Shown here one piece after another: positions 1 through 64,000 of a stretch of DNA of 64,000 nucleotides. Every line of letters begins with the position of its first letter. The first letter of the stretch is position 1. The notes under the pieces were generated by a model. That model was not told the DNA's origin. It did not search any database and worked only from the letters and a program-made list of their open reading frames with translations. The stretch covers positions 1-64,000 of the forward strand of contig NZ_NSFV01000014.1 in NCBI RefSeq assembly GCF_002295115.1, given 5' to 3'. The position numbers and the translations under genes are program-made. This DNA comes from Mesorhizobium sp. WSM4311 (lineage in GTDB: Bacteria; Pseudomonadota; Alphaproteobacteria; Rhizobiales; Rhizobiaceae).

Positions 1-163
1 AGCTCCTGTCTTCCCAGATGCGCTCGACATGCGAGATGAAGCCGGGAACGAGCACGATATCGGCCGGGCCGCTGCCCATCGTCTGGTAGGCGATATGGAT
101 GCCGTCCACGGCGACATAGCGGGTTCTGGGCCTCCGCACCATCGCCTGGCACCATGTCTGCAT
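1..163 (-). pseudogene. Partial second copy of the alpha/beta-hydrolase domain (runs off the left edge)
   Basis: The minus strand is open from an ATG at 163 (another ATG at 140) to the window edge. From codon 12 on it reads PRTRYVAVDGIHIAYQ, the same as residues 240 onward of the regulator/hydrolase fusion at 5897-7459. Bases 1-127 are identical to 6613-6739 and diverge abruptly beyond. The duplicated part begins exactly where the hydrolase domain begins in the fusion, so the regulator half is absent. The reading frame continues upstream to a stop at 317-319 with unrelated sequence. This could be a rearranged fragment or the start of a stand-alone hydrolase; the 3' end lies outside the window, so the two cannot be separated here. 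Confidence 0.55.
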
Positions 164-221
164 GAACACCCACAACGGTGCTGATGCCCGATACGGCTGA
201 GCGCACGATCGATAGGGATAG

Positions 222-343
222 CCCTTTTCCTTCGGCGGCAACCAAATCTCGCCGCAGATGCCGGAGGGGACAAGGCGGATCCTGTTCGGGCTGATCGTGC
301 TGTTCGTGACGGCGGCTTATTTGCGGATCGTGGAGGAGCGGTG
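222..343 (+). pseudogene. Possible C-terminal remnant of a small-helix membrane protein
   Basis: The plus frame after a stop at 219-221 reads about 40 residues ending at the TGA at 341-343. It includes a hydrophobic helix (ILFGLIVLFVTAAYLR) preceded by PQMPEGTRR. The pattern resembles the last transmembrane helix of TauE/SafE-type (TSUP) permeases, but the stretch is too short to assign firmly. There is no credible start with a ribosome binding site, so it looks like the tail of a gene whose front was lost in the same rearrangement that left the hydrolase fragment next to it. It could also be chance coding potential. Confidence 0.25.
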
Positions 344-488
344 ACAAGGACCTTGAGCGGCAGGCCATGAATTTGTCGCCTGCGCGCTTCCAGATCCCAT
401 CAAAATACAATCAATTTCCAGAGGCTCGTCGCCTTTGCGGATTCGCCAATTATATTAGCTGTTGTTGAATTGTATTTGGCAAGCGCTA

Positions 489-512
489 CCGGGAGTAACT
501 ATTTCCTCCCGG
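489..512. promoter_or_regulatory. Inverted repeat CCGGGAG-N10-CTCCCGG
   Basis: Perfect 7-bp arms (489-495 and 506-512) flank a 10-base AT-rich spacer. The geometry fits either a small hairpin or a dimeric operator. There is no adjacent regulator gene, so its partner is unknown. Confidence 0.3.
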
Positions 513-587
513 CACTCACTTTCAACCCTTGCTTAACTGCGATGCTACATTCTGCAAATCGCAGGCAAGAAATTCAAGGATTGCTCG

Positions 588-866
588 ATGCAGGTCACCT
601 CGGACCTCACCGTTGCGATACGGAAGCTGCTGTCGGCCAGGAGCGGTGTTGCTGGCACCAGCCAGCAGACGTTCGTCAAAGCGGGCACAGCGCTGCGGAC
701 CGAGGCCCCGGTCATTCGTCCGGCCGCGACCGGCGACGAGGATGGCACGTTCGGCAGCTTTGGCCAGGCCCCCGAGACCGACGTGCCGGCTGCAGCGGGA
801 GGGATATATCAACGCACTGCTCGATGCCCCAGTGTTGCAGTCCATTCAATCTGGCCGGCGTGGTAA
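588..866 (+). CDS. Hypothetical 92-aa protein (weak)
   Basis: An ATG at 588 follows an AAGGA at suitable distance (574-578) and opens a 92-codon frame. No domain, signal peptide or membrane segment is visible, and no family is recognised. It sits in a region that otherwise looks like debris, and competing ORFs of similar length overlap it on both strands. It is listed only because its ribosome binding site is the best in the stretch. Confidence 0.2.
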   Translation: MQVTSDLTVAIRKLLSARSGVAGTSQQTFVKAGTALRTEAPVIRPAATGDEDGTFGSFGQAPETDVPAAAGGIYQRTARCPSVAVHSIWPAW

Positions 867-1108
867 TGCCCATATCGGTCTCCTTCGACCAATATGAATC
901 ATAAGCCGTCCATCAAAGGGATCCGCAATCCTTCAATTTGCGGACTGGCTTTGGCCCGGTGGCGGAGCAGCCACAGGGTGGACATTTCGGCCCACATGGA
1001 AAATGATCATGTTGCCATGCACAACACTGCAGTGCTCTGATCTCAACGAGAAAGCCTTAGCGTAGAAGCGGATCAACCGACCTCCGGGTCCAGCGAGCGG
1101 GGACGCAA

Positions 1109-2323
1109 ATGGACACACCAGAGAATGCGCAATTGCATCGCGACGCGGGCGGGCGACCCGGTCGATCGGCCGGCTGGCTTGCCCGCGCCGCCGTGTCGGC
1201 GGCATTCCTGGTCGGCATGGCTTTCAGCAGCACTGCGTTTGCGCAGGACCAGCAGCTACCCGTGGTGACGGCGGCCAAGCCGGTGGTCCGTGACATCGTC
1301 GAAGACGACGAGTTCGTCGGGCGCTTCGAAGCCGTCGACCAGGTCGCCATCCGTTCGCGCGTCAGCGGCTATCTGGACAAGGTCAGCTTCCAGGACGGCG
1401 CACTGGTCAACAAGGGCGACCTGCTCTTCACCATCGACCAGCGTCCGTATCAGGCGGCTTATGATGCCGCCAAATCGCAAGTGGATGTCGCCAAGAGTCT
1501 GCTCGAATTCTCCAAGATGCAGCTGGATCGCGCCGACGAACTCGCCAAGACCGGCAATATATCAACCGCGACGGTCGACGACCGCCGGCGGGAATACCTT
1601 TCGGCGCAGGCGCAGATGCAGGGCGCGACGGCTGCGCTGACGACCGCCAGCCTGAACATGGAATTCACCGAGATCAAGGCGCCCTTGTCCGGCCGCATCG
1701 ACCGCCGGCTGGTGTCGGTCGGCAACCTCGTGCAGCCGGATTCCACCTTGCTGACGACCATCGTTACGCGCGATCCGATCGACTTCTATTTCGACGTCGA
1801 TGAGCGCCTGTATTTCAGCTACGCCCGCGACGCGAAGGCGCGTGGCGGCACCATGCAGGAAGGCGCTGGCGGGCTCGAGGTGGTGGTTCGCGTCGCCGAC
1901 CGCGCGGAGGCGGTATTCAAAGGCAAGCTCGATTTTGCCGAGAACCGGATCGACAACGCGACCGGCACCATGCGGGTGCGTGCGACGTTTCCCAACGCCG
2001 ACGGCATTCTCCAGCCAGGCATGTTCGGGCGCATCAACGTGCCGGGGTCGCTGCCGCATAGCGGCGTGCTGGTGCCCGACGAGGCGATCGGCGCCGATCA
2101 GGATCGCCGCATCGTGTTCCTGGTGGATGAGGCCGGGATGGTTTCGGCCAAGCCCGTGCGCACCGGCCCGCTTCTCGACGGCTACCGCGTGATTCGCTCG
2201 GGCCTGGCCGGCGGCGAGACGATCATCGTCAACGGCCTGATGCACGCCAGGCCCGGCACCAAGGTGAAGGTCGAGATGGTGACGTTGCCGCCCAAGGCCG
2301 AGACCGCCGGGTTGCAGCAATGA
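1109..2323 (+). CDS. RND efflux periplasmic adaptor (MexE/AcrA type)
   Basis: A 404-aa membrane-fusion protein linking an inner-membrane RND pump to an outer-membrane channel. An N-terminal basic stretch and hydrophobic segment (about 22-45, ending AFA) form a signal peptide. The barrel-sandwich/lipoyl half-motif (VSGYLDKVSFQDGALVNKGDLLF, shown here by its ends near residues 80-105), an alpha-hairpin (about 110-175) and the second lipoyl half (IKAPLSGRID, near 190) follow in the usual order. GGGGA five bases before the ATG supports the start. Its stop overlaps the pump start by four bases (ATGA), so the two are co-translated. No outer-membrane channel or TetR-type repressor lies beside the pair, so the channel must be shared. 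Confidence 0.93.
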   Translation: MDTPENAQLHRDAGGRPGRSAGWLARAAVSAAFLVGMAFSSTAFAQDQQLPVVTAAKPVVRDIVEDDEFVGRFEAVDQVAIRSRVSGYLDKVSFQDGALVNKGDLLFTIDQRPYQAAYDAAKSQVDVAKSLLEFSKMQLDRADELAKTGNISTATVDDRRREYLSAQAQMQGATAALTTASLNMEFTEIKAPLSGRIDRRLVSVGNLVQPDSTLLTTIVTRDPIDFYFDVDERLYFSYARDAKARGGTMQEGAGGLEVVVRVADRAEAVFKGKLDFAENRIDNATGTMRVRATFPNADGILQPGMFGRINVPGSLPHSGVLVPDEAIGADQDRRIVFLVDEAGMVSAKPVRTGPLLDGYRVIRSGLAGGETIIVNGLMHARPGTKVKVEMVTLPPKAETAGLQQ

Positions 2324-5300
2324 GGTTCGCCCATTTCTTCGTCGACCGTCCGATCTTCGCATCGGTCGTTTCGATCGTCCTTTTGATCCTCGGCGGGATT
2401 GCCTATACCCAGCTGCCGGTCGCGCAATATCCCGAGATCGCGCCGCCAACCATTGTCGTTCGCGCGCAGTATCCGGGCGCCGACGCCGAGACGGTCGCAG
2501 CGACTGTGGCAACGCCGATCGAGCAGGAGATCAACGGCGTCGAGGGCATGCTCTACATGTCGTCCTATTCGTCGGGTGACGGAGCGATGGCGCTGACCAT
2601 CACCTTCAAGCTGGGCACCGATCTCGACAAGGCGCAGGTGCTGGTGCAGAATCGCGTGTCGGTCGCCGAGCCGCGCCTGCCCGAAGAAGTCCGTCGCCTC
2701 GGCATCACCACCACCAAGAGCTCGCCCGACCTGATGATGGTCGTGCACATGCTGTCGCCCGACAATACCTATGACCAGCTCTACGTCTCGAACTACGCCC
2801 GCTCGCGGGTGCGCGACATACTGCTCAGGCTGGACGGCGTCGGCGACCTCATCATCTTTGGCGAACGCGAATATTCGCTGCGCATCTGGCTCGATCCAGA
2901 AAAACTGTCCGCCCTGGGGATGACCTCGGGCGATGTGGTGCAGGCGTTGCGCGACCAGAACGTCCAGGTGTCGGGCGGCTCGATCGGCGCGCCGCCGACC
3001 AACACCGGCTCGGCGTTCGAGTACACGGTCACCACGCAGGGCCGCTTCAACGACGCACGCGACTTCCGATACGTGATCGTCAAATCGACCGACGACGGCC
3101 GCCTGATCTCGCTGCAGGACGTGGCGCGCATCGAGCTTGGCGCCAAGGATTACGTCACCAACTCCTATCTCAACGGCAAACCGGCGGTGGCGCTCGCCAT
3201 CTTCCAGCGGCCGGGCACCAATGCGCTCGCCGCAGCCGCCGAGATCCAGGACAAGATGAAGGAGCTTTCCCGCGACTTCCCGAAGGGGTTGAGCTACGAC
3301 ATCGTCTACAATCCGACCGAGTTCGTCGCCGAGTCGATCCACGAGGTCTACAAGACGATCCTCGAGGCGATGCTGCTGGTCATCATCGTCATCATCGTCT
3401 TCCTGCAATCGTGGCGCATGGCGATCGTGCCGATCGTGGCGATCCCCGTGTCGCTGATCGGCACGCTGGCGGTGCTTTTCGCCGCCGGCTTCTCGCTCAA
3501 CATGTTGACGCTGTTCGGCCTCGTTCTGGCCATCGGCATCGTCGTCGACGATGCGATCGTCGTGGTCGAGAACGTCGAGCGCAATATCGCCAGAGGGCTG
3601 GCGCCCAATCCGGCGGCGCACCTGACCATGGACGAAGTCGGAACGGCTGTTATCGCGATCTCACTGGTGCTGATAGCCGTGTTCCTGCCGACAGCCTTCA
3701 TCCCCGGCATTTCCGGGCAGTTCTACCTGCAGTTCGCGATCACCATCGCGGTATCGACGGCGATCTCGGCATTCAATTCGCTGACGCTCTCGCCGGCGCT
3801 GGCCGCACTGCTGTTCAAGCCGCATCACACTGCTTCGGCGCCGCCGCGCTTTTTCCTGGCGCGGTTCGGACGGGCGCTCGCCGACGGCTTCAATAATGGC
3901 TTTGACAGGCTCGCCCATTGGTATTCGAGCATCGTGCGCGTGCTGGTCGGCTCGTGGATAGCGATCGGCGCCATGCTGGCCGTTTTCGTGGCCCTCATCT
4001 GCGCCACGGGCTACATGGTGCAGGCGGTGCCGCGCGGTTTCATTCCGTCGCTCGACCAGGGCTATGCGATCGTCGTCGTCCAGCTGCCGGACGGCGCCTC
4101 GCTGTCGAGGACCGATGCGGTCATCCAGCAGGCGTCGCAGATCATCCAGAAAACGCCAGGCGTCGACTACGCAGTCGCCTTCGCCGGCTTCTCCGGCGCG
4201 ACCTTCACCAACGCCAGCAACGCGGGCGTAATCTTCGCTAGGTTCAAGCCGTTTGATGAGCGACTGAAAGCCGGCCAGTCGGCGACCCGGGTCATCGGCA
4301 ATCTGTTCGGCAGCCTGCAAAGCATCAAGGAAGCCTTCATTATCGCACTGCCGCCGCCCCCGATCCGCGGCGTCGGCAATGCCGGCGGCTTCAAACTCCA
4401 GATCCAGGAGCGCAACAGCGCCGACATGCGGCAGATCCTGGCGCTTGCTTACGAAATCGCCGGTAAGGCCAACAAGACTCAGGGGTTGACGGGCGTGTTC
4501 ACCACGTTCTCCGCGTCGAGCCCGCAATTCTTCCTGGCGATCGATCGCGACAAGGCGCGCATCCTGAACGTGCCGATCCCCAACATCTTCGAGACGCTGT
4601 CGATCAATTTGGGCACCGCCTACGTCAACGACTTCAACGCTTTCGGGCGCGTCTACCAGGTGCGCGCGCAGGCCGACCAGGCGTTCCGCCTCGATCGCGC
4701 CGACATCTTGAAACTAAAGGTGCGCTCGGCGACCGGCGCGCTGGTTCCGCTCGGCACGTTGATCGAGATCCGCGACGTCACCGGCCCGGCGCTGGTCCAG
4801 CACTACAACATGTACGTCTCGGTGCCGCTGCAGGGCAACGCCGCGCCCGGCGTCTCCACGGGCGACGCGCTGGCCTTGATGGAAGGGATCACGGCAAAGA
4901 CGCTGCCGGCCGGTACCTCTTATGAATGGACCGAGCTCGCCTATCAGGAGCACAATACCGGCAATGCCGCTGTCTATATCTTCGGATTGTCGGTGCTGTT
5001 CGTGTTCCTGGCGCTGGCGGCGCAATATGAAAGCTGGGTGCTGCCGTTCGCCATTGTGCTGGTGGTGCCGCTCGGCGTGCTCGCGGCGTTGCTCGGCGTG
5101 TCTTTCCGAGGGCTGGACAACAACATCCTCGTGCAGATCGGCCTCATCGTGCTGATCGGGCTTGCCGCGAAGAACGCGATCCTGATCGTCGAATTCGCGC
5201 GGCAGGCGCAGGAACGCGGCCTGTCGGCGGCCGCGGCTGCCGTCGAAGCCTGCCGGCTCAGGCTGCGGCCGATCCTGATGACCGCCTTCTCGTTCATCCT

Positions 5301-5529
5301 CGGCGTCGTGCCGCTGATGATCGCAACGGGCCCGGGCGCGGAAATGCGCCAGTCGCTCGGCACCGCGGTGTTCTCCGGCATGCTCGGCGTTACCTTCGTC
5401 GGCCTGTTCCTGACGCCGGTGTTCTACGTCACGCTCAGGTCGCTGTTTTCACGGCGCAAGCCCCGTGCCGAGGCCGAGCCCGAGCCTTCGGCGCCGGCAG
5501 AGGCGCCAGCGGAGACGGCTGCCGAGTAG
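2320..5529 (+). CDS. RND multidrug efflux pump, inner-membrane subunit (MexF/AcrB type, HAE1)
   Basis: At 1069 aa this is the standard size for a hydrophobe/amphiphile RND transporter, a proton antiporter that captures drugs or lipophilic compounds from the periplasm and inner leaflet. Visible hallmarks are the N-terminal FFVDRPIFA signature and first helix, two large periplasmic loops, and twelve expected transmembrane helices. TM4 carries [16 protein letters not shown], with the paired acidic residues of the proton relay, and [13 protein letters not shown] is the matching TM10 lysine motif. The C-terminus is a Pro/Glu/Ala-rich tail. It overlaps the adaptor gene by four bases. The substrate cannot be told from sequence. 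Confidence 0.95.
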   Translation: MRFAHFFVDRPIFASVVSIVLLILGGIAYTQLPVAQYPEIAPPTIVVRAQYPGADAETVAATVATPIEQEINGVEGMLYMSSYSSGDGAMALTITFKLGTDLDKAQVLVQNRVSVAEPRLPEEVRRLGITTTKSSPDLMMVVHMLSPDNTYDQLYVSNYARSRVRDILLRLDGVGDLIIFGEREYSLRIWLDPEKLSALGMTSGDVVQALRDQNVQVSGGSIGAPPTNTGSAFEYTVTTQGRFNDARDFRYVIVKSTDDGRLISLQDVARIELGAKDYVTNSYLNGKPAVALAIFQRPGTNALAAAAEIQDKMKELSRDFPKGLSYDIVYNPTEFVAESIHEVYKTILEAMLLVIIVIIVFLQSWRMAIVPIVAIPVSLIGTLAVLFAAGFSLNMLTLFGLVLAIGIVVDDAIVVVENVERNIARGLAPNPAAHLTMDEVGTAVIAISLVLIAVFLPTAFIPGISGQFYLQFAITIAVSTAISAFNSLTLSPALAALLFKPHHTASAPPRFFLARFGRALADGFNNGFDRLAHWYSSIVRVLVGSWIAIGAMLAVFVALICATGYMVQAVPRGFIPSLDQGYAIVVVQLPDGASLSRTDAVIQQASQIIQKTPGVDYAVAFAGFSGATFTNASNAGVIFARFKPFDERLKAGQSATRVIGNLFGSLQSIKEAFIIALPPPPIRGVGNAGGFKLQIQERNSADMRQILALAYEIAGKANKTQGLTGVFTTFSASSPQFFLAIDRDKARILNVPIPNIFETLSINLGTAYVNDFNAFGRVYQVRAQADQAFRLDRADILKLKVRSATGALVPLGTLIEIRDVTGPALVQHYNMYVSVPLQGNAAPGVSTGDALALMEGITAKTLPAGTSYEWTELAYQEHNTGNAAVYIFGLSVLFVFLALAAQYESWVLPFAIVLVVPLGVLAALLGVSFRGLDNNILVQIGLIVLIGLAAKNAILIVEFARQAQERGLSAAAAAVEACRLRLRPILMTAFSFILGVVPLMIATGPGAEMRQSLGTAVFSGMLGVTFVGLFLTPVFYVTLRSLFSRRKPRAEAEPEPSAPAEAPAETAAE

Positions 5530-5896
5530 GGTTACGAATTCGCCGTGTCGAGCGCGGCTTGTCACTCCAGAAAATCGGCACGGCGCGGCAACGGCCACGA
5601 CGGCATGGCTGAAGACCAAAAGCTCTGCCGTAAGCGACCTCGAATTGCTCGGCGTCGAGCGGGAGAGGGGCACGCCGGCCTTCGCCCTCGTGGGAGAGCC
5701 AGGCACCCGCAAATATGACATGGCCATTCAGGCCCGACCTGACCCACACCGTCGCCGGCTGAACGCGTCGTTCCAGGGATTGTTTTCGGGAGGTTCGAGC
5801 ACTAGAGGCGCAAAGCTGACGTTGAACTAGCGTGAGCGCAACGTGTCGGTCCGCAACCGACTGATCCGCGCCCGAGCCTACAGCCTGTCTCCGCTG
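5530..5896. other. Intergenic stretch after the RND operon
   Basis: 367 bases between the pump stop and the stop of the convergent SARP/hydrolase gene. No convincing gene, hairpin with T-run or repeat was seen. Confidence 0.4.
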
Positions 5897-7459
5897 TTAA
5901 GCAAGCGTCGGTTGATGCCCTGCCTTGCCCCTTACCATCCCCGCAATCCCCTCCAGCAGCGCCCTCTGCTCGCCCACCCAGAACCAGTGATCCTCTCCCT
6001 CCACCTCGACAAACCGCGCCCCCGCTATCCGCGCCGCCAGATACCGCCCGGCCTCGACCCGCACCGCCCGGTCACCCCTGCGGTGCAGCACCAGCGTCGG
6101 CGCCCTGACCTTTGACAGCAGCGGCCGCACGTCGGCGTCGCGCAGCGCCTGCAGCAGGCCGGCCACCGCGCCGGGGCTGGAGGCGGCCCGGAGCAGGCCG
6201 GCCCACCAGGCGCGCGCCTGGCGGTCGGAGGCCACGCTCGGTGCAAAGGTTTCGATTTCCGCCGGGCCACCCCAGCCGGCGAGCAGGCGCTGCTGCCACA
6301 GATCATATTGCGCCGAGGTGAGCGCGAAGGGATAGTCGGGCGCGCGGCTGCCCTTGGCGAGCGAGCCCCACAGGACCAGGCCGGTCAGGCGGTCGGGGTG
6401 GTCGACGGCGAAGCGGATGCAGCCCGGCCCGCCCTCCGAGGCGCCGACCAGTACGGCTTTGCGGCTGCCGGCCGCGTCCATCACCGCCAGTATGTCGCGC
6501 GCTGTGGCCTCGACGGTCGGGCGGGCGCCGACGCGGTCGGACAGGCCCATGCCGCGCCGGTCGAACAGGATCAGCCGGCCGAGCCGCGACACGGCACCGA
6601 GCCAGGCGCGGCAGCTCCTGTCTTCCCAGATGCGCTCGACATGCGAGATGAAGCCGGGAACGAGCACGATATCGGCCGGGCCGCTGCCCATCGTCTGGTA
6701 GGCGATATGGATGCCGTCCACGGCGACATAGCGGGTTCTCGGCATCTCCGCTTCGGCATCGCCGGCGCGCAGCAGAGCGAGCGTCGCCGGGTCGGGCGCC
6801 ACGCCGAGTTCGTCGCGCAGCAGCCGCATACAGGCCTCGCCCTGGCGCTCGGCCGCCGCCCGGTCGCCGGCGGCCAGATGGGCGCGGATCAAATGGCGGT
6901 GCGCGCTTTCGCTCAACGGGTCGAGGGCGGCAAGGCGCGTTGCGTGCATCACGGCGCCGCCCGCGTCGCCGCCGGCGATCCTGGCTTCCACCTGCCGCTC
7001 CAGCGCCTGCACCAGCCGGCTGCGCAAGGCCTCGCGGCGGAAAAACACCCATTCCTCGAATTCGGGACAATCCGGCAGCGCGAAGCCGGCGAGATAGTCG
7101 CCGGTGTAGAGGCCGGCGGCCTCGTCGAGCAGACCGGCATCGCAGGCATGGTCGAAGGCGATGGCGTCGGCCTCGACCAGGAGCCCCGGGCGCAGGCTGA
7201 GCGACGCCGCGCCGGCTGATATGATCTCCTCGCCGAACGCGATGCGGATCTTGTACAGCGTGCGCCGCAGGCGGGCGCGGGCGGCTTGCGCGTCGGCCTC
7301 GGGCCACAGCAACGTGGCGGCGACCTCTCGCGCCACCGGTCCTCCGGCCTCGGCAAGGTAGATGACAAGCGCGGCCGCCTTGCGCAAGGCGAGCTCTACC
7401 CGCCGCCCGTTCAGCCGGAACTCCGGAAAACCCAGAAGTCTGAGTTGTATCGGCTCCAT
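5897..7459 (-). CDS. SARP/BTAD-type transcriptional activator fused to an alpha/beta hydrolase
   Basis: A 520-aa two-part protein. Residues 1-95 form an OmpR-like winged-helix segment and about 96-235 a bacterial transcriptional activation (BTAD) repeat domain with ELGVAPDPAT at its end, as in AfsR/SARP regulators. Residues 241-515 are an alpha/beta hydrolase with VLVPGF near the oxyanion strand, nucleophile Ser341 in VGASEGG and a probable catalytic His491 (EGEDHWFW). The hydrolase half resembles those fused to adenylate cyclases and other signalling domains, so it may sense a small ester or act as a ligand-binding module. Residues 241-282 are duplicated exactly at the left edge of the window. 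It is divergent from the methyltransferase gene at 7655. Target genes are unknown. Confidence 0.88.
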   Translation of the reverse strand: MEPIQLRLLGFPEFRLNGRRVELALRKAAALVIYLAEAGGPVAREVAATLLWPEADAQAARARLRRTLYKIRIAFGEEIISAGAASLSLRPGLLVEADAIAFDHACDAGLLDEAAGLYTGDYLAGFALPDCPEFEEWVFFRREALRSRLVQALERQVEARIAGGDAGGAVMHATRLAALDPLSESAHRHLIRAHLAAGDRAAAERQGEACMRLLRDELGVAPDPATLALLRAGDAEAEMPRTRYVAVDGIHIAYQTMGSGPADIVLVPGFISHVERIWEDRSCRAWLGAVSRLGRLILFDRRGMGLSDRVGARPTVEATARDILAVMDAAGSRKAVLVGASEGGPGCIRFAVDHPDRLTGLVLWGSLAKGSRAPDYPFALTSAQYDLWQQRLLAGWGGPAEIETFAPSVASDRQARAWWAGLLRAASSPGAVAGLLQALRDADVRPLLSKVRAPTLVLHRRGDRAVRVEAGRYLAARIAGARFVEVEGEDHWFWVGEQRALLEGIAGMVRGKAGHQPTLA

Positions 7460-7654
7460 CGATCCGCACGCGGCCGCGCAAGGAGAGGACGTTGAGGGGA
7501 CGCCGGCCTTCTATCCACCCCCCGGTTTCGCGCCGATCCGGCCCGATCAACTCCCTTGGAGCGAGAAATGTCACCGGTCAATACATCAAGCCATCGCACT
7601 TCAGAACCGCTTGGCGGCTGCCGCGTCCCTGCCGCCGGGCATGGAGGCTGAGTC

Positions 7655-8290
7655 ATGTGCCAGACCTGCCTCTCCTGGTATGCGCGCTGCGTCGCCCCCT
7701 ATTTCGTCCATGCCGGCTGTTCGGCCGGCACATTCACGCGGATGCGCAGTCGCGTCATCCCGAGGGCTGAAGGTGTCGTCGTCGAGGTCGGCTTCGGCTC
7801 GGGCCTCAACCTGCCCTATTACGACGCCGCCAGGGTGGAGCGGCTGGTCGGCGTCGACCCCGACGGCACCATGCTCGGCCTCGCCGCGCCGAAGAGCCGC
7901 GCCATGCCCTTCGCCGTCGAATGCATCCGCGCCGGCGGCGAAAGCCTGCCTTTGGCCGATGGCATCGCCGACACGGTGGTCGTCACCTATGCCTTCTGCA
8001 CCATTCCGGACCCCGAGGCCGCGCTCAGCGAAATCCGCCGCGTCCTGAAGCCGACAGGCCGGCTGATCTTCATCGAGCACGGCCAGGCCGAGGGAGCGCG
8101 CTGCCGCCGCTGGCAGCAGCGGCTGAACCGGTTGTGGGGTTCGATCGCCGGCGGCTGCCACCTCAACCGCGATCCGCTGCGCCTGATCGGCGGGGCGGGT
8201 TTTCGCCTGCTCGAGGTGCAGCACGGCCGGTTTCCCCTGCCCCTATGGCAGTTGGGCAGCCACCACGCCGGCATCGCGGCCGCAGACTGA
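7655..8290 (+). CDS. Class I SAM-dependent methyltransferase (UbiE/PmtA-like)
   Basis: A 211-aa cytosolic methyltransferase. Motif I is VVEVGFGSGLN (about residue 40), followed by the acidic ribose-binding position in VGVDPDG. A post-motif LPLADGIADTVVVTYAFCTI and the RRVLKPTGRLIFIEHG strand are typical of the UbiE/COQ5-like fold. The N-terminal MCQTCLSWYARCVAP and a compact C-terminus are shared with small uncharacterised alphaproteobacterial methyltransferases sometimes annotated as phospholipid N-methyltransferases. The substrate is unknown. GGAGG seven bases before the ATG supports the start. It is transcribed away from the regulator/hydrolase gene, with about 195 bases between them. Confidence 0.88.
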   Translation: MCQTCLSWYARCVAPYFVHAGCSAGTFTRMRSRVIPRAEGVVVEVGFGSGLNLPYYDAARVERLVGVDPDGTMLGLAAPKSRAMPFAVECIRAGGESLPLADGIADTVVVTYAFCTIPDPEAALSEIRRVLKPTGRLIFIEHGQAEGARCRRWQQRLNRLWGSIAGGCHLNRDPLRLIGGAGFRLLEVQHGRFPLPLWQLGSHHAGIAAAD

Positions 8291-8423
8291 CCGGCCTGCG
8301 CCGGCCGCGCGTTCATTTGGCCGCTGGCCTTGCAGGGAACCCAGCCTGCAGCCTGCCCGGCCCAGGGTCATCTTGCCCCGTGCATCGATGTCGCGCCGCA
8401 CTTGCATGCCGCCATGGCCGCCC

Positions 8424-9926
8424 TCACAGCGCCAGGCTCCCCTGCTCCGCCTCCTCGGCATCGGGGTCGCCGGGAGCGGTGGCCCAGGCGAGTTCGACCA
8501 GCGTCACGGTGCGCTTTCCGGTGCCGTCGAGCTGGCAGACGATCAGCCCCTGCTCCTCGATATAGGTCAGCAGGCGGCGGGCGCGGCGCAACGAGTGCGA
8601 GCCATAGGCGCGCGCGATCGCGGCGTCGCTCGGGCACGGCCAGCCTTCCTTCGCCGCCCGCGCGATCATCATGAACACGCCCTGCATGTCGTCGGGCAGC
8701 AGCGAGGCGCGCACGGAAACGTCCCGCCAGGCGTCGTCCTGCGTCGTTTCGGCGCCGAGGCCTGCGCGGGCGCGCGTCAGCATGCGGCGGAATTCGGCGA
8801 GGTCCGGCACAACCGAGGCCAGGCCCTCGATGCGGCAGCGCACCACGAATTCCTGATAGAGCACGCCGATCACGCGAAAACCCGCATCGGGCTGTGCCAG
8901 GATGGCGCGCAGCACGCGGTCGACCCGCTCGCGCCGCTCCGCCAGGTCCTCGGCGCTGATTTGCGGTTCCGCCGGTTCGGGGCGGATTTCCAGCGCCGCC
9001 GATTTCGCCGCCATCAGCTGGTCGAGCAGGTCCGGCGACGCCACCCGGCGCGGCGTGCGCACCGTCTCGGGCGGCGGCGCCGCCAGGATGATCGCGCGGG
9101 CATCCTCCAGCGCTGCCTCCGGCATCGCCATCAGCCGCGGCGTGCCGTTGCGCGGACTGGTGTCGGTCGGGCCGATGCGCAGGCCGAGCGGCCGGCGCGA
9201 CAGTGCCGGCCCCAGCGCCATGAACTGCCCCCGCTCCAGGTCGCGAAAAGCTTCCGCCTGGCGCCGCTCCATGCCGAGCAGATCGGCGGCGCGCGCCATG
9301 TCGATGTCGAGGAAGGTGCGGCCCATGAGGAAATTGGAGGCTTCGGCCGCGACATTCTTGGCGAGCTTGGCCAGACGCTGCGTGGCGATGATGCCGGCCA
9401 GCCCGCGCTTGCGGCCACGGCACATCAGGTTGGTCATGGCGCCGAGCGAGAGTTTGCGCGCCTCGTCGGAAACCTCGCCGGCCACCGCCGGCGCAAACAG
9501 CTGCGCCTCGTCCACCACCACCAGCATCGGATACCAGTGGTCGCGGGCGACCTCGAACAGCCCGCCGAGGAAGGCGGCGGCGCGGCGCATCTGGTTTTCG
9601 GCGTCGAGCCCTTCGAGGTTGAGCACGGTGGAGACGCGGTGGATGCGCGCCCGCTCGCCGGCCGCCTGCAGGCCGCGCTCGGTGTGCTCCTCGGCATCGA
9701 TCACCAGATGGCCGTAGCGCTCGCCGAGCGAAACGAAGTCGCCTTCGGGATCGACAATGGTCTGCTGCACCCAGGGCGCGCTCTGCTCCAGCAGCCGGCG
9801 CAGAAGATGCGATTTGCCGGAGCCAGAATTGCCCTGCACCAGAAGGCGGGTCGCCAGCAGTTCCTCGAGATCGAGGTTCGCTGGGGCGCCCGCCGTGGTG
9901 TGTCCCATCTCGATCGCAACGGTCAT
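8424..9926 (-). CDS. HerA/FtsK-like ATPase (DUF87-type ATP-binding protein)
   Basis: A 500-aa P-loop ATPase. Walker A is GNSGSGKS at residues 32-39 and Walker B is MLVVVDEAQLF, with the HerA-like NLMCRGRKRGL and IATQRLAKL (sensor-like) segments after it. The C-terminal 200 residues hold a probable winged-helix region. HerA relatives are hexameric DNA translocases that usually work with the nuclease NurA; no nuclease is adjacent here, so the gene stands alone. The start is set at the ATG at 9926. A TTG at 9938 has a better-spaced AGGAG and could be the real start. A longer in-frame extension to 10094 has no family support. Confidence 0.8.
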   Translation of the reverse strand: MTVAIEMGHTTAGAPANLDLEELLATRLLVQGNSGSGKSHLLRRLLEQSAPWVQQTIVDPEGDFVSLGERYGHLVIDAEEHTERGLQAAGERARIHRVSTVLNLEGLDAENQMRRAAAFLGGLFEVARDHWYPMLVVVDEAQLFAPAVAGEVSDEARKLSLGAMTNLMCRGRKRGLAGIIATQRLAKLAKNVAAEASNFLMGRTFLDIDMARAADLLGMERRQAEAFRDLERGQFMALGPALSRRPLGLRIGPTDTSPRNGTPRLMAMPEAALEDARAIILAAPPPETVRTPRRVASPDLLDQLMAAKSAALEIRPEPAEPQISAEDLAERRERVDRVLRAILAQPDAGFRVIGVLYQEFVVRCRIEGLASVVPDLAEFRRMLTRARAGLGAETTQDDAWRDVSVRASLLPDDMQGVFMMIARAAKEGWPCPSDAAIARAYGSHSLRRARRLLTYIEEQGLIVCQLDGTGKRTVTLVELAWATAPGDPDAEEAEQGSLAL

Positions 9927-10238
9927 GTCTCGACTCAAAAAGGTCTCCTGCGCGGCATGGGGCTTAGCAACCCAGGCGCGGCCCGTCGAGCACCGATGGC
10001 CGGCGGCCCGGTGTTGCGCACAGTTGTGAGGAAAGGGCCGGCAGGAACGGCCGCCGTCATGCGCCCCTGTGGATAGTAACCACTCATTCACCATGGGCCG
10101 GCGTTGCGGTTGCGGAGGCCGGCCATCCGTTTAGCCTGACCTTGCATCGCGCCCCAACGAGATGCACCCCAACGCCCCAGACGGCGGCCGGCGTCTTCAA
10201 GTTTCGTTTCTGTATGCGCCGGTCGTCAGTTTTGTCAG

Positions 10239-10925
10239 CTACAGCGCCGCACCTTGCCGCGGCATCGGTGCCAGGGGCGGTGCATCCAGGCCCTCGAAAG
10301 GGTCGCGCCAGGCGTCGATGGCTTCGAGCCGGCGATACCAGCGGTCGAGCGCGGGATAGTCGCCGAGCGGCAGGCCGGCGGCATCGTTGAACGGCAGGAA
10401 GGCCGCCATGCGGAAATCGGCATAGGAAAGCGACGTTCCGACCAGCCACTGCCGGCCGGCCAGTTCCGCCTCCAGGATCGCGGCCCCCTTGTGGAACTCT
10501 TCCAGCCCCTTGCTGACCTTGTCCTCGTCGATCGGCCCGATGCCATAGCGCTGCTTGGTGCCGCGCTCGAAATGCACGGTGTCGCAGGCGCGCATGAAAT
10601 TCTCCTTGCCCCAGCTCAGCCAGCGGATCATGTCGGGTTCGTCCTCGCCGGTGCGCCAGAAATCGGAACGCGCCGCGCGCGACAACCGGCAGGCTATGGC
10701 GTCGGCCTCCCACAGACTGCCGCCGGGCCATGCCAGGATGGGAATGGAGAGGTTGGGATTGAGCGGCCGGAATCGCTCCGCTTGCTCCGGCGCAAAGGGT
10801 GACGCGAATTCGAAGGCCACCTCGGCCTTGAGATGGCGCGCCACCGCGACCGCCAGGCGCGGATTGGGATTGCGGCTGAAATACAGTGTCATTTCGCCCA
10901 CGGCCGGCTCGACCTTGTCATTCAT
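10239..10925 (-). CDS. Glutathione S-transferase family protein
   Basis: A 228-aa soluble GST. The N-terminal thioredoxin-like half runs to about residue 85, with the cis-proline loop LSIPIL. In the gamma-Glu-binding position the usual Glu-Ser is Glu-Ala (LWEADAIACRL). The all-helical C-terminal half contains the fold-stabilising ERWL...SYADF-type segment (LVGTSLSYADFRMAAFL). Such proteins conjugate or reduce electrophiles with glutathione; the exact class cannot be given. The start at 10925 is chosen because AGGAG lies six bases upstream; an in-frame upstream start at 11009 lacks one. It is divergent from the 102-aa gene at 11058. Confidence 0.85.
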   Translation of the reverse strand: MNDKVEPAVGEMTLYFSRNPNPRLAVAVARHLKAEVAFEFASPFAPEQAERFRPLNPNLSIPILAWPGGSLWEADAIACRLSRAARSDFWRTGEDEPDMIRWLSWGKENFMRACDTVHFERGTKQRYGIGPIDEDKVSKGLEEFHKGAAILEAELAGRQWLVGTSLSYADFRMAAFLPFNDAAGLPLGDYPALDRWYRRLEAIDAWRDPFEGLDAPPLAPMPRQGAAL

Positions 10926-11057
10926 GAGTGTCTCCTGGTCCTGGCGAACATGCCAGACCAAGGACGCGACTGGCAGGCGCAATCCGACAAAGTGTGGGTT
11001 GACCACCATCGATGGCGAGGCGACACTTCATATCGCACCAAGGCAGGAGGAATTGCG

Positions 11058-11366
11058 ATGGACGAGCCCGAACGGTGGCGCCACATGTCGACGGCACCCA
11101 AGGACGGCAGCCGGATCCTGGTCACGGTCCGTCCCTCCGAACAGGGGCCGGCGGAAGTCGACCTCGCCTACTGGTCGCGCGGCGACCAGTTCGCCGGTGA
11201 AGGCTGGCGGGCATCGGATTCCTCGCCCGGCCGCGTCGTCGAATATGCCGAACCGGAACTGAAGTGCTGGATGCCCATGCCCTCGGCCAACCTCAGCCGC
11301 GGCGGCTCGATGCCCGCCCCCTGGGAAGGCGACGACGCGCAACAGCTGGATGGGTCCGGGATTTAG
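11058..11366 (+). CDS. Conserved hypothetical 102-aa protein (DUF551-like)
   Basis: A small acidic protein with the segment WRHMSTAPKDGSRILVTV near the N-terminus. This matches the W-x-P-x-DG-x-x-I-L-V pattern of DUF551-like domains common in rhizobia and phages, whose function is unknown. A strong GGAGG (11046-11050) sets the start. The last five residues and the stop codon lie inside the first copy of the tandem repeat at 11348-11469, so the C-terminus appears to have been supplied by a repeat insertion. Confidence 0.7.
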   Translation: MDEPERWRHMSTAPKDGSRILVTVRPSEQGPAEVDLAYWSRGDQFAGEGWRASDSSPGRVVEYAEPELKCWMPMPSANLSRGGSMPAPWEGDDAQQLDGSGI

Positions 11367-11469
11367 CGAGCGGCCGGTGAAGCCGCCGATCTCCCCCCTC
11401 GTGGGTTGGATAGGTCCGGGATTTGAGAGCACCGACGGTGAAGCCGCCGATCTCCCCCCTCGTGGGGGA
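11348..11469. repeat. Tandem direct repeat, two units of about 61 bp
   Basis: The units start at 11348 and 11408 with GGATRGGTCCGGGATTT and share GGTGAAGCCGCCGATCTC, then CCCCCTCGTGGG. The second unit ends in a perfect hairpin, CTCCCCC-TCGT-GGGGGAG (arms near 11452-11470). It lies between the convergent ends of the 102-aa gene and the aldo/keto reductase gene and could act as a terminator. Related GGAGATTGGCAGC words occur at 36342 and 39049, so this is a dispersed genomic repeat. Confidence 0.75.
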
Positions 11470-11494
11470 GATCGGCAGCTTCCCTGCAGGCTCT

Positions 11495-12325
11495 TCAAAA
11501 CAAAAATGCCGCCGTCGCCGGGTTCGGTCCGTCGCGGCCATCGGCCGAATCCATGCCCGCGATCGTCTTCAGGTCCTGCGCGTCCAGTTCGAAGTCGAAG
11601 ACATCGAAATTGGCCGCGATGCGGTCCTGGCGGACCGATTTGGGGATGACGATCAGCCCTTGCTGGAGATGCCAGCGGATGATCGTCTGCGCGGCGGATT
11701 TGCCGTGCTTGCGGGCAATGCCCGCGATCGTCGGATCGCCGAGCAGCCGGCCGCTGCCGAGCGGGCTCCAGCTCTCCGTCTGGATGTCATGCCCGGCATG
11801 AAATTCCCTGAGCGCGCGCTGCTGGAAACGCGGATGCAGCTCGATCTGGTTGGCCACCGGGACCACGCCGGTCTCGCCGATGATGCGCTCCAGATGGTCC
11901 CTGTTGAAATTCGAAACGCCGATCGACTTGATGCGGCCGGCCTGCTTCAGCTCGATCAGGGTCTTCCAGGCCTCGACATATTTGTCCTGGCTGGGCACCG
12001 GCCAGTGGATCAGGAACAGGTCGATCCGCTCGATGCCGAGTTTTTCCATCGTGTCGTCGAAAGCGCGCAGGGCCGCGTCGCGCTCGTGCGCACCGTTGCG
12101 CAGCTTCGAGGTGATGTACAGCTCGCTCCTCGGCACATCGGCGGCGCGGATCGCCTCGCCGACGCCCTCCTCGTTCTGGTAGCCCTGCGCGGTGTCGATC
12201 AGCCGGTAGCCGGCCTTGATCGCCCAGCCCACCACGTCGGCGGTGATGCCGTGATCGACCTGCCACACGCCAAGGCCCAGCTGGGGAATGATGGTGCCGT
12301 CGTTCAGCGTGATCGGTTCGGGCAT
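11495..12325 (-). CDS. Aldo/keto reductase (2,5-diketo-D-gluconate reductase type)
   Basis: A 276-aa NADPH-dependent carbonyl reductase of the AKR5-like group, expected to be cytosolic. The catalytic tetrad is visible: Asp44 and Tyr49 in LIDTAQGYQNE, Lys74 in ITSKL and His107 in LFLIHWP. Later come the signature IKSIGVSNF and the NADPH-binding IPKSVRQDRIAAN near the C-terminus. Length is normal for the family. The physiological substrate (keto-sugar, methylglyoxal or other aldehyde) cannot be deduced. It is monocistronic and convergent with the 11058 gene. Confidence 0.93.
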   Translation of the reverse strand: MPEPITLNDGTIIPQLGLGVWQVDHGITADVVGWAIKAGYRLIDTAQGYQNEEGVGEAIRAADVPRSELYITSKLRNGAHERDAALRAFDDTMEKLGIERIDLFLIHWPVPSQDKYVEAWKTLIELKQAGRIKSIGVSNFNRDHLERIIGETGVVPVANQIELHPRFQQRALREFHAGHDIQTESWSPLGSGRLLGDPTIAGIARKHGKSAAQTIIRWHLQQGLIVIPKSVRQDRIAANFDVFDFELDAQDLKTIAGMDSADGRDGPNPATAAFLF

Positions 12326-12464
12326 GGTCGGATCCTTTGCGAAGAAATGTCCGGGCGATCGCCCGACCCAGCCTATCTAGGCACGTGCCGGGACGACGAC
12401 CAGTCGCCGGCGGATAAATTCGCCGGCGACTCACGGACTTGATGTCTTCGTCAGGAGAACCGGC

Positions 12465-13097
12465 TCATTTCGGCCGGCGCACCGCTCGCACCATCGGGGT
12501 GGAAGTGCTGCCGCAGAACAGGCGGTCGCCACCGTCGGATTCCAGCCCCGAGACGGTCATGCCGGCAGGCATGTCGAGCCTCTCCAGAAGCTTGCCGGTT
12601 TTCGGGTCGACTCGGCGCAGATCGCTCTCGTCGCCCTCCAAGGTGGCGTGCCACAATTCGCCATCCACCCAGGTCACACCGGTGACGAAGCGGCTGGACT
12701 CGATGCTGCGCAGGATTTTCCCGGTCTCGGGATCGATCTGGTGGATCTTGCGCTCGCGGTACTGCCCCACCCAGAGCGTGCCTTCGGCCCAGGTGAGCCC
12801 GGAATCGCGGCCGCCGCCGGGCGCCGGGATCGTGGCGAGCACCGCGCCGGTATCGGGGTCGATCTTCTGGATGCGATCATTGGCGAGCTGGAAGAAATGC
12901 CGGCCGTCAAAGGCGGTGCCGGCATGAGCGGCGACATCGATCGAACGCAGCGTCTGACCGCTTTGCGGATCGAAGGCGTTCAGCCTGTCGCCCGAGGCAA
13001 ACCAGACGTTCTCGCCGTCATAGCTCACCCCATGTATCCGCTCCACACCCGGAAATGGTCCGTATTCGCGCAGGATTTCGGCCGGTGAATGCTTCAT
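12465..13097 (-). CDS. Beta-propeller protein (Vgb/YncE-like), cytosolic
   Basis: About 210 aa made of repeated WD/YVTN-like blades. Examples are VERIHGVSYDGENVWFAS, LNAFDPQSGQTLRSID, IQKIDPDTGAVLATI, IHQIDPETGKILRSI and LRRVDPKTGKLLERL, each with the D-P-x-T-G-K/Q turn. It resembles virginiamycin-lyase/glutamine-cyclotransferase propellers but has no signal peptide and no obvious catalytic residues. The start at 13097 has GAGGA seven bases upstream; an in-frame ATG at 13124 lacks one. It lies downstream of, and in the same direction as, the TPR/winged-helix regulator at 13200-14420, and may be controlled by it or measure its signal. Confidence 0.7.
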   Translation of the reverse strand: MKHSPAEILREYGPFPGVERIHGVSYDGENVWFASGDRLNAFDPQSGQTLRSIDVAAHAGTAFDGRHFFQLANDRIQKIDPDTGAVLATIPAPGGGRDSGLTWAEGTLWVGQYRERKIHQIDPETGKILRSIESSRFVTGVTWVDGELWHATLEGDESDLRRVDPKTGKLLERLDMPAGMTVSGLESDGGDRLFCGSTSTPMVRAVRRPK

Positions 13098-13199
13098 GTC
13101 TTGATCCTCGATTGTGGTCGTCATCCGCTGATCTTCGGTACGGGATTTAGGTGGGTCGAGATTCCGGTCAGGCTGGCCTCACCTGAATCTCGCCACACC

Positions 13200-14420
13200 T
13201 TAGCCGTTCGGCAGCGGCGCCGGGAGTAACAAGGTGGTCGTGAATCCGGCCACCGGCGGCGTCATCCAGCGGCGCGCCCGGCCATGGCCGAAAGACTGCA
13301 CCTTGCCGGTCTCGGCGAGCGGCTCGAGCGCCCGCTGCACGCTGCGCTGGCCGGTTCCGAGCGCCAGCGCCAGCGCCGAGCTCGACCAGGATTCGCCATC
13401 GGCGAGCAAGGCCAGCACGGCGGCGTGCCGTTCTTCGATCGGCCGCGCCAGCACCATCACCGCGCGCGCCAGGTGCGGCGCCAGCGTGAAACCGCGCTTG
13501 GTGGCGCTGATGTCGGCAAGTGCTGCAAGCTCGGCGCGCAGCCGGCCGATCTCGACGCGCAGCCGGGCGCGGTGCGATTCATCGGCATGCTTGCCGCCAA
13601 AGGCCCGCGCCACGAGTTCCTCGCGCGAGACATCTCCGGGCGAGGCTTCTGCGAGTGCGCGCGCCAGCGCGAACAGCACCGGCCGGCTCGCCAGCGAGAC
13701 TGTTCGGTCCCCGGCGCGCACGGTGTAGCGAAAGGCATCGACGACCAGCGCCGGCGATGCCTGCAGCGCCTCGACCTCCTCGAGCAGCAACGGCCGCTCC
13801 GTGCCTTGGGTGATCAGCCGCGCCGCCGGCGTTTCCAGCGCCAGGGATGCGCTGTCGACTTCGGCCATGAGGCCTGGAATACCCGCCTGGCGGGCGGCGT
13901 TGCGCGCCCATTCCAGCGCCGCGCGCGCCGGCCGGGTCCGCAGGCGCCGCATGGCGATGCCGGCGACGGCGAGCTCATGCGCGGCCCGTGCGGCCGGCGG
14001 CAGCGGCGTCGGGTCGAGCCCGGCCAGCACATGCTCGGCCTCGTCGAGCCGGCCGATCAACAGTAGGCGCCGCACCTTGAGGTGACCGGCATGCGCCGCG
14101 TTCAGCCGGTCGCCATGCTTCTCCAGCGTCGTGCGCGCCGCGTCGAGCGCCTTGGCCGGCCAGCCCAGGTCACGCGAGACCAGCGCGATCTCGGCCTCGG
14201 CGACGACGCATCTGGCGCGCGCGACGGCCTCTTTCGGGCTGAAGGCGCGCGCCGCCCGCCGCAACAGAAGCTTGGCGCGGTCGAAGTCGCCGAGCTGCGC
14301 CATGGCGATGCCGCGCAGCGCCAGCGCCGGCGCATCCTCGCGCAAGGCGACGCGGTCGAGCGCGCCGAGCGGATCGCCCGCCGCCAGCGCCAATGCCGCC
14401 GCGGTGATCAGCGAGTCCAT
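13200..14420 (-). CDS. TPR-like and winged-helix transcriptional regulator
   Basis: A 406-aa Ala/Arg-rich protein. Residues 1-190 are helical repeats of TPR character (LALRGIAMAQLGDFDRAKLLLRRAAR, given by its ends). About 230-310 is an OmpR/SARP-type winged-helix domain with LRVEIGRLRAELA as the recognition helix region. About 325-390 is a second DNA-binding or MarR-like winged helix (SSSALALALGTGQRSVQRALEPL). No enzymatic motif is seen. The order, sensing repeats plus two DNA-binding segments, suggests a stand-alone regulator. The beta-propeller gene follows 102 bases downstream. GGGA five bases before the ATG supports the start. Confidence 0.7.
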   Translation of the reverse strand: MDSLITAAALALAAGDPLGALDRVALREDAPALALRGIAMAQLGDFDRAKLLLRRAARAFSPKEAVARARCVVAEAEIALVSRDLGWPAKALDAARTTLEKHGDRLNAAHAGHLKVRRLLLIGRLDEAEHVLAGLDPTPLPPAARAAHELAVAGIAMRRLRTRPARAALEWARNAARQAGIPGLMAEVDSASLALETPAARLITQGTERPLLLEEVEALQASPALVVDAFRYTVRAGDRTVSLASRPVLFALARALAEASPGDVSREELVARAFGGKHADESHRARLRVEIGRLRAELAALADISATKRGFTLAPHLARAVMVLARPIEERHAAVLALLADGESWSSSALALALGTGQRSVQRALEPLAETGKVQSFGHGRARRWMTPPVAGFTTTLLLPAPLPNG

Positions 14421-14627
14421 GCAAATCCCGTCAAACTTGTAACTCCCACCGCGGCACGTTTGCGCCCTAGCTTAAATCACCACCGCCGGTCAGCAAGTCG
14501 CAACGGCGCGATGGAGACCTAGCCATGTGGCTGAGCCGTCATCGGCACCGTTGACGCCAATTCCGGCACTCGCTAGCCTGAGCATCTCAGGTATTAACAG
14601 TAAGCATCTCATTAGGGATAGTTGAAA
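14421..14627. other. Divergent promoter region between the regulator and the DUF899 cluster
   Basis: About 200 bases with a comparatively AT-rich centre around 14585-14627 (TATTAACAG, ATTAGGGATAG). It must carry the promoters for the minus-strand regulator and the plus-strand DUF899 cluster. No clear operator repeat was picked out. Confidence 0.35.
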
Positions 14628-14810
14628 ATGCCTGCAACCGACAATCTCGAACACACCGCACGGCCCCGCCACCCCTGCTGCGCCGGGCCGGACGATTCCA
14701 ATCCCGTCGCGGATGTAACTCACCCCACCCCGCCTCATCGCTCTACCCTGGATCCCAACGCGATCGCAGGCCGCGACGGCGCCATGACTGACAAAGGAGA
14801 AGACCAATGA
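14628..14810 (+). CDS. Possible 60-aa Cys/His/Pro-rich small protein
   Basis: An ATG at 14628 (in frame with a TTG at 14622) follows AGGGA at nine bases. The frame ends in TGA overlapping the ATG of the DUF899 gene by four bases, the translational-coupling arrangement used by real genes in this window. The peptide is hydrophilic, with RHPCCAG and several HP pairs that could bind a metal. No family is recognised. It may be a leader peptide for the downstream gene or a chance ORF. Confidence 0.35.
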   Translation: MPATDNLEHTARPRHPCCAGPDDSNPVADVTHPTPPHRSTLDPNAIAGRDGAMTDKGEDQ

Positions 14811-15556
14811 CCAAGCACATGACGATGAAGACCCCGCCGGTCGTTTCGCGGCAGGAATGGGACGCCGCCCGCGAAAAGATGCTGGTGAAGGAGAAGGCGA
14901 CGCTCCGCGCCAAGGATGCGCTCGCCGCCGAACGCCGGCGCATGCCGTGGATGGAAGTGGACAAGGCCTATGTGTTCGAGGGCCCCAACGGCAAGGCAAG
15001 CCTGCTCGACCTGTTCGAAGGCCGCCGCCAGCTGATCGTCTACCGCGCCTTCTACGAGCCGGGCGTCTATGGTTGGCCCGATCATGCCTGCCGCGGCTGC
15101 TCGCTCGGCGCCGACCAGGTCGGCCACCTCGCCCATCTCAACGCCCGCAACACCACGCTGGCCTACGCCTCGCGCGCGCCGCAGGCTGACATTGTCAGGC
15201 TGAAGGCGCGGATGGGCTGGGAGATGCCCTGGTACACGATCACCGACAGCTTCGACAAGGATTTCGGCGTCGACGAATGGCACGGCCACAACGTCTTCAT
15301 CCATGACGGCGACCGCGTCTTCCGTACCTATTTCATCAGCAGCCGCGGCGACGAGCAGATGGGCACGGTCTGGAGCTATCTCGATGCCACCCCGCTCGGC
15401 CGCCAGGAGATCTGGGAGGATTCGCCCGAAGGCTATCCCCAGACGCCGCTCTACAGCTGGTGGAACTGGCACGACAATTACGAAGCTGGCGCCGACAAGA
15501 AATGGGCCGAAGTGGCCGCCGCCGGCGAAGCCGCCTTCAGGGACAAGGGTGAGTAG
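14807..15556 (+). CDS. DUF899 thioredoxin-like protein
   Basis: A 249-aa cytosolic protein of the DUF899 family, which has a thioredoxin fold. The N-terminal VSRQEWDAAREKMLVKEK helix, the RRMPWMEVDKAYVFEGPNG strand, the putative redox motif HACRGCS (Cys-x-x-Cys) and the family signature ASRAPQADIVRLKARMGW are all present. A long aromatic C-terminus (YSWWNWHDNY) follows. The biochemical role of the family is not established; a peroxiredoxin-like or dithiol role is inferred from the fold. GGAG nine bases before the ATG supports the start. A small membrane protein gene follows on the same strand after a palindromic repeat. Confidence 0.88.
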   Translation: MTKHMTMKTPPVVSRQEWDAAREKMLVKEKATLRAKDALAAERRRMPWMEVDKAYVFEGPNGKASLLDLFEGRRQLIVYRAFYEPGVYGWPDHACRGCSLGADQVGHLAHLNARNTTLAYASRAPQADIVRLKARMGWEMPWYTITDSFDKDFGVDEWHGHNVFIHDGDRVFRTYFISSRGDEQMGTVWSYLDATPLGRQEIWEDSPEGYPQTPLYSWWNWHDNYEAGADKKWAEVAAAGEAAFRDKGE

Positions 15557-15591
15557 CAGGAACTGGCGAGAGCCAAGCCCCTGTCCAGCCT

Positions 15592-15712
15592 GGGTTCCTC
15601 GCTCGAGAGAGGTGGCTCGGCGAAGCCGAGACGGAGAGGCTGCGCCCGAAGGTCCCCTCTCCGTCCGCTTCGCGGACACCTCTCCTCCGCCTGTGGCGGG
15701 GGCGAGGAACCC
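15592..15712. repeat. Nested palindromic intergenic element (REP/RIME-like)
   Basis: The outer arms GGGTTCCTCGC (15592-15602) and GCGAGGAACCC (15702-15712) are perfect reverse complements. Inside them GAGAGGTG (15606) pairs with CACCTCTC (15677), and further small stems occur (CTCGGC-GAA-GCCGAG; GTCCGCTTCGCGGAC). Together they can fold into one branched structure. It separates the DUF899 gene from the small membrane protein gene and is of the kind dispersed through Mesorhizobium intergenic regions. It may stabilise or terminate the upstream mRNA. Confidence 0.8.
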
Positions 15713-15750
15713 AAGTTCTGACGGGCCGCAACCATCACGGGATCAAGATC

Positions 15751-16020
15751 ATGAGCGATATCCATTCTGGTACCGGCAGCGCCACCCCTGAAAACACCAG
15801 CACCCTTGGCATCGCCGACTGGCTATGCCTCGCGGCGGCACCCACCTTCGCCCTGATGGCCCTGCTCTCCTGCCTTCAAGGCGGCGACGCGGCGATGCTG
15901 TGCATGGGCGCCTCGCCGCTGACCGGCCCGTTAACCGGGATGCCGGCCATGTATCTCCTGATGAGCGCCTTCCACCTGGCGCCCTGGCTGCGGGTGATTT
16001 CCGGCCGCCAGATTCGATAG
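15751..16020 (+). CDS. Small inner-membrane protein
   Basis: 89 aa with two predicted membrane helices: WLCLAAAPTFALMALLS (about 24-42) and the region MPAMYLLMSAFHLAPWL (about 64-80). Between them is a short Cys-containing loop (CLQGGDAAMLCMG). No family name is recognised, but the composition is clearly that of a real membrane protein. Its position directly after the DUF899 thioredoxin-like gene, on the same strand, makes a shared redox role conceivable; the two cysteines could be substrates. That is inference from neighbourhood only. Confidence 0.65.
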   Translation: MSDIHSGTGSATPENTSTLGIADWLCLAAAPTFALMALLSCLQGGDAAMLCMGASPLTGPLTGMPAMYLLMSAFHLAPWLRVISGRQIR

Positions 16021-16070
16021 CGCCGGCGCGCGCCGCCTGCATCAAACATCCCACATTTCGGAGAAGGCAG

Positions 16071-17075
16071 ATGAAGCTCGTCAGGCTTAGAGCGCCGGGT
16101 GGCCTGGACAGGCTCGACCTGGTCGAGGAAGATCCGCCCCAGCCGGGACCCGGCGACGTGATGGTCAGGATCCGCGCCTGCTCGCTGAACATGCGCGACG
16201 ATTTCGCCGTGCAGGGCAAGACACCGCTGGCCGACCGCCGCGTTCCGCTGTCCGACGGTGCCGGCGACGTGATCGCCGTCGGCAGCAATGTCGATGCGCT
16301 CAAGCCCGGCGACAGCGTCGTCAGTGTCTTCTATCCCTGGTGGCTGGATGGCGACATGACGCCCGCCACCAGGCGCGACATTCCGGGAGAAAGTTTCGAC
16401 GGCTTCGCCAGCGAATATGTCTGCATGCCCGCGCAGGCCTTCACCAAAGCTCCCGCGGGCTATACGCACGCGCAAGCGGCGGCGCTCACCTGCACCGGCG
16501 TCACTGCCTGGCGAGGCCTGGTCGTGTGCGGCAAGGTCAAGCCCGGAGACACGGTTCTGGTTCTCGGCACCGGCAGCGTGTCGCTGTTTGCGCTGCAATT
16601 CGCCAAGGCCGCCGGCGCCAGGGTCATCGCCACCTCCTCCGATGAGGAAAAGCTGGAGCGGTTAAGCCGCCTCGGCGCCGACGCCCTCATCAACTACAAG
16701 GCCGTGCCGGACTGGAGCCGCAAGGTTCGAGAGTTGACGGACGGACGCGGCGTCGATCACGTGATCGAAGTCGGCGGCCCGGCCACGCTGGCGCAATCCC
16801 TAACCGCCTGCCGGACAGGCGGCCACATCGCCCTGATCGGCGTGCTCACCGGCTTTGCGGCTGATGTCTCGATCCCGGCCATATTCTCGAACCAGATCCG
16901 CATCAGCGGCATTTCGATCGGCAGCCGGGCGGACCAGGAGGACATGATCCGCGCGATAGAGGCCAATCGCATCAAACCCGTCATCGACCGCCGCTTCCCC
17001 CTGCGCGAGATAGCCGCCGCCTTCACGCACTACGCAGCGCGGAAGCATTTCGGCAAGGTATGCCTGGAGGTTTGA
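16071..17075 (+). CDS. NAD(P)-dependent medium-chain dehydrogenase (zinc-free, quinone-oxidoreductase-like)
   Basis: A 334-aa MDR-superfamily enzyme, cytosolic. The N-terminal GroES-like domain contains ACSLNMRDDFAVQG and PLSDGAGDVIAVG; the catalytic zinc cysteine is replaced, so this is the zinc-independent type. The Rossmann domain shows GDTVLVLGTGSVSLFALQFAKAAGARVIATSS, given here as its start and end near residues 160-190, and LGADALINY. The usual reaction is reduction of enones or quinones, or oxidation of alcohols; the substrate is unknown. GGAG seven bases upstream sets the start at 16071. A paralogue with the same organisation lies at 29434-30444. Confidence 0.9.
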   Translation: MKLVRLRAPGGLDRLDLVEEDPPQPGPGDVMVRIRACSLNMRDDFAVQGKTPLADRRVPLSDGAGDVIAVGSNVDALKPGDSVVSVFYPWWLDGDMTPATRRDIPGESFDGFASEYVCMPAQAFTKAPAGYTHAQAAALTCTGVTAWRGLVVCGKVKPGDTVLVLGTGSVSLFALQFAKAAGARVIATSSDEEKLERLSRLGADALINYKAVPDWSRKVRELTDGRGVDHVIEVGGPATLAQSLTACRTGGHIALIGVLTGFAADVSIPAIFSNQIRISGISIGSRADQEDMIRAIEANRIKPVIDRRFPLREIAAAFTHYAARKHFGKVCLEV

Positions 17076-17119
17076 GCCCTGCGTGACCGCAGCGATCGCG
17101 AAACGACCGCAACGTGCCC

Positions 17120-17878
17120 TCACCCATCGACCGCCTGGACCGTCAGTGCCTGCATGACTTCGGCTTCGAAGGCGCCGCGCATCTGGCCAGCCTCGGCCAG
17201 TTGCCTTGCGTGCCAGTCGCGCGCCATGCGGCCATCGGCCAGGAGGACGGCGCGGTTGCACAGTCCCGGCACCGCTTCCACGACATGGGTAGAGATGATG
17301 ACGGCATGGCGGCCACTGGAAGCCAGGGCCAGGATGATGCGCTTCACCTCAAAGCCGGCGAGCGGATCGAGGCCGTTCAGGGACTCATCGAGGATCAGCA
17401 GCGGTGGCGCGCCAAGCAAGGCCGCGGCAATGGCGATCTTGGCCCGCGTGCCGAGTGAATATTCGGCGATCGGCCGTTCAATCCAGCGCTTGAGCCCGAG
17501 CCGTTCGGCGACATCGACGCCAGGCCAGTCGTCTTCGGCGCAACCGCGGATCGAGGCGACGAGTTGAAGGTATTGCCGCCCGCTCAGCGCCGCCGGCAGG
17601 TCGGATGGATCGACGGCAAGGCCGAAGCCTGACTTGGCGCGTTCCGGTGCCCTGGCAAGGTCGGCGCCGTCGATCGCCACGGTCCCTCCGAGCGGCCGGA
17701 TCTGGCCCGTGATCGCCCTGAGCAAGGTGGACTTGCCCGAGCCGTTGGCGCCGAGCAGGCCCAGCACGTCGCCCCGTTCGAGCGACAAATCGATGCCGCT
17801 GACGACCGCGCGACGACCATACCCGGCGCTGAGCCCGCGAACCGCGAGGATTTCGGCGGGATCGACGCTGCTATCCAT
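17120..17878 (-). CDS. ABC transporter ATP-binding protein (exporter type)
   Basis: 252 aa, a single nucleotide-binding domain. Walker A is GANGSGKS, Walker B LLILDES with the catalytic glutamate, and the H-loop His lies in VIISTHVVEA. The signature helix is unusual: EYSLGTRAKIAIAAALLG, with SLGTR in place of LSGGQ, as seen in several drug/antibiotic-type exporters. The ATG at 17878 is preceded by GGAG and overlaps the end of the permease gene by eight bases, so the two are translated together. Substrate unknown. Confidence 0.9.
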   Translation of the reverse strand: MDSSVDPAEILAVRGLSAGYGRRAVVSGIDLSLERGDVLGLLGANGSGKSTLLRAITGQIRPLGGTVAIDGADLARAPERAKSGFGLAVDPSDLPAALSGRQYLQLVASIRGCAEDDWPGVDVAERLGLKRWIERPIAEYSLGTRAKIAIAAALLGAPPLLILDESLNGLDPLAGFEVKRIILALASSGRHAVIISTHVVEAVPGLCNRAVLLADGRMARDWHARQLAEAGQMRGAFEAEVMQALTVQAVDG

Positions 17879-19031
17879 GGCGATATCTCCGTTGCGCCTG
17901 GAGCCACAGAAACAGGACAAGGGCGGCAAAGCCGATCAGCACCGTGCGCCCATATTCGAGCGTCTCGTAGCTGGCGTAGGCAATGGCGCCGAGGAAGCTC
18001 AGCGCGGCAACGAACGGCGCGGTCATGAAATAGGCGGCAAACACCGCATAGGCGCCGTTCAGCGCCAGCAGCCAGAAGCCGCTGGCGAGCGGCATCGCCC
18101 AGGCCGACGGCTCCGCCGCCAGGGCGGCGCCCGCCGGCAAGAGAAAGAAGGCAAGCGACAACTGCAGCGGCAGCCGCGCCAGGCGCAGCCAGGCCCTGAC
18201 GAAGCCGAGCGGAGCCGTGCGCAGCACCGGCGAGCCGAGCGGATGGAACCGAGCGCTCAGCATGAACACCAGAAGGCCCCCGGTCAGCCCTGCCATGGCC
18301 GCCGGCACGGCATCATGGTGGACAAGGCTGATGGAGCCGGCAACGACCGCCGCGAGGCCGAAAAGGATGCCTGCTCCCGCCAGCCGCCATGAAAACCTTA
18401 CGCGCCCGGCGGGCAGACCCCAGGCCCAGCTCGAGAGCCAGGCCGGCGTCGATCGATCGAAGGCGCCGAGCGACGGGCGGCGCCCGCCCGGATCGCTCAC
18501 CGGATCGGTATTGTCGGCGTGGACCAGGCCGCGAGCGCTCCGCAGGCGCAGCACCGCCGCCGCGCCAAATCCGGCGCCAAACAGCATCGCGGCACCGAGA
18601 CCCCAGGCCGGCGCCAGTGGCTTTGCGATGACGAAACAGCCAAGGCCCACTGTCGCCGCGACGATGAAGGCAAGGGGAACGCCCAGCGCGCATGCCGCCA
18701 CCGCCGCCATGCGCCGGCGCTCCATGAGTGAAAGCGGCAGTGCTTTCAGGAACGGCGCGAAGGCACACGACAGGCAAAGTCTTGCGATTGCACTGCCGGC
18801 GAAGCCGCCAAGGCAAAGAAGCGATCCCGGCAGGCCGGCCGTCCACAGCGCCTGTGCCTGCCGCAGCGCGGTGGATGCCGCCTGCAAGGCGACGACGATG
18901 TCGGCAATGGCGTAGGCGAGCAGCGCCCCGCCGCCAGCGACGATCCATGCAAGGTCGCGTCGGCGCATCGAGCGCAGGCCAGCCGAGAGCTCGCGCCAAA
19001 TCAGGGTCAGGACAAGCCTGTCGTGCCGCAT
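17871..19031 (-). CDS. ABC exporter membrane subunit
   Basis: A 386-aa multi-spanning protein with about eight to ten hydrophobic segments separated by short Arg-rich loops, starting MRHDRLVLTLIWRELSAGL. A hydrophilic loop (about 175-205, NTDPVSDPGGRRPSLGAFD) lies in the middle. No named permease family is evident by eye, but its overlap with the ATPase gene downstream identifies it as the transmembrane partner. The pair is a self-contained two-gene exporter operon; neither regulator nor periplasmic protein is attached. The start is the first ATG, with AAAGATGGA before it. Confidence 0.75.
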   Translation of the reverse strand: MRHDRLVLTLIWRELSAGLRSMRRRDLAWIVAGGGALLAYAIADIVVALQAASTALRQAQALWTAGLPGSLLCLGGFAGSAIARLCLSCAFAPFLKALPLSLMERRRMAAVAACALGVPLAFIVAATVGLGCFVIAKPLAPAWGLGAAMLFGAGFGAAAVLRLRSARGLVHADNTDPVSDPGGRRPSLGAFDRSTPAWLSSWAWGLPAGRVRFSWRLAGAGILFGLAAVVAGSISLVHHDAVPAAMAGLTGGLLVFMLSARFHPLGSPVLRTAPLGFVRAWLRLARLPLQLSLAFFLLPAGAALAAEPSAWAMPLASGFWLLALNGAYAVFAAYFMTAPFVAALSFLGAIAYASYETLEYGRTVLIGFAALVLFLWLQAQRRYRHG

Positions 19032-19247
19032 TGTTCCATCTTTGCGATCGCCAGCGGTTGGACATCGACATAGGTCGGCGACGATTGTGCCGCCAGTAGG
19101 GCCGTCGTGGCTCAGTCCCCGGGACGGACGTATATCAGCAACCGCTAATTGACAGTCTACGGGAAACAGCGCTCACTGGCCCGTACAGGTGGATCGCAGC
19201 ATCAGGCGGGCGATATCGACCGCCGGCGTCACCCTGGGGAGGATGCC

Positions 19248-19520
19248 ATGCCAACCGTAATCGGCCATCACAACATCTCGAAAGACAGCAAGCACTGGCT
19301 CAGTTCACCCAAGCGCAAGGAGCTTTTCGGCTCGCTGGGGATCACCAACATCCGCACCTTCGTCGATCCGCAGAACCCGAAGCGGGTGGCCGTGATGATG
19401 GACGTGCCGGACATGGACAAGATGGCCGCGCTGATGCAGAGCAAGGCGGCCGCCGACGCCATGGCGCACGATGGCGTGGTGCCGGAATCGCTGGTGATCC
19501 TCGTCGAAGCGAAAGCGTAG
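19248..19520 (+). CDS. Conserved small hypothetical protein, 90 aa
   Basis: A compact protein with PTVIGHHNISKDSKHWL at the N-terminus, RVAVMMDVPDMDKMAAL in the middle and a C-terminal strand SLVILVEAKA. The alternating strand/helix pattern is that of a dimeric ferredoxin-like (ABM/EthD-type) fold, a common fold for small monooxygenase-like or heme-binding proteins. No catalytic residue can be named. A strong GGGGAGG five bases before the ATG at 19248 fixes the start. It is convergent with the truncated bestrophin remnant and stands alone. Confidence 0.7.
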   Translation: MPTVIGHHNISKDSKHWLSSPKRKELFGSLGITNIRTFVDPQNPKRVAVMMDVPDMDKMAALMQSKAAADAMAHDGVVPESLVILVEAKA

Positions 19521-19539
19521 CCGCGCCAGATCAGGCACT

Positions 19540-19770
19540 TCAGGTCGCGATGTCGTTGACGGGCAGCAAGGGCTTGGGCAGGTCAGCCTCGCCAAGTCCG
19601 GCGCGCAGTTCGATCTCGATGTCGCGGCAGATCTGCGAGATCGGAACGTCGTTGGCATTGCCTTCGAATGGGTTGGCGCTGCTCTCGCCGACCTGGTCGA
19701 GAGACATGTAGGCCCAGCCCAGAATGGTCGTTCCGGCTGGTGGCGCGGGATCTCTCCCGCGCCCACGCAA
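19540..19770 (-). pseudogene. Truncated bestrophin-family channel remnant (C-terminal part only)
   Basis: The minus frame encodes about 60 residues (TTILGWAYMSLDQVGESS, then NPFEGNANDVPISQICRDI, then IELRAGLGEADLPKPL). This is the conserved C-terminal signature of bacterial bestrophin/YneE (UPF0187) anion channels, which are normally about 300 aa. The N-terminal four-helix channel body is missing: upstream the frame runs straight into the 9-bp tandem repeat and the sugar-binding protein gene. The remaining piece cannot form a channel, so it is called a pseudogene. The break coincides with the repeat at 19768-19794. Confidence 0.75.
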
Positions 19771-19794
19771 TTACCTCAATTACCTCAATTACCT
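19768..19794. repeat. Three perfect copies of a 9-bp tandem repeat CAATTACCT
   Basis: Copies lie at 19768-19776, 19777-19785 and 19786-19794, followed by CAATTG. On the minus strand each unit reads AATTGAGGT, and the TGA of the sugar-binding protein gene is the first such word, so the repeat looks like slippage copies of the gene's last codon and stop. It marks the truncation point of the bestrophin remnant. Confidence 0.9.
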
Positions 19795-20942
19795 CAATTG
19801 CACTTCGGCTTGGCGCTGTTGCAGGCGTCGACGAGCTCGGCCGGCGGATCCTTGTGGAAGACGGTCTTGAAGGATTCCAGCACGTTGGACTGCACCACCG
19901 GCAGCGACTGCACGCCGACCCAGGCCGGCGTGGGTTGCCCGATCAGCGCCTTCATCATCGCCATCGCCTCGGCCACACCCTGGTCGTAGGGGCGCTGAGA
20001 GCCGGTAGCCTTGAGCGGGCCGCCCTTGGCGATTTCGATCGCCGACTGCAGGCCGAGATCGACCGTGGTGATCGGAATGTCGATGCCTTGCGCCCGCATC
20101 GAGGACAGCGTGTCCAGCGCCGGCTGGTCCCAGACCGCGAACAGGCCCTTCACATCCGGATTGCCGGTGAGGAAGTCGCCGGAGATCTGCGAGACCTTCG
20201 AGGGATCGGTGAAGTCGACCTGCTTCATGACGATGTCGGGCCGGTTCTTCTTCATCCACTCGCCGACGCCCTTGGTGCGCTCATTGGTGCTGAAATAGTC
20301 GACGCCGAAATTCACCAGGCCGATCGTGCCGCCCTTGGGCATGCAGGAGGCCAGGATCTGCGCAGCAATCTGGCCGTTGCCCTGGCTGTCGGCCGAGATC
20401 ATCGAGGCAAAATCCTTTGGAGATGAGAGGCCAACCGGGATGCTGTCCATGAACACCAGCTTGATGCCGGCCTCGCCCACCTTCTTGTAGGTCGGCGCCG
20501 TCGCGGTGAAATCGACGGGAATGGAAATGATGCCGTCCGGATGCTGCTGGATGGTGTTCTCGATATCGGCGATCTGCTTGTCGACCTGATATTCGGCCGA
20601 CGCCACGCCGGTGACGGTGACGCCATATTTGGCCAGCGTTTCGCTAATGCCTTGCACCTGCAATTGCGACCAGTCGAGGTTCACCGTCTGCATGGAAATG
20701 CCGACCTTGAACTTGCCGGCCTTGACCTTGGCGGCCTCGTCATCGGTCAGCTTCAGCTCGTCGGGCGAGGCTGCCTTTTCACCGTGCGGGCCTTGGCCGA
20801 CAATGCCCTTGGGGCCGAGCGTCGCCATGTCGACGCCGCTAACGCAGGTGTCCGGCGTTTGCGCGAGGCTGAGGGTCGTCGACAGCGCGAAGGCGCTGGC
20901 GGCGAGGCTCAATGTGCAGAAAAGCGAGTGAACCGATTTCAT
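19794..20942 (-). CDS. Sugar ABC transporter periplasmic substrate-binding protein (RbsB-like)
   Basis: 382 aa. A signal peptide (residues 1-28, ending SLAQ) exports it to the periplasm. The mature part begins with a Cys-containing extension (TCVSGVDMATLGPKG) before a type-I periplasmic binding fold: FKVGISMQTVNLDW opens lobe one, IADIENTIQQHPDGIISIPVD gives the hinge-side strands (ends of the segment shown) and GLFAVWDQPALDTL belongs to lobe two. The family delivers pentoses, hexoses or polyols to a RbsAC-type permease. It is the last gene of the DeoR-ATPase-permease-binding protein operon. The substrate is not predictable from sequence alone; the DeoR regulator favours a sugar or polyol. 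Confidence 0.92.
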   Translation of the reverse strand: MKSVHSLFCTLSLAASAFALSTTLSLAQTPDTCVSGVDMATLGPKGIVGQGPHGEKAASPDELKLTDDEAAKVKAGKFKVGISMQTVNLDWSQLQVQGISETLAKYGVTVTGVASAEYQVDKQIADIENTIQQHPDGIISIPVDFTATAPTYKKVGEAGIKLVFMDSIPVGLSSPKDFASMISADSQGNGQIAAQILASCMPKGGTIGLVNFGVDYFSTNERTKGVGEWMKKNRPDIVMKQVDFTDPSKVSQISGDFLTGNPDVKGLFAVWDQPALDTLSSMRAQGIDIPITTVDLGLQSAIEIAKGGPLKATGSQRPYDQGVAEAMAMMKALIGQPTPAWVGVQSLPVVQSNVLESFKTVFHKDPPAELVDACNSAKPKCN

Positions 20943-21015
20943 GACTTCCTCCGTTGATTGTTGATATTGTCTTGCCGTTTGGAGCCGGCGGCTTCTGCTG
21001 ATTTCCGCGTGCGCC

Positions 21016-22002
21016 TTACCTCCTCGTGAACGCGACAGCGGCGACGATGATTGCTCCTTTAATGACGAGTTGCAGTGACGAGCTGACGCCGAGCAGCACC
21101 AGCCCGTTGTTGAGCGTGCCGATGATCAGGCTGCCGAGCAGCGTGCCGAGCACGAAGCCGCGGCCGCCGAACAGGCTGCAGCCGCCAAGGATGACCGAGG
21201 CGATGACATCGAGCTCCATGCCTTGCACCACATCGGGCCGCGCCGCGTGCGAGCGCGCCGACAGGATCAGCGACGCCAGCCCGGCGAGCGTGCCGGTCAG
21301 CACGAAGGCAAGCGTCGTGACCTGCTTGATATGCACGCCGGAATAGAGCGCCGCCGTCGGGTTGCCGCCCGCCGCGTAAACCCGCCGCCCATAGACGCTG
21401 TAGTGCAGCAGCAAGATGCCGGCGATGGTGACGCCGAGCGTCCACAGGATCGGCGCCGGGATGCCGAGCACCGAGCCTTCGCCGAAGATCGCGAAATAGT
21501 ACTCGTTGGTGATGATGACCGGCTTGGTGTTGGTGACCATCAGCGCCAGCCCGCGTGCGCCGCTCAGCGTGCCCAATGTCACCAGGAAGGACGGGATTTC
21601 CAGACGCGTGGTCAAGACGCCGTTGAGCAGCCCGATCAGCGCCCCGGTGCCCAGCCCGGCCACGGCGCCGACGACCCAGTTGTTGGCGACAAAGGCCATC
21701 GCCAGCGACGCGCTCATGCCCGAAAGTGCCAGGGTCGAGGCCACCGACAGGTCGATCTGCCTGGAGATGATGACGAATGTCATGCCCACCGCAATGATCG
21801 ACACCAGCGTCGTCTGACGGCCGATGTTGAGAAAATTGTCGATAGACAGGAACCATGGTGACGCCAGGCTGAAAACGATCAGCATGACGGCGAAGGCGAC
21901 ATAGAGCATGTAGGGACGCTCGCCCTTGAGCAGATGCTGCAAGGCCGAGCGCCCGCTCGGTTGGTTGGTGGCGGCTTTTGCCGGGCTGTGGATGTCGGTC
22001 AT
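21016..22002 (-). CDS. Sugar ABC transporter permease (RbsC-like)
   Basis: A 328-aa inner-membrane permease of the ribose/xylose type with about eight to ten helices (YMLYVAFAVMLIVFSLASPW first). The family marker is the cytoplasmic coupling region RSHAARPDVVQGMELDVIAS followed by VILGGCSLFGGRGFVLGTLLG. The start at 22002 overlaps the ATPase stop by four bases (ATGA); the frame is open further upstream, but that part is antisense-like sequence inside the ATPase gene. It forms the membrane channel with the double-domain ATPase and receives substrate from the binding protein at 19794-20942. Confidence 0.93.
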   Translation of the reverse strand: MTDIHSPAKAATNQPSGRSALQHLLKGERPYMLYVAFAVMLIVFSLASPWFLSIDNFLNIGRQTTLVSIIAVGMTFVIISRQIDLSVASTLALSGMSASLAMAFVANNWVVGAVAGLGTGALIGLLNGVLTTRLEIPSFLVTLGTLSGARGLALMVTNTKPVIITNEYYFAIFGEGSVLGIPAPILWTLGVTIAGILLLHYSVYGRRVYAAGGNPTAALYSGVHIKQVTTLAFVLTGTLAGLASLILSARSHAARPDVVQGMELDVIASVILGGCSLFGGRGFVLGTLLGSLIIGTLNNGLVLLGVSSSLQLVIKGAIIVAAVAFTRR

Positions 22003-23570
22003 GCCGCGCGCTCTTCCGATGACTGCGAAAGTTGAATGAGGTGATGCAGGTCCTCGGCGCTGCCGAATTCCGGCCGCGCGATCGTCCTGGTGATGCGGCC
22101 ATCGACGACGATCGAGATGCGGTCGCAGAGCTGCAGCAATTCGGAGAGGTCCGAAGACACCAGCAGCACCCCGCTGCCGGCCGCCGCAGCAGTGCGAATG
22201 ACGCCGTAAATCTCCTCGCGCGCGCCGACATCGACCCCGACCGTCGGCTCGTCGAGCAACAGCACGCGCGGCCGTGGCTCGTTCCATTTGCCGAACACGA
22301 CCTTCTGCTGGTTGCCGCCCGACAGGTTCTTCACCATGGTCGACGCGCTTGGCGCCTTCACGGCCAGCCTGCGCATCGCCGCATTGGCATGTTCGCTCGC
22401 CGGCCGGCGCTGCAGCCAGCCAAGGCGCGAGAAATAAGGCAGCCGCGGCAAGGTCAGATTGCGCTCAATCGAATGTTCGAGGACCAGGCCCTGGACGTGC
22501 CGGTCCTCCGGCACCAGTGCGATGCCTTGCCCGATCGCCGCCGCCGGGTCTGTTCCCTTCAGCGACACGCCGTCCAAGCTGGCCTCGCCCGACTGGATGG
22601 GCCGCAGGCCGAAGATGGTCTGCAGGATTTCGGTGCGTCCGCTGCCGATCAGCCCGGCAAGGCCGTGGATTTCGCCCGCGCGCAATTCGAGACTGGCCCC
22701 GTCGAGCCGGTCATTGCTGACGCCTTTCAATTCGAGCACGGGCTTTTCAGAGGAACCGGCGGACGGCGCCTGCCCTTGTCCGGATGCGGCGCCATCTGCT
22801 TTTAGCACAGCGTGATCCGGCCCGACGATCGCGCCGACCAATTGCCGCATATTGGTTTGCGCCGTGACGAAAGTTCCGGCGTTCTGGCCGTCGCGGAACA
22901 CCGTCACCCGGTTCGAAATGCGGAACACTTCGTTGAGGCGGTGGGTGACGTAGATCACCCCGACGCCGCGTGCTGCGACTGCACGGATCGCCTGGAACAG
23001 GATCTTCTCCTCATCATCGGTCAGCGCCGAGGTCGGCTCGTCGAGGATGAGCAGGCGGACATCGCCCATCAGCGCCTTGGCGATCTCGGTCATCTGGCGA
23101 TAGGCGAAGGGCAGCGAGCCGACCATGGCGCGGGCATCGAGCGGAATGTTCTGCGATTTGAGGAAGGCCTCGGCCTGCGCCACCAGCTGGCGCTTTTTCA
23201 GGAAGCCGAGCCGCGTCTGCGGCTCTCGCCCCAAAAGCAGATTGTCGGCGACCGACAGCGACTCGACCAGGCTCAGATCCTGGTAAACCACCGCCACGCC
23301 GGCATCGCGCGACTGGGCGGGCGAAGAAAACGAGACAGGCTTGTCGTCGATTTCGATCGAGCCGCCATCATGCACGTGCACGCCGCTCAGGATCTTGATC
23401 AGCGTCGACTTGCCGGCGCCGTTTTCGCCGAGCAGTGCGTGGACTTCACCGGACAGGATCTCGAGGCTGACGCCGCGCAGCGCATTGACGCCGCCGAACC
23501 GCTTCCTGACGCCCTCGACGCGCAGCAAGGGAGCCTCGGAAATCAGCGCAATCGAACCCTGTTCGACCAT
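21999..23570 (-). CDS. Sugar ABC transporter ATP-binding protein, double domain (RbsA-like)
   Basis: 523 aa with two nucleotide-binding domains in tandem. The first has a full Walker A (GENGAGKST) and LLILDEPTSALT. The second has the degenerate Walker A typical of this family (GLIGSGRTE) but an intact LSGGNQQKV signature and LLLDEPTVGVD. One composite site therefore probably drives transport. A GGGAGGA ribosome site precedes the ATG at 23570. It is the first transport gene after the DeoR regulator, with about 100 AT-rich bases between, which probably carry a promoter. Confidence 0.94.
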   Translation of the reverse strand: MVEQGSIALISEAPLLRVEGVRKRFGGVNALRGVSLEILSGEVHALLGENGAGKSTLIKILSGVHVHDGGSIEIDDKPVSFSSPAQSRDAGVAVVYQDLSLVESLSVADNLLLGREPQTRLGFLKKRQLVAQAEAFLKSQNIPLDARAMVGSLPFAYRQMTEIAKALMGDVRLLILDEPTSALTDDEEKILFQAIRAVAARGVGVIYVTHRLNEVFRISNRVTVFRDGQNAGTFVTAQTNMRQLVGAIVGPDHAVLKADGAASGQGQAPSAGSSEKPVLELKGVSNDRLDGASLELRAGEIHGLAGLIGSGRTEILQTIFGLRPIQSGEASLDGVSLKGTDPAAAIGQGIALVPEDRHVQGLVLEHSIERNLTLPRLPYFSRLGWLQRRPASEHANAAMRRLAVKAPSASTMVKNLSGGNQQKVVFGKWNEPRPRVLLLDEPTVGVDVGAREEIYGVIRTAAAAGSGVLLVSSDLSELLQLCDRISIVVDGRITRTIARPEFGSAEDLHHLIQLSQSSEERAA

Positions 23571-23614
23571 GACGCCCGCACTTCCTCCCGTTGACGCGTC
23601 CCCTACCCCCGTCG

Positions 23615-23630
23615 AGTCCCTTTTGAGACT
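23615..23630. promoter_or_regulatory. Imperfect palindrome AGTCCCTTTTGAGACT upstream of the ABC operon
   Basis: Arms AGTC/GACT surround an AT-rich centre in the 103-base space between the DeoR gene and the ATPase start. DeoR-family repressors bind short repeats of this kind, so it is a candidate operator. Only the position and symmetry support this. Confidence 0.25.
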
Positions 23631-23673
23631 TCTCTTACTTTTTTTGTGACTTTTCCATCAGACCAGTAAAATG

Positions 23674-24420
23674 TCAAACGGCCTGCGGCAGGAATGAATC
23701 CGGCCCGACCTCGCCATGTTCGGTGATGATGGCGTCGAAGCCGTCCATGGCCGAAAAAAAGGCGCGCTTGAGCTTGCCGATCTTGCTCGAGTCGATGACC
23801 AGATAATTTTCGCGCGCCAGGCTCATCACCTTCTGCTTCACCACCGCTTCGTGGAAATGCTCGCAGGTGGCGCCGCGCTTGGCGTCGACGCCGGCGGCCG
23901 ACAGGAAGGCTGCGTTGATGCCGACGCTGTTCAGAATGTCGAAATCATGCGTGCCCGAGAAAGACGCCGAGGCCGGATGATAGACACCACCCAGCATGAT
24001 GATGGTGACATTGGGCTTGCGGCTCAGGCGTTCCGCGACATTCATGGCGTAACATATTGCCGTTATTTGATAATTGTCGGGAATGAGATCGATCAGATGG
24101 ATCAGCGTCGTGCCGCAGTCGATGAAGATCGTCTCGTCGGGCCGTATCTTGCGCACCGCATGCACACAGGCTTCGCGCTTGGCCGCCGCATGGCTGTCGG
24201 CCGCGGTCGCCAGTTCATAGGGAATATCGGCCTCGATCTCGGCCGCCGCCAATATGTGCCCGCCGAGATAGGCGATCTGCCCCTGGTTGGTGGCGATGTC
24301 ACGCCGCACCGTCATCTCGGAAACGCCGAGCAGCGCTGCCGCTTCGCTGAGATGGATAACCCGCCGCTGCGACAGCAGATCGATAAGCCGTGCCGTCCTT
24401 TGCGCCTTGCGAGCCGTCAT
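23674..24420 (-). CDS. DeoR-family transcriptional regulator
   Basis: 248 aa. The N-terminal winged helix-turn-helix reads LLSQRRVIHLSEAAALLGVS, followed by EMTVRRDIATNQ, the diagnostic DeoR recognition helix. The C-terminal sugar-phosphate-sensing (ISOCOT) domain contains FIDCGTTLIHL (the D-x-G-T-T phosphate-binding loop) and VIDSSKIGKLKRAFF near the end. It is expected to repress the downstream ABC operon until a phosphorylated sugar binds. ATG 24420 is chosen; a TTG at 24462 would add 14 residues that do not belong to the domain. Confidence 0.92.
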   Translation of the reverse strand: MTARKAQRTARLIDLLSQRRVIHLSEAAALLGVSEMTVRRDIATNQGQIAYLGGHILAAAEIEADIPYELATAADSHAAAKREACVHAVRKIRPDETIFIDCGTTLIHLIDLIPDNYQITAICYAMNVAERLSRKPNVTIIMLGGVYHPASASFSGTHDFDILNSVGINAAFLSAAGVDAKRGATCEHFHEAVVKQKVMSLARENYLVIDSSKIGKLKRAFFSAMDGFDAIITEHGEVGPDSFLPQAV

Positions 24421-24512
24421 GCGTTGGCCTGTGCATCCCTTGAAATGTGAGGATTTTAACAACCGCTCGCATTTGGTTGCAAGCCCTGCGTCCCGCTTCG
24501 CTCTAGATCTCT

Positions 24513-24749
24513 TTAGGTGCGGCGCGAAAGATAATCGCGAAGGCGATGCAAGCGCCGTTGAATCTCCAGCTTATCGAAGAGAAATGGGCCGCCGCCGGGT
24601 CTATAGCTCGCGAGATCTATGACCACGTCTTGAACAAGCTGATCGTCGGGATAGGCCGCGTCGAGCAACGCTTCCAGATTGTTGTCGGCTGCCAGGCTGG
24701 TGTCCTCCCCGCTGACGAACCTTGTCAGCAGCAAGCTGAGGTCGTCCAC
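24513..24749 (-). CDS. Small conserved-looking protein following the TetR gene, 78 aa
   Basis: The frame starts with GTG at 24749, four bases after the TetR stop, with AAGGG eight bases upstream. The protein is acidic and helical (SLLLTRFVSGEDTSLAADNN at the front; LFDKLEIQRRLHRLRDYL at the end) and has no signal peptide. No family is recognised. Its tight spacing to the TetR gene suggests it is translated from the same message. The lack of any shadow reading above it supports a real gene. Confidence 0.5.
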   Translation of the reverse strand: MDDLSLLLTRFVSGEDTSLAADNNLEALLDAAYPDDQLVQDVVIDLASYRPGGGPFLFDKLEIQRRLHRLRDYLSRRT

Positions 24750-24753
24750 GATG

Positions 24754-25380
24754 TCAGCCCTTCCCCGCCCCGAACCGCAACCCGTCCATCAACAGCTTGA
24801 CCAGCCTCCGCGAACGGTCGCGCCACTCCGGCGTATCGGGCGCTGAGTAGATGCCCGACAGCGCGTGCAGCACGTCGGAGGCATCGACGTCGCCACGGAT
24901 GGTGCCGTCGGCCACCGCCGCCTCGACCAGTTGGCGCAAGGCCTGCGAGACCCGCCCCGACGTGTCGGAGAACAGGGTGGAATTGGTTGTCAGCAGGATG
25001 CGCAGGCTGGTCGCCAGGCCACGCTTGGTGGCGATGTAGTCGACGAAGCGCCGCATCCATTCTTCCAGCGCGACATCGGAGGGATGTTTCGCGGCAAGCT
25101 CGCCGGCGGCGGCGCACAGCGCCTCGACCTCGCGGCGGTAGACCACCTCGACCAGATGCTCGCGCGTCGGGAAATGCCGGTAGAGCGTGCCGATGCCGAC
25201 GCCGGCGCGACGCGCGATCTCCTCCAGCGAGGCATCGATGCCGCGCTCGGCAAACACCGAAGCCGCCACCTCGACCAGCCGGTCGCGGTTGCGCCGGGCA
25301 TCCGCGCGCAGCGGCTTTTCCTCTGCGGCGGTCTTCGTTTCGGCGATCGCGGACGGCTCGACGGCCAATTTTTTCTCCAC
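24754..25380 (-). CDS. TetR/AcrR-family transcriptional regulator
   Basis: About 208 aa. The helix-turn-helix region is ASLEEIARRAGVGIGTLYRHFPTR near residues 50-72, shown here by its conserved ends. The C-terminal ligand domain is of the type with SGIYSAPDTPEW. The start codon is GTG at 25380, in the space shared with the paoA promoter. A perfect 6+6 inverted repeat (CGGAGG-CA-CCTCCG) lies 48 bases upstream, of the form often bound by rhizobial TetR proteins. It may repress both itself and paoABC; that link is inferred from position. Confidence 0.88.
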   Translation of the reverse strand: MEKKLAVEPSAIAETKTAAEEKPLRADARRNRDRLVEVAASVFAERGIDASLEEIARRAGVGIGTLYRHFPTREHLVEVVYRREVEALCAAAGELAAKHPSDVALEEWMRRFVDYIATKRGLATSLRILLTTNSTLFSDTSGRVSQALRQLVEAAVADGTIRGDVDASDVLHALSGIYSAPDTPEWRDRSRRLVKLLMDGLRFGAGKG

Positions 25381-25428
25381 ATTGTGTCAGGGGCTTGAAC
25401 CCGGCCGGGTCAGCCCCCACGTAATAAA

Positions 25429-25442
25429 CGGAGGCACCTCCG
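25429..25442. promoter_or_regulatory. Candidate TetR operator CGGAGGCACCTCCG
   Basis: Perfect 6-bp arms with a 2-base centre, flanked by AA on the left. A partly matching half-site (GTGGAGTGCC) follows at 25448. It lies between the divergent TetR gene (start 25380) and paoA (start 25614), where an autoregulatory operator is expected. Confidence 0.55.
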
Positions 25443-25613
25443 CTTTAGTGGAGTGCCTTCATCATATAAGAAGGGGAACGGGTATGTCACGTCTTTCAAA
25501 GCCGCAAGCCACAGCTCCCCTGCCAGCCGGGGATTGACGAAGACGCCCTTGCCCTCCCCCGCCCCGACACCAGATCATTCCCCTCAGCGTCAAGCAACTG
25601 GAGCCAGACGCCC

Positions 25614-26087
25614 ATGACGAAAATCCCCGTCCATCTCGACATCAACGGCCGGCACCACGAATTGCAGATCGAGCCGCGCGTGACGCTGCTCGATGCTCTG
25701 CGCGAGCGGCTCGGCCTGACCGGCACCAAGAAGGGCTGCGACCATGGCCAGTGCGGCGCCTGCACCGTGCACATAGACGGCGAGCGCGTGCTGGCTTGTC
25801 TGACGCTGGCCGCGCAAGCCGAGGGCCGCGCCATCACCACCATAGAGGGGCTTGCACGGGAGGGCGAACTGCATCCCGTGCAGGCTGCCTTCCTCGAACG
25901 GGACGCCTTCCAGTGCGGCTATTGCACGCCCGGCCAGATCATGTCGGCGGTGGCCTGCATCCGCGAGGGCCATGCCGGCTCCGACGAGGAAATCCGCGAA
26001 TACATGGCCGGCAATCTCTGCCGCTGCGGCGCCTATCCGCACATCGTTGCCGCCGTCCGCCAGGCAGCCCAGGAGTTCGCATCATGA
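25614..26087 (+). CDS. paoA: Aldehyde/xanthine dehydrogenase family [2Fe-2S] subunit (PaoA-like)
   Basis: 157 aa, the small iron-sulfur subunit of a molybdo-flavoenzyme. The plant-type [2Fe-2S] ligands are Cys42, Cys47, Cys50 and Cys62 (GCDHGQCGACTV...CL); the second cluster is held by Cys101/Cys104 (CGYCTPGQ) and Cys136/Cys138 (LCRCGAYPHI). It passes electrons from the molybdenum site to FAD. Unlike E. coli PaoA, it has no twin-arginine leader: the start, supported by GGAG at nine bases, goes straight into the ferredoxin fold, so the complex is probably cytosolic. It overlaps the next gene by four bases. Confidence 0.93.
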   Translation: MTKIPVHLDINGRHHELQIEPRVTLLDALRERLGLTGTKKGCDHGQCGACTVHIDGERVLACLTLAAQAEGRAITTIEGLAREGELHPVQAAFLERDAFQCGYCTPGQIMSAVACIREGHAGSDEEIREYMAGNLCRCGAYPHIVAAVRQAAQEFAS

Positions 26088-27067
26088 GGGATTTTTCATA
26101 CCTGCGCGCCACTTCCACTGACGCCGCACGCCAGGCGGCCGCCCTGCCCGGCGCCATGCTGCTGGCCGGCGGCACCACGCTGATCGACCTCGCCAAATGC
26201 GGCGTCGCCGAGCCCGACACGTTGGTCGACATCACCCATCTCAAGGGGCTCGACCGGATCGCGGTCGACGAGCGCGGCGCCACCATCGGCGCGCTCGCCA
26301 GAATGGGCCATGTCGCCGACCATGCCGACATCAAGAGCCGCTTCCCCGCCATCTCGGAAGCACTGTGGCAGGCGGCGTCGGCGCAGATCCGCAACATGGC
26401 GACCATCGGCGGCAATTTGATGCAGCGCACGCGTTGCCCCTATTTCCGCGATCCCGCGAATTTTGCCGCCTGCAACAAGCGTGTATCAGGCAGCGGCTGC
26501 TCGGCCATCGGCGGCGTCACCAGGGGACACGCGGTGCTCGGCACCAGCGAGGCCTGTATCGCCATGTATCCCGGCGACCTCGCCACCGCTTTGGTCGCCT
26601 TCGACGCAACAGTTCATCTGGGCGAGCGCAAGCTTCTGGTGGATGACTTCTTCCTGCTGCCCGGCACCACGCCCGACAGGGAACACGCGATCGAGCCGGG
26701 CGAGATGATCACCGCAATTGCAATCCCCGGCTCCGCAGCAGCCCGCCGCTCGACCTATCTGAAGATCCGCGACCGGCAATCCTATGAATTCGCCGCCGCG
26801 AGTGCCGCTGTCGGCATCGAATTCGAAGCAGATGGCCGCACCATCCGCGATCTGCGCGTCGCGCTCGGCGGCGTCGCGACCAAGCCCTGGCGCGTCCGTG
26901 CCGTGGAAGACGCCCTGAAGGGGAAGGTGCTGGAGCCGGAAACCGTCCGTGCCGCCAGCCTGCTCGCCGTCGAAGGCGCCGTCGACCATGGCGCCAACCA
27001 TTACAAGATCGAGCTCGCGCCGCGCGTTGTCGCGCGCGCCATCCTCAAATTGGGAGAGACGGCATGA
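26084..27067 (+). CDS. paoB: FAD- and [4Fe-4S]-binding subunit (PaoB-like)
   Basis: 327 aa, the FAD subunit of the enzyme. The flavin loops are LLAGGTTLIDLAK (near 26-38) and TIGGNLMQRTRC (near 107-118). The insert with Cys118, Cys130, Cys139 and Cys158 (RCPYFRD, ACNKR, GSGC, EAC) is the extra [4Fe-4S] cluster found in PaoB but not in ordinary xanthine dehydrogenase FAD subunits; this is the main reason for the Pao assignment. The gene starts ATGA-overlapped with paoA and ends ATGA-overlapped with paoC. Confidence 0.92.
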   Translation: MRDFSYLRATSTDAARQAAALPGAMLLAGGTTLIDLAKCGVAEPDTLVDITHLKGLDRIAVDERGATIGALARMGHVADHADIKSRFPAISEALWQAASAQIRNMATIGGNLMQRTRCPYFRDPANFAACNKRVSGSGCSAIGGVTRGHAVLGTSEACIAMYPGDLATALVAFDATVHLGERKLLVDDFFLLPGTTPDREHAIEPGEMITAIAIPGSAAARRSTYLKIRDRQSYEFAAASAAVGIEFEADGRTIRDLRVALGGVATKPWRVRAVEDALKGKVLEPETVRAASLLAVEGAVDHGANHYKIELAPRVVARAILKLGETA

Positions 27068-29376
27068 CCGTTCACAACATCAGAGTTGGTGAATCGAAAC
27101 GGGGCGACGCCTCCGACGGCACACTGGCGGAGGCCGTCGGCGGCCGGCTGTCGCGCGTCGACGGCCCGGCCAAGATCACCGGTGCCGCGAAATACGCGGT
27201 CGAACAGCAGCTCGAAGGACTGGCTTACGCCGTGCTGGTCGAAAGCACGATCGCCTCGGGCAAGGTACGCGCGATCGACACGGCAAGCGCTGAAGCCTCG
27301 CCCGGCGTGCTGCGAGTGCTGACGCCGGATACCATCATCAGCCTGAGGACCGCGTCGGACTGGCTCGGCACGACGCCGCCGGACAAGCCCTATTGCCCGC
27401 TGGCCCGCGACATCACCTTCTCGGGCCAGCATGTCGCGGCGGTTGTCGCCGAAACCTTCGAGCAGGCGGTCGCCGCGGCGGCCCTGGTCAACGTCAGCTA
27501 CGACGAGACGCCTTCCATCGTCGACCTCAGCGACGGCAAGGCCGGTGACGGCATTGCGATCGACGCCATGACCAAGGAATGGGGCGATGCGCCCGCCGCC
27601 TTCGCCGCCGCGCCGGTGCGCATCTGCGCCGCCTACAACACGCCGCGCGAATACCAGGCGCCGATGGAGCCGCATGGCCTGATTGCGCGCTGGGAAGGTG
27701 ATCGTCTGACCGTGTGGGAGCCGAGCCAGTGGCTCGACGGCATGGCCCGCACCTATGCCGAATGGTTCGAAGTGCCGTTCGAGAATGTGCGGCTGGTCTC
27801 GCCCTATATTGGCGGCGGCTTCGGCTCCAAGGCGCTGGCGCTGAGCCACGGTGCGGTGGCGGCAAGTGCCGCCAAAATGATCGGCCGCCCGGTGAAGCTG
27901 GTGATGACGCGGCCGCAGACCTTTACCGGCTATGGCGGCCGCGCCGCGACGCGCCAGACCGTGACCATCGGCGCCGACCGCGACGGCGTGATCCAGTCGA
28001 TCGTGCATCGCGGCGTCAATGAAACGTCCATCGACGGCATGTGGGTCGAGCCGCTGGGTTCGGTCACCTCGATCATGTACGCGACGCCGAATTTCTCCTC
28101 GAAGCAGAATGTCGTGCGGGTCAATTCCGTGGTGCCGGGCGCCATGCGCGCGCCGGGCGAAAATCCCTCGGCCTTCGGCATCGAAAGCGCCATCGACGAG
28201 CTCGCCTATGAGGTCGGCATCGATCCATTGGAAATCCGCCTGCGCAACTATGCCGAACAGGATCCGCACGCGAAAAAGGCCTGGTCGACCAGGCAGTTGC
28301 GCGAGGCTTTTGCCGCGGGCGCCGAACGCTTCGGCTGGTCCAGGCGCTCGCCGAAACCGCGCTCGATGCGCGACGGCAACCAGCTGATCGGCTGGGGCGT
28401 CGCCGCCGGCACCTATCCGGTGCGGCGCGCCTATGGCGAGGCCGTCGTGCGCATCCTGGCCGACGGTTCGGTCGAGGTCGAAAGCTCCTCGATCGACATG
28501 GGCCAGGGCACCTACACCATCCTGGCGCAGACCGCCGCCGAGACGCTCGGCGTGCCGGCCGACGATGTTGTGGTGAAGCTCGGCGACTCCCGCTTTGCCC
28601 GCGCCGGCGTCAGCGGCGGCTCGCGCCTGGCCGGCGTCATGACGGGTGCTGTTCACAAGGCCGCGACCTCAGCGCTCGATCAACTGGTGGGGCTCGCCAT
28701 CAGTGATCCGCGCTCGCCCTTCCACGCACTGCAGGCCAACACTCTGGTTGTCGCCAATGGCCGCATCGGCTCGCCGCGCGGCGACGGTCCCGATGTCTCG
28801 ATCGCCGAACTGCTCAAGAGCGTCGGCCGCGACCGCATCGAGGCGACCGGCGACACCATGCCGGCCAATTCGACCGCCGAGGACCGCTACAAGAACTACA
28901 CCACCATCGCCATGGCGTTGCCGCACACCGAGGGCGACTATTCGCGCTATTCCTGGTGCGCGCATTTCATCGAGGTCCGCGTCGACGAGGATTTCGGCAC
29001 GGTGCGCGTCTCGCGCGTGGTGTCGGCGCTGGATTCCGGCCGGCTCTACAACCCCAAGCTCGCCGAAAGCCAATGGAAGGGCGGCATCATCATGGGCATC
29101 GGCCAGGCGCTGCTGGAAGAAGGCATCATGGATCGTCGCCATGGCCGCATCGTCAACAACAACCTCGCCGATTACCTGGTGCCGACCAATGCCGACATCC
29201 CGGACATCGAGGTGATCTCGGTCGGCATTCCCGACCCGCACTCCTCGGCGCTCGGCGGCAAGGGTGTGGGTGAACTGGGCATCGTCGGTGTCGCGCCCGC
29301 GATCGCCAATGCGGTGTTCCACGCGACGGGGAAGAGGGTACGCGATTTGCCGATCACGCTGGAGAAGCTGATCTGA
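27064..29376 (+). CDS. paoC: Molybdopterin-binding catalytic subunit (PaoC-like aldehyde oxidoreductase)
   Basis: 770 aa, the large subunit holding the molybdenum cofactor. Features are the N-terminal domain opening (GRLSRVDGPAKITGAAKY), YIGGGFGSKALAL (cofactor loop), PGAMRAPGENPSAFGIES and GQGTYTILAQTAAE. The catalytic base is Glu737 in GGKGVGELG, positioned as in the xanthine oxidase family. Family members oxidise aromatic or aliphatic aldehydes to acids. No XdhC/PaoD-type cofactor-insertion chaperone follows, unlike the E. coli operon, so that factor must be encoded elsewhere. A strong hairpin terminator lies five bases after the stop. Confidence 0.93.
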   Translation: MTVHNIRVGESKRGDASDGTLAEAVGGRLSRVDGPAKITGAAKYAVEQQLEGLAYAVLVESTIASGKVRAIDTASAEASPGVLRVLTPDTIISLRTASDWLGTTPPDKPYCPLARDITFSGQHVAAVVAETFEQAVAAAALVNVSYDETPSIVDLSDGKAGDGIAIDAMTKEWGDAPAAFAAAPVRICAAYNTPREYQAPMEPHGLIARWEGDRLTVWEPSQWLDGMARTYAEWFEVPFENVRLVSPYIGGGFGSKALALSHGAVAASAAKMIGRPVKLVMTRPQTFTGYGGRAATRQTVTIGADRDGVIQSIVHRGVNETSIDGMWVEPLGSVTSIMYATPNFSSKQNVVRVNSVVPGAMRAPGENPSAFGIESAIDELAYEVGIDPLEIRLRNYAEQDPHAKKAWSTRQLREAFAAGAERFGWSRRSPKPRSMRDGNQLIGWGVAAGTYPVRRAYGEAVVRILADGSVEVESSSIDMGQGTYTILAQTAAETLGVPADDVVVKLGDSRFARAGVSGGSRLAGVMTGAVHKAATSALDQLVGLAISDPRSPFHALQANTLVVANGRIGSPRGDGPDVSIAELLKSVGRDRIEATGDTMPANSTAEDRYKNYTTIAMALPHTEGDYSRYSWCAHFIEVRVDEDFGTVRVSRVVSALDSGRLYNPKLAESQWKGGIIMGIGQALLEEGIMDRRHGRIVNNNLADYLVPTNADIPDIEVISVGIPDPHSSALGGKGVGELGIVGVAPAIANAVFHATGKRVRDLPITLEKLI

Positions 29377-29380
29377 AATG

Positions 29381-29419
29381 GAGCGCGTAATCTCCTTTTG
29401 CGGTGGAGATTACGCGCTC
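29381..29419. terminator. Bidirectional hairpin between paoC and the oxidoreductase gene
   Basis: Perfect 15-bp arms (29381-29395 and 29405-29419) with a 9-base loop begin five bases after the paoC stop and lie just before the stop of the convergent gene. No T-run follows on the plus strand, so it may act with Rho or by mRNA stabilisation. Confidence 0.8.
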
Positions 29420-29433
29420 GGTCACTTTCGCCC

Positions 29434-30444
29434 CTACCACTCCAGCCCGAACACCAGCTTGCCGAAGTGCAGGCCGCCGGCGGCCATGTGGGCGTAGGCC
29501 TCGGTCGCCTCGTCAGGTGAAAACACCTTGTCGACGACCGGCTTGATCCCCGCGGCGCCGATGGCGCGGGCGGCGTCGCGAAGGTCGGACACCGACCCGG
29601 TGTTGTTGCCGATCACCTTCAGCGCCTTGATGATGATCGGCAGCAGGTTGATCGTGGCCTCGGCGCCGGTGACGAAACCGATGGTGAACAGCGTGCCGCC
29701 GGGCGCGGTGGCGTTGACGGCGCGGGCGAAGGTGGCGGTGCCGCCGGTCTCGACGACGAGGTCGGCGCCGAGCCCGCCCGTCAGCTCAAGCACCTTGCCG
29801 TCCCAGTCTGACGTCGCGCGGTAGTTGATGAGATGATCGGCGCCCAGCGCCTTCGCCCGTTCCAGCTTCTCGTCCGACGACGAGGTGATGATGACGGTGG
29901 CGCCTGCGGCTTTCGCCAGCTGCAGGGTGAAGATCGAGACGCCGCCGGTGCCGAGCAGCACGACGACCGAGCCCGGCCCGACATTGGCGGCGCGGATGGC
30001 ATTCCATGCCGTGGTGCCGGCGATCGGCAATGTCGACGCCGCCTCGAAGGAGAGATGCGCCGGGACCGGCACGAGCGAATTGGCCGGCAGCGCCACATAT
30101 TCGGCCAGCGACCCCGGCAGCGAGATGCCGCGCATCTGCGTCATCTCGTAGGGCCGCGGCCGGCCGCCGATCCAGCGCGGCTTGGCATGGGCGACGACGC
30201 GATCGCCGGTGCTGAAACTCGTAACGCCCTCGCCCAGCGCGACGATTTCGCCGGCGCCGTCGGCGACGGGGATGAGCGGAAAGCTCGGGCCCGGATAATT
30301 GCCGCTCGCCACCGCGACATCGACGAAATTGAGGCTTGCCGCACGCTGGCGGATCAGCACCTCGCCGCGCTGCGGTTCGGGGGTGGCGACGGTGGCGGCA
30401 CGGAAGGCGTCGAGCCTGGGTTGGCTCAGTTCGATGGCTTTCAT
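29434..30444 (-). CDS. Zinc-free medium-chain dehydrogenase / quinone oxidoreductase
   Basis: 336 aa, a paralogue of the 16071 enzyme. GroES-like domain: RAASLNFVDVAVASGNYPG and IPVADGAGEIVALG. Rossmann domain: GPGSVVVLLGTGGVSIFTLQ and SSSDEKLERAKALGADHLINY (segment ends given). The glycine-rich GTGGVS loop binds NADPH. Catalytic zinc ligands are absent. The likely reaction is reduction of quinones or alpha,beta-unsaturated carbonyls. GGAG seven bases upstream supports the start. It is divergent from a LysR gene with an 87-base shared control region, the classical arrangement for a LysR-controlled reductase. Confidence 0.9.
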   Translation of the reverse strand: MKAIELSQPRLDAFRAATVATPEPQRGEVLIRQRAASLNFVDVAVASGNYPGPSFPLIPVADGAGEIVALGEGVTSFSTGDRVVAHAKPRWIGGRPRPYEMTQMRGISLPGSLAEYVALPANSLVPVPAHLSFEAASTLPIAGTTAWNAIRAANVGPGSVVVLLGTGGVSIFTLQLAKAAGATVIITSSSDEKLERAKALGADHLINYRATSDWDGKVLELTGGLGADLVVETGGTATFARAVNATAPGGTLFTIGFVTGAEATINLLPIIIKALKVIGNNTGSVSDLRDAARAIGAAGIKPVVDKVFSPDEATEAYAHMAAGGLHFGKLVFGLEW

Positions 30445-30500
30445 GGTTTCACTCCGGTGAGACGATCGATGGTTGAGTGAACCTATCTGTTGCGCTATTT

Positions 30501-30517
30501 ATGGATAATCGTTCCAT
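30501..30517. promoter_or_regulatory. Candidate LysR-type binding site in the divergent intergenic region
   Basis: ATGGA-TAATCGT-TCCAT: 5-bp arms around an AT-rich centre, located in the 87 bases between the oxidoreductase (start 30444) and LysR (start 30532). It fits the interrupted dyad bound by LysR proteins. Confidence 0.4.
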
Positions 30518-30531
30518 TTTGCATTTGAGTA

Positions 30532-31470
30532 ATGCGAAACATGCAGCAATCCCACGAACCGGCGGCCCTTGCCGAAATGGCGGCCTTCGCGGCCATCGCC
30601 GAGGCGCGCTCCTTCACGAGGGCGGCGGCGCGTGTCGGGCGCGACGCGACCATCCTGTCGCGGCGCCTGCAATCGCTGGAGGAGCGGCTGGGGGTCAGGC
30701 TGCTGCATCGCACGACACGCAGCGTGTCGCTGACCGAAGCCGGTGCCGAATTCCTGGTGCGCGTGCGCGCCATCCTCGCCTCCGTCGACGAGGCCGAGGC
30801 CGCCGCGTCGGCGCATGCCGGTGGCAGCCCGCGCGGCCTGCTCAGGCTGGCGCTGCCTGGCACGTTCGGGCGCATGTGGATTGGACCGCTGCTGCCGCAA
30901 TTCCTTGCCGAATTTCCCGATATCCGCATCGAGGCCGAATTCTCCAACCGCTTCGCCGATCTGGTCGCCGAGAATTTCGACGTCGCCGTGCGGCTCGGCG
31001 CGCTGGAGGATTCGCGCCTGGTGGCACGCAAGGTGGCGACGCGGCGCCGGCTGCTTTGCGCCGCCCCCGCCTATCTCGCCCGAAGAGGCAGGCCACGGAC
31101 GCCGCAGGCGCTGCTCGAACATTCCTGCCTGGGCTTCAGCGGCTTCCAGACCTTTCCGGCCTGGGAGATGACCGACCACGAGGGCCGGCGCGCACGCGTC
31201 GAGGTTTCCGGGCCGTTGGTCAGCGACGATGCCGAGGTGCTGGTCGAGGCCGCCGTGCAGGGCCTCGGCCTGATGATGAGCACCGACTGGCTGATCGGCC
31301 GCGAACTCGCCGACGGACGGCTGGTGCCTGTCCTGGAGGAGTGGACGCTGGCCGACGAAGGCGCGGTCTATGTCGTCGTTCCCTCAGCCAAGGGACAAGC
31401 CGCCAAGACCCGCGCCTTCGCCGACTGGATCAGCAAGCGCTTTTCGCCGGAGCCACCGTGGCGAAGGTAA
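30532..31470 (+). CDS. LysR-family transcriptional regulator
   Basis: 312 aa. The winged helix-turn-helix is at residues 15-75 (AAFAAIAEARSFTRAAARVG, then RDATILSRRLQSLEERLGVR, then LLHRTTRSVSLTEAG). The remainder is the periplasmic-binding-like effector domain (LRLALPGTFGRMWIGPLLPQ at its start). It belongs to the group that usually controls a neighbouring oxidoreductase, and sits divergent to one. ATG 30532 or 30541 could be the start. The stop is 59 bases from the left end of the IS1595-type transposon, so the element inserted just downstream without breaking this gene. Confidence 0.92.
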   Translation: MRNMQQSHEPAALAEMAAFAAIAEARSFTRAAARVGRDATILSRRLQSLEERLGVRLLHRTTRSVSLTEAGAEFLVRVRAILASVDEAEAAASAHAGGSPRGLLRLALPGTFGRMWIGPLLPQFLAEFPDIRIEAEFSNRFADLVAENFDVAVRLGALEDSRLVARKVATRRRLLCAAPAYLARRGRPRTPQALLEHSCLGFSGFQTFPAWEMTDHEGRRARVEVSGPLVSDDAEVLVEAAVQGLGLMMSTDWLIGRELADGRLVPVLEEWTLADEGAVYVVVPSAKGQAAKTRAFADWISKRFSPEPPWRR

Positions 31471-31521
31471 GGGCGACGTAGCGGGCGTTCGCGCCGGCGA
31501 TCGAACGCGGTGCACACACCC

Positions 31522-31529
31522 CAAAAAAA
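31522..31529. repeat. Left target-site duplication CAAAAAAA
   Basis: Eight bases directly abutting the left inverted repeat, identical to 35130-35137 abutting the right end. Eight bases is the size made by IS1595-family transposases. Confidence 0.9.
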
Positions 31530-31553
31530 GGCGATTATGTATTTTGCGAACCA
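31530..31553 (+). repeat. Left terminal inverted repeat
   Basis: Reads GGCGAT, then TATGTATTTTGC, then GAACCA. It pairs with the right end apart from two substitutions in the 12-base block and one extra block present only on the right. Confidence 0.85.
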
Positions 31554-31594
31554 AGCGCTACATCTAGCCCGTCGCTAAACGGCCGTAGAAGCGC

Positions 31595-31774
31595 CTACTT
31601 CTTGCGTCGGCGGCGCGCCTTAGCCTGCTCCACAGCCGGTATGTCGTCTTTCGGCTTGTGCTTGGCTATCCTTCTCAGCTTGGCATCAAAGGCTTCTTCG
31701 GAATCATCGCAGCCCAGTTCCCGAGCGGCTTGTTCAAATTTCTGAGCTTGCGTAAGGTGCTTCTCACCAATCAT
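31595..31774 (-). CDS. Transposon cargo: 59-aa basic helical protein
   Basis: A frame of 60 codons including the stop, starting with ATG at 31774. The sequence has an N-terminal helix (LTQAQKFEQAARELGCDDSE), a second helix (EAFDAKLRRIAKHKP) and a very basic tail (KARRRRKK). The size, charge and two-helix pattern suggest a nucleic-acid- or protein-binding accessory factor. It is divergent from the ParB-like gene with 50 bases between starts, and could regulate that pair, as small basic proteins often do in mobile elements. No enzyme motif. Similar short ORFs accompany other mobile elements, but I cannot name a family. Confidence 0.7.
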   Translation of the reverse strand: MIGEKHLTQAQKFEQAARELGCDDSEEAFDAKLRRIAKHKPKDDIPAVEQAKARRRRKK

Positions 31775-31824
31775 ACTGTAATGTCCTGTCTCTAATCGCG
31801 GACAATTCTTTGGGGGGAAGTGCG

Positions 31825-33126
31825 ATGGCTAATACTCGACATCCGGATTCTATCGAGGTTGACCGTATTTATCTCTATGAGGAAAACCCTCGTCACGAGC
31901 CTATGGAATCTCAGGATGAGATTATAGAGTATCTGTGCAAGGACGAACAGGTTTTCAATCTGGCTCGGAGTATCTCCGAAGCCGGCCCCAACCCGCTTCA
32001 ATTGGTCGGCCTGGTACAGGTTCCGGGGTCCGGAAAGGCCTCCACCAAGAAGACCTACCAAGTGTGGGAAGGCAATCGCCGGCTTTGCGCGATCAAGCTA
32101 CTGAACGATCCAGACCTTGCGCCGCCGCATCTCCGGAGAGATTTTGCCCGCTTGGTCTCGACCTCGGCTCACCTTCCGATAAAGAAGCTAAATGCGGTCA
32201 TTTTTGATGACCATGACGATCTGAAATTCTGGATGGGGGTCATCCACGACGGAGCACAAAGTGGTGTCGGTCAGTTGGATTGGGACGCCCAGCAGAAGGC
32301 CCGCCACTTCGGCACAAGCCGCAACCGAGTAGCCCTGTCGGTTCTGGACGCAGCAGAGAGCTTAGGGTTCATTTCAAAAGATGAACGCCAAGGCAAACTA
32401 ACTACAGTCCAGCGATTCCTGAATAGCAGCGTTGTGAAGGAAGCCCTTGGAATCGACGCCAGCAATCCTGACGACCTCACATACAACCGACCACTTGAAG
32501 ACGTCAAAAAACAGCTTTCTCGATTCTTCGACGACCTGAAAGAGGGGCAGAAGGTAACCTCGCGAATGAACCGCGCGCAGGCGGACGCCTACGGTCGCAA
32601 GCTTGCTGCAAACTCGGATATTACTGGCGAACGGACCGAACCCATTGCGTTGAAAACGATAACACCGGCCGTTGTGAAAAGCCGGCGGAAAACCCAGCCC
32701 AAGAAGCCGCGCCCGGCTACGCATCTCGAATATGACAAGCATCTAGCAAAGGCGTTGGAGGATCACACCAACTCCAAGCTTGAAGCCCTCTACTATTCGA
32801 TCTGCGCGGTGCACCTCGATCATACGCTGCTTCTCACCATAGGCGTCTGGGCGTTCATTGAATCATTGGCCGCTCTGGCCGGGAAGCATGCTGACACCGA
32901 CTTCATCGCGTTCTTCAGCAATCAGAGACTCGCCGACCTTGGAATGGGAAGCGGGAAGGCACTCAATCCGGTTCGCGATGCGCTCACACGGCTATCCCGG
33001 AATGGCAACGCGACGAAGCATCACCAGATTTCCGCGAACTTTGATGCTCCGCAGCTTGCGAACGACCTCGCGACGATTACGCCACTGTTGACAAAAACGG
33101 CCGCGTCGCTGGGTCCTCGGAAATAG
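31825..33126 (+). CDS. Transposon cargo: ParB/Srx-like protein with HEPN-reminiscent C-terminus
   Basis: 433 aa. The N-terminal part (about 10-130) matches the ParB/Srx fold: the strand EVDRIYLYEENPRH (ENPR at 20-23) and WEGNRRLCAIKLL (81-93), equivalent to the GERR box of ParB-like nucleases/CTPases. The middle (about 150-270) is a helical DNA-binding-like region. The last 130 residues are helical and end in LTRLSRNGNATKHH (Arg392...His399), an R-x6-H motif like that of HEPN ribonucleases. GGGGGGAAG five bases before ATG 31825 fixes the start. No ParA or parS is nearby, so chromosome partition is unlikely. It is 65 bases upstream of the methylase and probably co-transcribed. Confidence 0.8.
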   Translation: MANTRHPDSIEVDRIYLYEENPRHEPMESQDEIIEYLCKDEQVFNLARSISEAGPNPLQLVGLVQVPGSGKASTKKTYQVWEGNRRLCAIKLLNDPDLAPPHLRRDFARLVSTSAHLPIKKLNAVIFDDHDDLKFWMGVIHDGAQSGVGQLDWDAQQKARHFGTSRNRVALSVLDAAESLGFISKDERQGKLTTVQRFLNSSVVKEALGIDASNPDDLTYNRPLEDVKKQLSRFFDDLKEGQKVTSRMNRAQADAYGRKLAANSDITGERTEPIALKTITPAVVKSRRKTQPKKPRPATHLEYDKHLAKALEDHTNSKLEALYYSICAVHLDHTLLLTIGVWAFIESLAALAGKHADTDFIAFFSNQRLADLGMGSGKALNPVRDALTRLSRNGNATKHHQISANFDAPQLANDLATITPLLTKTAASLGPRK

Positions 33127-33191
33127 CTGTGGCCGTGGCAAGGCTAACTTGCTAGAACTCCCTTAATTTCAAAGGGAAGGGTCCTCTACGC

Positions 33192-34076
33192 ATGCCACTG
33201 GCAACCTCACCGCTGCGGTACCCCGGTGGGAAAGCTCCGCTTATGGGGCTCGTCTCTCAGATCATCCGGTTGAACAAATTTCAGTATGGGCACTATGCCG
33301 AACCTTATGCAGGCGGATGCGGATTGGCTTTGGGCCTGCTTTATGGCGGCTACGTCAGCGATATCCACATTAATGACATTGACCGTGGGATCTGGTCGTT
33401 TTGGCAAGTCGTACTCAACCAGACGGACGAATTCATAGACCTGATGAACCGCACTCCGATCACTCTTGATGAGTGGCTGCGACGGCGTGAGATGCAGCGT
33501 AACCAACGTGGGCTCTCTCAATTGGAAATTGCCTTCACCACGTTCTTTCTCAATCGAACAAATCGATCCGGGATTATTAAGAACGCGGGTGTGATTGGCG
33601 GGCTAAATCAGGCGGGCGACTACAAGATTGACTGTCGTTTCACCAAGAGCGAATTGGAGCGACGGATTAGGCGTGTGCGAAGATATCGAGACCGCATTCA
33701 CCTTCACCGGAAAGACGCTCTGGACTTTCTAAGGCATGTGGAGCGCAACCTTCCCGAAAGCACATTCCTTTGTATCGACCCTCCATATTTTAACAAAGGC
33801 TCTACTCTCTACACGAGCTTTTATGAGCCGGAGGACCACGCCGCAGTCGCCGCAAAAATCCTTGACCTCGACCGACCTTGGATAATCACGTACGACCGTT
33901 GCGATGAAATCAGTGCGCTCTACACCTCGCGCAGGCAGTATGAGATTTCCCTCAATTATTCTGCGCAGGTGAAGCGGGTTGGGTCTGAACTCTTGATCGC
34001 TTCAAAGGGTCTCAAGCTGCCTCAGCAAATTCGCGAAGCTCAGGTCCACAAACCTCAGTATCGAAGCGCCGCCTAA
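33192..34076 (+). CDS. Transposon cargo: Dam-family DNA adenine methylase
   Basis: 294 aa, a D12-class (alpha-group) N6-adenine methyltransferase. Motif X is SPLRYPGGK (6-14); the SAM-binding motif I is AEPYAGGCGLAL (36-47); the target-base motif IV is DPPY at 196-199 (LCIDPPYF). Length and motif order match Dam/DpnM-type enzymes. The recognition sequence is not predictable. No type II restriction endonuclease is adjacent; the only partner is the upstream ParB-like gene. It may methylate the element itself (timing of transposition or protection from host restriction) or act with the ParB-like protein. The gene ends 51 bases from the convergent transposase. Confidence 0.88.
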   Translation: MPLATSPLRYPGGKAPLMGLVSQIIRLNKFQYGHYAEPYAGGCGLALGLLYGGYVSDIHINDIDRGIWSFWQVVLNQTDEFIDLMNRTPITLDEWLRRREMQRNQRGLSQLEIAFTTFFLNRTNRSGIIKNAGVIGGLNQAGDYKIDCRFTKSELERRIRRVRRYRDRIHLHRKDALDFLRHVERNLPESTFLCIDPPYFNKGSTLYTSFYEPEDHAAVAAKILDLDRPWIITYDRCDEISALYTSRRQYEISLNYSAQVKRVGSELLIASKGLKLPQQIREAQVHKPQYRSAA

Positions 34077-34127
34077 CGGTGCTTCCGCTTCATGGCTTCC
34101 CAAAGTTGTTGCGGGGTTAACTGACGT

Positions 34128-35051
34128 TTATTCGGCGGCGAGGTCAGGCCTACGATAGGTGAGGCGCTTGCCGGTGGCACCCTTCAGCGCGAGGGAAGCG
34201 CGGGTGCTGTCGTCGACCCCAAGGGCAACGCGGTTGCTGTAGCGGAAATCGAACTCTGCCAGATAGCGGTGCAGATGCTGCTCGCCGCAATGCTGATAGA
34301 CGCCCTTCATGCCGCGCTTGAAGATCGAATAGTAGCCTTCGACAGTATTTGTGTGGATCGTGCCGCGAACGTATTCGTCCTTGGAATGCGTGACGAAATC
34401 GTGCGAGGCGAAATCCTGGCTGGCGCGGCGATAGATGCCGGACTCGTCGGTCATCAGCGCGCTTTCCTTGGCGATGTTGGCGCGAACGATAGGCATGACG
34501 TTGCCCATGCGGGTGGTATCGACATGGAAGGAACGGGCACGACCGCCGCGCTCGACCAGCGTGACGACGACGTTCTTGTGAGAGCCGCCAGCCTTTACCG
34601 GAGCACCCTTCAAACGGCCAATGTAGGTTTCGTCAACTTCGACGGTCTTGCCGGAGCCGCCCAACGGGGAAAGCTCGCCAGACGCCATTGCGAGGCGAAT
34701 GCGGTGGCACAGGAACCAAGCGCTCTTGTATTGAATTTCTAGGATACGATGCAGTTGGTGTGCACTAATCCCCTTCTTAGAGGAAACCATCAAATGCACT
34801 GCTTGCAGCATCTTGTTCAGGGGAATACGGCCGTGTTCAAAGACCGTGCCAACCTTCACCGTGAACTGCTTCCGACAATGCCGATCCTTGCATTTCCAAA
34901 CACCAATACGTGTAGCTTGGCCCTGCAATTTTGTGGCGTTGTTAATGGAGCCGCAGTGCGGGCACACCGGCTCTCCCTTCCATAGGGCTTCTTCAAGGTG
35001 CTCGAAGGCAGCTGCTTCGTTGTGAAAGTATGGGTTGGATAGGATGGACAT
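34128..35051 (-). CDS. IS1595-family transposase (ISXO2-like)
   Basis: 307 aa, intact. An N-terminal zinc ribbon uses Cys30, Cys33 (CPHCG), Cys54 and Cys59. A helical DNA-binding region (KKGISAHQLHRILEIQYKSA) follows, then the DDE-type core with Asp140 (VEVDETYIG), Asp202 (MTDESGIY) and the third acidic/Asn position in HTNTVEGYYSIFKR (Asn235, Glu238). These are the marks of the ISXO2-like/IS1595 superfamily. GAGGG five bases before the ATG at 35051 supports the start. It faces the methylase gene and is transcribed inward from the right end. Confidence 0.95.
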   Translation of the reverse strand: MSILSNPYFHNEAAAFEHLEEALWKGEPVCPHCGSINNATKLQGQATRIGVWKCKDRHCRKQFTVKVGTVFEHGRIPLNKMLQAVHLMVSSKKGISAHQLHRILEIQYKSAWFLCHRIRLAMASGELSPLGGSGKTVEVDETYIGRLKGAPVKAGGSHKNVVVTLVERGGRARSFHVDTTRMGNVMPIVRANIAKESALMTDESGIYRRASQDFASHDFVTHSKDEYVRGTIHTNTVEGYYSIFKRGMKGVYQHCGEQHLHRYLAEFDFRYSNRVALGVDDSTRASLALKGATGKRLTYRRPDLAAE

Positions 35052-35099
35052 GACTGCCCTCTAAATCTGAGGTTCACACTATCCATCGTGGTTTGGTTT

Positions 35100-35129
35100 G
35101 TAAAGTACATAGTAAAGTACATAATCGCC
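35100..35129 (-). repeat. Right terminal inverted repeat with internal 12-bp duplication
   Basis: On the plus strand: GTAAAGTACATA at 35100-35111 and again at 35112-35123, then ATCGCC at the element's edge. The left end has one equivalent block only. An AAACCA-type word (TGGTTT on plus, 35094) follows inward, matching GAACCA on the left. Confidence 0.85.
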
Positions 35130-35137
35130 CAAAAAAA
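35130..35137. repeat. Right target-site duplication CAAAAAAA
   Basis: Identical to 31522-31529. It abuts the last base of the right inverted repeat. Confidence 0.9.
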
Positions 35138-35167
35138 GGGGAGATAGTCACTTCCGGCGGTCGCGCC

Positions 35168-35551
35168 CTACCCTTTCGCCGCCAGCAAATTCGCATCCCG
35201 CGCCAGCCGCCAGTGGCCGTCATTCTCCTTGCGCAGCAACGTCAGCGTATAGCCCGACCGATGCACCGGCTCGCCGCCGGGCGGTGTCGCCGTCATATCG
35301 ATGCGGTTGCGTATATAGGCCCAGTCGCCGAGCAGTTTGAGCTCAACGATCTCGCTGTCGCCATCGATCTTGGTCTCGCCCATGCTCCTGGAGGTGGCGG
35401 CGAAGGCTTCCTTGCCGAAGGGCTCCTTGCCGGGAACCATGAAGACGACATCGTCCGTCATCAGGCCAAGCACGGTCTCCAGATCGCCATTCCGGCTCGC
35501 CGCCATCCAGGTCTCGACCACGTGGCGGATCGCGGTTGCGTCATCGGTCAT
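35168..35551 (-). CDS. SnoaL/DUF4440-type small protein (SgcJ/EcaC family)
   Basis: 127 aa with the cone-shaped alpha+beta barrel pattern: an N-terminal helix (TAIRHVVETWMAASRNGDLE), LMTDDVVFMVPG, GKEAFAATSRSM, and the last strands SGYTLTLLRKENDGHWRLARD. The family includes SnoaL-like cyclases, ketosteroid-isomerase-like and calmodulin-kinase-association folds; most members have no known substrate. AAGGAG eight bases before ATG 35551 selects that start over 35569. The stop codon is only 31 bases from the transposon's right target duplication, so the element landed just past the gene's end. Confidence 0.85.
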   Translation of the reverse strand: MTDDATAIRHVVETWMAASRNGDLETVLGLMTDDVVFMVPGKEPFGKEAFAATSRSMGETKIDGDSEIVELKLLGDWAYIRNRIDMTATPPGGEPVHRSGYTLTLLRKENDGHWRLARDANLLAAKG

Positions 35552-35693
35552 CGGTTTATCTCCTTGCAATCGTCGGCGATCGGATTGTCGTAAATACCTA
35601 GTGCAATCGCCTTCGCCAGCAACGCCGCAGGCGGAACCCGAGCGCTATCGCCCGCGTTTTGTGACGGAGGACTCCACGAAATGGAGAAGGACA

Positions 35694-35903
35694 ATGGCAA
35701 GCGCAGCTGACCGCGATCCGCGGCACCACACACAGAAGATGCAGAAGGCATTCAAGGAGATTCAGGACCACCTGCGGGAAGATGTCGCAAAGGTCGATGA
35801 GCCCCAGTTCAAGGCGATGTTCGAGACGTCGGCGGAGGTTCTGGGCGGATTGATCAAGGCGTTCCAGGATTATGAGCAGAAGAATGAAGCAGCTTGGCGG
35901 TAG
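35694..35903 (+). CDS. Small conserved hypothetical protein, 69 aa
   Basis: A hydrophilic, largely helical protein (HHTQKMQKAFKEIQDHLRED, then VLGGLIKAFQDYEQKNEAAWR) with no signal peptide or membrane span. GGAG lies seven bases before the ATG. Nothing catalytic is visible; it could be a small structural or regulatory helical-hairpin protein. It precedes the VOC gene by 34 bases on the same strand, so the two may share a transcript. Family not recognised. Confidence 0.65.
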   Translation: MASAADRDPRHHTQKMQKAFKEIQDHLREDVAKVDEPQFKAMFETSAEVLGGLIKAFQDYEQKNEAAWR

Positions 35904-35937
35904 CCTGGCTTCGTCGTGAAAAAAGAGAGGCAGGACC

Positions 35938-36327
35938 ATGTCCGCGTCCGCGACTGTCAATGTCCGCTATATGGTCAGCGACGTCGGTGACGCCGTGGCC
36001 TGGTACACGCAGCATCTGGGGTTTGAGCAACTTTCGAACCATGCGCCGGCGTTCGCGGACGTCAGACGCGGAGCGCTTCGCCTGCTTTTGAGCGGTCCGA
36101 CCAGCTCGGCGGGCAGACCGATGCCCGACGGTGAACGGCCGGGACCCGGCGGTTGGAACCGCATTCATCTGATCGTCGAGGACCTGGCGGCGGAGGTCGC
36201 CCGGTTGCGCACTGCGGGCCTCAACTTCCGCAATGAAATCGTGACGGGGCCAGGCGGCTCGCAGATCTTGCTGGTCGACCCTTCCGGCAATCTGGTGGAA
36301 CTGTTCGAGCCGGCCAAGAGCAGATAA
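35938..36327 (+). CDS. VOC-superfamily protein (glyoxalase/bleomycin-resistance fold)
   Basis: 129 aa made of two beta-alpha-beta-beta-beta modules: VNVRYMVSDVGDAVAWYTQH opens the first and WNRIHLIVEDLAAEVARL the second. The last strand ILLVDPSGNLVELFEP carries the metal-binding Glu near the C-terminus; His in RIHLIVED is the probable matching ligand. Members are glyoxalases, dioxygenases, isomerases or antibiotic-binding proteins, and the sequence does not decide which. AGGA precedes the ATG. A hairpin follows the stop by 15 bases. Confidence 0.9.
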   Translation: MSASATVNVRYMVSDVGDAVAWYTQHLGFEQLSNHAPAFADVRRGALRLLLSGPTSSAGRPMPDGERPGPGGWNRIHLIVEDLAAEVARLRTAGLNFRNEIVTGPGGSQILLVDPSGNLVELFEPAKSR

Positions 36328-36342
36328 GCGATCCACTCAGGG

Positions 36343-36375
36343 GAGATTGGCAGCTCGCCGGTTTTCGCCAATCTC
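36343..36375. terminator. Hairpin after the VOC gene
   Basis: GAGATTGGC (36343-36351) and GCCAATCTC (36367-36375) are perfect 9-bp arms around a 15-base loop. The left arm is part of the dispersed GGAGATTGGCAGC word also seen near 39049 and, with one change, at 11466. Confidence 0.6.
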
Positions 36376-36408
36376 TATATGATGCCCCCGCCACGGTGGG
36401 GACCGATA

Positions 36409-36585
36409 ATGAAAAGCGCGCTGGCAATCGTCGCACTAGCACTTGTAGCCACCCCTTTCGCCCATGCCGCACCTTGCGACTGGTCGCCCGGATGGAGGAG
36501 GACGAAGGCGGCGAGGCCGATTGACTCTGCCGACGAGGGAAGAGACCGGCAGCGTCAATGCCTCACTTCCCCTGCCCCTTCATGA
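36409..36585 (+). CDS. Possible small exported peptide, 58 aa
   Basis: ATG 36409 follows GGGGA at six bases. The product starts with a clear Sec signal peptide ([20 protein letters not shown], cleavage after AHA) and then only about 38 hydrophilic residues with two cysteines (APCDW and RQCL). Its end overlaps the end of the convergent SPFH gene by 23 bases. It may be a genuine small periplasmic protein or the front of a larger secreted protein that lost its remainder. No family is recognised. Confidence 0.45.
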
Positions 36586-37321
36586 ACTGGCTGAGCAGAT
36601 CCACCGGCAGCGGGAATACCACCGTCGACGAGCGCTCGCCGGCAATGTCGTGCAGGGCCTCGAAATAGCGCAGTTGCATGGCCTGCGGCTCGGCCGCCAG
36701 CATCCGGCCCGCCTCGACCAGTTTCGCCGCCGCCTGCTGCTCGCCATCGGCATTGATCACCTTGGCGCGCCGCAGCCGCTCGGCCTCGGCCTGCTTGGCG
36801 ATGGCGCGGATCATGCTCTCGTTCAGGTCGACATGCTTGATCTCGACATTCGAGACCTTGATGCCCCAGGCGTCGGTGCGCTGGTCGAGGATCTCCTGGA
36901 TGTCGCTGTTGAGCTTGTCGCGCTCGGCCAGCATCTCGTCGAGCTCGTGCTTGCCGAGCACCGAGCGCAGGGTGGTCTGCGCCAGCTGGTTGGTGGCGGC
37001 CATGTAGTCCGCGACCTGGATGATCGCGCGCTCGGCGTCGACGATGCGGAAATAGAGCACCGCGTTCACCTTCACCGAGACGTTGTCGCGCGAAATCACG
37101 TCCTGCGGCGGCACATCCTGCACCACCACCCGCAGGTCGACCTTCACCATCTGCTGCACGAAGGGGACGAGGATGATGAGGCCAGGACCCTTGACCCCGG
37201 TGAAGCGGCCAAGCGTGAAGACCACGCCGCGCTGATATTCCCTGAGGATACGGACAGCCGCCGACAGGAACATGATCACGACCAGCGCAACGACCAGATA
37301 GACCACGTAACCAACCATCAT
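36563..37321 (-). CDS. SPFH/Band-7 membrane protein (slipin/stomatin-like)
   Basis: 252 aa. One N-terminal membrane helix ([18 protein letters not shown]), then the Band-7 domain ([21 protein letters not shown] at its start; [33 protein letters not shown]) and an Ala/Glu-rich coiled coil ([24 protein letters not shown], ends given). SPFH proteins form large ring or cage assemblies in the membrane. The paired NfeD protease gene upstream overlaps its start (ATGATG), the standard prokaryotic slipin/NfeD operon in which the protease cleaves the SPFH partner's C-terminus. Either ATG 37321 or 37318 may be used. Confidence 0.92.
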
Positions 37322-38763
37322 TGTCTTGCTCCATTCCTTGCCGCATCGCGCCGCCGCACGGTCAGCACGAGGTCGCTTATCTCGGTCACCTCGACGCTGT
37401 CGCCGGCTGCGATCGGTTCGTCCGCCCTTGCCCGCCAGCGCTCGCCCAAAGCCAGCACATGGCCCTCGCCGCCCTGCCAGTCGAGGATCTCGACCGGCAG
37501 GCCGCGCATCGCCTCGCCGCCGACGCGCGGCGGGTTCCTGCGTGCCGCCCAGACATAGGTGCCGGTCAGCAGCGCCAGCCCAAGCGTCAGCGCGGCGGCG
37601 GGGCCGATGACGGCCCATGACATGGCAAAGCCCGGCCCCTCCACCCTCAGCAGCATGGCGGCGCCGAAAAGAAAGGCGGCCACGCCGCTGACCCCAAGCA
37701 AGACGGTGGGATTGAGGGCCTCGATGATGAGGAAGGCGATGCCGAGCAGCATCAGCGCAAGGCCGGTATAGTTGATCGGCAGGAGGTTGAGCGCATAGAG
37801 CCCGAGCACCAGGCAGATGGTGCCGATGACGCCGGGCGCGACCGCGCCGGGACTGGTGAACTCGAAGATGATGCCATAGACGCCGACCAGCATCAGGATG
37901 ACCGCGATGTTCGGATCGGTGATGACCGAAAGAAGCTGGATGAACCAGCCGGGCTCCAGCGTCTCGACCGGCAGCCCCTTGGTCGCCAGCACCACTTTTT
38001 TGCCGGCCACATCGACGGTGCGCCCATCGGCCAGTTGCAACAGCTCGGTGGTGTCGTGGGCGACGAAGTCGATGACATGCTGCTGCAGCGCCGCATTGGC
38101 CGACAGGCTTGCCGCCTCGCGCACCGCCTTCTCGCCCCAGTCGCCATTGCGCCCGCGCAGTTCGGCGAGCGAGCGGATCAGGGCGACCGCGTCATTGGTC
38201 ACCTTGGCCATCATCGCGTCGCCCGCCGGCCGGCCGTCCTCACCCTTCTGGTCGCCTTGGCCCTTTTGGTCGCCCCGGTTCTTCTGGTCGCCCCGGTTCT
38301 TCTGGTCGCCCTGGTTCTTCTGGTCGCCATTGTCGCCGCCCGGCAGCGACGGCAGCCCGCCGATCTCGACCGGTGTCGCCGCGCCGAGATTGGTGCCGGG
38401 CGCCATCGCCGCGATATGGGTAGCGTAGAGGATATAGGTGCCGGCACTCGCCGCATGACCTCCGGCCGGCGCGACATAGCCGATGACGGGCACCGGCGAG
38501 GCCAGGATGTCGGCGATCATCTCGCGCATCGAGGTGACCAGCCCGCCGGGCGTATCGAGTTGCAGGATGAGGACTGCGGCGTCCCGCTTGGCGGCGACAT
38601 CGAGCGCTTCCTCGAGTTGCCTGGTGCTCGCCGGCCCGATGGCGCCGTCAATGGCGACGCTCAGCGCAACCTTCTCGCTCCCAGCCGAGGCGAAGGGAGA
38701 AAACGCAGCCGCGGCGACAAAAGCCACGGCAAGAAGGGCCACCCGCGCGAAGGACACGCTCAA
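37318..38763 (-). CDS. NfeD-family membrane serine protease (long NfeD1b type)
   Basis: 481 aa. A signal peptide (1-27) leads to a ClpP-fold protease domain with TPGGLVTSM and the nucleophile Ser106 ([10 protein letters not shown]); the general base is probably Lys187 (MMAKVTNDA), a Ser-Lys dyad as in archaeal 1510-N. Four or more membrane helices (about 265-400) and a C-terminal OB-fold NfeD domain ([18 protein letters not shown]) follow. Between Ser and Lys is an unusual insert of five GDQKxx hexapeptides (146-175). It cleaves a hydrophobic region of its SPFH partner encoded downstream; the role is membrane quality control. Confidence 0.92.
38239..38328 (-). repeat. Five 18-bp coding repeats (GDQKNQ/R/G hexapeptide) inside the NfeD gene
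   Basis: The minus frame encodes [24 protein letters not shown] and GDQKGE in succession. The DNA units are nearly identical, so copy number can change by slippage without shifting the frame. It lies in the loop between the catalytic Ser and Lys strands. Confidence 0.9.
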
Positions 38764-39074
38764 CGCTCCATGGACTCAATATGGGTGGTGTCCCGGCGAA
38801 GTCCAATGGGAAGCTGATGGCGTCGATTGGGGCGAAGGCCGATGTGACGGCGAATGGCGTTTCCCGCGCGGCACGTGCGCGGGGCGTTCGGCGACGCGCC
38901 GGTGTTGCATTGTCTCGCGCCTGGCGTCTTGGGCTGGATCGCACTGGAATTGCCCTGGAATGCGCCGCCGCGCTTTCCCGACCGCTGTCGCCGATCAGCC
39001 GCGGCCGATCGGCGCCTCAGGAAATCGCTGATTCCTCGGCGAGGCGGAGATTGGCAGCCTCAGCCGGCCCCGCA
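38764..39074. other. Intergenic region between NfeD and the LuxR gene
   Basis: 311 bases, no convincing gene on either strand. It contains one copy of the dispersed word GGAGATTGGCAGCCTC near 39049. It should carry the promoter of the nfeD-SPFH operon. Confidence 0.4.
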
Positions 39075-40220
39075 CTATGATCCGGGAGCCGCGACGGGCG
39101 TGCCAATATCCGCAATGAGTTTGACCAGATCGGCCTGGCGGCGCGTGCCGGTCTTGGCGAAGATGCGGTTGAGGTGGGTCTTCAGCGTGTTCTCGCCGAT
39201 GCCGAGCGACAACGCGCTTCTGGACGCGGACAACCCGCTGCCGATGCGCAGCAGTACCCGCGCCTCCGCCGGCGTGAGATCGAACAGCGTGGTCAGGACG
39301 GCCTCCGGCAGTGGCGAAGAGGACGTCGTGGTCGAGACGAAGACAGCGGCACAGGCGGGCCGGAAAGCCGCGCGCGCGGTGCCTTCGCTCAACGGCAGCA
39401 CATAGGCGACGGCGGGCGGCTGGCCCGGGGCCGAAATGGGCAGACCGATGCCGCGTGACCCAAGTGAGCCATCCGCGTCCGCGGCGCCGGCGATCGCTTC
39501 CAGCAAGGCGCGGGCAACCGCCGCATTCTCCGTCTGCAGCACACCGTTCCTGGAAAGAATGGGACCATGTCCCGACAGCATCAGCTCGGCGGCTCCATTG
39601 GCATGGAGGATCGCGCCGTTGGCGCCGGTCAGAACGACCGGGACGGCGAGATGGTCAAGCGCCGCGCGATAGAGATTGGCGGCCATGCGGGCCTGATCGA
39701 GCAGATCGCCGATCAGCGACGCACGGCGCAGATGCGGCGAGAGCATTGCCAGGAAGCGCTGCTCCTCGGCCGAAATCACCCCCCTGCTTGCCCGCGTGGT
39801 GCAACCCATGAGCCCGATCCGGTCCGGCGTATGAACGAATTTGGTGATGCAGCCCTCACGCAATCCCTGCGGTTTGGCCCAGTTCTGAAAAAAGGGCGTC
39901 CGCTGGAGGTCGGCTTCGCTCATATGCGACAGGGTCGCCACGGGCGTGTCGATATCGCCGACGACCGCGGCCTTCAGCCCGGGAATCGCGTCAAAGTCAT
40001 AATCCTCCTGGAGCACGCGCATCCGCTCCGGATCCCACGGCGATTGGGCCGCGAAGCGGCCATGATTGCCGGCGGTACTGGCAAGCGCGATGGTGGCATA
40101 GGCCGCATCCATGGCTTCGGTGATGCGGACCATTACCCCAGTCCACCCGTCGGGGTTCAACACGCAGTCGTAGATATCGCCGACAATCGAATAAAGGACT
40201 TCGCTGCTCAGCCTTTCCAC
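39075..40220 (-). CDS. LuxR-family (GerE HTH) transcriptional regulator with PAS-like sensor region
   Basis: About 381 aa. The C-terminal GerE helix-turn-helix reads LTPAEARVLLRIGSGLSASR, then SALSLGIGENTLKTHLNRIF, then AKTGTRRQADLV. The N-terminal 300 residues include a PAS-like stretch (LYRAALDHLAVPVVLTGANG at its start; AILHANGAAELML) of the kind that senses small ligands. The start is GTG at 40220, preceded by AGGAG at five bases; an upstream ATG frame to 40289 lacks one. It is divergent from an AraC regulator, with a perfect 10-bp inverted repeat in the gap. Targets unknown. Confidence 0.85.
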   Translation of the reverse strand: MERLSSEVLYSIVGDIYDCVLNPDGWTGVMVRITEAMDAAYATIALASTAGNHGRFAAQSPWDPERMRVLQEDYDFDAIPGLKAAVVGDIDTPVATLSHMSEADLQRTPFFQNWAKPQGLREGCITKFVHTPDRIGLMGCTTRASRGVISAEEQRFLAMLSPHLRRASLIGDLLDQARMAANLYRAALDHLAVPVVLTGANGAILHANGAAELMLSGHGPILSRNGVLQTENAAVARALLEAIAGAADADGSLGSRGIGLPISAPGQPPAVAYVLPLSEGTARAAFRPACAAVFVSTTTSSSPLPEAVLTTLFDLTPAEARVLLRIGSGLSASRSALSLGIGENTLKTHLNRIFAKTGTRRQADLVKLIADIGTPVAAPGS

Positions 40221-40362
40221 CGTTTCTCCTACATCCCGGCATGCCCGCCCCTCCCATGATGGATGGCGGGCAAAAGATGAAACCAGCAATTTTGGACGGC
40301 GGGTCGGTGCAAGGACGCCGACCCTGTCTGGACGATTTTGCTGGCGTCATACTTTCGGGTGA

Positions 40363-40419
40363 CGCCAAGCGTGATTGAGCTCGACTAAAGGTCCAATTCG
40401 ATCCGTTGAACGCTTGGCG
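40363..40419. promoter_or_regulatory. Perfect 10-bp inverted repeat between divergent LuxR and AraC genes
   Basis: CGCCAAGCGT (40363-40372) and ACGCTTGGCG (40410-40419), 37 bases apart. This fits two facing regulator half-sites, roughly four to five helical turns centre to centre, for looping or a shared divergent operator. Confidence 0.5.
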
Positions 40420-40500
40420 ACCTATGTCGCTGGTTATTCCTGGAATGGAAAGCGCCGCGTTCGATTTTTTTGAGACTGCGGGTTTAGCGGGGGCGCTTCC

Positions 40501-41463
40501 TTGTCAAGAAAGACGGTGTTCTCATCGACCGATTTGCCGCCGCATCTTGGCGAAAGCGACCGTTTTTCCCTCTGGCAGGACATCCATGTCGCCGAGATCT
40601 GGTCGGTCGAATACGGCATATCGGAAAAACTGCCTTTCCAGGCCGCGATCGAAGCCACGGCCGTCGGATCGCTGGTGCTTGGCCAGATGGCCGGAACGAT
40701 CCGGCAGGCGACGCGGAAGGCGAGCAACATCGCCGACGACGGCAATGACGGCTACCTGCTGCTGATCAACAAGGCCGACACCGTGCTGAGCGGGGCGCAG
40801 GCCGGCCGTGAATACGGCGTCGGTCAGGGGGAAGCCGTCCTGGTCACCGCGGCGGAAGCGCTGAAAATGACCGGCGCCGACTGGAATGTGTGGACGAACG
40901 TGGTCGTGCCACGCGCAGTCCTCACCCGGGCCTTCCCGCAGATCGATGACAGGCTGGCGTTGAAGATCGGCGCCGAAAACGAAGCTCTCGATTTCCTCAA
41001 ACGCTATTGCCAATTGCTCGAGACCGGCCCCCCTCTCGCCTCGCCCGATCTCATAACACATGCTACGGAAACGATCGTCGACCTGATCGGGCTGGTGACC
41101 GGCGCGAAGGGCGAGGCTGCCGAACTGGCCGGCCTGCGCGGCCTGCGGGCGGCGAGACTGCAGGCGATCCTGGCCAAGATCACCGACAATTTCGCCAACC
41201 CCGGCATCTCCGCGCAAGGCGTCGCGAAGGAACTCGGGCTGTCGGCGCGCTATGTCCAGGATCTGCTCCAGGAGACAGGCGTCAGCTTTTCCGAACGTGT
41301 TCTCGAACAGCGCTTGCAGGGAGCACGCAAGATGCTCTCGCAAAGGCACAATGACGCCATGCGTGTCAGCGAAATTGCGCTGATAAACGGCTTCAGCGAC
41401 GTGTCCTACTTCAACCGCTGTTTCCGCCGCCGTTTCGGCCACACGCCAACGAGCGTGCGATAG
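40501..41463 (+). CDS. AraC-family transcriptional regulator
   Basis: About 320 aa. The C-terminal 100 residues hold two helix-turn-helix motifs: ISAQGVAKELGLSARYVQDL and MRVSEIALINGFSDVSYFNR, then CFRRRFGHTPTSVR, the family end. The N-terminal 180 residues resemble the AraC-binding-like (cupin) domain of AraC_binding_2 type (SDRFSLWQDI...). The start may be TTG 40501 or GTG 40516 (after AAAGACG). The gene is divergent from the LuxR regulator and directly upstream of the autotransporter gene, which it might control. Confidence 0.88.
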   Translation: MSRKTVFSSTDLPPHLGESDRFSLWQDIHVAEIWSVEYGISEKLPFQAAIEATAVGSLVLGQMAGTIRQATRKASNIADDGNDGYLLLINKADTVLSGAQAGREYGVGQGEAVLVTAAEALKMTGADWNVWTNVVVPRAVLTRAFPQIDDRLALKIGAENEALDFLKRYCQLLETGPPLASPDLITHATETIVDLIGLVTGAKGEAAELAGLRGLRAARLQAILAKITDNFANPGISAQGVAKELGLSARYVQDLLQETGVSFSERVLEQRLQGARKMLSQRHNDAMRVSEIALINGFSDVSYFNRCFRRRFGHTPTSVR

Positions 41464-41693
41464 ATTCGGATGGTTCCGCTGCGGACGGGCGACATGATCC
41501 CCTTCCTTCCGGGGCGGAGGGCGGTCCTTCAGCCGCGCCCGAAGCGACCGATGATGCCAAACCATCACAGTGCAGGGAAAAGCCACCGCACCTCGCTCCA
41601 GTCCAATTCCGGTGCGGCCCTGCCCAAGACAACAGCCTGCCGCCGATGACATGTCAGCGCCAGGGCGAAACGACTGCCATATCAGGGGATTGA

Positions 41694-44600
41694 ATGCCGC
41701 AACACGAATTTGCAAGCCGCAAGGCGAAGGCGTTGAAGTATCTGGCGCTGACGTCGACCGCGCTGGTCTGTCTCGGCCAGCCAATCACTGCCTCGGCAGA
41801 CGCGATATGGACCGGCGCTGCCTCCACGGACTGGTTCACCGCCGGAAACTGGAAAAACAGCGCTGTTCCCACCTCGGGTGACGACGTCGTGCTCAATCCG
41901 AAGTTTCCGAATCCGACCGTGATAGACGGGGCAAATGCGGCCGCGCATAATCTCCTTCTTGGCACCATTGCGAGCTACACAGGCTCGCTGACGATCAAAA
42001 GCGGCGGCACGCTCGCCAGCAGTGCCGGCTTTGTAGGCTACCTTACGGATGCGAACGGGATCGTGACCGTTACGGGAGCAGGCTCGGCCTGGAACAACAG
42101 TTCGGACCTCTTCCTTGCCGCCAGTCCGGGCAGCACCGGCACCTTGACGATCTCCAACGGCGGCGCGGTCAGCGACACGGTGGGTCATGTCGGCTCCGGC
42201 GGCACCGGCACCGCGACCGTCGACGGGATCGGCTCGACCTGGACAAACAGCGGCGACCTGTACATCGCCGAACATGGCACGGGCACGCTGAACATCACCA
42301 AGGGCGGCGCGGTCAGCAATGCGGTAGGCACTATCGGCTGGCATGCGGGCTCCAACGGCGCGGTGACGGTCGATGGTGCGGGTTCGACCTGGACAAACAG
42401 TTCGTCGCTCTTCATCGGCCATGCCGGCGTCGGCACTCTGACCATCTCCAACGGCGGCGCAGTAAGCAATTCCCTCGGTTCGATTGGTGAGCAGGCCGGT
42501 TCCAGTGGCTCAGCGACTGTCACCGGCGTCGGCTCGTCCTGGACCAATTCCGGCAATCTACTTGTCGGCTGGGGCGGCGCCGGCACGCTGACGATCCAGA
42601 GCGGCGGCGTGGTGAGCAGCGCCAACGGCCAGATCGGCGCCAAATCCGGCTCGACCGGCAGCGTGACAGTCGCCGGCGCCGGCTCGTCCTGGACCAATTC
42701 CGGCGAGCTTTATGTCGGCTGGAGCGGCGCCGGCACGCTGACGGTCCAGAACGGTGGCACGGTGAGCAATACCAACGGCTATATCGGTGACAATTTCAGC
42801 CCGGCCGCCGCCGCGACGGTGGACGGTGCGGGCTCGCACTGGACCAATTCCGGCCTTCTCTCCATCGGCAATTACGGTGCCGGCGCGCTGACGATCCAGA
42901 ACGGCGGCGCAGTGAGCGCCATGTCGGGTTACCTCGGCATCAATGCCGATTCGAGCGGCACCCTTACGGTCACCGGAAGCGGATCGACCTGGAGCGACAC
43001 GAACGGCCTCTACGTTGGAAATGGCGGCACTGGCATACTGAACATCCAGAACGGCGGTCTCGTCAGCAGCAACATCGGCTTTGTCGGTGCCATAGCGGGC
43101 TCGACCGGCACGGCGACGGTCGATGGCATAGGTTCGATCTGGAGCATCGCGTCGAGCCTGTCTGTCGGCGACGCCGGCACGGGCACGTTGACGATTTCGA
43201 ATGGCGGCACGGTCAGCAATGGCGCGGGGGTCATTGGCGCGAAAGCAGGCTCGACCGGCATGGCATTCGTCGATGGCGCGGGTTCGACCTGGACCAATAG
43301 CGGCGATGTGCAGGTCGGGCTTGATGGTTCCGGCACGTTGAACATTACAAATGGAGGCAGTGTCAGCGATGTCAATGCCGTGCTTGGGTACGGTGCCGGC
43401 GTAGGTACCGGTATCGTAGATGGTGCGGGTTCGAGTTGGTCCAACAGCGGCTATCTACAGGTCGGCGCCGGTTCGATCTCCACATTGGCGATCACGAATG
43501 GCGGCGTCGTAAGCGCAGGTAGCGGTTCGGTGGATTCTTCGAGCAAGGCGACTGTCGATGGCATCGGCTCGACCTGGATGAACGTCGGCGGCTTTACTGT
43601 GGGCGTTGGCGGAGCAGGCACCGTTTCCGTGTCAGGAGGGGGTGCCCTCGGCGATGTAGACGGCATTTTGGGTTACTATCAGGGCTCCAGCGGAACCGCG
43701 ACGGTGGATGGCGTGGGTTCGAACTGGGCGAATACCGGCAAACTCATTGTCGGCCAATCAGGAACCGGCACGCTCGATATCACCAATGGCGGCGCCGTCA
43801 GCAACCAGACTGGCTCCGTGGGCTACGACGTGGGGTCCGTGGGCACCGTCGCGGTAGATGGACCGACTTCGAGCTGGACCAATTTCTCGGACCTGCGCGT
43901 CGGCTATTTCGGTACGGGCAAGTTGACGATCTCGAATGGCGGCAGCGTCGTCAACCTGGTGAGCACTGTAGGTTCCGCCGCGGGCGCCATCGGCGCCGTG
44001 ACGGTCGACGGCGTCGGCTCGGTCTGGACCAACAATTCTTCCCTCTATCTCGGCGAAAACGGCACCGGCACGCTGGCGATCTCAAACGGCGGTACGGTCA
44101 CCAGCTCTGCCGGCTATCTGGCTTTTGAGGCCGGGGCCACGGGGACGGCCGCGGTCAGCGGCGCGGGCTCAACCTGGACCAGCAGCAACCTCCTTCTCGT
44201 CGGTCAGCGTGGTACGGGCTCATTGACCGTCTCGAACGGCGGCAAGGTCTCCAGCACCACTGGCAATCTAGGCTTTTATGCCGGGTCCACCGGCAAGGCT
44301 GACGTCAGCGGGCCCGGCTCGACATGGGCCAATAGCGGAGATCTCGATATCGGCCTTGGTGGCACAGCCACGCTGACGGTCGCGGATGGCGGCGCCGTGT
44401 CGGCCGGCGGCGCGGTCAACATCGCCTTGCTGGCGGGCTCCGTCGGCACGCTGAACATCGGTGCAGCGAGTGGATCGCCGGCAGCGGCCGCGGGCACGCT
44501 CGATGCGGCGAGCATCCAGTTCGGCGCCGGCACCGGCACGCTCAATTTCAACCATACCAGCACGAACAATGGCTTCGCTTCGGCGATCGGCGGACCGGGG

Positions 44601-46238
44601 ACGATCAACCAGATCGCCGGCAACACCAAGTTGACCGGCAATTCCTCCGGCTTCACCGGGACGATGAACGTTCTCGGCGGCGGCCTCTATGTCAACGGCT
44701 CGCTCGGCGGCGCAATCAATGTCACCGGCGGCCTGCTTGGCGGGTCGGGCACGGCAGGCAATGTGACCATTGCTTCGGGCGGCACCTTTGCACCGGGAAA
44801 TTCGATCGGCACGATCAATGTCGGCAACACAACCTTCTCGGCGGGTTCGATTTATGCGGTTGAAGTCGAAAGCGGCGGCACATCCGATCGGATCAGCGCC
44901 ACCGGTACGGTGACGATCGGCGGCGGCACGGTCGACGTCACCCCCTATCCGGATTATGCGACCGGCACGACCTATACGATCGTCACGGCGGCAGGCGGTG
45001 TCACCGGCGCCTTCGACAAGGTCAGTTTTGAAGGCAGCAGCTCGATCTTCATTGCGCCGACGCTCACCTATGACGCGAACAATGTCTATCTCAACCTGGC
45101 CAAGGCAAGCTTTGCCAGTGCAGGCCTGACGCCCAACCAGATCGCCACCGGCGGCGGCGCCGACAGCCTTGGCGCCGGCAATCCGCTCTTCGATGCCATC
45201 CTGCTGCTGCCGACGGCGGCGGCCGCCCAGGACGCCTTCGACCAGCTCTCGGGCGAGATCCATGCCTCGGCCAAGGGCATGCTGCTGGAAGACAGCCGTT
45301 TCCTCCGCGACGCCGCCACCAACCGCATCGATGCTGCCTTCGGCGGTGCCGGCGCGGCACCACTGCCGGTCATGGCTTATGGCGAGGGCGGACCGGAAAT
45401 GGTGGCCGCCGACACCGATCGCTTCGCCGTCTGGGGCCAGGCTTTCGGCTCATGGGGCAAGGCGGATTCCGACAGCAACGCCGCCGCCTTCGACCGTTCG
45501 ACCGGCGGCCTGCTGGCCGGCGCCGACACGCTGCTCGGCGGCTGGCGCGTCGGTGTTCTCGGCGGCTACAGCCATTCGTCCTTCGACGCCGATGATCGCA
45601 ATTCCTCCGGCAAGAGCGACAGCTACCATCTCGGCCTCTATGGCGGCACCAATTGGGGCGCCATCGCCTTCCGCACCGGTGCCGCCTACAGCTGGAGCAG
45701 CCTCTCGACCAGGCGCTCCCTCGCCTTCAACGGCTTCACGGATGCGCTCTCGGCCGACTACGACGCCGGCACCGCGCAGATGTTCGGCGAACTCGCCTAC
45801 AAAGCTGATGCCGGCAGCTTCAAGTTCGAACCCTTCGCCAACCTCGCCTATGTCAGCCTGCGCACTGACGGCTTCAGCGAAACCGGCGGTGCGGCGGCCT
45901 TGACCAGCGCCGGCACGAGCACCAACGCCACCTTCACCACGCTCGGCCTGCGCGGCTCGAGCGATTTTGCGCTTGGCGGCGTCAATGCCACCGCGCGCGG
46001 CATGCTCGGCTGGCGTCACGCTTTTGGCGACGTCACGCCGACCTCGAGCTTCGCCTTCGCCGGCGGCGACGCCTTCACCATCGCCGGCGTGCCGATCGCC
46101 AGGGATGCGGCCGTCATCGAAGCCGGTTTCGACATGAGAATGTCGCCCGATGCGACGCTCGGCCTGTCCTATTCCGGGCAGTTCGGCGGCGGTGCCGTCG
46201 ACAACGGCGCCAAGGCAAGCCTCAGCGTCAAGTTCTGA
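41694..46238 (+). CDS. Autotransporter (type Va) with 17 T5SS/PEP-CTERM-associated passenger repeats
   Basis: 1514 aa. A signal peptide (about 1-36, with a basic stretch FASRKAKALKYLALTSTA) precedes a passenger composed of 17 repeats of about 48 residues with the pattern GTLTISNGGAVSN... and VDGAGSTWTNSG; this is the repeat associated with type V secretion and PEP-CTERM proteins. A linker (about 910-1230) with GGTFAPGNSIGTINV and FDQLSGEIHASAKGML is the usual passenger-associated part. The C-terminal barrel (about 1242-1514) starts RFAVWGQAFGSWGKAD and ends in SLSVKF, with the terminal Phe needed for outer-membrane insertion. It displays a beta-helical adhesin. AGGGG before ATG 41694 supports the start. 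Confidence 0.95.
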   Translation: MPQHEFASRKAKALKYLALTSTALVCLGQPITASADAIWTGAASTDWFTAGNWKNSAVPTSGDDVVLNPKFPNPTVIDGANAAAHNLLLGTIASYTGSLTIKSGGTLASSAGFVGYLTDANGIVTVTGAGSAWNNSSDLFLAASPGSTGTLTISNGGAVSDTVGHVGSGGTGTATVDGIGSTWTNSGDLYIAEHGTGTLNITKGGAVSNAVGTIGWHAGSNGAVTVDGAGSTWTNSSSLFIGHAGVGTLTISNGGAVSNSLGSIGEQAGSSGSATVTGVGSSWTNSGNLLVGWGGAGTLTIQSGGVVSSANGQIGAKSGSTGSVTVAGAGSSWTNSGELYVGWSGAGTLTVQNGGTVSNTNGYIGDNFSPAAAATVDGAGSHWTNSGLLSIGNYGAGALTIQNGGAVSAMSGYLGINADSSGTLTVTGSGSTWSDTNGLYVGNGGTGILNIQNGGLVSSNIGFVGAIAGSTGTATVDGIGSIWSIASSLSVGDAGTGTLTISNGGTVSNGAGVIGAKAGSTGMAFVDGAGSTWTNSGDVQVGLDGSGTLNITNGGSVSDVNAVLGYGAGVGTGIVDGAGSSWSNSGYLQVGAGSISTLAITNGGVVSAGSGSVDSSSKATVDGIGSTWMNVGGFTVGVGGAGTVSVSGGGALGDVDGILGYYQGSSGTATVDGVGSNWANTGKLIVGQSGTGTLDITNGGAVSNQTGSVGYDVGSVGTVAVDGPTSSWTNFSDLRVGYFGTGKLTISNGGSVVNLVSTVGSAAGAIGAVTVDGVGSVWTNNSSLYLGENGTGTLAISNGGTVTSSAGYLAFEAGATGTAAVSGAGSTWTSSNLLLVGQRGTGSLTVSNGGKVSSTTGNLGFYAGSTGKADVSGPGSTWANSGDLDIGLGGTATLTVADGGAVSAGGAVNIALLAGSVGTLNIGAASGSPAAAAGTLDAASIQFGAGTGTLNFNHTSTNNGFASAIGGPGTINQIAGNTKLTGNSSGFTGTMNVLGGGLYVNGSLGGAINVTGGLLGGSGTAGNVTIASGGTFAPGNSIGTINVGNTTFSAGSIYAVEVESGGTSDRISATGTVTIGGGTVDVTPYPDYATGTTYTIVTAAGGVTGAFDKVSFEGSSSIFIAPTLTYDANNVYLNLAKASFASAGLTPNQIATGGGADSLGAGNPLFDAILLLPTAAAAQDAFDQLSGEIHASAKGMLLEDSRFLRDAATNRIDAAFGGAGAAPLPVMAYGEGGPEMVAADTDRFAVWGQAFGSWGKADSDSNAAAFDRSTGGLLAGADTLLGGWRVGVLGGYSHSSFDADDRNSSGKSDSYHLGLYGGTNWGAIAFRTGAAYSWSSLSTRRSLAFNGFTDALSADYDAGTAQMFGELAYKADAGSFKFEPFANLAYVSLRTDGFSETGGAAALTSAGTSTNATFTTLGLRGSSDFALGGVNATARGMLGWRHAFGDVTPTSSFAFAGGDAFTIAGVPIARDAAVIEAGFDMRMSPDATLGLSYSGQFGGGAVDNGAKASLSVKF
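41982..44410 (+). repeat. Seventeen tandem passenger repeats of about 144 bp
   Basis: Each unit carries GG[ACT]-AC[GC]-[CT]TG...AA[CT]GG[CT]GGC, encoding G-[TS]-L-[TN]-[IV]-x-x-G-G-x-[VL]-S. Neighbouring units are similar but not identical, so the array is old enough to have diverged. The array is interrupted once near 43495-43560, where one unit is shorter (SSSKATVDGIG). Confidence 0.85.
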
Positions 46239-46298
46239 CGACAGCAGGCCGCCGGCTCGCGCCAAATTGATGTCGCCATGCGGTGCTGGCGTCCAGCT

Positions 46299-47180
46299 CT
46301 ATTCCGGCGACGGCACCGGCGGCTTCGAGGTCAGCGCCGTCCCGGCGGCAGCGACAATGACGGCGGCGATGCCGGCCAGTTGCGGCGGGGTCAGGCTTTC
46401 GTCCAGGAACAGGAAGCCGGCCAGCGCGCCGAGTCCCGGCTCCAGGCAGGTCAGCGTGCCGTAGATGCGGGCCGGCATGCGGGTCAGCGCCACCATCTCC
46501 AGGAAGAATGGCAGCGCGCTGGAGAACAGGCCGACGAGCAGCGCGCTGGCCAGGACCGACGGCGCCAGCAGCCCCGTTCCCGCCTGCGCCACGCCGAAGG
46601 GCAGCACCAGCACGGCGGCGATCGCCATGCCATAGGCGGTGGTGCGGGTGCCAAGCTCCGCACCCGCCTTCTGTGCCAGCACGATATAGAGCGCCCAGAA
46701 GCCGCCTGCCGCCAGCGCCAGCATCACCCCGGTCGGATCGAGCGGCTGCAAGGAGTGGATGAAGGGCGACAACAGGATGATGCCGGCCAGTGCAAGCGCG
46801 ATCCAGGCGAAGTCGCTGGCGCGCCGCGAAGCCAGCGTCGCCACCAGCAGCGGCCCGGAAAATTCCAGCGCCACGGCGACGCCGAGCGGGATCCTGGCAA
46901 GGGCTGCATAAAACAACAGGTTGAGCGCGCAGAGCGTCACCCCATAGGCGACCAGCCACGGCAAGGTGGCGCGCGTCGGCCGCATCTGCCAGGGCCGCAG
47001 CACCGCGATCAGCATCAGCGCGCCGATCACCAGCCGCAGCGTCGTCGTGCCTTGCGCGCCGATCTGCGGGAACAGGGTTTTGGCGAAGGTGGCGCCGATC
47101 TGGATCGACACCATGGCCCCCATCAGCGCCGCGACAGGCAAGGGCGCCGCTTCGCGCCTGGCAACCGGCATCGATGTCAC
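46299..47180 (-). CDS. EamA/RhtA-type drug/metabolite transporter
   Basis: About 293 aa with ten predicted transmembrane helices in two five-helix EamA halves (PLPVAALMGAMVSIQIGATF first; LGALAGFLFLDESLTPPQLAG near the end, the typical EamA end signature). The family exports amino acids such as threonine and homoserine, purines or other metabolites. The start is placed at the GTG 47180 after AAGGA; ATG 47171 is the alternative. A frame reaching 47279 adds a hydrophilic stretch unlike the family. Confidence 0.9.
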   Translation of the reverse strand: MTSMPVARREAAPLPVAALMGAMVSIQIGATFAKTLFPQIGAQGTTTLRLVIGALMLIAVLRPWQMRPTRATLPWLVAYGVTLCALNLLFYAALARIPLGVAVALEFSGPLLVATLASRRASDFAWIALALAGIILLSPFIHSLQPLDPTGVMLALAAGGFWALYIVLAQKAGAELGTRTTAYGMAIAAVLVLPFGVAQAGTGLLAPSVLASALLVGLFSSALPFFLEMVALTRMPARIYGTLTCLEPGLGALAGFLFLDESLTPPQLAGIAAVIVAAAGTALTSKPPVPSPE

Positions 47181-47314
47181 TTCGGTTTGTCCTTCCCTGC
47201 CGCGATATGCTGACGCGGCGGTATCGGCATAGGCCGAACCGGCCCGCCTGAGGCAGTGAAGGCGGCTTGATAGGGTCAAGACAGGTGTCGAGGCGTGCTG
47301 GCGCCCTCGCCGTT

Positions 47315-48001
47315 TCAGCCGCTGAACGACACGCCCCGGCGGCGCATGCCCGCCTGCACGCCGCGCACGATCATCCGGGACAGCATTTCCATGTCCCAGG
47401 GCATGCCCGGGCGCCAGACATCCAAGAGCAGGGCTATGCGCGCTTCATCGGCGTTGTTTATCACCTCGTGCGGATAGGTGTCGTCCCACAGCATGCCTTC
47501 GCCGTCACTGATCCGTCTTTCCTGATGGTCGATCATCATGATGGTTGCCGGGCGGCCATCGGCCTGGCGCGGGATGACCAGGCCTAGGTGAAACCGCATG
47601 ATGCCGCGGAACGGCCCGCGATGGCTGGGTATGTGCTTGCGCGGCGCCAGGAACGAGATCGCCGCCGATTTGACTTCCGGGCATTCGGCGAGCAAGCGGC
47701 TGAGCACCGGCATGCGCGCCAGGTTCTCCGGCACCGCCATGTCATAGGCCTTGAGCACGAACATGCGCCAGTCGAGACCGTCATTGGCCGAGATATCGGC
47801 CTGCTCCGGCATGATGTCATGGAAGCGCGGGACCTTGCCCAGACGCACGCCAAGCGCTTCGTCGCGTATGTCGCGCCAGGCGCCGGTGAATTTCGCCGCG
47901 TTCGGAAATTCGCTGGCGGAATCGAGGATCGCCGGCGCGTCAATGCGCCTTTCATAGACACGCCGGATAACATCGGATGCAAGATCGTAGGTGCGCGACA
48001 T
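47315..48001 (-). CDS. Aspartyl/asparaginyl beta-hydroxylase family protein (LpxO-like)
   Basis: 228 aa, a 2-oxoglutarate/Fe(II) dioxygenase without a membrane anchor. The double-stranded beta-helix core holds the first iron ligand His127 (HIPSHRGPFRGIMRFHLGL) and the second His178 (LWDDTYPHEVIN); Arg136 is a probable 2-oxoglutarate partner. The same fold occurs in LpxO (lipid A hydroxylation) and AspH; which substrate applies here cannot be decided. It sits beside the type I secretion operon whose cargo has Asp/Asn-rich calcium loops, which makes protein hydroxylation possible but unproven. Confidence 0.88.
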   Translation of the reverse strand: MSRTYDLASDVIRRVYERRIDAPAILDSASEFPNAAKFTGAWRDIRDEALGVRLGKVPRFHDIMPEQADISANDGLDWRMFVLKAYDMAVPENLARMPVLSRLLAECPEVKSAAISFLAPRKHIPSHRGPFRGIMRFHLGLVIPRQADGRPATIMMIDHQERRISDGEGMLWDDTYPHEVINNADEARIALLLDVWRPGMPWDMEMLSRMIVRGVQAGMRRRGVSFSG

Positions 48002-48178
48002 CGCATGGCCTCCGTCGCATCATAAACGGACGGCCCCGATTTTGGTTACACATTTTGTTCACGACGCCGTGCGCTGGCCCCGCCAGCCGTGGCACGATCA
48101 CCAGCAGCCCTGCCGTCTGTGTATGAAAAGACCGATCATCGTGCGCAGGCCGAGGCCTGCCCCGCAATTGCAGCTCCC

Positions 48179-49474
48179 TCATTCCCTGAAGGCGCGGCTG
48201 ATCTGATCCTGCAGCGGTTTGACGAGATAGGAGATCACGGTCCGGTCCGCGGTCTTGATGAAGGATTCGACCGGCATGCCGGGAACCAGCCTGACCTCGC
48301 CGAGGCGTGCCACCTCGGCATGCGTGGTCGCGATGCGAACGGTGTAGTAGCTGATGCCGGTGCGCTGGTCGGTCGTCGTGTCCGGTGAGGTCAGTTCGAC
48401 CGTGCCGTTGATTTGCGGCGTGGTGCGCTGGTTGAAGGCCGAGAAGCGCAGCGCCGCCGGCTGGCCGACCCAGAGCTGGTCGATGTCGCTCGGCGCGATC
48501 TTGGCCTCGACCGTCAGGCTGTCGCTGTCGGGCACGATCTGCATGATCGTCTGGCCAGGGGTGATCACGCCGCCGATGGTGTGGGCGATGGACTGCTGCA
48601 CGACGCCGTCCTGCGGCGCGCGGATGTCGATGCGCCTGAGCTGGTCCTCGGCGGCGATCTTGCGTTCCGTCAGCTCGCCGACCTTGCCGTCGATCTCGCG
48701 CAAATCCTTGTTGACGTCGGTGCCGAGTTCGAGGTCGATCTGGAGGATCTGCAAATTGATCTCGGCGATCTTGCCCTGGGCCTGTGCCAGGGCCGCAGTC
48801 AGCTGGCCGCGCTCTCCGTCGAGCCGGGCCGACTCGCGCTCCATGGCGGTCAGGCGATCGATCGAGATCAGCCGCTTCTTCCACAGTGCTCGTATGCTGG
48901 CCAGTTCCTCCTCGACGAGCGTGATTTCCTGCGACTTGGCTTCGACCTGCGCCGTGTCGCCGCCAATCTCCTTCTGCAGCTGCTGGATGCGCTCCTGCAG
49001 CTGGCTCTTCTGGCCGGAACGACCCGCACGCCTTGTCTCGAAAACCTGTTGCTCGCCGGCCATCATCTCGGCGATCGCCGGATCGCCGCGGCGATCGAGA
49101 AGCTCTTGCGGAAAGACGATGGTGTCAGAACCCCGGCGCTCGGCCTCGAGGCGCGCCTCGCGTGCCGACAGCTGGTCAAGCGCCTTGGTGACGACGGCAA
49201 GGTTGGCCGCCGGCACGGTCGGGTCGAGGCGCACGAGCAGCGCTCCGCGCTTGACCCGGTCGCCGTCACGCGCCGCGATCTCGCCGACGATGCCTCCGGT
49301 CGAATGCTGCACATCCTTGACGTGGGAATCGACGACGAGGACCCCGGAGGCGATGACCGCTCCCGAAATCCGCGTCAGCGAGGCCCAGCCACCGACGCCG
49401 CCGACCAGCAGCGCGACCGCAATGAGGCCCAAACGCATGTAGTGCCGGATGGATTGGTGAGAGGTGCCTTGCAT
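48179..49474 (-). CDS. Type I secretion membrane-fusion protein (HlyD/PrsE type)
   Basis: 431 aa. One N-terminal membrane helix (LGLIAVALLVGGVGGWASL), then a lipoyl half (SGVLVVDSHVKDVQHSTGG), a long coiled coil (about 95-285, Glu/Gln/Arg-rich) and the second lipoyl half/beta-barrel domain with RIDIRAPQDGVVQQSIAHT and SPDTTTDQRTGISYYTVRI. It bridges the ABC transporter to a TolC-like outer-membrane channel, which is not encoded nearby. ATG 49474 is preferred; a GTG at 49489 overlaps the ABC stop. It is third in the operon substrate-ABC-adaptor. Confidence 0.93.
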   Translation of the reverse strand: MQGTSHQSIRHYMRLGLIAVALLVGGVGGWASLTRISGAVIASGVLVVDSHVKDVQHSTGGIVGEIAARDGDRVKRGALLVRLDPTVPAANLAVVTKALDQLSAREARLEAERRGSDTIVFPQELLDRRGDPAIAEMMAGEQQVFETRRAGRSGQKSQLQERIQQLQKEIGGDTAQVEAKSQEITLVEEELASIRALWKKRLISIDRLTAMERESARLDGERGQLTAALAQAQGKIAEINLQILQIDLELGTDVNKDLREIDGKVGELTERKIAAEDQLRRIDIRAPQDGVVQQSIAHTIGGVITPGQTIMQIVPDSDSLTVEAKIAPSDIDQLWVGQPAALRFSAFNQRTTPQINGTVELTSPDTTTDQRTGISYYTVRIATTHAEVARLGEVRLVPGMPVESFIKTADRTVISYLVKPLQDQISRAFRE

Positions 49475-49485
49475 CGTTGCGCCTC

Positions 49486-51525
49486 TCACTCGCCCGCCGC
49501 CGCCACGCCGGGCGATGGCGCCGGCCCTTCGGTGGCGAGCCTGAGGTGCGGCACGGTGGCCCCGGCCGGTTGCGGCCGCGGAAACAGCTTGGCCAGAACC
49601 TCGTCCTTGAGGCCGAACGCCTGGACGCGGCCCTGGTTCATGGCGAGGATGAAATCGACCGTGCCGAGCGCGCTTGGCCGGTGGGCCACGAGCACGACGA
49701 TGCCGCCACGCTGCCGCACCGAAACGATCGCCTGGAACAACGCCTGCTCGCCTTCGGCGTCGAGGTTGGAATTGGGTTCGTCGAGCACCACCAGGAACGG
49801 ATCGCGATAGAGCGCGCGGGCCAGCGCGATGCGCTGGCGCTGGCCGGCCGAGACGGCCTCGCCGAGTTCGCCGATCTGCGTCTCGTACCCGTCGCGGAAA
49901 CCGACGATGAGATCATGCGCGCCGGCTGCCCTGGCGGCTGCGATCACCAATGCGGGATCGGCGTCGGGCTCGAAACGCGCGATGTTCTCGGCGATCGAGC
50001 CGGCAAACAGTTCGACGTCCTGCGGCAGATAACCGATGAACTTGCCGCGGTCCTCCGGCGACCACTGGTCGAGGTCGGCGCCGTCGAGCCTGATCCTGCC
50101 GGCGGCGGACGGCCAGGCGCCGACGAGCGCCCTGACCAGCGTCGACTTGCCCGAACCGCTCTGGCCGATAATGCCGACGGCATGTCCCGCTTCCAGCGCA
50201 AAGCTGGCGTCCTGCACCAGGAGCCGCGGCGTGCCGGGCGCGGCGACGCTGGCGTTTTGCATGAAAACGTGGCGGCTCGGCGCCGGCATGGCCATCGGCT
50301 CGGCATCGGCCGGCAATGCGGCGAGAATCCTGGTCAGCCGTTGCCAGCCCTGCCGCGCCGTCACGAAACCTTTCCAGTTGGCGATGACCAGATCGACGGG
50401 CGCCAACGCCCTGCCGCTCAGGATGGAGGCGGTGATGATGATGCCCGCGGTCGCCTGCTGGTCGATGACCAGCCAGGCGCCGAGGCCGAGCATGGCCGAC
50501 TGCAAGAGCATGCGCAGCACCTTGGACACGGCGCCGAAGCCTCCGGCGATGTCGCTGACGCTGCGCTGCTCGGCGAGGTAGTCGCGGTTGGCCTCTTCCC
50601 ATCGTTTCGCCATCCGGCCGCCCATGCCGAGGGCCGCGATGACTTCCGCGTTGCGGTTGCCGGTCGTGGTCAGGCCGTTGCGGACGATGCCGGTCTGGGT
50701 GCCCGATGTGACCGGCTTGCGCGTCAGCCGCTCGGCGAAGATGGTCAACAGCACGAGCACGATCGCGCCGATCAGGGCCGTCACGCCAAGAAGCACGTGG
50801 AACATGAAGATGATGGCCAGATAGAGTGGCAGCCACGGCAGATCGAACAGCGCGGTCGGCCCGGAGCCCGACAGGAAGGTCCGCACGCTGTCGAGATCGC
50901 GCACCGGCTGCATGGTGTCACCGTTGCGCCCGACCTTGAGCGGCAGCTTGAGGACGCTGGAATAGACACGAGCGCCCAGCGCCTCGTCGAGCGCGCCGCC
51001 GATGCGCACCAGGATGCGACCGCGGATGAAATCGAGCACGCCTTGCCCGGCATAGAGAACGGCCACAAGCAGGCTGAGGCCGATCAGCGTCGGCACGCTG
51101 CGGCTCGGCAGCACGCGATCATAGACCTCGAGCATATAGATCGAACTGGACAGCATCAGCACATTGAGAACACCGCTGAACAGCGCGATGGCGATGAAGG
51201 CCGAGCGGCAGGATTTGATCGCCGCCGCGAGTTCCGATCCCTGCTGCCGGGCTTTGGGTGGCCGCTGCCGGACACCGGGACTGGCGGGGCCTCGCGCCGC
51301 CGCGACGCGGGGGGCATCCGGACCGGGCTCAGCGGTGTCGCGACCGCGTGCCCGAAACAGCGCAAACGCGCCGAACCCCGCCAGAGCCAGGCAGGCCGAC
51401 ACAAGGCCAGGCGACCGCGCCAGCACGCCGCCCAGCCCCGAAAAAACGGCGCAGGCGATCGAAACCAGACCCAAGGACCTGGTCCTTGCCTGCGCCAAGC
51501 TGAAGATGGTGGAGCCCCTTCCCAT
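49486..51525 (-). CDS. Type I secretion ABC permease/ATPase (PrsD type)
   Basis: 679 aa. The N-terminal about 95 residues are extra and contain a Pro/Arg-rich linker. The membrane domain (about 100-390) has SSSIYMLEVYDRVLPSRSVP, the PrsD/AprD-type opening. The ATPase domain has Walker A GQSGSGKS, the signature AVSAGQRQRIALARAL and LVVLDEPNSNLDAEG. No C39 peptidase domain is present, so cargo is secreted with an uncleaved C-terminal signal. Cargo is probably the 800-aa protein encoded 60 bases upstream. Confidence 0.94.
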   Translation of the reverse strand: MGRGSTIFSLAQARTRSLGLVSIACAVFSGLGGVLARSPGLVSACLALAGFGAFALFRARGRDTAEPGPDAPRVAAARGPASPGVRQRPPKARQQGSELAAAIKSCRSAFIAIALFSGVLNVLMLSSSIYMLEVYDRVLPSRSVPTLIGLSLLVAVLYAGQGVLDFIRGRILVRIGGALDEALGARVYSSVLKLPLKVGRNGDTMQPVRDLDSVRTFLSGSGPTALFDLPWLPLYLAIIFMFHVLLGVTALIGAIVLVLLTIFAERLTRKPVTSGTQTGIVRNGLTTTGNRNAEVIAALGMGGRMAKRWEEANRDYLAEQRSVSDIAGGFGAVSKVLRMLLQSAMLGLGAWLVIDQQATAGIIITASILSGRALAPVDLVIANWKGFVTARQGWQRLTRILAALPADAEPMAMPAPSRHVFMQNASVAAPGTPRLLVQDASFALEAGHAVGIIGQSGSGKSTLVRALVGAWPSAAGRIRLDGADLDQWSPEDRGKFIGYLPQDVELFAGSIAENIARFEPDADPALVIAAARAAGAHDLIVGFRDGYETQIGELGEAVSAGQRQRIALARALYRDPFLVVLDEPNSNLDAEGEQALFQAIVSVRQRGGIVVLVAHRPSALGTVDFILAMNQGRVQAFGLKDEVLAKLFPRPQPAGATVPHLRLATEGPAPSPGVAAAGE

Positions 51526-51584
51526 GCCGTGTCATGCGGGCGGCGCCGCGGCTAAGGCACCCGGCCGGAAGGCCGGGGCCTGCC

Positions 51585-53987
51585 TCAGGCGACGCCCGTC
51601 AGGCCCCCAACGTCATGCAGCGTGAGCCAGAATTGATCGAGCGTATTGGGATGCTCGTCGACGATGTTGGTCCCATCGAACCAGGCGACATGGCCCGGCC
51701 CGGATGTCACCAATTGCCCCTGGTTGAACCACATCAGCGCGTTCTTCAGGCCCTCGCCGTCGGCCTCCTTGCCGCCATTCCAATCGGTGATGCCGGGCGG
51801 ATCGGTGACGTCGACATATTTGGTCCAGGCATCCGAGCTGGTCTTGACGGCACTGCCCGCCAGCGCCGTACCGGCGACGTTGGTGTCGATCTTGCCGTCA
51901 TGGTCTGCGTCGAGATTGACCAGACCGGCCCATGCCCCCTCGCCCTTCAGCCACATCACCGCCTCGCTGATCAGGTCGTTGGGCTGCGCGACGTGGTTGT
52001 CGATGTTGAGCTGGGTGGCGATCGCCTGCTGCAGCATGATGGTGCGGGCGTCGCCACCAGTCGAGCTCGATTCGATGGCCCTTGCCAGGGAGTTCGAGAT
52101 CAGCAGGGTGTGTTCGCCGGCATCGACAGCGCCGTTGCCATTGCTGTCGCCGAGCAGCAGGTTGCCGTCGTGGCGCGGGTTGATGTCCAGGCCCCAGATG
52201 ACGCCACTGTTGAAAGCGCTTTTGGTGGGATTGCTCTCGTGGCCGGTGACGCCATCCCACGCATCGGTGTGGCTGCCCCAGAAACCTTGCGTCAGCGCCT
52301 TGTTCGAGAAGCCCTCGTAATCGCTGCTGTCGAAGGCTTGCGGCGTGCGCGGATGTCCGGCCGTGTCGACATAGGCATCGGTGGTGGCCGTTGCATTGTT
52401 CGAGTAATCGCCAAGCACCGCGATACCGGTGGCCTTGTAATGCCAGGTCTCGCCGATGTCGAATACGCCGTCGACGTTGGCGTCGCCAATGTTATGGCTG
52501 AGATCGCCCCCGAGGATCGCGGTGATCGTGACGCCCTTGTCGTCGGTGACGGCTGGATTGGCGAGCGCGACATTGCCGTCATTTGTTACATCGTAGGTCC
52601 AGGTCACGGCCTGGCCCTGGAAAATGTTGAGGCCATGGTCGACGCCGTTGGTCTTCTTGTCGAGCGTGATATGCGGGTTGGCGCCGAAGTAGCCGGAATC
52701 GTCGGTGGCGGTGTCGGTCCGGGTGTGGAGGGCATCGTCGGTGAAGGAGCCGGAGGCGGTGCCGGTGTTGCTGTAAGGGCCGGTTACGGAGGTGCCGCTT
52801 GCCGAGAACTTCCAGACTTCGCCGATGTCGAGCATGTTGTTGTTGTTGATGTCGCCGATGTTGGTGACATGGCCGTTGCCGGTCACCGCGACCGGCGTCA
52901 CGCCGCCGTCGCTGTCGCTGACCGTGACATCGGACAGGGCGACGTTGCCGCCATTGGTTACCGTGTATTCCCACGAGATCGGTTCGTTGGTCAGGATCGT
53001 CAGATGGTCGCCCTTGGCCCCATCGTCGACCGTCACCTTGTCGATGACGATCTGCGGATCGGCGCCGAAATAGCTGGAGGCGTCGTCGTCGGTGACGTTG
53101 ACTGACCCGGCCGAGCCCGTGACCGTGCCGACATTGGCGTAATCGCCGACGACAGCCGTGCCGGCGCTCGTGCCAATGAAGCTCCAGTGCTCAGTGGTGT
53201 CGAGCTTGCCATCATGGTTGGTGTCGCCGACGTTGAAGCCGCCGCTGAGAACCGCCGTCACGACCACGTCATTGTGGTCGTCGGTGACGACAATGTTCGA
53301 CAGGGCGACATTACCGGTGTTGCTGACCGTGTATTGCCAACTGATCGTATCGCCGGCGAGCACGCTCAGCCCGTCGCCGATCGCCGCGCCGTCGACCGTT
53401 ACCTTGTCGATGCCTATTCCAGGCGTATCAGTGCCAGTGCCGGGTGTCGTAAGGGTGCGCCACTCCTCGAAGCCGCCATTGGAACCGGAGAAGCTCGAAT
53501 AAAGCGTCAGATAGGAACCGTCAGGCACGGTGCCAAAGAGACTAACTGGAACAAGAACCCGGTAGTCATCGGTTCCTGAGCCATGATTGGCATCGATCAG
53601 CGCTTGAGCGCCGCCAAGATCGAAGATCGAGGTGAATCCGGCACCGAGGGAGCCGGCACTGAAATCAGTAAGTGAGGCTGGCTGGTCCGAAATATAGAAC
53701 TTCAGGTCAGTCAGCGTAATCGCATCGTTGGTCGAGTTGTTGCTTTCGTTGAGGTCCAGCCGGAATTCCAGGTAGGCTGTTCCCCCGATCTCGATCGACT
53801 GAATGTCACTGTACAGCAGGCTGTGCGTGAAGGATGATTTGTCGTCGAGAACGTTGCCGTTCTGATCGGTGTTGAAGCCCTCCTCGACACCCGTTGCCTG
53901 CAGCCGCAGGAAGGAATCGTAGTTGCCGGTTCCCGAACCTTCGGTCGTTGCCTCGAGAAGGACACCGCCGCCAATATCTGTCGCCAT
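51585..53987 (-). CDS. Large secreted protein with DUF11-like modules and EF-hand-like calcium loops, probable T1SS cargo
   Basis: 800 aa, acidic, no N-terminal signal peptide and no cysteine-rich part. Residues 1-170 form a beta-rich N-terminal domain. Three modules of about 120 aa follow, each beginning IDKVTVDG or LDKKTNGV, with ISWQYTVSNTGNVALSNIVV-like DUF11/DUF7507 cores. Each contains a D-x-N/D-x-D-G-x-x-D-x-x-E calcium loop (near 53195, 52820, 52450); two more lie near 52115 and 51885 (DSNGNGAVDAGE, DADHDGKIDTN). The end is FWLTLHDVGGLTGVA. No RTX nonapeptides are seen. GGAGG eight bases before ATG 53987 sets the start. The genes for its ABC and adaptor follow directly. Confidence 0.85.
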   Translation of the reverse strand: MATDIGGGVLLEATTEGSGTGNYDSFLRLQATGVEEGFNTDQNGNVLDDKSSFTHSLLYSDIQSIEIGGTAYLEFRLDLNESNNSTNDAITLTDLKFYISDQPASLTDFSAGSLGAGFTSIFDLGGAQALIDANHGSGTDDYRVLVPVSLFGTVPDGSYLTLYSSFSGSNGGFEEWRTLTTPGTGTDTPGIGIDKVTVDGAAIGDGLSVLAGDTISWQYTVSNTGNVALSNIVVTDDHNDVVVTAVLSGGFNVGDTNHDGKLDTTEHWSFIGTSAGTAVVGDYANVGTVTGSAGSVNVTDDDASSYFGADPQIVIDKVTVDDGAKGDHLTILTNEPISWEYTVTNGGNVALSDVTVSDSDGGVTPVAVTGNGHVTNIGDINNNNMLDIGEVWKFSASGTSVTGPYSNTGTASGSFTDDALHTRTDTATDDSGYFGANPHITLDKKTNGVDHGLNIFQGQAVTWTYDVTNDGNVALANPAVTDDKGVTITAILGGDLSHNIGDANVDGVFDIGETWHYKATGIAVLGDYSNNATATTDAYVDTAGHPRTPQAFDSSDYEGFSNKALTQGFWGSHTDAWDGVTGHESNPTKSAFNSGVIWGLDINPRHDGNLLLGDSNGNGAVDAGEHTLLISNSLARAIESSSTGGDARTIMLQQAIATQLNIDNHVAQPNDLISEAVMWLKGEGAWAGLVNLDADHDGKIDTNVAGTALAGSAVKTSSDAWTKYVDVTDPPGITDWNGGKEADGEGLKNALMWFNQGQLVTSGPGHVAWFDGTNIVDEHPNTLDQFWLTLHDVGGLTGVA

Positions 53988-54002
53988 TACCATTTCCTCC
54001 AC

Positions 54003-54652
54003 AGTGTCGTCCGGTCAGCGCTCATGTCGCGACCGTCTATCCAGGTTGACTGCAAGCTCCGAGCGCCCGGCTCCCGCGGAACGCGGCATACCGACGAGCG
54101 ATCGTTTCGTGAAAAGAAGGGGACACATTTGGACAAAGTTCTGGAGCGGCGGCGAAGTCTGAACTCGCTTCGCCAGTCGTCGCTGGACGACGGAACGCAG
54201 GTGCCGTCTTGCTGCTTGCCACGCTCACGCCCCCTAGCCCAGGCTCGCCCGATCGACGCCGACCGCCAGAACCTTAATATTCCCCTAACCATATTTCGCA
54301 GGTTGCAATGGGCACGTCCATATAACCGCGGTTATAGGCGCAAATGAAAATTCAACATCGTTAAATAGCATCGTTATTTCAGTAAAAACCACGACGTTAG
54401 CCGAACTTTATAAAACTATTTCCGCGTTTTACTCTCAAAGACGAGGCCAGTTGATCAAGGTCCATGATCTCATCAAATCACGGACTTGCAATGACGCCCC
54501 GTAACTGCCCTGTTTTCAATCCGGCACCACGCACCATGGTGCCGGAAGCGTATCGACATCAATTAGTAGTTGCTAATTCTTATCGGAGGCGCGATGCTGC
54601 TGCCGGGGTGGGTTATCGCATGGGGTGTGCGAGCCGGATGGGGTTGGAGCGT
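54003..54652. other. Long AT-rich intergenic region between the T1SS cargo and a response regulator
   Basis: 650 bases with no convincing gene. The part 54290-54440 is markedly AT-rich for this genome and contains a perfect 16-bp palindrome (54321-54336). It must carry the promoter of the T1SS operon (leftward) and of the response regulator (rightward). Confidence 0.5.
54321..54336. promoter_or_regulatory. Perfect 16-bp palindrome TATAACCGCGGTTATA
   Basis: Every base pairs with its mirror. It lies in the control region shared by the secretion operon and the LuxR response regulator, where a dimeric regulator would bind. The response regulator itself, divergently encoded 317 bases away, is one candidate ligand. 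Confidence 0.6.
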
Positions 54653-55312
54653 ATGGTCACCACTGTGTTCATTGTCGACGACCATCCGCTGCTCCTGCAC
54701 GGCCTGGAAAACCTGATTGCCCGCGACCCCGGCTATAGGGTTGTCGGCTCGGCGCTGGACGGCAGGAGCGCTGTGACCAGGATCAGGCAGGACTTGCCCG
54801 ACATCGCGGTGATCGATCTGAACATGCCGGGGTTCAGCGGGCTCGACGTTGCCGTAGAACTCGGCAAGGAAACGCCGGCCACGCGCTGTGTGATGTTGAC
54901 GGCTGGCGCGTCACAAGGCCAGCTTTACGATGTGGTCATGGCCGGCGTCGCCGGGATCGTGCTGAAGGAGTCCGCCGTCGGCACGCTGCTGAGATGCATC
55001 GACCAGGTCGCCGCCGGCGGTCACTGGTTGCCTGCCGAAATTATCGGGGAAGCCCTTGAGATTGAGGCCTCCCGCCGGATCAAATGGCAGAAGCTGTCGT
55101 CACGGCTGACCAGACGGGAATTGGAGATTGCCCGGCTCGTTGCCACGGACAAGCCATACGAGCGGATCGCGCTCGATATCGGCATCTCGAAAGGCACGCT
55201 GAAAATCCATATGAACAACATCTATCGCAAGTTGGAGGTCGCCTCGCGTGCCCAGCTTTTGCAACTGGCCGCCGGCCAGACCGGACTGAACGCCCGCATC
55301 GGAAGCGAATGA
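54653..55312 (+). CDS. NarL/FixJ-type response regulator (REC plus LuxR HTH)
   Basis: 219 aa. The receiver domain opens TVFIVDDHPLLLHGL with the acidic pair, phospho-Asp in AVIDLNMPGFSG, and KES as the conserved Lys region. The GerE-type helix-turn-helix is LTRRELEIARLVATDKPYER, then IALDIGISKGTLKIHMNNIY. No histidine kinase is adjacent, so it is an orphan within this window. GGAG close before ATG 54653 is used; the frame extends upstream without domain support. It is divergent from the T1SS cargo operon and may control it. Confidence 0.9.
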   Translation: MVTTVFIVDDHPLLLHGLENLIARDPGYRVVGSALDGRSAVTRIRQDLPDIAVIDLNMPGFSGLDVAVELGKETPATRCVMLTAGASQGQLYDVVMAGVAGIVLKESAVGTLLRCIDQVAAGGHWLPAEIIGEALEIEASRRIKWQKLSSRLTRRELEIARLVATDKPYERIALDIGISKGTLKIHMNNIYRKLEVASRAQLLQLAAGQTGLNARIGSE

Positions 55313-55360
55313 GGCCGCCATCGCAAATGCCGCGCAGCCCCCATGGCAGGCGCAAACCTG

Positions 55361-56851
55361 TCACTGCGCCGTCACCTTGGCCAGCCTTGGCCCGGTCTTG
55401 ATGTCGACGATCTCGGGTTTCGTGCTGTCGATCACACCATCCCAGCCGCCGCCGAGCGCCTTGTTGAGGGCGATGTAGTTGGTCGCCAACAGCACGCGGC
55501 TTTGCAGCAGCGAGTCTTCCGCCGAGTAGAGCGAGCGCTGGGCGTCGAGCACGTCGAGCAGGCTGGTCTCGCCGGCCTTGTAGAGTGTGCCTTCGAGATT
55601 TGCCGCCTCGCCATAGGATTTCGCCGACGCGGCAAGCTTGCTGATCCGGATGCGCTCCTGTGCCATCAGCACCAGCGCATTCTCGACATCCTCCAGCGCG
55701 GTCAGCACCGAGGACCGGTAGGCGATGAAATACTGGTCGCGCTGCGCCCGGGCGACGTCGGCGGCCGCCTGCAACTGGCCGGCATTGAACAGCGGTACGC
55801 TGATCGTCGGCCCAAAGGACCAGCCGATCGACGAGTTCTTGCCGAGGTCGCCGAGATTGAGCGCCGCCGTGCTGATGTTCCCCGTCAGGCTGACCGAGGG
55901 ATAGCGTGCCGCCTCGGCCTGGCCGACCTTGGCGGTGTATTGCGCGTATTGCCGCTCGGCCATGCGCACATCCGGGCGCGACAAAAGGACGTCGGCGGGA
56001 ATGCCCGTCGGCATCGGCAGGCGCGGCGACGGGATCGGCCCGCCGCGCATCAGCCGCTGGCTGAGTGCGGCCGGCGGCCGGCCGGTGAGCACCGACAGGC
56101 GATGCACCGCCTCGGCATAGCTTGCCTCCAGCGTCGGCACCGTGGCCTCGGTGCTGGACGCCTGCCCCATCGCCTTGGCGACGTCGGCGGCCGTCGCCGA
56201 CCCTGCCAGGGCCATGGTGCGGGTGAGTTCGGCGGTCTGCCGTTGCGACACGGCCGAGCGCCGGGCGAGCGCTATGCGGGCCTGGTAGCCGCGCGCCTGG
56301 GCGTAGTAGGACGCGACATCGCCGACCATGGTCAGAAGCGTCGAGCGCAATTCCTCTTGCGCGGCGTCGACGCCGTAGCGCGCCGCCTCGACGCCCCTGC
56401 GGTTGACGCCGAACAGGTCGAGTTCCCAGCTGGCATCGAAACCGGCCTGATATTCGCTGTAGATGGAATTGCTCCCCGATGTGGTCTCGGATGACTTGTT
56501 GCGCGTGACGGAACCGGAGCCGTCCAGCGACGGCAGCAACGTGCCGGCGCTTTGGCGAAAGCTGGCGCGCGCCTCGCGGATCTTGGCCTTGGCGGTGGCG
56601 ACGTCGAGATTGCCGGCGACCGCTTCCTCCACAAGCGTGCTGAGTTGCGGATCGCGCAGGCGCTGCCACCATTGCGACAGCTGCGCCGGCTGGACGGATT
56701 TCGTAGGTTTCTCGCCGCTCCAGTTTGCCGGCATCGGCAGGATGGGCGTGCGATAGTCGGGGCCGACGACGCATCCGGTGAGCAGAACAGCCGTGATCAT
56801 GGGCACAATGAGCCGCCCCGCGGCCACCGGGCCACGTTCAAAACCTGTCAT
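55361..56851 (-). CDS. Outer-membrane efflux channel (NodT/OprM type lipoprotein)
   Basis: 496 aa. A lipoprotein signal (LLTGC, Cys27) anchors it to the outer membrane. The repeated OEP architecture has two related halves: SQWWQRLRDPQLSTLVEEAV starts the first, and SLTGNISTAALNLGDLGKNS with WSFGPTISVPLFNAGQ marks the second. The last part is helical. With the two upstream genes it forms a complete tripartite pump from the same transcript (adaptor, pump, channel). Spacing to the pump gene is 11 bases. Confidence 0.94.
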   Translation of the reverse strand: MTGFERGPVAAGRLIVPMITAVLLTGCVVGPDYRTPILPMPANWSGEKPTKSVQPAQLSQWWQRLRDPQLSTLVEEAVAGNLDVATAKAKIREARASFRQSAGTLLPSLDGSGSVTRNKSSETTSGSNSIYSEYQAGFDASWELDLFGVNRRGVEAARYGVDAAQEELRSTLLTMVGDVASYYAQARGYQARIALARRSAVSQRQTAELTRTMALAGSATAADVAKAMGQASSTEATVPTLEASYAEAVHRLSVLTGRPPAALSQRLMRGGPIPSPRLPMPTGIPADVLLSRPDVRMAERQYAQYTAKVGQAEAARYPSVSLTGNISTAALNLGDLGKNSSIGWSFGPTISVPLFNAGQLQAAADVARAQRDQYFIAYRSSVLTALEDVENALVLMAQERIRISKLAASAKSYGEAANLEGTLYKAGETSLLDVLDAQRSLYSAEDSLLQSRVLLATNYIALNKALGGGWDGVIDSTKPEIVDIKTGPRLAKVTAQ

Positions 56852-56862
56852 GGGAAGTTTCC

Positions 56863-59800
56863 TTATTGCTGGTTGGCTGTCGCCGGCTTCTCGCCCGTAT
56901 CTTGTCTAGCCGCCCTGCCCTGGAAGATGCGCCGCACGGTGACGAACAGCAGCGGCACCAGGAAGACGCCGATCACCGTTGCCGCGATCATGCCGCCCAT
57001 CACGCCGATGCCGACCGAGTTCTGCGCCCCCGAACCGGCGCCGCTGGCGATGGCGAGCGGCGTGACGCCGAGGATGAAGGCCAGTGACGTCATCAGGATC
57101 GGCCGCAATCGTTGTCGCGCCGCCTCCAGCGTCGCCTCGACCAGCCCCATGCCGGCCGCCTGCCGCTCTATGGCGAACTCGACGATCAGGATGGCGTTCT
57201 TGGAAGCCAGCCCGATCGTGGTCAGCAGGCCGACCTTGAAATAGACGTCGTTGGTCTGGCCGAACAGCGTTGCCGCCGCGAGCGCGCCGAAAATGCCGAT
57301 CGGCACAGACAGCATGACCGCGAACGGGATCGACCAGCTCTCGTAGAGTGCCGCCAGGCACAGGAACACGACCAGGGCCGAGATCGCATAGAGCGACAGC
57401 GCCTGGTTGCCCGAAAGCTGCTCCTGATGCGACAGCCCGGTCCATTCGTGGGAATATCCGGGCGGCAGCTGCGCCACCAGCCTGTCGATCTCGTCCATCG
57501 CTGCACCCGAGCTCACGCCCGCGGCCGCCGCGCCCTGGATCTCGACCGCCGCCGAGCCATTGTAGCGTTCCAGCCTGGGTGAACCGAATGTCCAGTGGCT
57601 GGAGGCGAAGGCCGAGAACGGCACCATGGCGCCGCTGGCATTGCGCACCTGCCATTTGTCCAAATCCTGCGGCTGCATGCGGAAATTCGGATCCGACTGC
57701 AGATAGACCGGCTTGACGCGTCCGCGATCGATGAAATCGTTGACATAGTCGCTGCCCCAGGCGGTCGACAGCGTGTTGTTGATATCGGCAAGGCTGACGC
57801 CGAGCGCGCTGGCTTTTTCCTGGTCGATGTCAACCGAGAATTGCGGCTGGTCCTCCTGGCCGTTGGGGCGCGTGTTGGCGAGCACCTTGCTCTGGCCGGC
57901 CAGGGCTAGAAGCTGGTTGCGCGTCTGGATCAGCGCGTCATGGCCGGCGCCATTGACGTCCTGCAGGTAGAAGTCGAAGCCGTTGGTGTTGCCAAAGCCC
58001 TGGATGGCGGGCGGCGCGAGCGCGAAGACCTGCGCGTCCCTGATCTTGGAGAAAGCCCCCATGGCGCGGCCGGCGATCGCCTGCGCGGCGGAAGCCGGCG
58101 ATTTGCGCTGGCTGAAATCCTTCAGCCGCACGAAACCGATGCCGACATTCTGCCCGGCGCCACCGAAGCCGAAGCCCGACGCGGTGAAGACACCTTCGAC
58201 CGCATCCTTCTCGTCCTTGAGATAGTGCTCGGTCACCTGTGCCAGCACGCGCTCGGTGCGGTCCTGCGTCGCGCCGACCGGCAATTGCACGCTGGTGATC
58301 AGGATGCCCTGGTCTTCTTCCGGCAGGAACGAGCTCGGCAGCCTGGCAAACATCCAGCCCATGGCAATGACGATGGCGAGGAAGACGGCCAGGAAGCGCC
58401 ACGACCGGTTGATGATACCGTGCGAGCCATCGCGATAGGCTGTCGTGCCGCGGTCGAAGACGCGGTTGAACCAGCCGAACGGACCGGTCTGCGTCGCATG
58501 GTCCTTGGGCCGTCGCAGGATCGTGGCGCACAGAGCCGGCGTCAGCACCAGTGCGACCAGCACGGACAGCACCATGGCCGAGACAATGGTCACCGAGAAC
58601 TGCCGGTAGATGATGCCGGTCGAGCCGCCGAAGAAGGCCATAGGCACGAACACCGCCGACAGCACGGTGGCGATGCCGACCAGCGCGCCGGTGATCTCGT
58701 TCATCGATTTTCGCGTCGCCTCTTTAGGCGAAAGGTCTTCCTCCTGCATGACGCGTTCGACATTCTCGACCACGACGATGGCATCGTCGACCAGCAGGCC
58801 GATGGCCAGCACCATGGCAAACATCGTCAGCGTGTTGACCGAATAACCGAACAGCGACAGCACGCCGAACGTGCCGAGCAGCACCACCGGCACGGCGATG
58901 GTCGGGATGATCGTCGCCCGCAAATTCTGCAGGAAGACGAACATCACCAGGAACACCAGCACGATCGCCTCGGCCAGCGTCTTGACCACCTCCTCGATCG
59001 ACAGCCGCACGAAGGGCGAGGTGTCGTAGGGGTAGACGACCTCGACGCCTTGCGGGAAGGTCGAGCTCAGCCGGTTGATCGTCGTGCGTACCGCCTCCGC
59101 GGTGCTGATGGCGTTGGCGCCGGTCGCCAGATTGACCGCGAGACCCGCCGCCGGCTTGCCGTTGTAATTGGCCTGCGTCGTGTAGCTTTCAGCACCGAGC
59201 TCAACGGTGGCGACGTCGTTGAGGCGCACCAGCGAGCCGTCCGTCTGGCTCTTCAGGATGATGTTGCGGAACTGCTCGGCGGTCTGCAGCCGGCTCTTGG
59301 CGGTCACCGTTGCATTGAGCTGCTGGCCCTTGCGCGCCGGCAGGCCGCCGAGCTGGCCGGCCGAGACCTGCGTGTTCTGCGCTTCGATCGCCGAGGCCAC
59401 GTCGCTCGGCATCAGCGCGTATTTGGCGAGCTTGTCCGGATCGAGCCAGATGCGCATGGCATAGCCCGAGCCGAAAAGCTGCGTCGAGCCGACGCCTTCG
59501 ACGCGCTTCAGCGTGTCGTTGATGGTGCTGTCGACATAGTCGGCGAGATCGGTCGAATTCATCTTGCCGTCGCTTGAGACGAAGCCGATGACCATCAGGA
59601 AGCCGGTGGAGGATTTCGAGACGGTGATGCCGTTGCTCTGCACCACCTGCGGCAGCTGCGACTGCACCAGCTGCAGCTTGTTCTGCGTCTGCACCTGGGC
59701 GGTGTCGGGATCGGCCGCACTGGTGAAGGTCAGCGTGATCGAGGCCGAGCCGGTCGAGGTCGAGGTGGCCGTCATGTAGTCGAGATTGTCGATGCCGGTC

Positions 59801-60006
59801 ATGCCTTGCTCGATGACCTTGGTCACCGAGTTTTCGACCGTTTGCGCATCGGCACCGGGATAGCTGGCGCTGATGTTGACCGTTGTCGGCGCGATCTGCG
59901 GGTACTGCGAGATCGGCAGCGTGGTAAGCGCGAGCAGGCCGCCCAGCATGATCACTATGGCGATCACCCAGGCGAAGATCGGCCGGTTGATGAAGAATGC
60001 TGACAT
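56863..60006 (-). CDS. RND multidrug efflux pump, inner-membrane subunit (AcrB/MexB type)
   Basis: 1047 aa, the standard HAE1 size. The opening [20 protein letters not shown], the proton-relay helix [19 protein letters not shown] and the matching [15 protein letters not shown] are visible. The second half has the large periplasmic domain with [13 protein letters not shown]. The N-terminal [14 protein letters not shown] loop is typical. It has an adaptor gene ending three bases upstream and a channel gene 11 bases downstream, so all three pump parts are made together, unlike the pair at 1109-5529. Confidence 0.96.
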
Positions 60007-60009
60007 CGC

Positions 60010-61305
60010 TCAATTCCCGGCCGAGGCGGCGCCTTGCGCCGGTTTCTGGCCACTATCGGCAACATTGGAGGTGGAAGGTGCGGTCGAAGAGGTCTGCGCC
60101 CGGTCCTTCACCTCGCCGGTCGTCTCGTCGATCGTCACCTCAACGCCGCTGGCATCGCCGCCCGGGCGCACCAGCTGCAGCCCTTCGACGATGACACGGT
60201 CGCCGTCGCCAATGCCCGAATCCACCAGCCAGTTGTTGCCGACGCCGTTGCGCACGGCCAGGACGCGCGTCTCGACCTTCTCTTGCGCGTTGATGACCAT
60301 GGCGGTCGCCTCGCCCTTGGTGTTGCGGGTAACGGCGCGCTGCGGCACCAGGAAACTGTTCTGGGCGACACCCTCCTCGACCAGCGCGCGCACATACATG
60401 CCCGGCAGAAGCAGACGGTCAGGATTGGGGAACTCGGCCCTGAGCGCAAAGGTGCCGGTGGTCTGGTCGACATTGGCGCCGGCGAATTCCAGCTTGCCGG
60501 TCTGCCGATAGATGGTGCCGTTCTCGAGCTTCAGCTTGACGCTGACATTAGGGCCGCTGAACTTCAGCCGCCCTTCTGAAATCGCCTTGCGCAGGTTGAG
60601 CAGATTGGTGCTCGACTGGGTGACGTCGACATTGATCGGATCGAGCGAGCGGATGGTGGTCAGCACGGTTTCCTGGTTAGTGGTCACCAGCGCGCCCGGC
60701 GTCAGCGTCGATTTGTCGATGCGGCCGGCGATCGGCGCGGTGATCGAGGTGCGGTCGAGGCTGATGCGCGCCGTTTCCGCACTGGCCTTGGCCGAGGCGA
60801 CATCCGCCTGAGCCTGCGCCAGCGTGGCGGCGGCATCGTCATAATCCTGTTTGGAAACAACGTTCTGCTTCAAAAGGCCGGCATAACGGTCGAACTTGGC
60901 TTGCGCCGTCGGCACCGCCGCTTCGGCTTTTTGCTGTGCCGCGACCGCGCTGTCATAAGATGCCTTGTAGCTGGCCGGATCGATGAGGTAGAGCGGCTGC
61001 CCCGCCACAACTTCGGCGCCCTCCTTGAACAGGCGCTGCCGGATGATGCCGTCCACCTGCGGGCGCACCTCGGCAACCAGCGAGGCCGCGGTGCGCCCCG
61101 GCAGTTCGGCCGTGATCGCGACCGATTGCGGATGCAGCGTGACGACGCCGACTTCCGGCTTGCCGACACCGCCCATGCCGGCCGGGGCCTTGCCCTGCTC
61201 CTGCGAGCAGGCTGCCAGGAGAACCGTGGCGGCAAGCACTGCTGCCCAGGGCACGAGCCGGCGCTGCTTGGCCGGCAAAGAAGGCTGACTAGTCTTGACG
61301 CGCAT
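60010..61305 (-). CDS. RND efflux periplasmic adaptor lipoprotein (AcrA/MexA type)
   Basis: 431 aa. The signal ends in a lipobox (LLAACSQ). The order is lipoyl half (AEVRPQVDGIIRQRLFKEGAEVVAG, ends given), alpha-hairpin (about 110-175), second lipoyl half (SITAPIAGRIDKSTLTPGALV), beta-barrel and membrane-proximal domain (GDRVIVEGLQLVRPGG). The tail is Gly/Ser/Thr-rich. ATG 61305 is chosen; the frame extends to 61392 without family support. It is first in the three-gene operon. Regulation unknown, since no TetR gene flanks it. Confidence 0.94.
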   Translation of the reverse strand: MRVKTSQPSLPAKQRRLVPWAAVLAATVLLAACSQEQGKAPAGMGGVGKPEVGVVTLHPQSVAITAELPGRTAASLVAEVRPQVDGIIRQRLFKEGAEVVAGQPLYLIDPASYKASYDSAVAAQQKAEAAVPTAQAKFDRYAGLLKQNVVSKQDYDDAAATLAQAQADVASAKASAETARISLDRTSITAPIAGRIDKSTLTPGALVTTNQETVLTTIRSLDPINVDVTQSSTNLLNLRKAISEGRLKFSGPNVSVKLKLENGTIYRQTGKLEFAGANVDQTTGTFALRAEFPNPDRLLLPGMYVRALVEEGVAQNSFLVPQRAVTRNTKGEATAMVINAQEKVETRVLAVRNGVGNNWLVDSGIGDGDRVIVEGLQLVRPGGDASGVEVTIDETTGEVKDRAQTSSTAPSTSNVADSGQKPAQGAASAGN

Positions 61306-61998
61306 GGTCTGAAACTTTCCCTGGGGTTGCGGTCGCCTCGGCATCGGATCGCTCGGCCGGGAGCGAACCCGGATGCCGGCCAAAACGGGCAAGACCGGGC
61401 GCGGTCGACGAAACCTGAGAGCCGACAGAGGCGATCAATATCGTGACAACGGGCTGCGCCCGCTTGCGGGCGACGTCGAGCGAAGCTTCGAAGCGGCTCA
61501 TGTCGCGCGCCTTCTGCGTGGCCAGGCGACAAGCAAGGTCAAGTTCCTGGCCGCAATGCCCACTGGCGTCAGTATGCCGACCGACGCGGACAAGCCAAGC
61601 GGCATGCCGGCGAGAAGCCTGAAAACGCGCGGCACTGCCCTGGACCGTGGCCACTCATGCAATTCGGCGGTCATGATGTCCGTGGCTAATGGGTTGCCGC
61701 GAAGCCGGCAGCGACAAGCGCCAGGCGGCAAAATGCAGGCGCACCGCGCCCTCAGCGTATCGGCCGGCAGCGCCGCCGGCGTGGCGGCATGGCGGGCGCG
61801 CTGGCCGAGCGAGAGCCTCGGGCTCATCGATGCGATCAGCCGCAGCATCATCATGGCTTCCCACATTGCCGTGCTTCCATTGCGTGAATTGGTACGTGAA
61901 TTGAACGGTGGGATGGCGGAACATGCCGCCATCCCACGAGACCGGCCGACCCGGGGACGGGTTGGGCGCCGGGCCGGCCGGGCAGCCGGTCGGAGTTG
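61306..61998. other. Intergenic region upstream of the RND operon
   Basis: About 690 bases. Overlapping frames on both strands (for example minus 61498-61932) show no known family, Arg-rich low-complexity composition and no good ribosome site. It contains the hairpin at 61908-61937 and should carry the RND operon promoter close to 61310-61450. Confidence 0.4.
61908..61937 (-). terminator. Hairpin downstream of the Spy-like gene
   Basis: Perfect 12-bp arms GTGGGATGGCGG and CCGCCATCCCAC with a 6-base loop, 62 bases past the Spy-like stop on the minus strand. No long T-run follows. Confidence 0.65.
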
Positions 61999-62679
61999 TC
62001 AGCCGTTCCCGGGCTGGGATGGCGGAAGCTGTCCGCCCTGGTCGGGCGGACCTCCAGCTCCGGCTGCGTCATCCGGCGGACCGCCCCAGGGACCGGGGGG
62101 TGGTCCGTGGGGGCGCTCCGCCGAAGCGAGGATTTCGAGCTGTTCGGGCGAGAGCTTGGTGCGCAGCGCGGCGATCGCGTCCTTCAGCTTGGCGGCCGAG
62201 GCCGCACGCGCCGTGACCTCGTCCGCCAGCCTCTCCTGGAAGGCGAAAGGATCAGGCTTTCCAGCCGGACCCGCATCGTGACCCTTGGCCTCGGGGTCGC
62301 CAGGGACTGGACCGTCGGGGCCGCCGGCACCCCCAGGACCGCGATCATGCCTCGGCGGCGCAAGCACGGCCTGCAGCGCGCTGGTGTAGTCGCGCCAGGC
62401 GTCGAGTTGCTCACTGCGGATTCCCACGCGCGTCTCCAGCGCCGCCAGCCGGGCGGCCAGCATGAATTCCGGCGGTGGTCCCATGCGGTGCGGGCCCCAA
62501 CCCTGAGGACCAGGCCGCATCGGCCCATGGGGGCCGGGCATCGGGCCATGGTCCGGCCCATTCTGGAGAGCGATGACCGGCGGCTCGCCGGGCGCGGCGC
62601 CCGGATCGGGCTGTGCCGCCATCACGGGGTGGATTGCGGCGACGGAAAACAGGCCGAGCGCAAGAAGTCTGCTTCGCAT
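61999..62679 (-). CDS. Spy/CpxP-like periplasmic protein with LTXXQ-type motif
   Basis: 226 aa. ATG 62679 has AAGGA eight bases before it and opens a signal peptide (MRSRLLALGLFSVAAIHPVMA). A Gly/Pro/His-rich segment follows, then a helical core with LAARLAALETRVGIRSEQLD and KLKDAIAALRTKLSPEQLEI, the second carrying the LSPEQ form of the LTXXQ motif. The tail is Pro/Gly-rich. Spy and CpxP are chaperone-like or stress-feedback proteins, and this one is divergent from a response-regulator/kinase pair, matching the Cpx pattern. Whether it inhibits the adjacent kinase is inference. Confidence 0.82.
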   Translation of the reverse strand: MRSRLLALGLFSVAAIHPVMAAQPDPGAAPGEPPVIALQNGPDHGPMPGPHGPMRPGPQGWGPHRMGPPPEFMLAARLAALETRVGIRSEQLDAWRDYTSALQAVLAPPRHDRGPGGAGGPDGPVPGDPEAKGHDAGPAGKPDPFAFQERLADEVTARAASAAKLKDAIAALRTKLSPEQLEILASAERPHGPPPGPWGGPPDDAAGAGGPPDQGGQLPPSQPGNG

Positions 62680-62763
62680 GACGGTGTTCCTTTCTCTCAT
62701 GCATCGGACGGCCATGAGGATAGGAAGCCTGTTTGTCCGCTTCGCGTCGGCATGTTGCCGAAG

Positions 62764-62820
62764 GTTTCCGCAAAGCGGCAATTTGTTTCCAAATGTTTCC
62801 CGCCCCCGGCCAGAAACATT
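62764..62820. promoter_or_regulatory. Three GTTTCC direct repeats and an 8-bp inverted repeat in the divergent control region
   Basis: GTTTCC occurs at 62764, 62785 and 62795, that is 21 and 10 bases apart, near whole helical turns. AATGTTTC (62792) and GAAACATT (62813) form a perfect dyad. A TATAAT-like -10 box is at 62859. Tandem sites of this spacing are typical of OmpR-family regulators such as the one encoded at 62904. Confidence 0.55.
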
Positions 62821-62903
62821 GCGTTGCAATTTTCCATGCCGCTGGCGCGCGCTCTCCCTATAATCACCGTCGAGCCCCTATCATCACGGGCAAGGGCACG
62901 ATC

Positions 62904-63629
62904 ATGCAATCACAACCCCATATCCTGGTCGTCGACGACGACCGCGAGATCCGCACGCTGCTCGGCCGCTATCTCGACGGCCAAGGCTTTCGCGTCTCGG
63001 TGGCGGCGGACCGGCGCGAATGCGAGCAGAAGCTGGGCGCCGGCCAGTTCGACCTCGTCGTGCTCGACGTCATGCTGCCGGATGGGTCGGGACTGGACAT
63101 CTGCCGCACCTTGCGCGACCGCAAGCCGCATATCCCCGTCATTCTGCTGACGGCGCTGAAGGAAGATGTCGACCGCATCATCGGCCTTGAGCTCGGCGCC
63201 GACGATTATCTCGGCAAGCCCTTCAACCCGCGCGAGCTCACCGCCCGCATCCGCGCCGTGCTGCGGCGCGCCGCGCCCGAGGAGGCGCCGGCGCCGCGCC
63301 CCCGCATCTACCGCTTCGCCAGCTACCGGCTGGAACCCGACACCCGCAAGGTGACGGATCGGCGGGGCGAGCTCATCGACCTCACCGGCGCCGAGTTCGA
63401 CCTGTTGCAGGTGTTCCTCGACCGCCCCGGCCGGCTGCTGTCGCGCGACCAGCTGCTTGACCTCACGCAGGGCCGCGAGCGCGACCCGCTCGAACGCTCG
63501 GTCGATGTGCTGATGAGCCGGCTGCGCCGCAAATTCGCCGACACCGGCGATGGGCCGCTGTTCAAGACCGTGCGCAATGGCGGCTACCAACTCACCGCGC
63601 GCGTCGAGACGGTGGAGACCCCGGCGTGA
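62904..63629 (+). CDS. OmpR-family response regulator
   Basis: 241 aa. The receiver has ILVVDDDREI, the phospho-Asp in VVLDVMLPDGSG, Thr in LLTALK and Lys in GKPFNPREL. The winged-helix effector domain contains LIDLTGAEFDLLQVF and ERSVDVLMSRLRRKF, then FKTVRNGGYQL. AAGGG seven bases before ATG 62904 supports the start. It ends GTGA-overlapped with the kinase gene, so the two form one operon. It faces the Spy-like gene, which has tandem GTTTCC sites in its upstream region. Confidence 0.95.
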   Translation: MQSQPHILVVDDDREIRTLLGRYLDGQGFRVSVAADRRECEQKLGAGQFDLVVLDVMLPDGSGLDICRTLRDRKPHIPVILLTALKEDVDRIIGLELGADDYLGKPFNPRELTARIRAVLRRAAPEEAPAPRPRIYRFASYRLEPDTRKVTDRRGELIDLTGAEFDLLQVFLDRPGRLLSRDQLLDLTQGRERDPLERSVDVLMSRLRRKFADTGDGPLFKTVRNGGYQLTARVETVETPA

Positions 63630-64000
63630 ACTCGCTGCGCCGCCGCCTCATCCTGTTGCTTGTCGCCTCGATCGTCGGCGTCGTCGGCCTGGCGACGGCC
63701 GCCGTCATCAGCGTGCGCGGCGGCGGGCCGCCGCCCGAACTCGTCGTGCCCTGGGTTGCCCAGCAGATGGAACTCCTGGTGCGCCTGCTGCCAGGGCCTA
63801 TCCCCGATGTGCTGCAGGTCCAGTTCACCGACCATCCGGCCGGTGGCAGGATCGCCCGCGCGGAGACGGCGATGCTCACCGACATCCTGCGCCGCCGCGG
63901 CTTCAACTTGCTGGCTTTCGTCAGCGAAAGGATCGGTGGACCCGGCCAGATCGCTTCGGTGCAGTTGCCCGACAATCGCTGGGCGATCGTCGAGGTGCCC
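63626..64000 (+). CDS. Sensor histidine kinase, N-terminal part (runs off the right edge)
   Basis: Starts GTG 63626 inside the response-regulator stop (GTGA). The visible 125 residues begin with a membrane helix (LRRRLILLLVASIVGVVGLA) followed by a periplasmic sensor region (VPWVAQQMELLVRLLPG, then DHPAGGRIARAETAM). The HAMP, DHp and catalytic domains must lie beyond the window. The neighbouring Spy-like gene suggests it senses envelope stress, but the signal is not visible. Confidence 0.88.
   Translation, partial: MNSLRRRLILLLVASIVGVVGLATAAVISVRGGGPPPELVVPWVAQQMELLVRLLPGPIPDVLQVQFTDHPAGGRIARAETAMLTDILRRRGFNLLAFVSERIGGPGQIASVQLPDNRWAIVEVP

Follow-up and report, generated by a model that had tools for sequence, protein, structure and literature searches.

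Known carriers of defence genes are phages, plasmids, conjugative elements and large Tn7-like transposons, the last being multi-gene elements with site selection. PD-Lambda-5, described from an E. coli prophage version, has been shown in a direct test to protect E. coli against phages (Vassallo et al. 2022, PMC9519451); the available part of that paper describes it as a compact 'RM+Abi' system and reports its testing in a host without the mrr region. No explanation of its mechanism was found in the available parts of the literature. Among IS1595 tIS elements, the available text of PMC5704250 describes tISCpe8 and MTnSag1 as mobilisable, tISCpe8 carrying lincomycin resistance; they share with the element described here a transposase, inverted repeats, a target duplication and passenger genes. 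Tn7-like transposons likewise have exchangeable defence genes as cargo, according to the part of PMC10121019 available. Features shared with protein A of the present locus, namely a ParB-type fold joined to other domains and links with methyltransferases and prophages, are reported for ParB-CTPase fold proteins beyond partition (PMC12704722), a paper whose available portion makes no mention of PD-Lambda-5 or HEPN.

The locus lies in a window of 64,000 nucleotides from the soil bacterium Mesorhizobium sp. WSM4311 and is an intact IS1595-family transposon of 3.6 kb (31530–35129). Its 12 bp terminal inverted repeats, GGCGATTATGTA on the left (31530–31541, + strand) and its counterpart on the right (35118–35129, − strand), are flanked by the 8 bp target-site duplication CAAAAAAA (31522–31529 and 35130–35137), both copies of which are identical with no mismatch. 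The 12-mer GGCGATTATGTA occurs only twice in the 6.98 Mb host genome, at the two element ends, and its pattern read backwards has 0 occurrences there. The transposase (307 aa, 34128–35051, − strand, ISXO2-like) matched the ISXO2/IS1595 domain PF12762 in Pfam at 111 bits (cut-off 27) and NF033547 in NCBIfam at 182.7 bits (cut-off 75), and the terminal inverted repeats and 8 bp target duplication of the IS1595 family are present as well. At two of the 11 related-genome loci examined (L127 and L133) the flanks adjoin without the element, with a junction sequence that differs somewhat from the target in the window; at the other nine, the right flank was either not found or gave a 27-base match only. 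The element-free sites, in genomes G015 and G059, suggest that the transposon inserted here at some earlier time. The sequence-only reading had proposed an intact IS1595-type transposon with exact boundaries, and both proposals were borne out by the ends and duplication in the host genome and by the unoccupied site in the two related genomes.

The element has four non-overlapping genes: S (59 aa, 31595–31774, − strand), A (433 aa, 31825–33126, + strand), B (294 aa, 33192–34076, + strand) and the transposase. No Rfam family reached the gathering score in the window, and scanning the element for sigma-70 promoters and terminators gave no more hits than shuffled sequences did. A matched the PADLOC model PDLC04000 (PD-Lambda-5_A) with E 3.6e-164 over residues 6–429 of 433, and B, directly 3′ of A on the same strand after a 65 bp gap, matched PDLC04018 (PD-Lambda-5_B) with E 4.3e-119. 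As in the published system, two adjacent proteins on one strand are both far above noise in PADLOC, and on these profile matches the ParB-like/methylase pair is PD-Lambda-5, already described. The carrier differs, being an IS1595-family transposon in Mesorhizobium here and an E. coli prophage there (PMC9519451, as far as its available part goes). A is 31% identical to an Escherichia phage Wphi protein over approximately one-third of A's length. The suggestion of an undescribed system therefore falls, both proteins matching models of a system reported in 2022, while a defence module, among the functions first offered, gains support from a PD-Lambda-5 member that is anti-phage in print. B is a DNA methyltransferase of the D12 class (Pfam) with a DPPY motif; 'adenine methylase', as it was first called, is a family label and a predicted chemistry. 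A partition system (ParABS) was rejected, as it had been from the letters, with no ParA family match among the element's genes (Pfam, E 1).

Of 14 relative loci, 8 have a B homologue next to A. The same holds for 8 of 10 order-wide loci, three of which (L135, L136 and L144) duplicate sites already counted among the 14, leaving 6 of 7 new ones, and for 11 of 13 viral contigs; the remaining two contigs end at or near A. Because the pair is also present in phages and in genomes without this transposon, the transposon is a carrier of it. Of the 80 B homologues retained, approximately half of which have less than 35% identity to B, 20 have A upstream; the 60 without an upstream A indicate only that B can exist alone. 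The idea of a system had been staked on what the same ends enclose elsewhere and on the pair being inherited together, and the findings are divided: the same ends flank other cargo, A and B co-occur without the transposon, and B also occurs without A.

Protein A is predicted from structure models to join a ParB-type fold (approximately residues 5–146), by way of a helical middle, to a HEPN-like domain (approximately 312–433) with the motif GNxTKH at 394–399, a combination that is apparently new. For the N-terminus, Foldseek matched ParB/Noc/KorB with probability 1.00 and a best E of 1.5e-3, no match of A reaching E 0.001 or better, and VIA gave a ParB-type match (Z 9.4, 98 residues, 2.5 Å). 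The C-terminal domain was modelled alone with a pLDDT of 88. Its first 19 of 50 VIA matches were HEPN-named, known relatives or unnamed entries that we take to be HEPN, with Z from 8.1 to 5.7, below the approximately 13 recommended by the tool for helical bundles; later matches had Z 5.5 or lower. The Foldseek match of this domain to HEPN had E 0.23, and the sequence of A gave chance matches only to solved structures (best E 0.088). GNxTKH was invariant across 11 aligned C-terminal domains, leaving out the distant member L157 (28% identical), in which GN.TK is absent and the histidine alone is kept. The usual HEPN catalytic motif is Rx4-6H. A has R392-x6-H399, in which H399 is conserved; as R392 is not conserved in close homologues, RNase activity of A is not assured.

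These predicted folds bear on two other readings of the pair. In the first, a restriction-modification-like pair, A would cleave DNA and B would protect host DNA, with no cell suicide. A methylase of one family adjoins A in the close group examined, and ParB-type folds are found in DNA-acting defence proteins such as SspE, which is among the N-terminal structure matches of A (VIA, Z 5.3); however, no restriction-endonuclease domain was found in A with the Pfam and NCBIfam libraries, and its C-terminal matches are to HEPN, a fold of RNA-acting toxins, making this reading unlikely. In the second, an addiction (toxin–antitoxin-like) module would stabilize the transposon, with A toxic and B the antidote by methylation. 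The HEPN-like fold in A is consistent with this, as are the SocA/Panacea, PIN and PIN_10/DUF5615 genes in other elements of the family, but the protection against phages seen for a PD-Lambda-5 member in the published direct test, as far as that text is available, argues the other way, and we regard an addiction role as improbable.

Upstream of B, a promoter-like TGGCCG-N17-TAGAAC (33130–33158, + strand) was found by comparison of homologues alone, with no consensus hit in the sigma-70 scan. Among 54 dereplicated homologues, 29 carry TGGCCR upstream of B; the matched-length control, consisting of the other 110 bp windows in the same loci, has it in 320 of 3111. This control was added because the first (−700 to −400), in which A-rich hexamers predominate (up to 27 of 54), was longer (300 vs 110 bp) and coding where A lies upstream; the hexamer-count shuffles preserve each sequence's base composition only. 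In 23 of the 29 with TGGCCR, exactly 17 bases separate it from a following TA, no other spacing between 8 and 27 occurring in more than five, and L025 and L192 are two of the 29 in which the spacing is absent. The remaining 25 of the 54 homologues had no TGGCCR upstream of B, and in several of these B abuts or overlaps A. Among 12 further records, TGGCCR was present in three, all with N17 (other windows there, 23 of 682), and absent in nine, some without an adjacent A. The copy in the window reads TAGAAC, leaving TGGCCR-N17-TANNNT with no match there, so the site is defined by TGGCCR-N17-TA alone. As a conserved promoter-like site upstream of B, it looks new. In A. baumannii A118 a TGGCCA mark is made by an orphan 'DNA adenine methylase'; two papers give the published mark as m4C and a third as m6A. 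Published TGGCCA methylases include H0N27_12600 of A. baumannii A118 and E1N14_009720 of S. algae. By analogy with the A118 enzyme, B may act at the promoter of its own gene.

The element belongs to a family of related elements in Mesorhizobium, 26 of which were delimited (2.3–4.0 kb each). An exact 8 bp duplication was found at the expected offset in 26 of 708 end pairs (55 loci), whereas nine shifted offsets of the same end pairs gave one in total, so the target duplications of the family are not due to chance. An S-like ORF was present in 24 of the 26, always on the transposase strand. From this conservation, S belongs to the backbone of the transposon family and not to the cargo, which leaves A and B of the three cargo genes originally counted. 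Six of the 25 other delimited elements had PADLOC matches, comprising BstA, HEC-09, PD-Lambda-2_C and a divergent PD-Lambda-5, compared with none among 68 flanking ORFs as a control. Further sibling cargo included SocA/Panacea, PIN and PIN_10/DUF5615 genes, kinds that are frequent in toxin–antitoxin modules, and 10 of the 20 cargo proteins scanned had no Pfam match. A small transposon family with a conserved S and changing, partly defence cargo looks new; no literature linking IS1595 elements with defence cargo was found in the titles and abstract starts of the part of the literature covered. The conserved S and the partly defence or toxin–antitoxin-like cargo distinguish the family from tISCpe8 and MTnSag1, and its small size and single transposase distinguish it from Tn7-like transposons.

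The sibling elements also bear on a role of the pair in transposition itself, by self-marking of the element, as first suggested, or by target immunity, with no part in defence. The location of the pair inside the element is the sole point in its favour. Siblings with like ends and transposase have no A/B pair and carry other genes instead, from which it follows that the pair is dispensable for transposition, and in viral contigs with the pair the transposase was not found beside it. This reading is largely refuted by the siblings and has very little probability left.

We favour, with moderate confidence, a complete IS1595-family transposon carrying a PD-Lambda-5 operon as a passenger with a putative anti-phage function. 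B would methylate TGGCCA-type sequences in host DNA; as such a sequence would overlap the −35 region of the B promoter, B would limit its own expression. A would scan DNA through its ParB-type nucleotide-binding fold and helical middle. On infection, DNA without the expected mark, or a phage disturbing the system, would release the C-terminal HEPN-like domain, leading to RNA damage and a stopped cell, that is, abortive infection. The transposon would spread such modules, keeping transposase, S and ends while exchanging cargo. In its fullest form the proposal is tentative and rather doubtful: PD-Lambda-5 would be a methylation-referenced suicide switch, combining a ParB-type NTP-driven scanner–HEPN toxin with a methylase that doses itself by methylating TGGCC(A/G) in the −35 region of its promoter, and would be dispersed with BstA and others by a dedicated minimal Mesorhizobium transposon family of transposase, S and exchangeable cargo.

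The TGGCC(A/G) site gives PD-Lambda-5 a candidate recognition sequence and a candidate form of regulation. A family of 2.3–4.0 kb elements swapping single defence or toxin–antitoxin-like modules would rank with the smallest carriers of such genes. Its ends would also make the cargo findable, as every delimited element of the family brackets a short set of candidate genes.

The IS1595-family transposon at 31530–35129 of the window was found to be intact, as the sequence-only reading had proposed: its ends (GGCGATTATGTA) and a perfect 8-bp target duplication (CAAAAAAA) are present and fix the boundaries exactly. Across the 43 contigs (6.98 Mb) of the host, the end 12-mer occurs twice, both times as an end of this element. 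The genes within are those for a small ORF, S (31595–31774, minus strand), a ParB-like protein, A (31825–33126, plus strand), a D12-class methylase, B (33192–34076, plus strand), and the transposase (34128–35051, minus strand). The insertion is intergenic, beside a gene that appears LysR-like from a reading of its protein. The flanks were compared with 11 related loci, the best from the 82 genomes, of 138, that had a left-flank match. Two of these (L127 and L133, genomes G015 and G059) had the same two flanks adjoining with the element absent; in the remaining nine no right flank was found, or it matched over 27 bases only. The L127 junction, CCCCAGAAGGGG, differs from the window target, CCCCAAAAAAAGGGG, so this locus is not an exact pre-insertion copy.

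Pfam and NCBIfam searches with the proteins of the element gave matches for the methylase and transposase only, and B scored under NCBIfam's own Dam cut-off. PADLOC identified A as PD-Lambda-5_A (E 3.6e-164) and B as PD-Lambda-5_B (E 4.3e-119), the two proteins of an anti-phage system that, according to excerpts of the original report, came to light through functional selection in E. coli (Vassallo et al. 2022, PMC9519451). Since both proteins match models of this published system, the earlier suggestion that the pair forms an undescribed system is unsupported. The closest named copy of A was from Mesorhizobium loti CJ3sym (84 %); the CJ3sym-type copy (L003/L021) has retained S, A and B, with its transposase gene in pieces approximately 2.5 kb apart.

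The model of A, based on 12 sequences, had a mean pLDDT of 79 and a pTM of 0.41, and the packing of its domains is therefore unreliable. For the N-terminal part, Foldseek returned Noc, ParB and KorB with probabilities of 1.00 to 0.97 and E values of 1.5e-3 to 2.1e-2, none below 0.001, and VIA matched residues 5–146 to ParB (Z 9.4 over 98 residues, 2.5 Å). The sequence EGNRR at residues 82–86 was invariant in all 12 aligned sequences. Modelled alone, the last 140 residues of A gave a pLDDT of 88 and a pTM of 0.84. Rows 1–19 of the 50 VIA matches to this domain (Z 8.1 to 5.7) consist of HEPN-named proteins, MntA-HepT, Csm6, RnlA and AbiA, plus several entries with older names or none (YutE, TT1696, P95883 and a 'probable nucleotidyl transferase protein'), which we take to be HEPN relatives. 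Later rows (Z at most 5.5) were mostly unrelated bundles, with some Csm6 and Csx1. As the best Z was 8.1 and VIA advises approximately 13 for helical bundles, the modelled domain is termed HEPN-like here. The usual HEPN motif includes an arginine, which was not invariant in the C-terminal domains of A; GNxTKH was invariant in all 11 of those aligned (L157 left out).

To determine how far A and B are inherited together, homologues of A were collected from three sources: relatives (matches in 15 of 199 genomes, host included), the order (matches at E 1e-20 in 11 of 397 genomes, host included) and viral contigs (13 loci). A B homologue lay beside A in 8 of the 14 loci of the relatives' set (L021–L034), 8 of the 10 order-wide loci (L135–L144) and 11 of the 13 viral loci, the other two of which (L152, L156) terminate at or near A. 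Three order-wide loci (L135, L136, L144) repeat sites already in the relatives' set; among the new sites the count was 6 of 7. In the relatives' set, no B homologue was found with the full-length A-like proteins of L029 and L032, and the partial or weak A matches of L026, L028, L033 and L034 were likewise without B. Viewed from B, A was upstream in only 20 of the 80 homologues kept, and B often occurred without A. Within the close group the two genes form a unit; B exists on its own as well. In L027, L029, L031 and L032, the A-like C-terminus has an LNxxxH-type motif in place of GNxTKH. The effector domain of A-like proteins may be exchangeable.

Among the 199 genomes, 67 had transposase homologues at E 1e-40 and 34 had S homologues at E 0.001. 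The wider family was delimited in 55 loci, comprising 40 transposase regions (from a longer match list), the 14 A-homologue regions and L003, using end pairs with at most three mismatches per end and accepting an element where the 8-bp duplication was exact. This was the case for 26 of 708 end pairs, spread over 24 loci, and nine shifted offsets used as a control gave one exact duplication in total. The 26 pairs represent 25 distinct elements, as L085 contains two whose composite forms a third pair; with the window element the set numbers 26. At least one element was delimited in 23 of the 40 transposase regions; the others ran into a contig end or yielded no element under this criterion. The delimited elements span 2.3–4.0 kb. 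An S-like ORF was present in 24 of the 26 elements, always on the transposase strand, and the two without it (L025, L120) have more distant transposases. A lysine-rich tail is frequent in S-like proteins, and S may assist transposition or its regulation. The L085 elements lie next to each other (6070–9330 and 9339–11826), with a copy of CACATAAA on either outer side and one between; the second looks as if it had landed in the first element's target duplication.

Besides this backbone, content varies from element to element. Pfam was searched with 20 selected cargo proteins, and 10 had no match at E 0.01; the others matched SocA/Panacea (two), HARE-HTH, DUF5343, NYN, DUF3800, Beta protein, PIN_10/DUF5615 and PIN, and a DUF433 match falls just under its cut-off. 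In a blind PADLOC scan of 68 cargo ORFs (at least 80 aa, 25 elements), 36 families matched at 1e-8, all tracing to 7 ORFs in 6 of the 25 elements, and 68 flanking ORFs, sampled from 205 in the same way, had no PADLOC match; ORF picking was mechanical, and many ORFs in both sets may not be genes. The PADLOC names were BstA (L095, L101), HEC-09 (L085, L092), PD-Lambda-2_C (L096) and PD-Lambda-5 A and B (L025). HEC-09 and PD-Lambda-2_C are the weaker cases, the former being a name without description in the PADLOC library and the latter a single component of a larger system. BstA, known from prophages, lies on IS1595-type elements of 3.8–4.0 kb, with a SocA/Panacea gene nearby in L101. L096 is the second family element of the host genome (contig C34, 1439–5456 of the locus), with a Beta-protein/PD-Lambda-2_C-like cargo gene. 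The L025 and window elements represent two separate associations of PD-Lambda-5 with IS1595-type transposons: identity between them is 45 % for the transposase, 25 % for A (over the first 247 residues) and 45 % for B.

A promoter-like site common to distant homologues lies between A and B (TGGCCG-N17-TA, 33130–33158). In nine aligned homologues, TGGCCG and then TA are invariant columns of the A–B gap, spaced by 17 bases. In a broader collection of 54 B homologues (<75 % identical), TGGCCA or TGGCCG (TGGCCR) occurred within 110 bp upstream of B in 29, and in 320 of 3111 windows of equal length elsewhere in these loci. The commonest upstream hexamers were CTGGCC (17), TGGCCA (16) and TGGCCG (13); over 200 shuffles the commonest averaged 8.5, with a maximum of 11. 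Of these 29 homologues, 23 had TA separated from TGGCCR by 17 bases; in 4 of the remaining 6 the spacing was 18, and L025 and L192 had TA at neither distance. Spacings from 8 to 27 other than 17 occurred at most 5 times each. Among 12 further records chosen by hand from 37 listed, with the start of B estimated in some that had no annotated gene, the site was present in three (a Kosakonia plasmid and phages phiNP and Javan645), with spacing 17 in each, and in 23 of 682 other windows. The other nine had no site; in three of these (L242, L248, L250) B overlaps the preceding gene. The site resembles a promoter with the palindrome TGGCCA, or near it, as the -35 box, and TGGCCR may be B's own methylation target.

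TGGCCA has been reported, or predicted, as a methylase target in other bacteria. Excerpts of these reports describe an orphan 'DNA adenine methylase' of A. baumannii A118 that makes m4C at TGGCCA (PMC10287943), an m4C mark that in Shewanella algae is attributed to a type II alpha methylase (PMC8340859), a mark given as m6A in a figure legend for Photorhabdus luminescens (PMC6092372) and, for a Listeria isolate, 4mC whose scores are low and patchy (PMC12016153). Two more enzymes are predicted to recognise TGGCCA: a prophage methylase of A. woodii, which acted unspecifically once cloned (PMC6700114), and an orphan alpha methylase of Chania (PMC5005818). B homologues at 44.5 % identity were present in two A. 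baumannii records, and the one inspected had no TGGCCR upstream.

The element kind (IS1595 with passenger genes) and the PD-Lambda-5 system are both known. In the portions of the literature retrieved, no report was found of the IS1595/PD-Lambda-5 combination, of family-wide cargo exchange around a conserved small gene or of the promoter site. We propose a transposon that carries PD-Lambda-5 as defence cargo, in which B would mark DNA and restrain its own promoter, A would serve as a ParB-type DNA scanner presumably sensing infection, and the HEPN-like effector of A would stop infected cells, probably by killing them.
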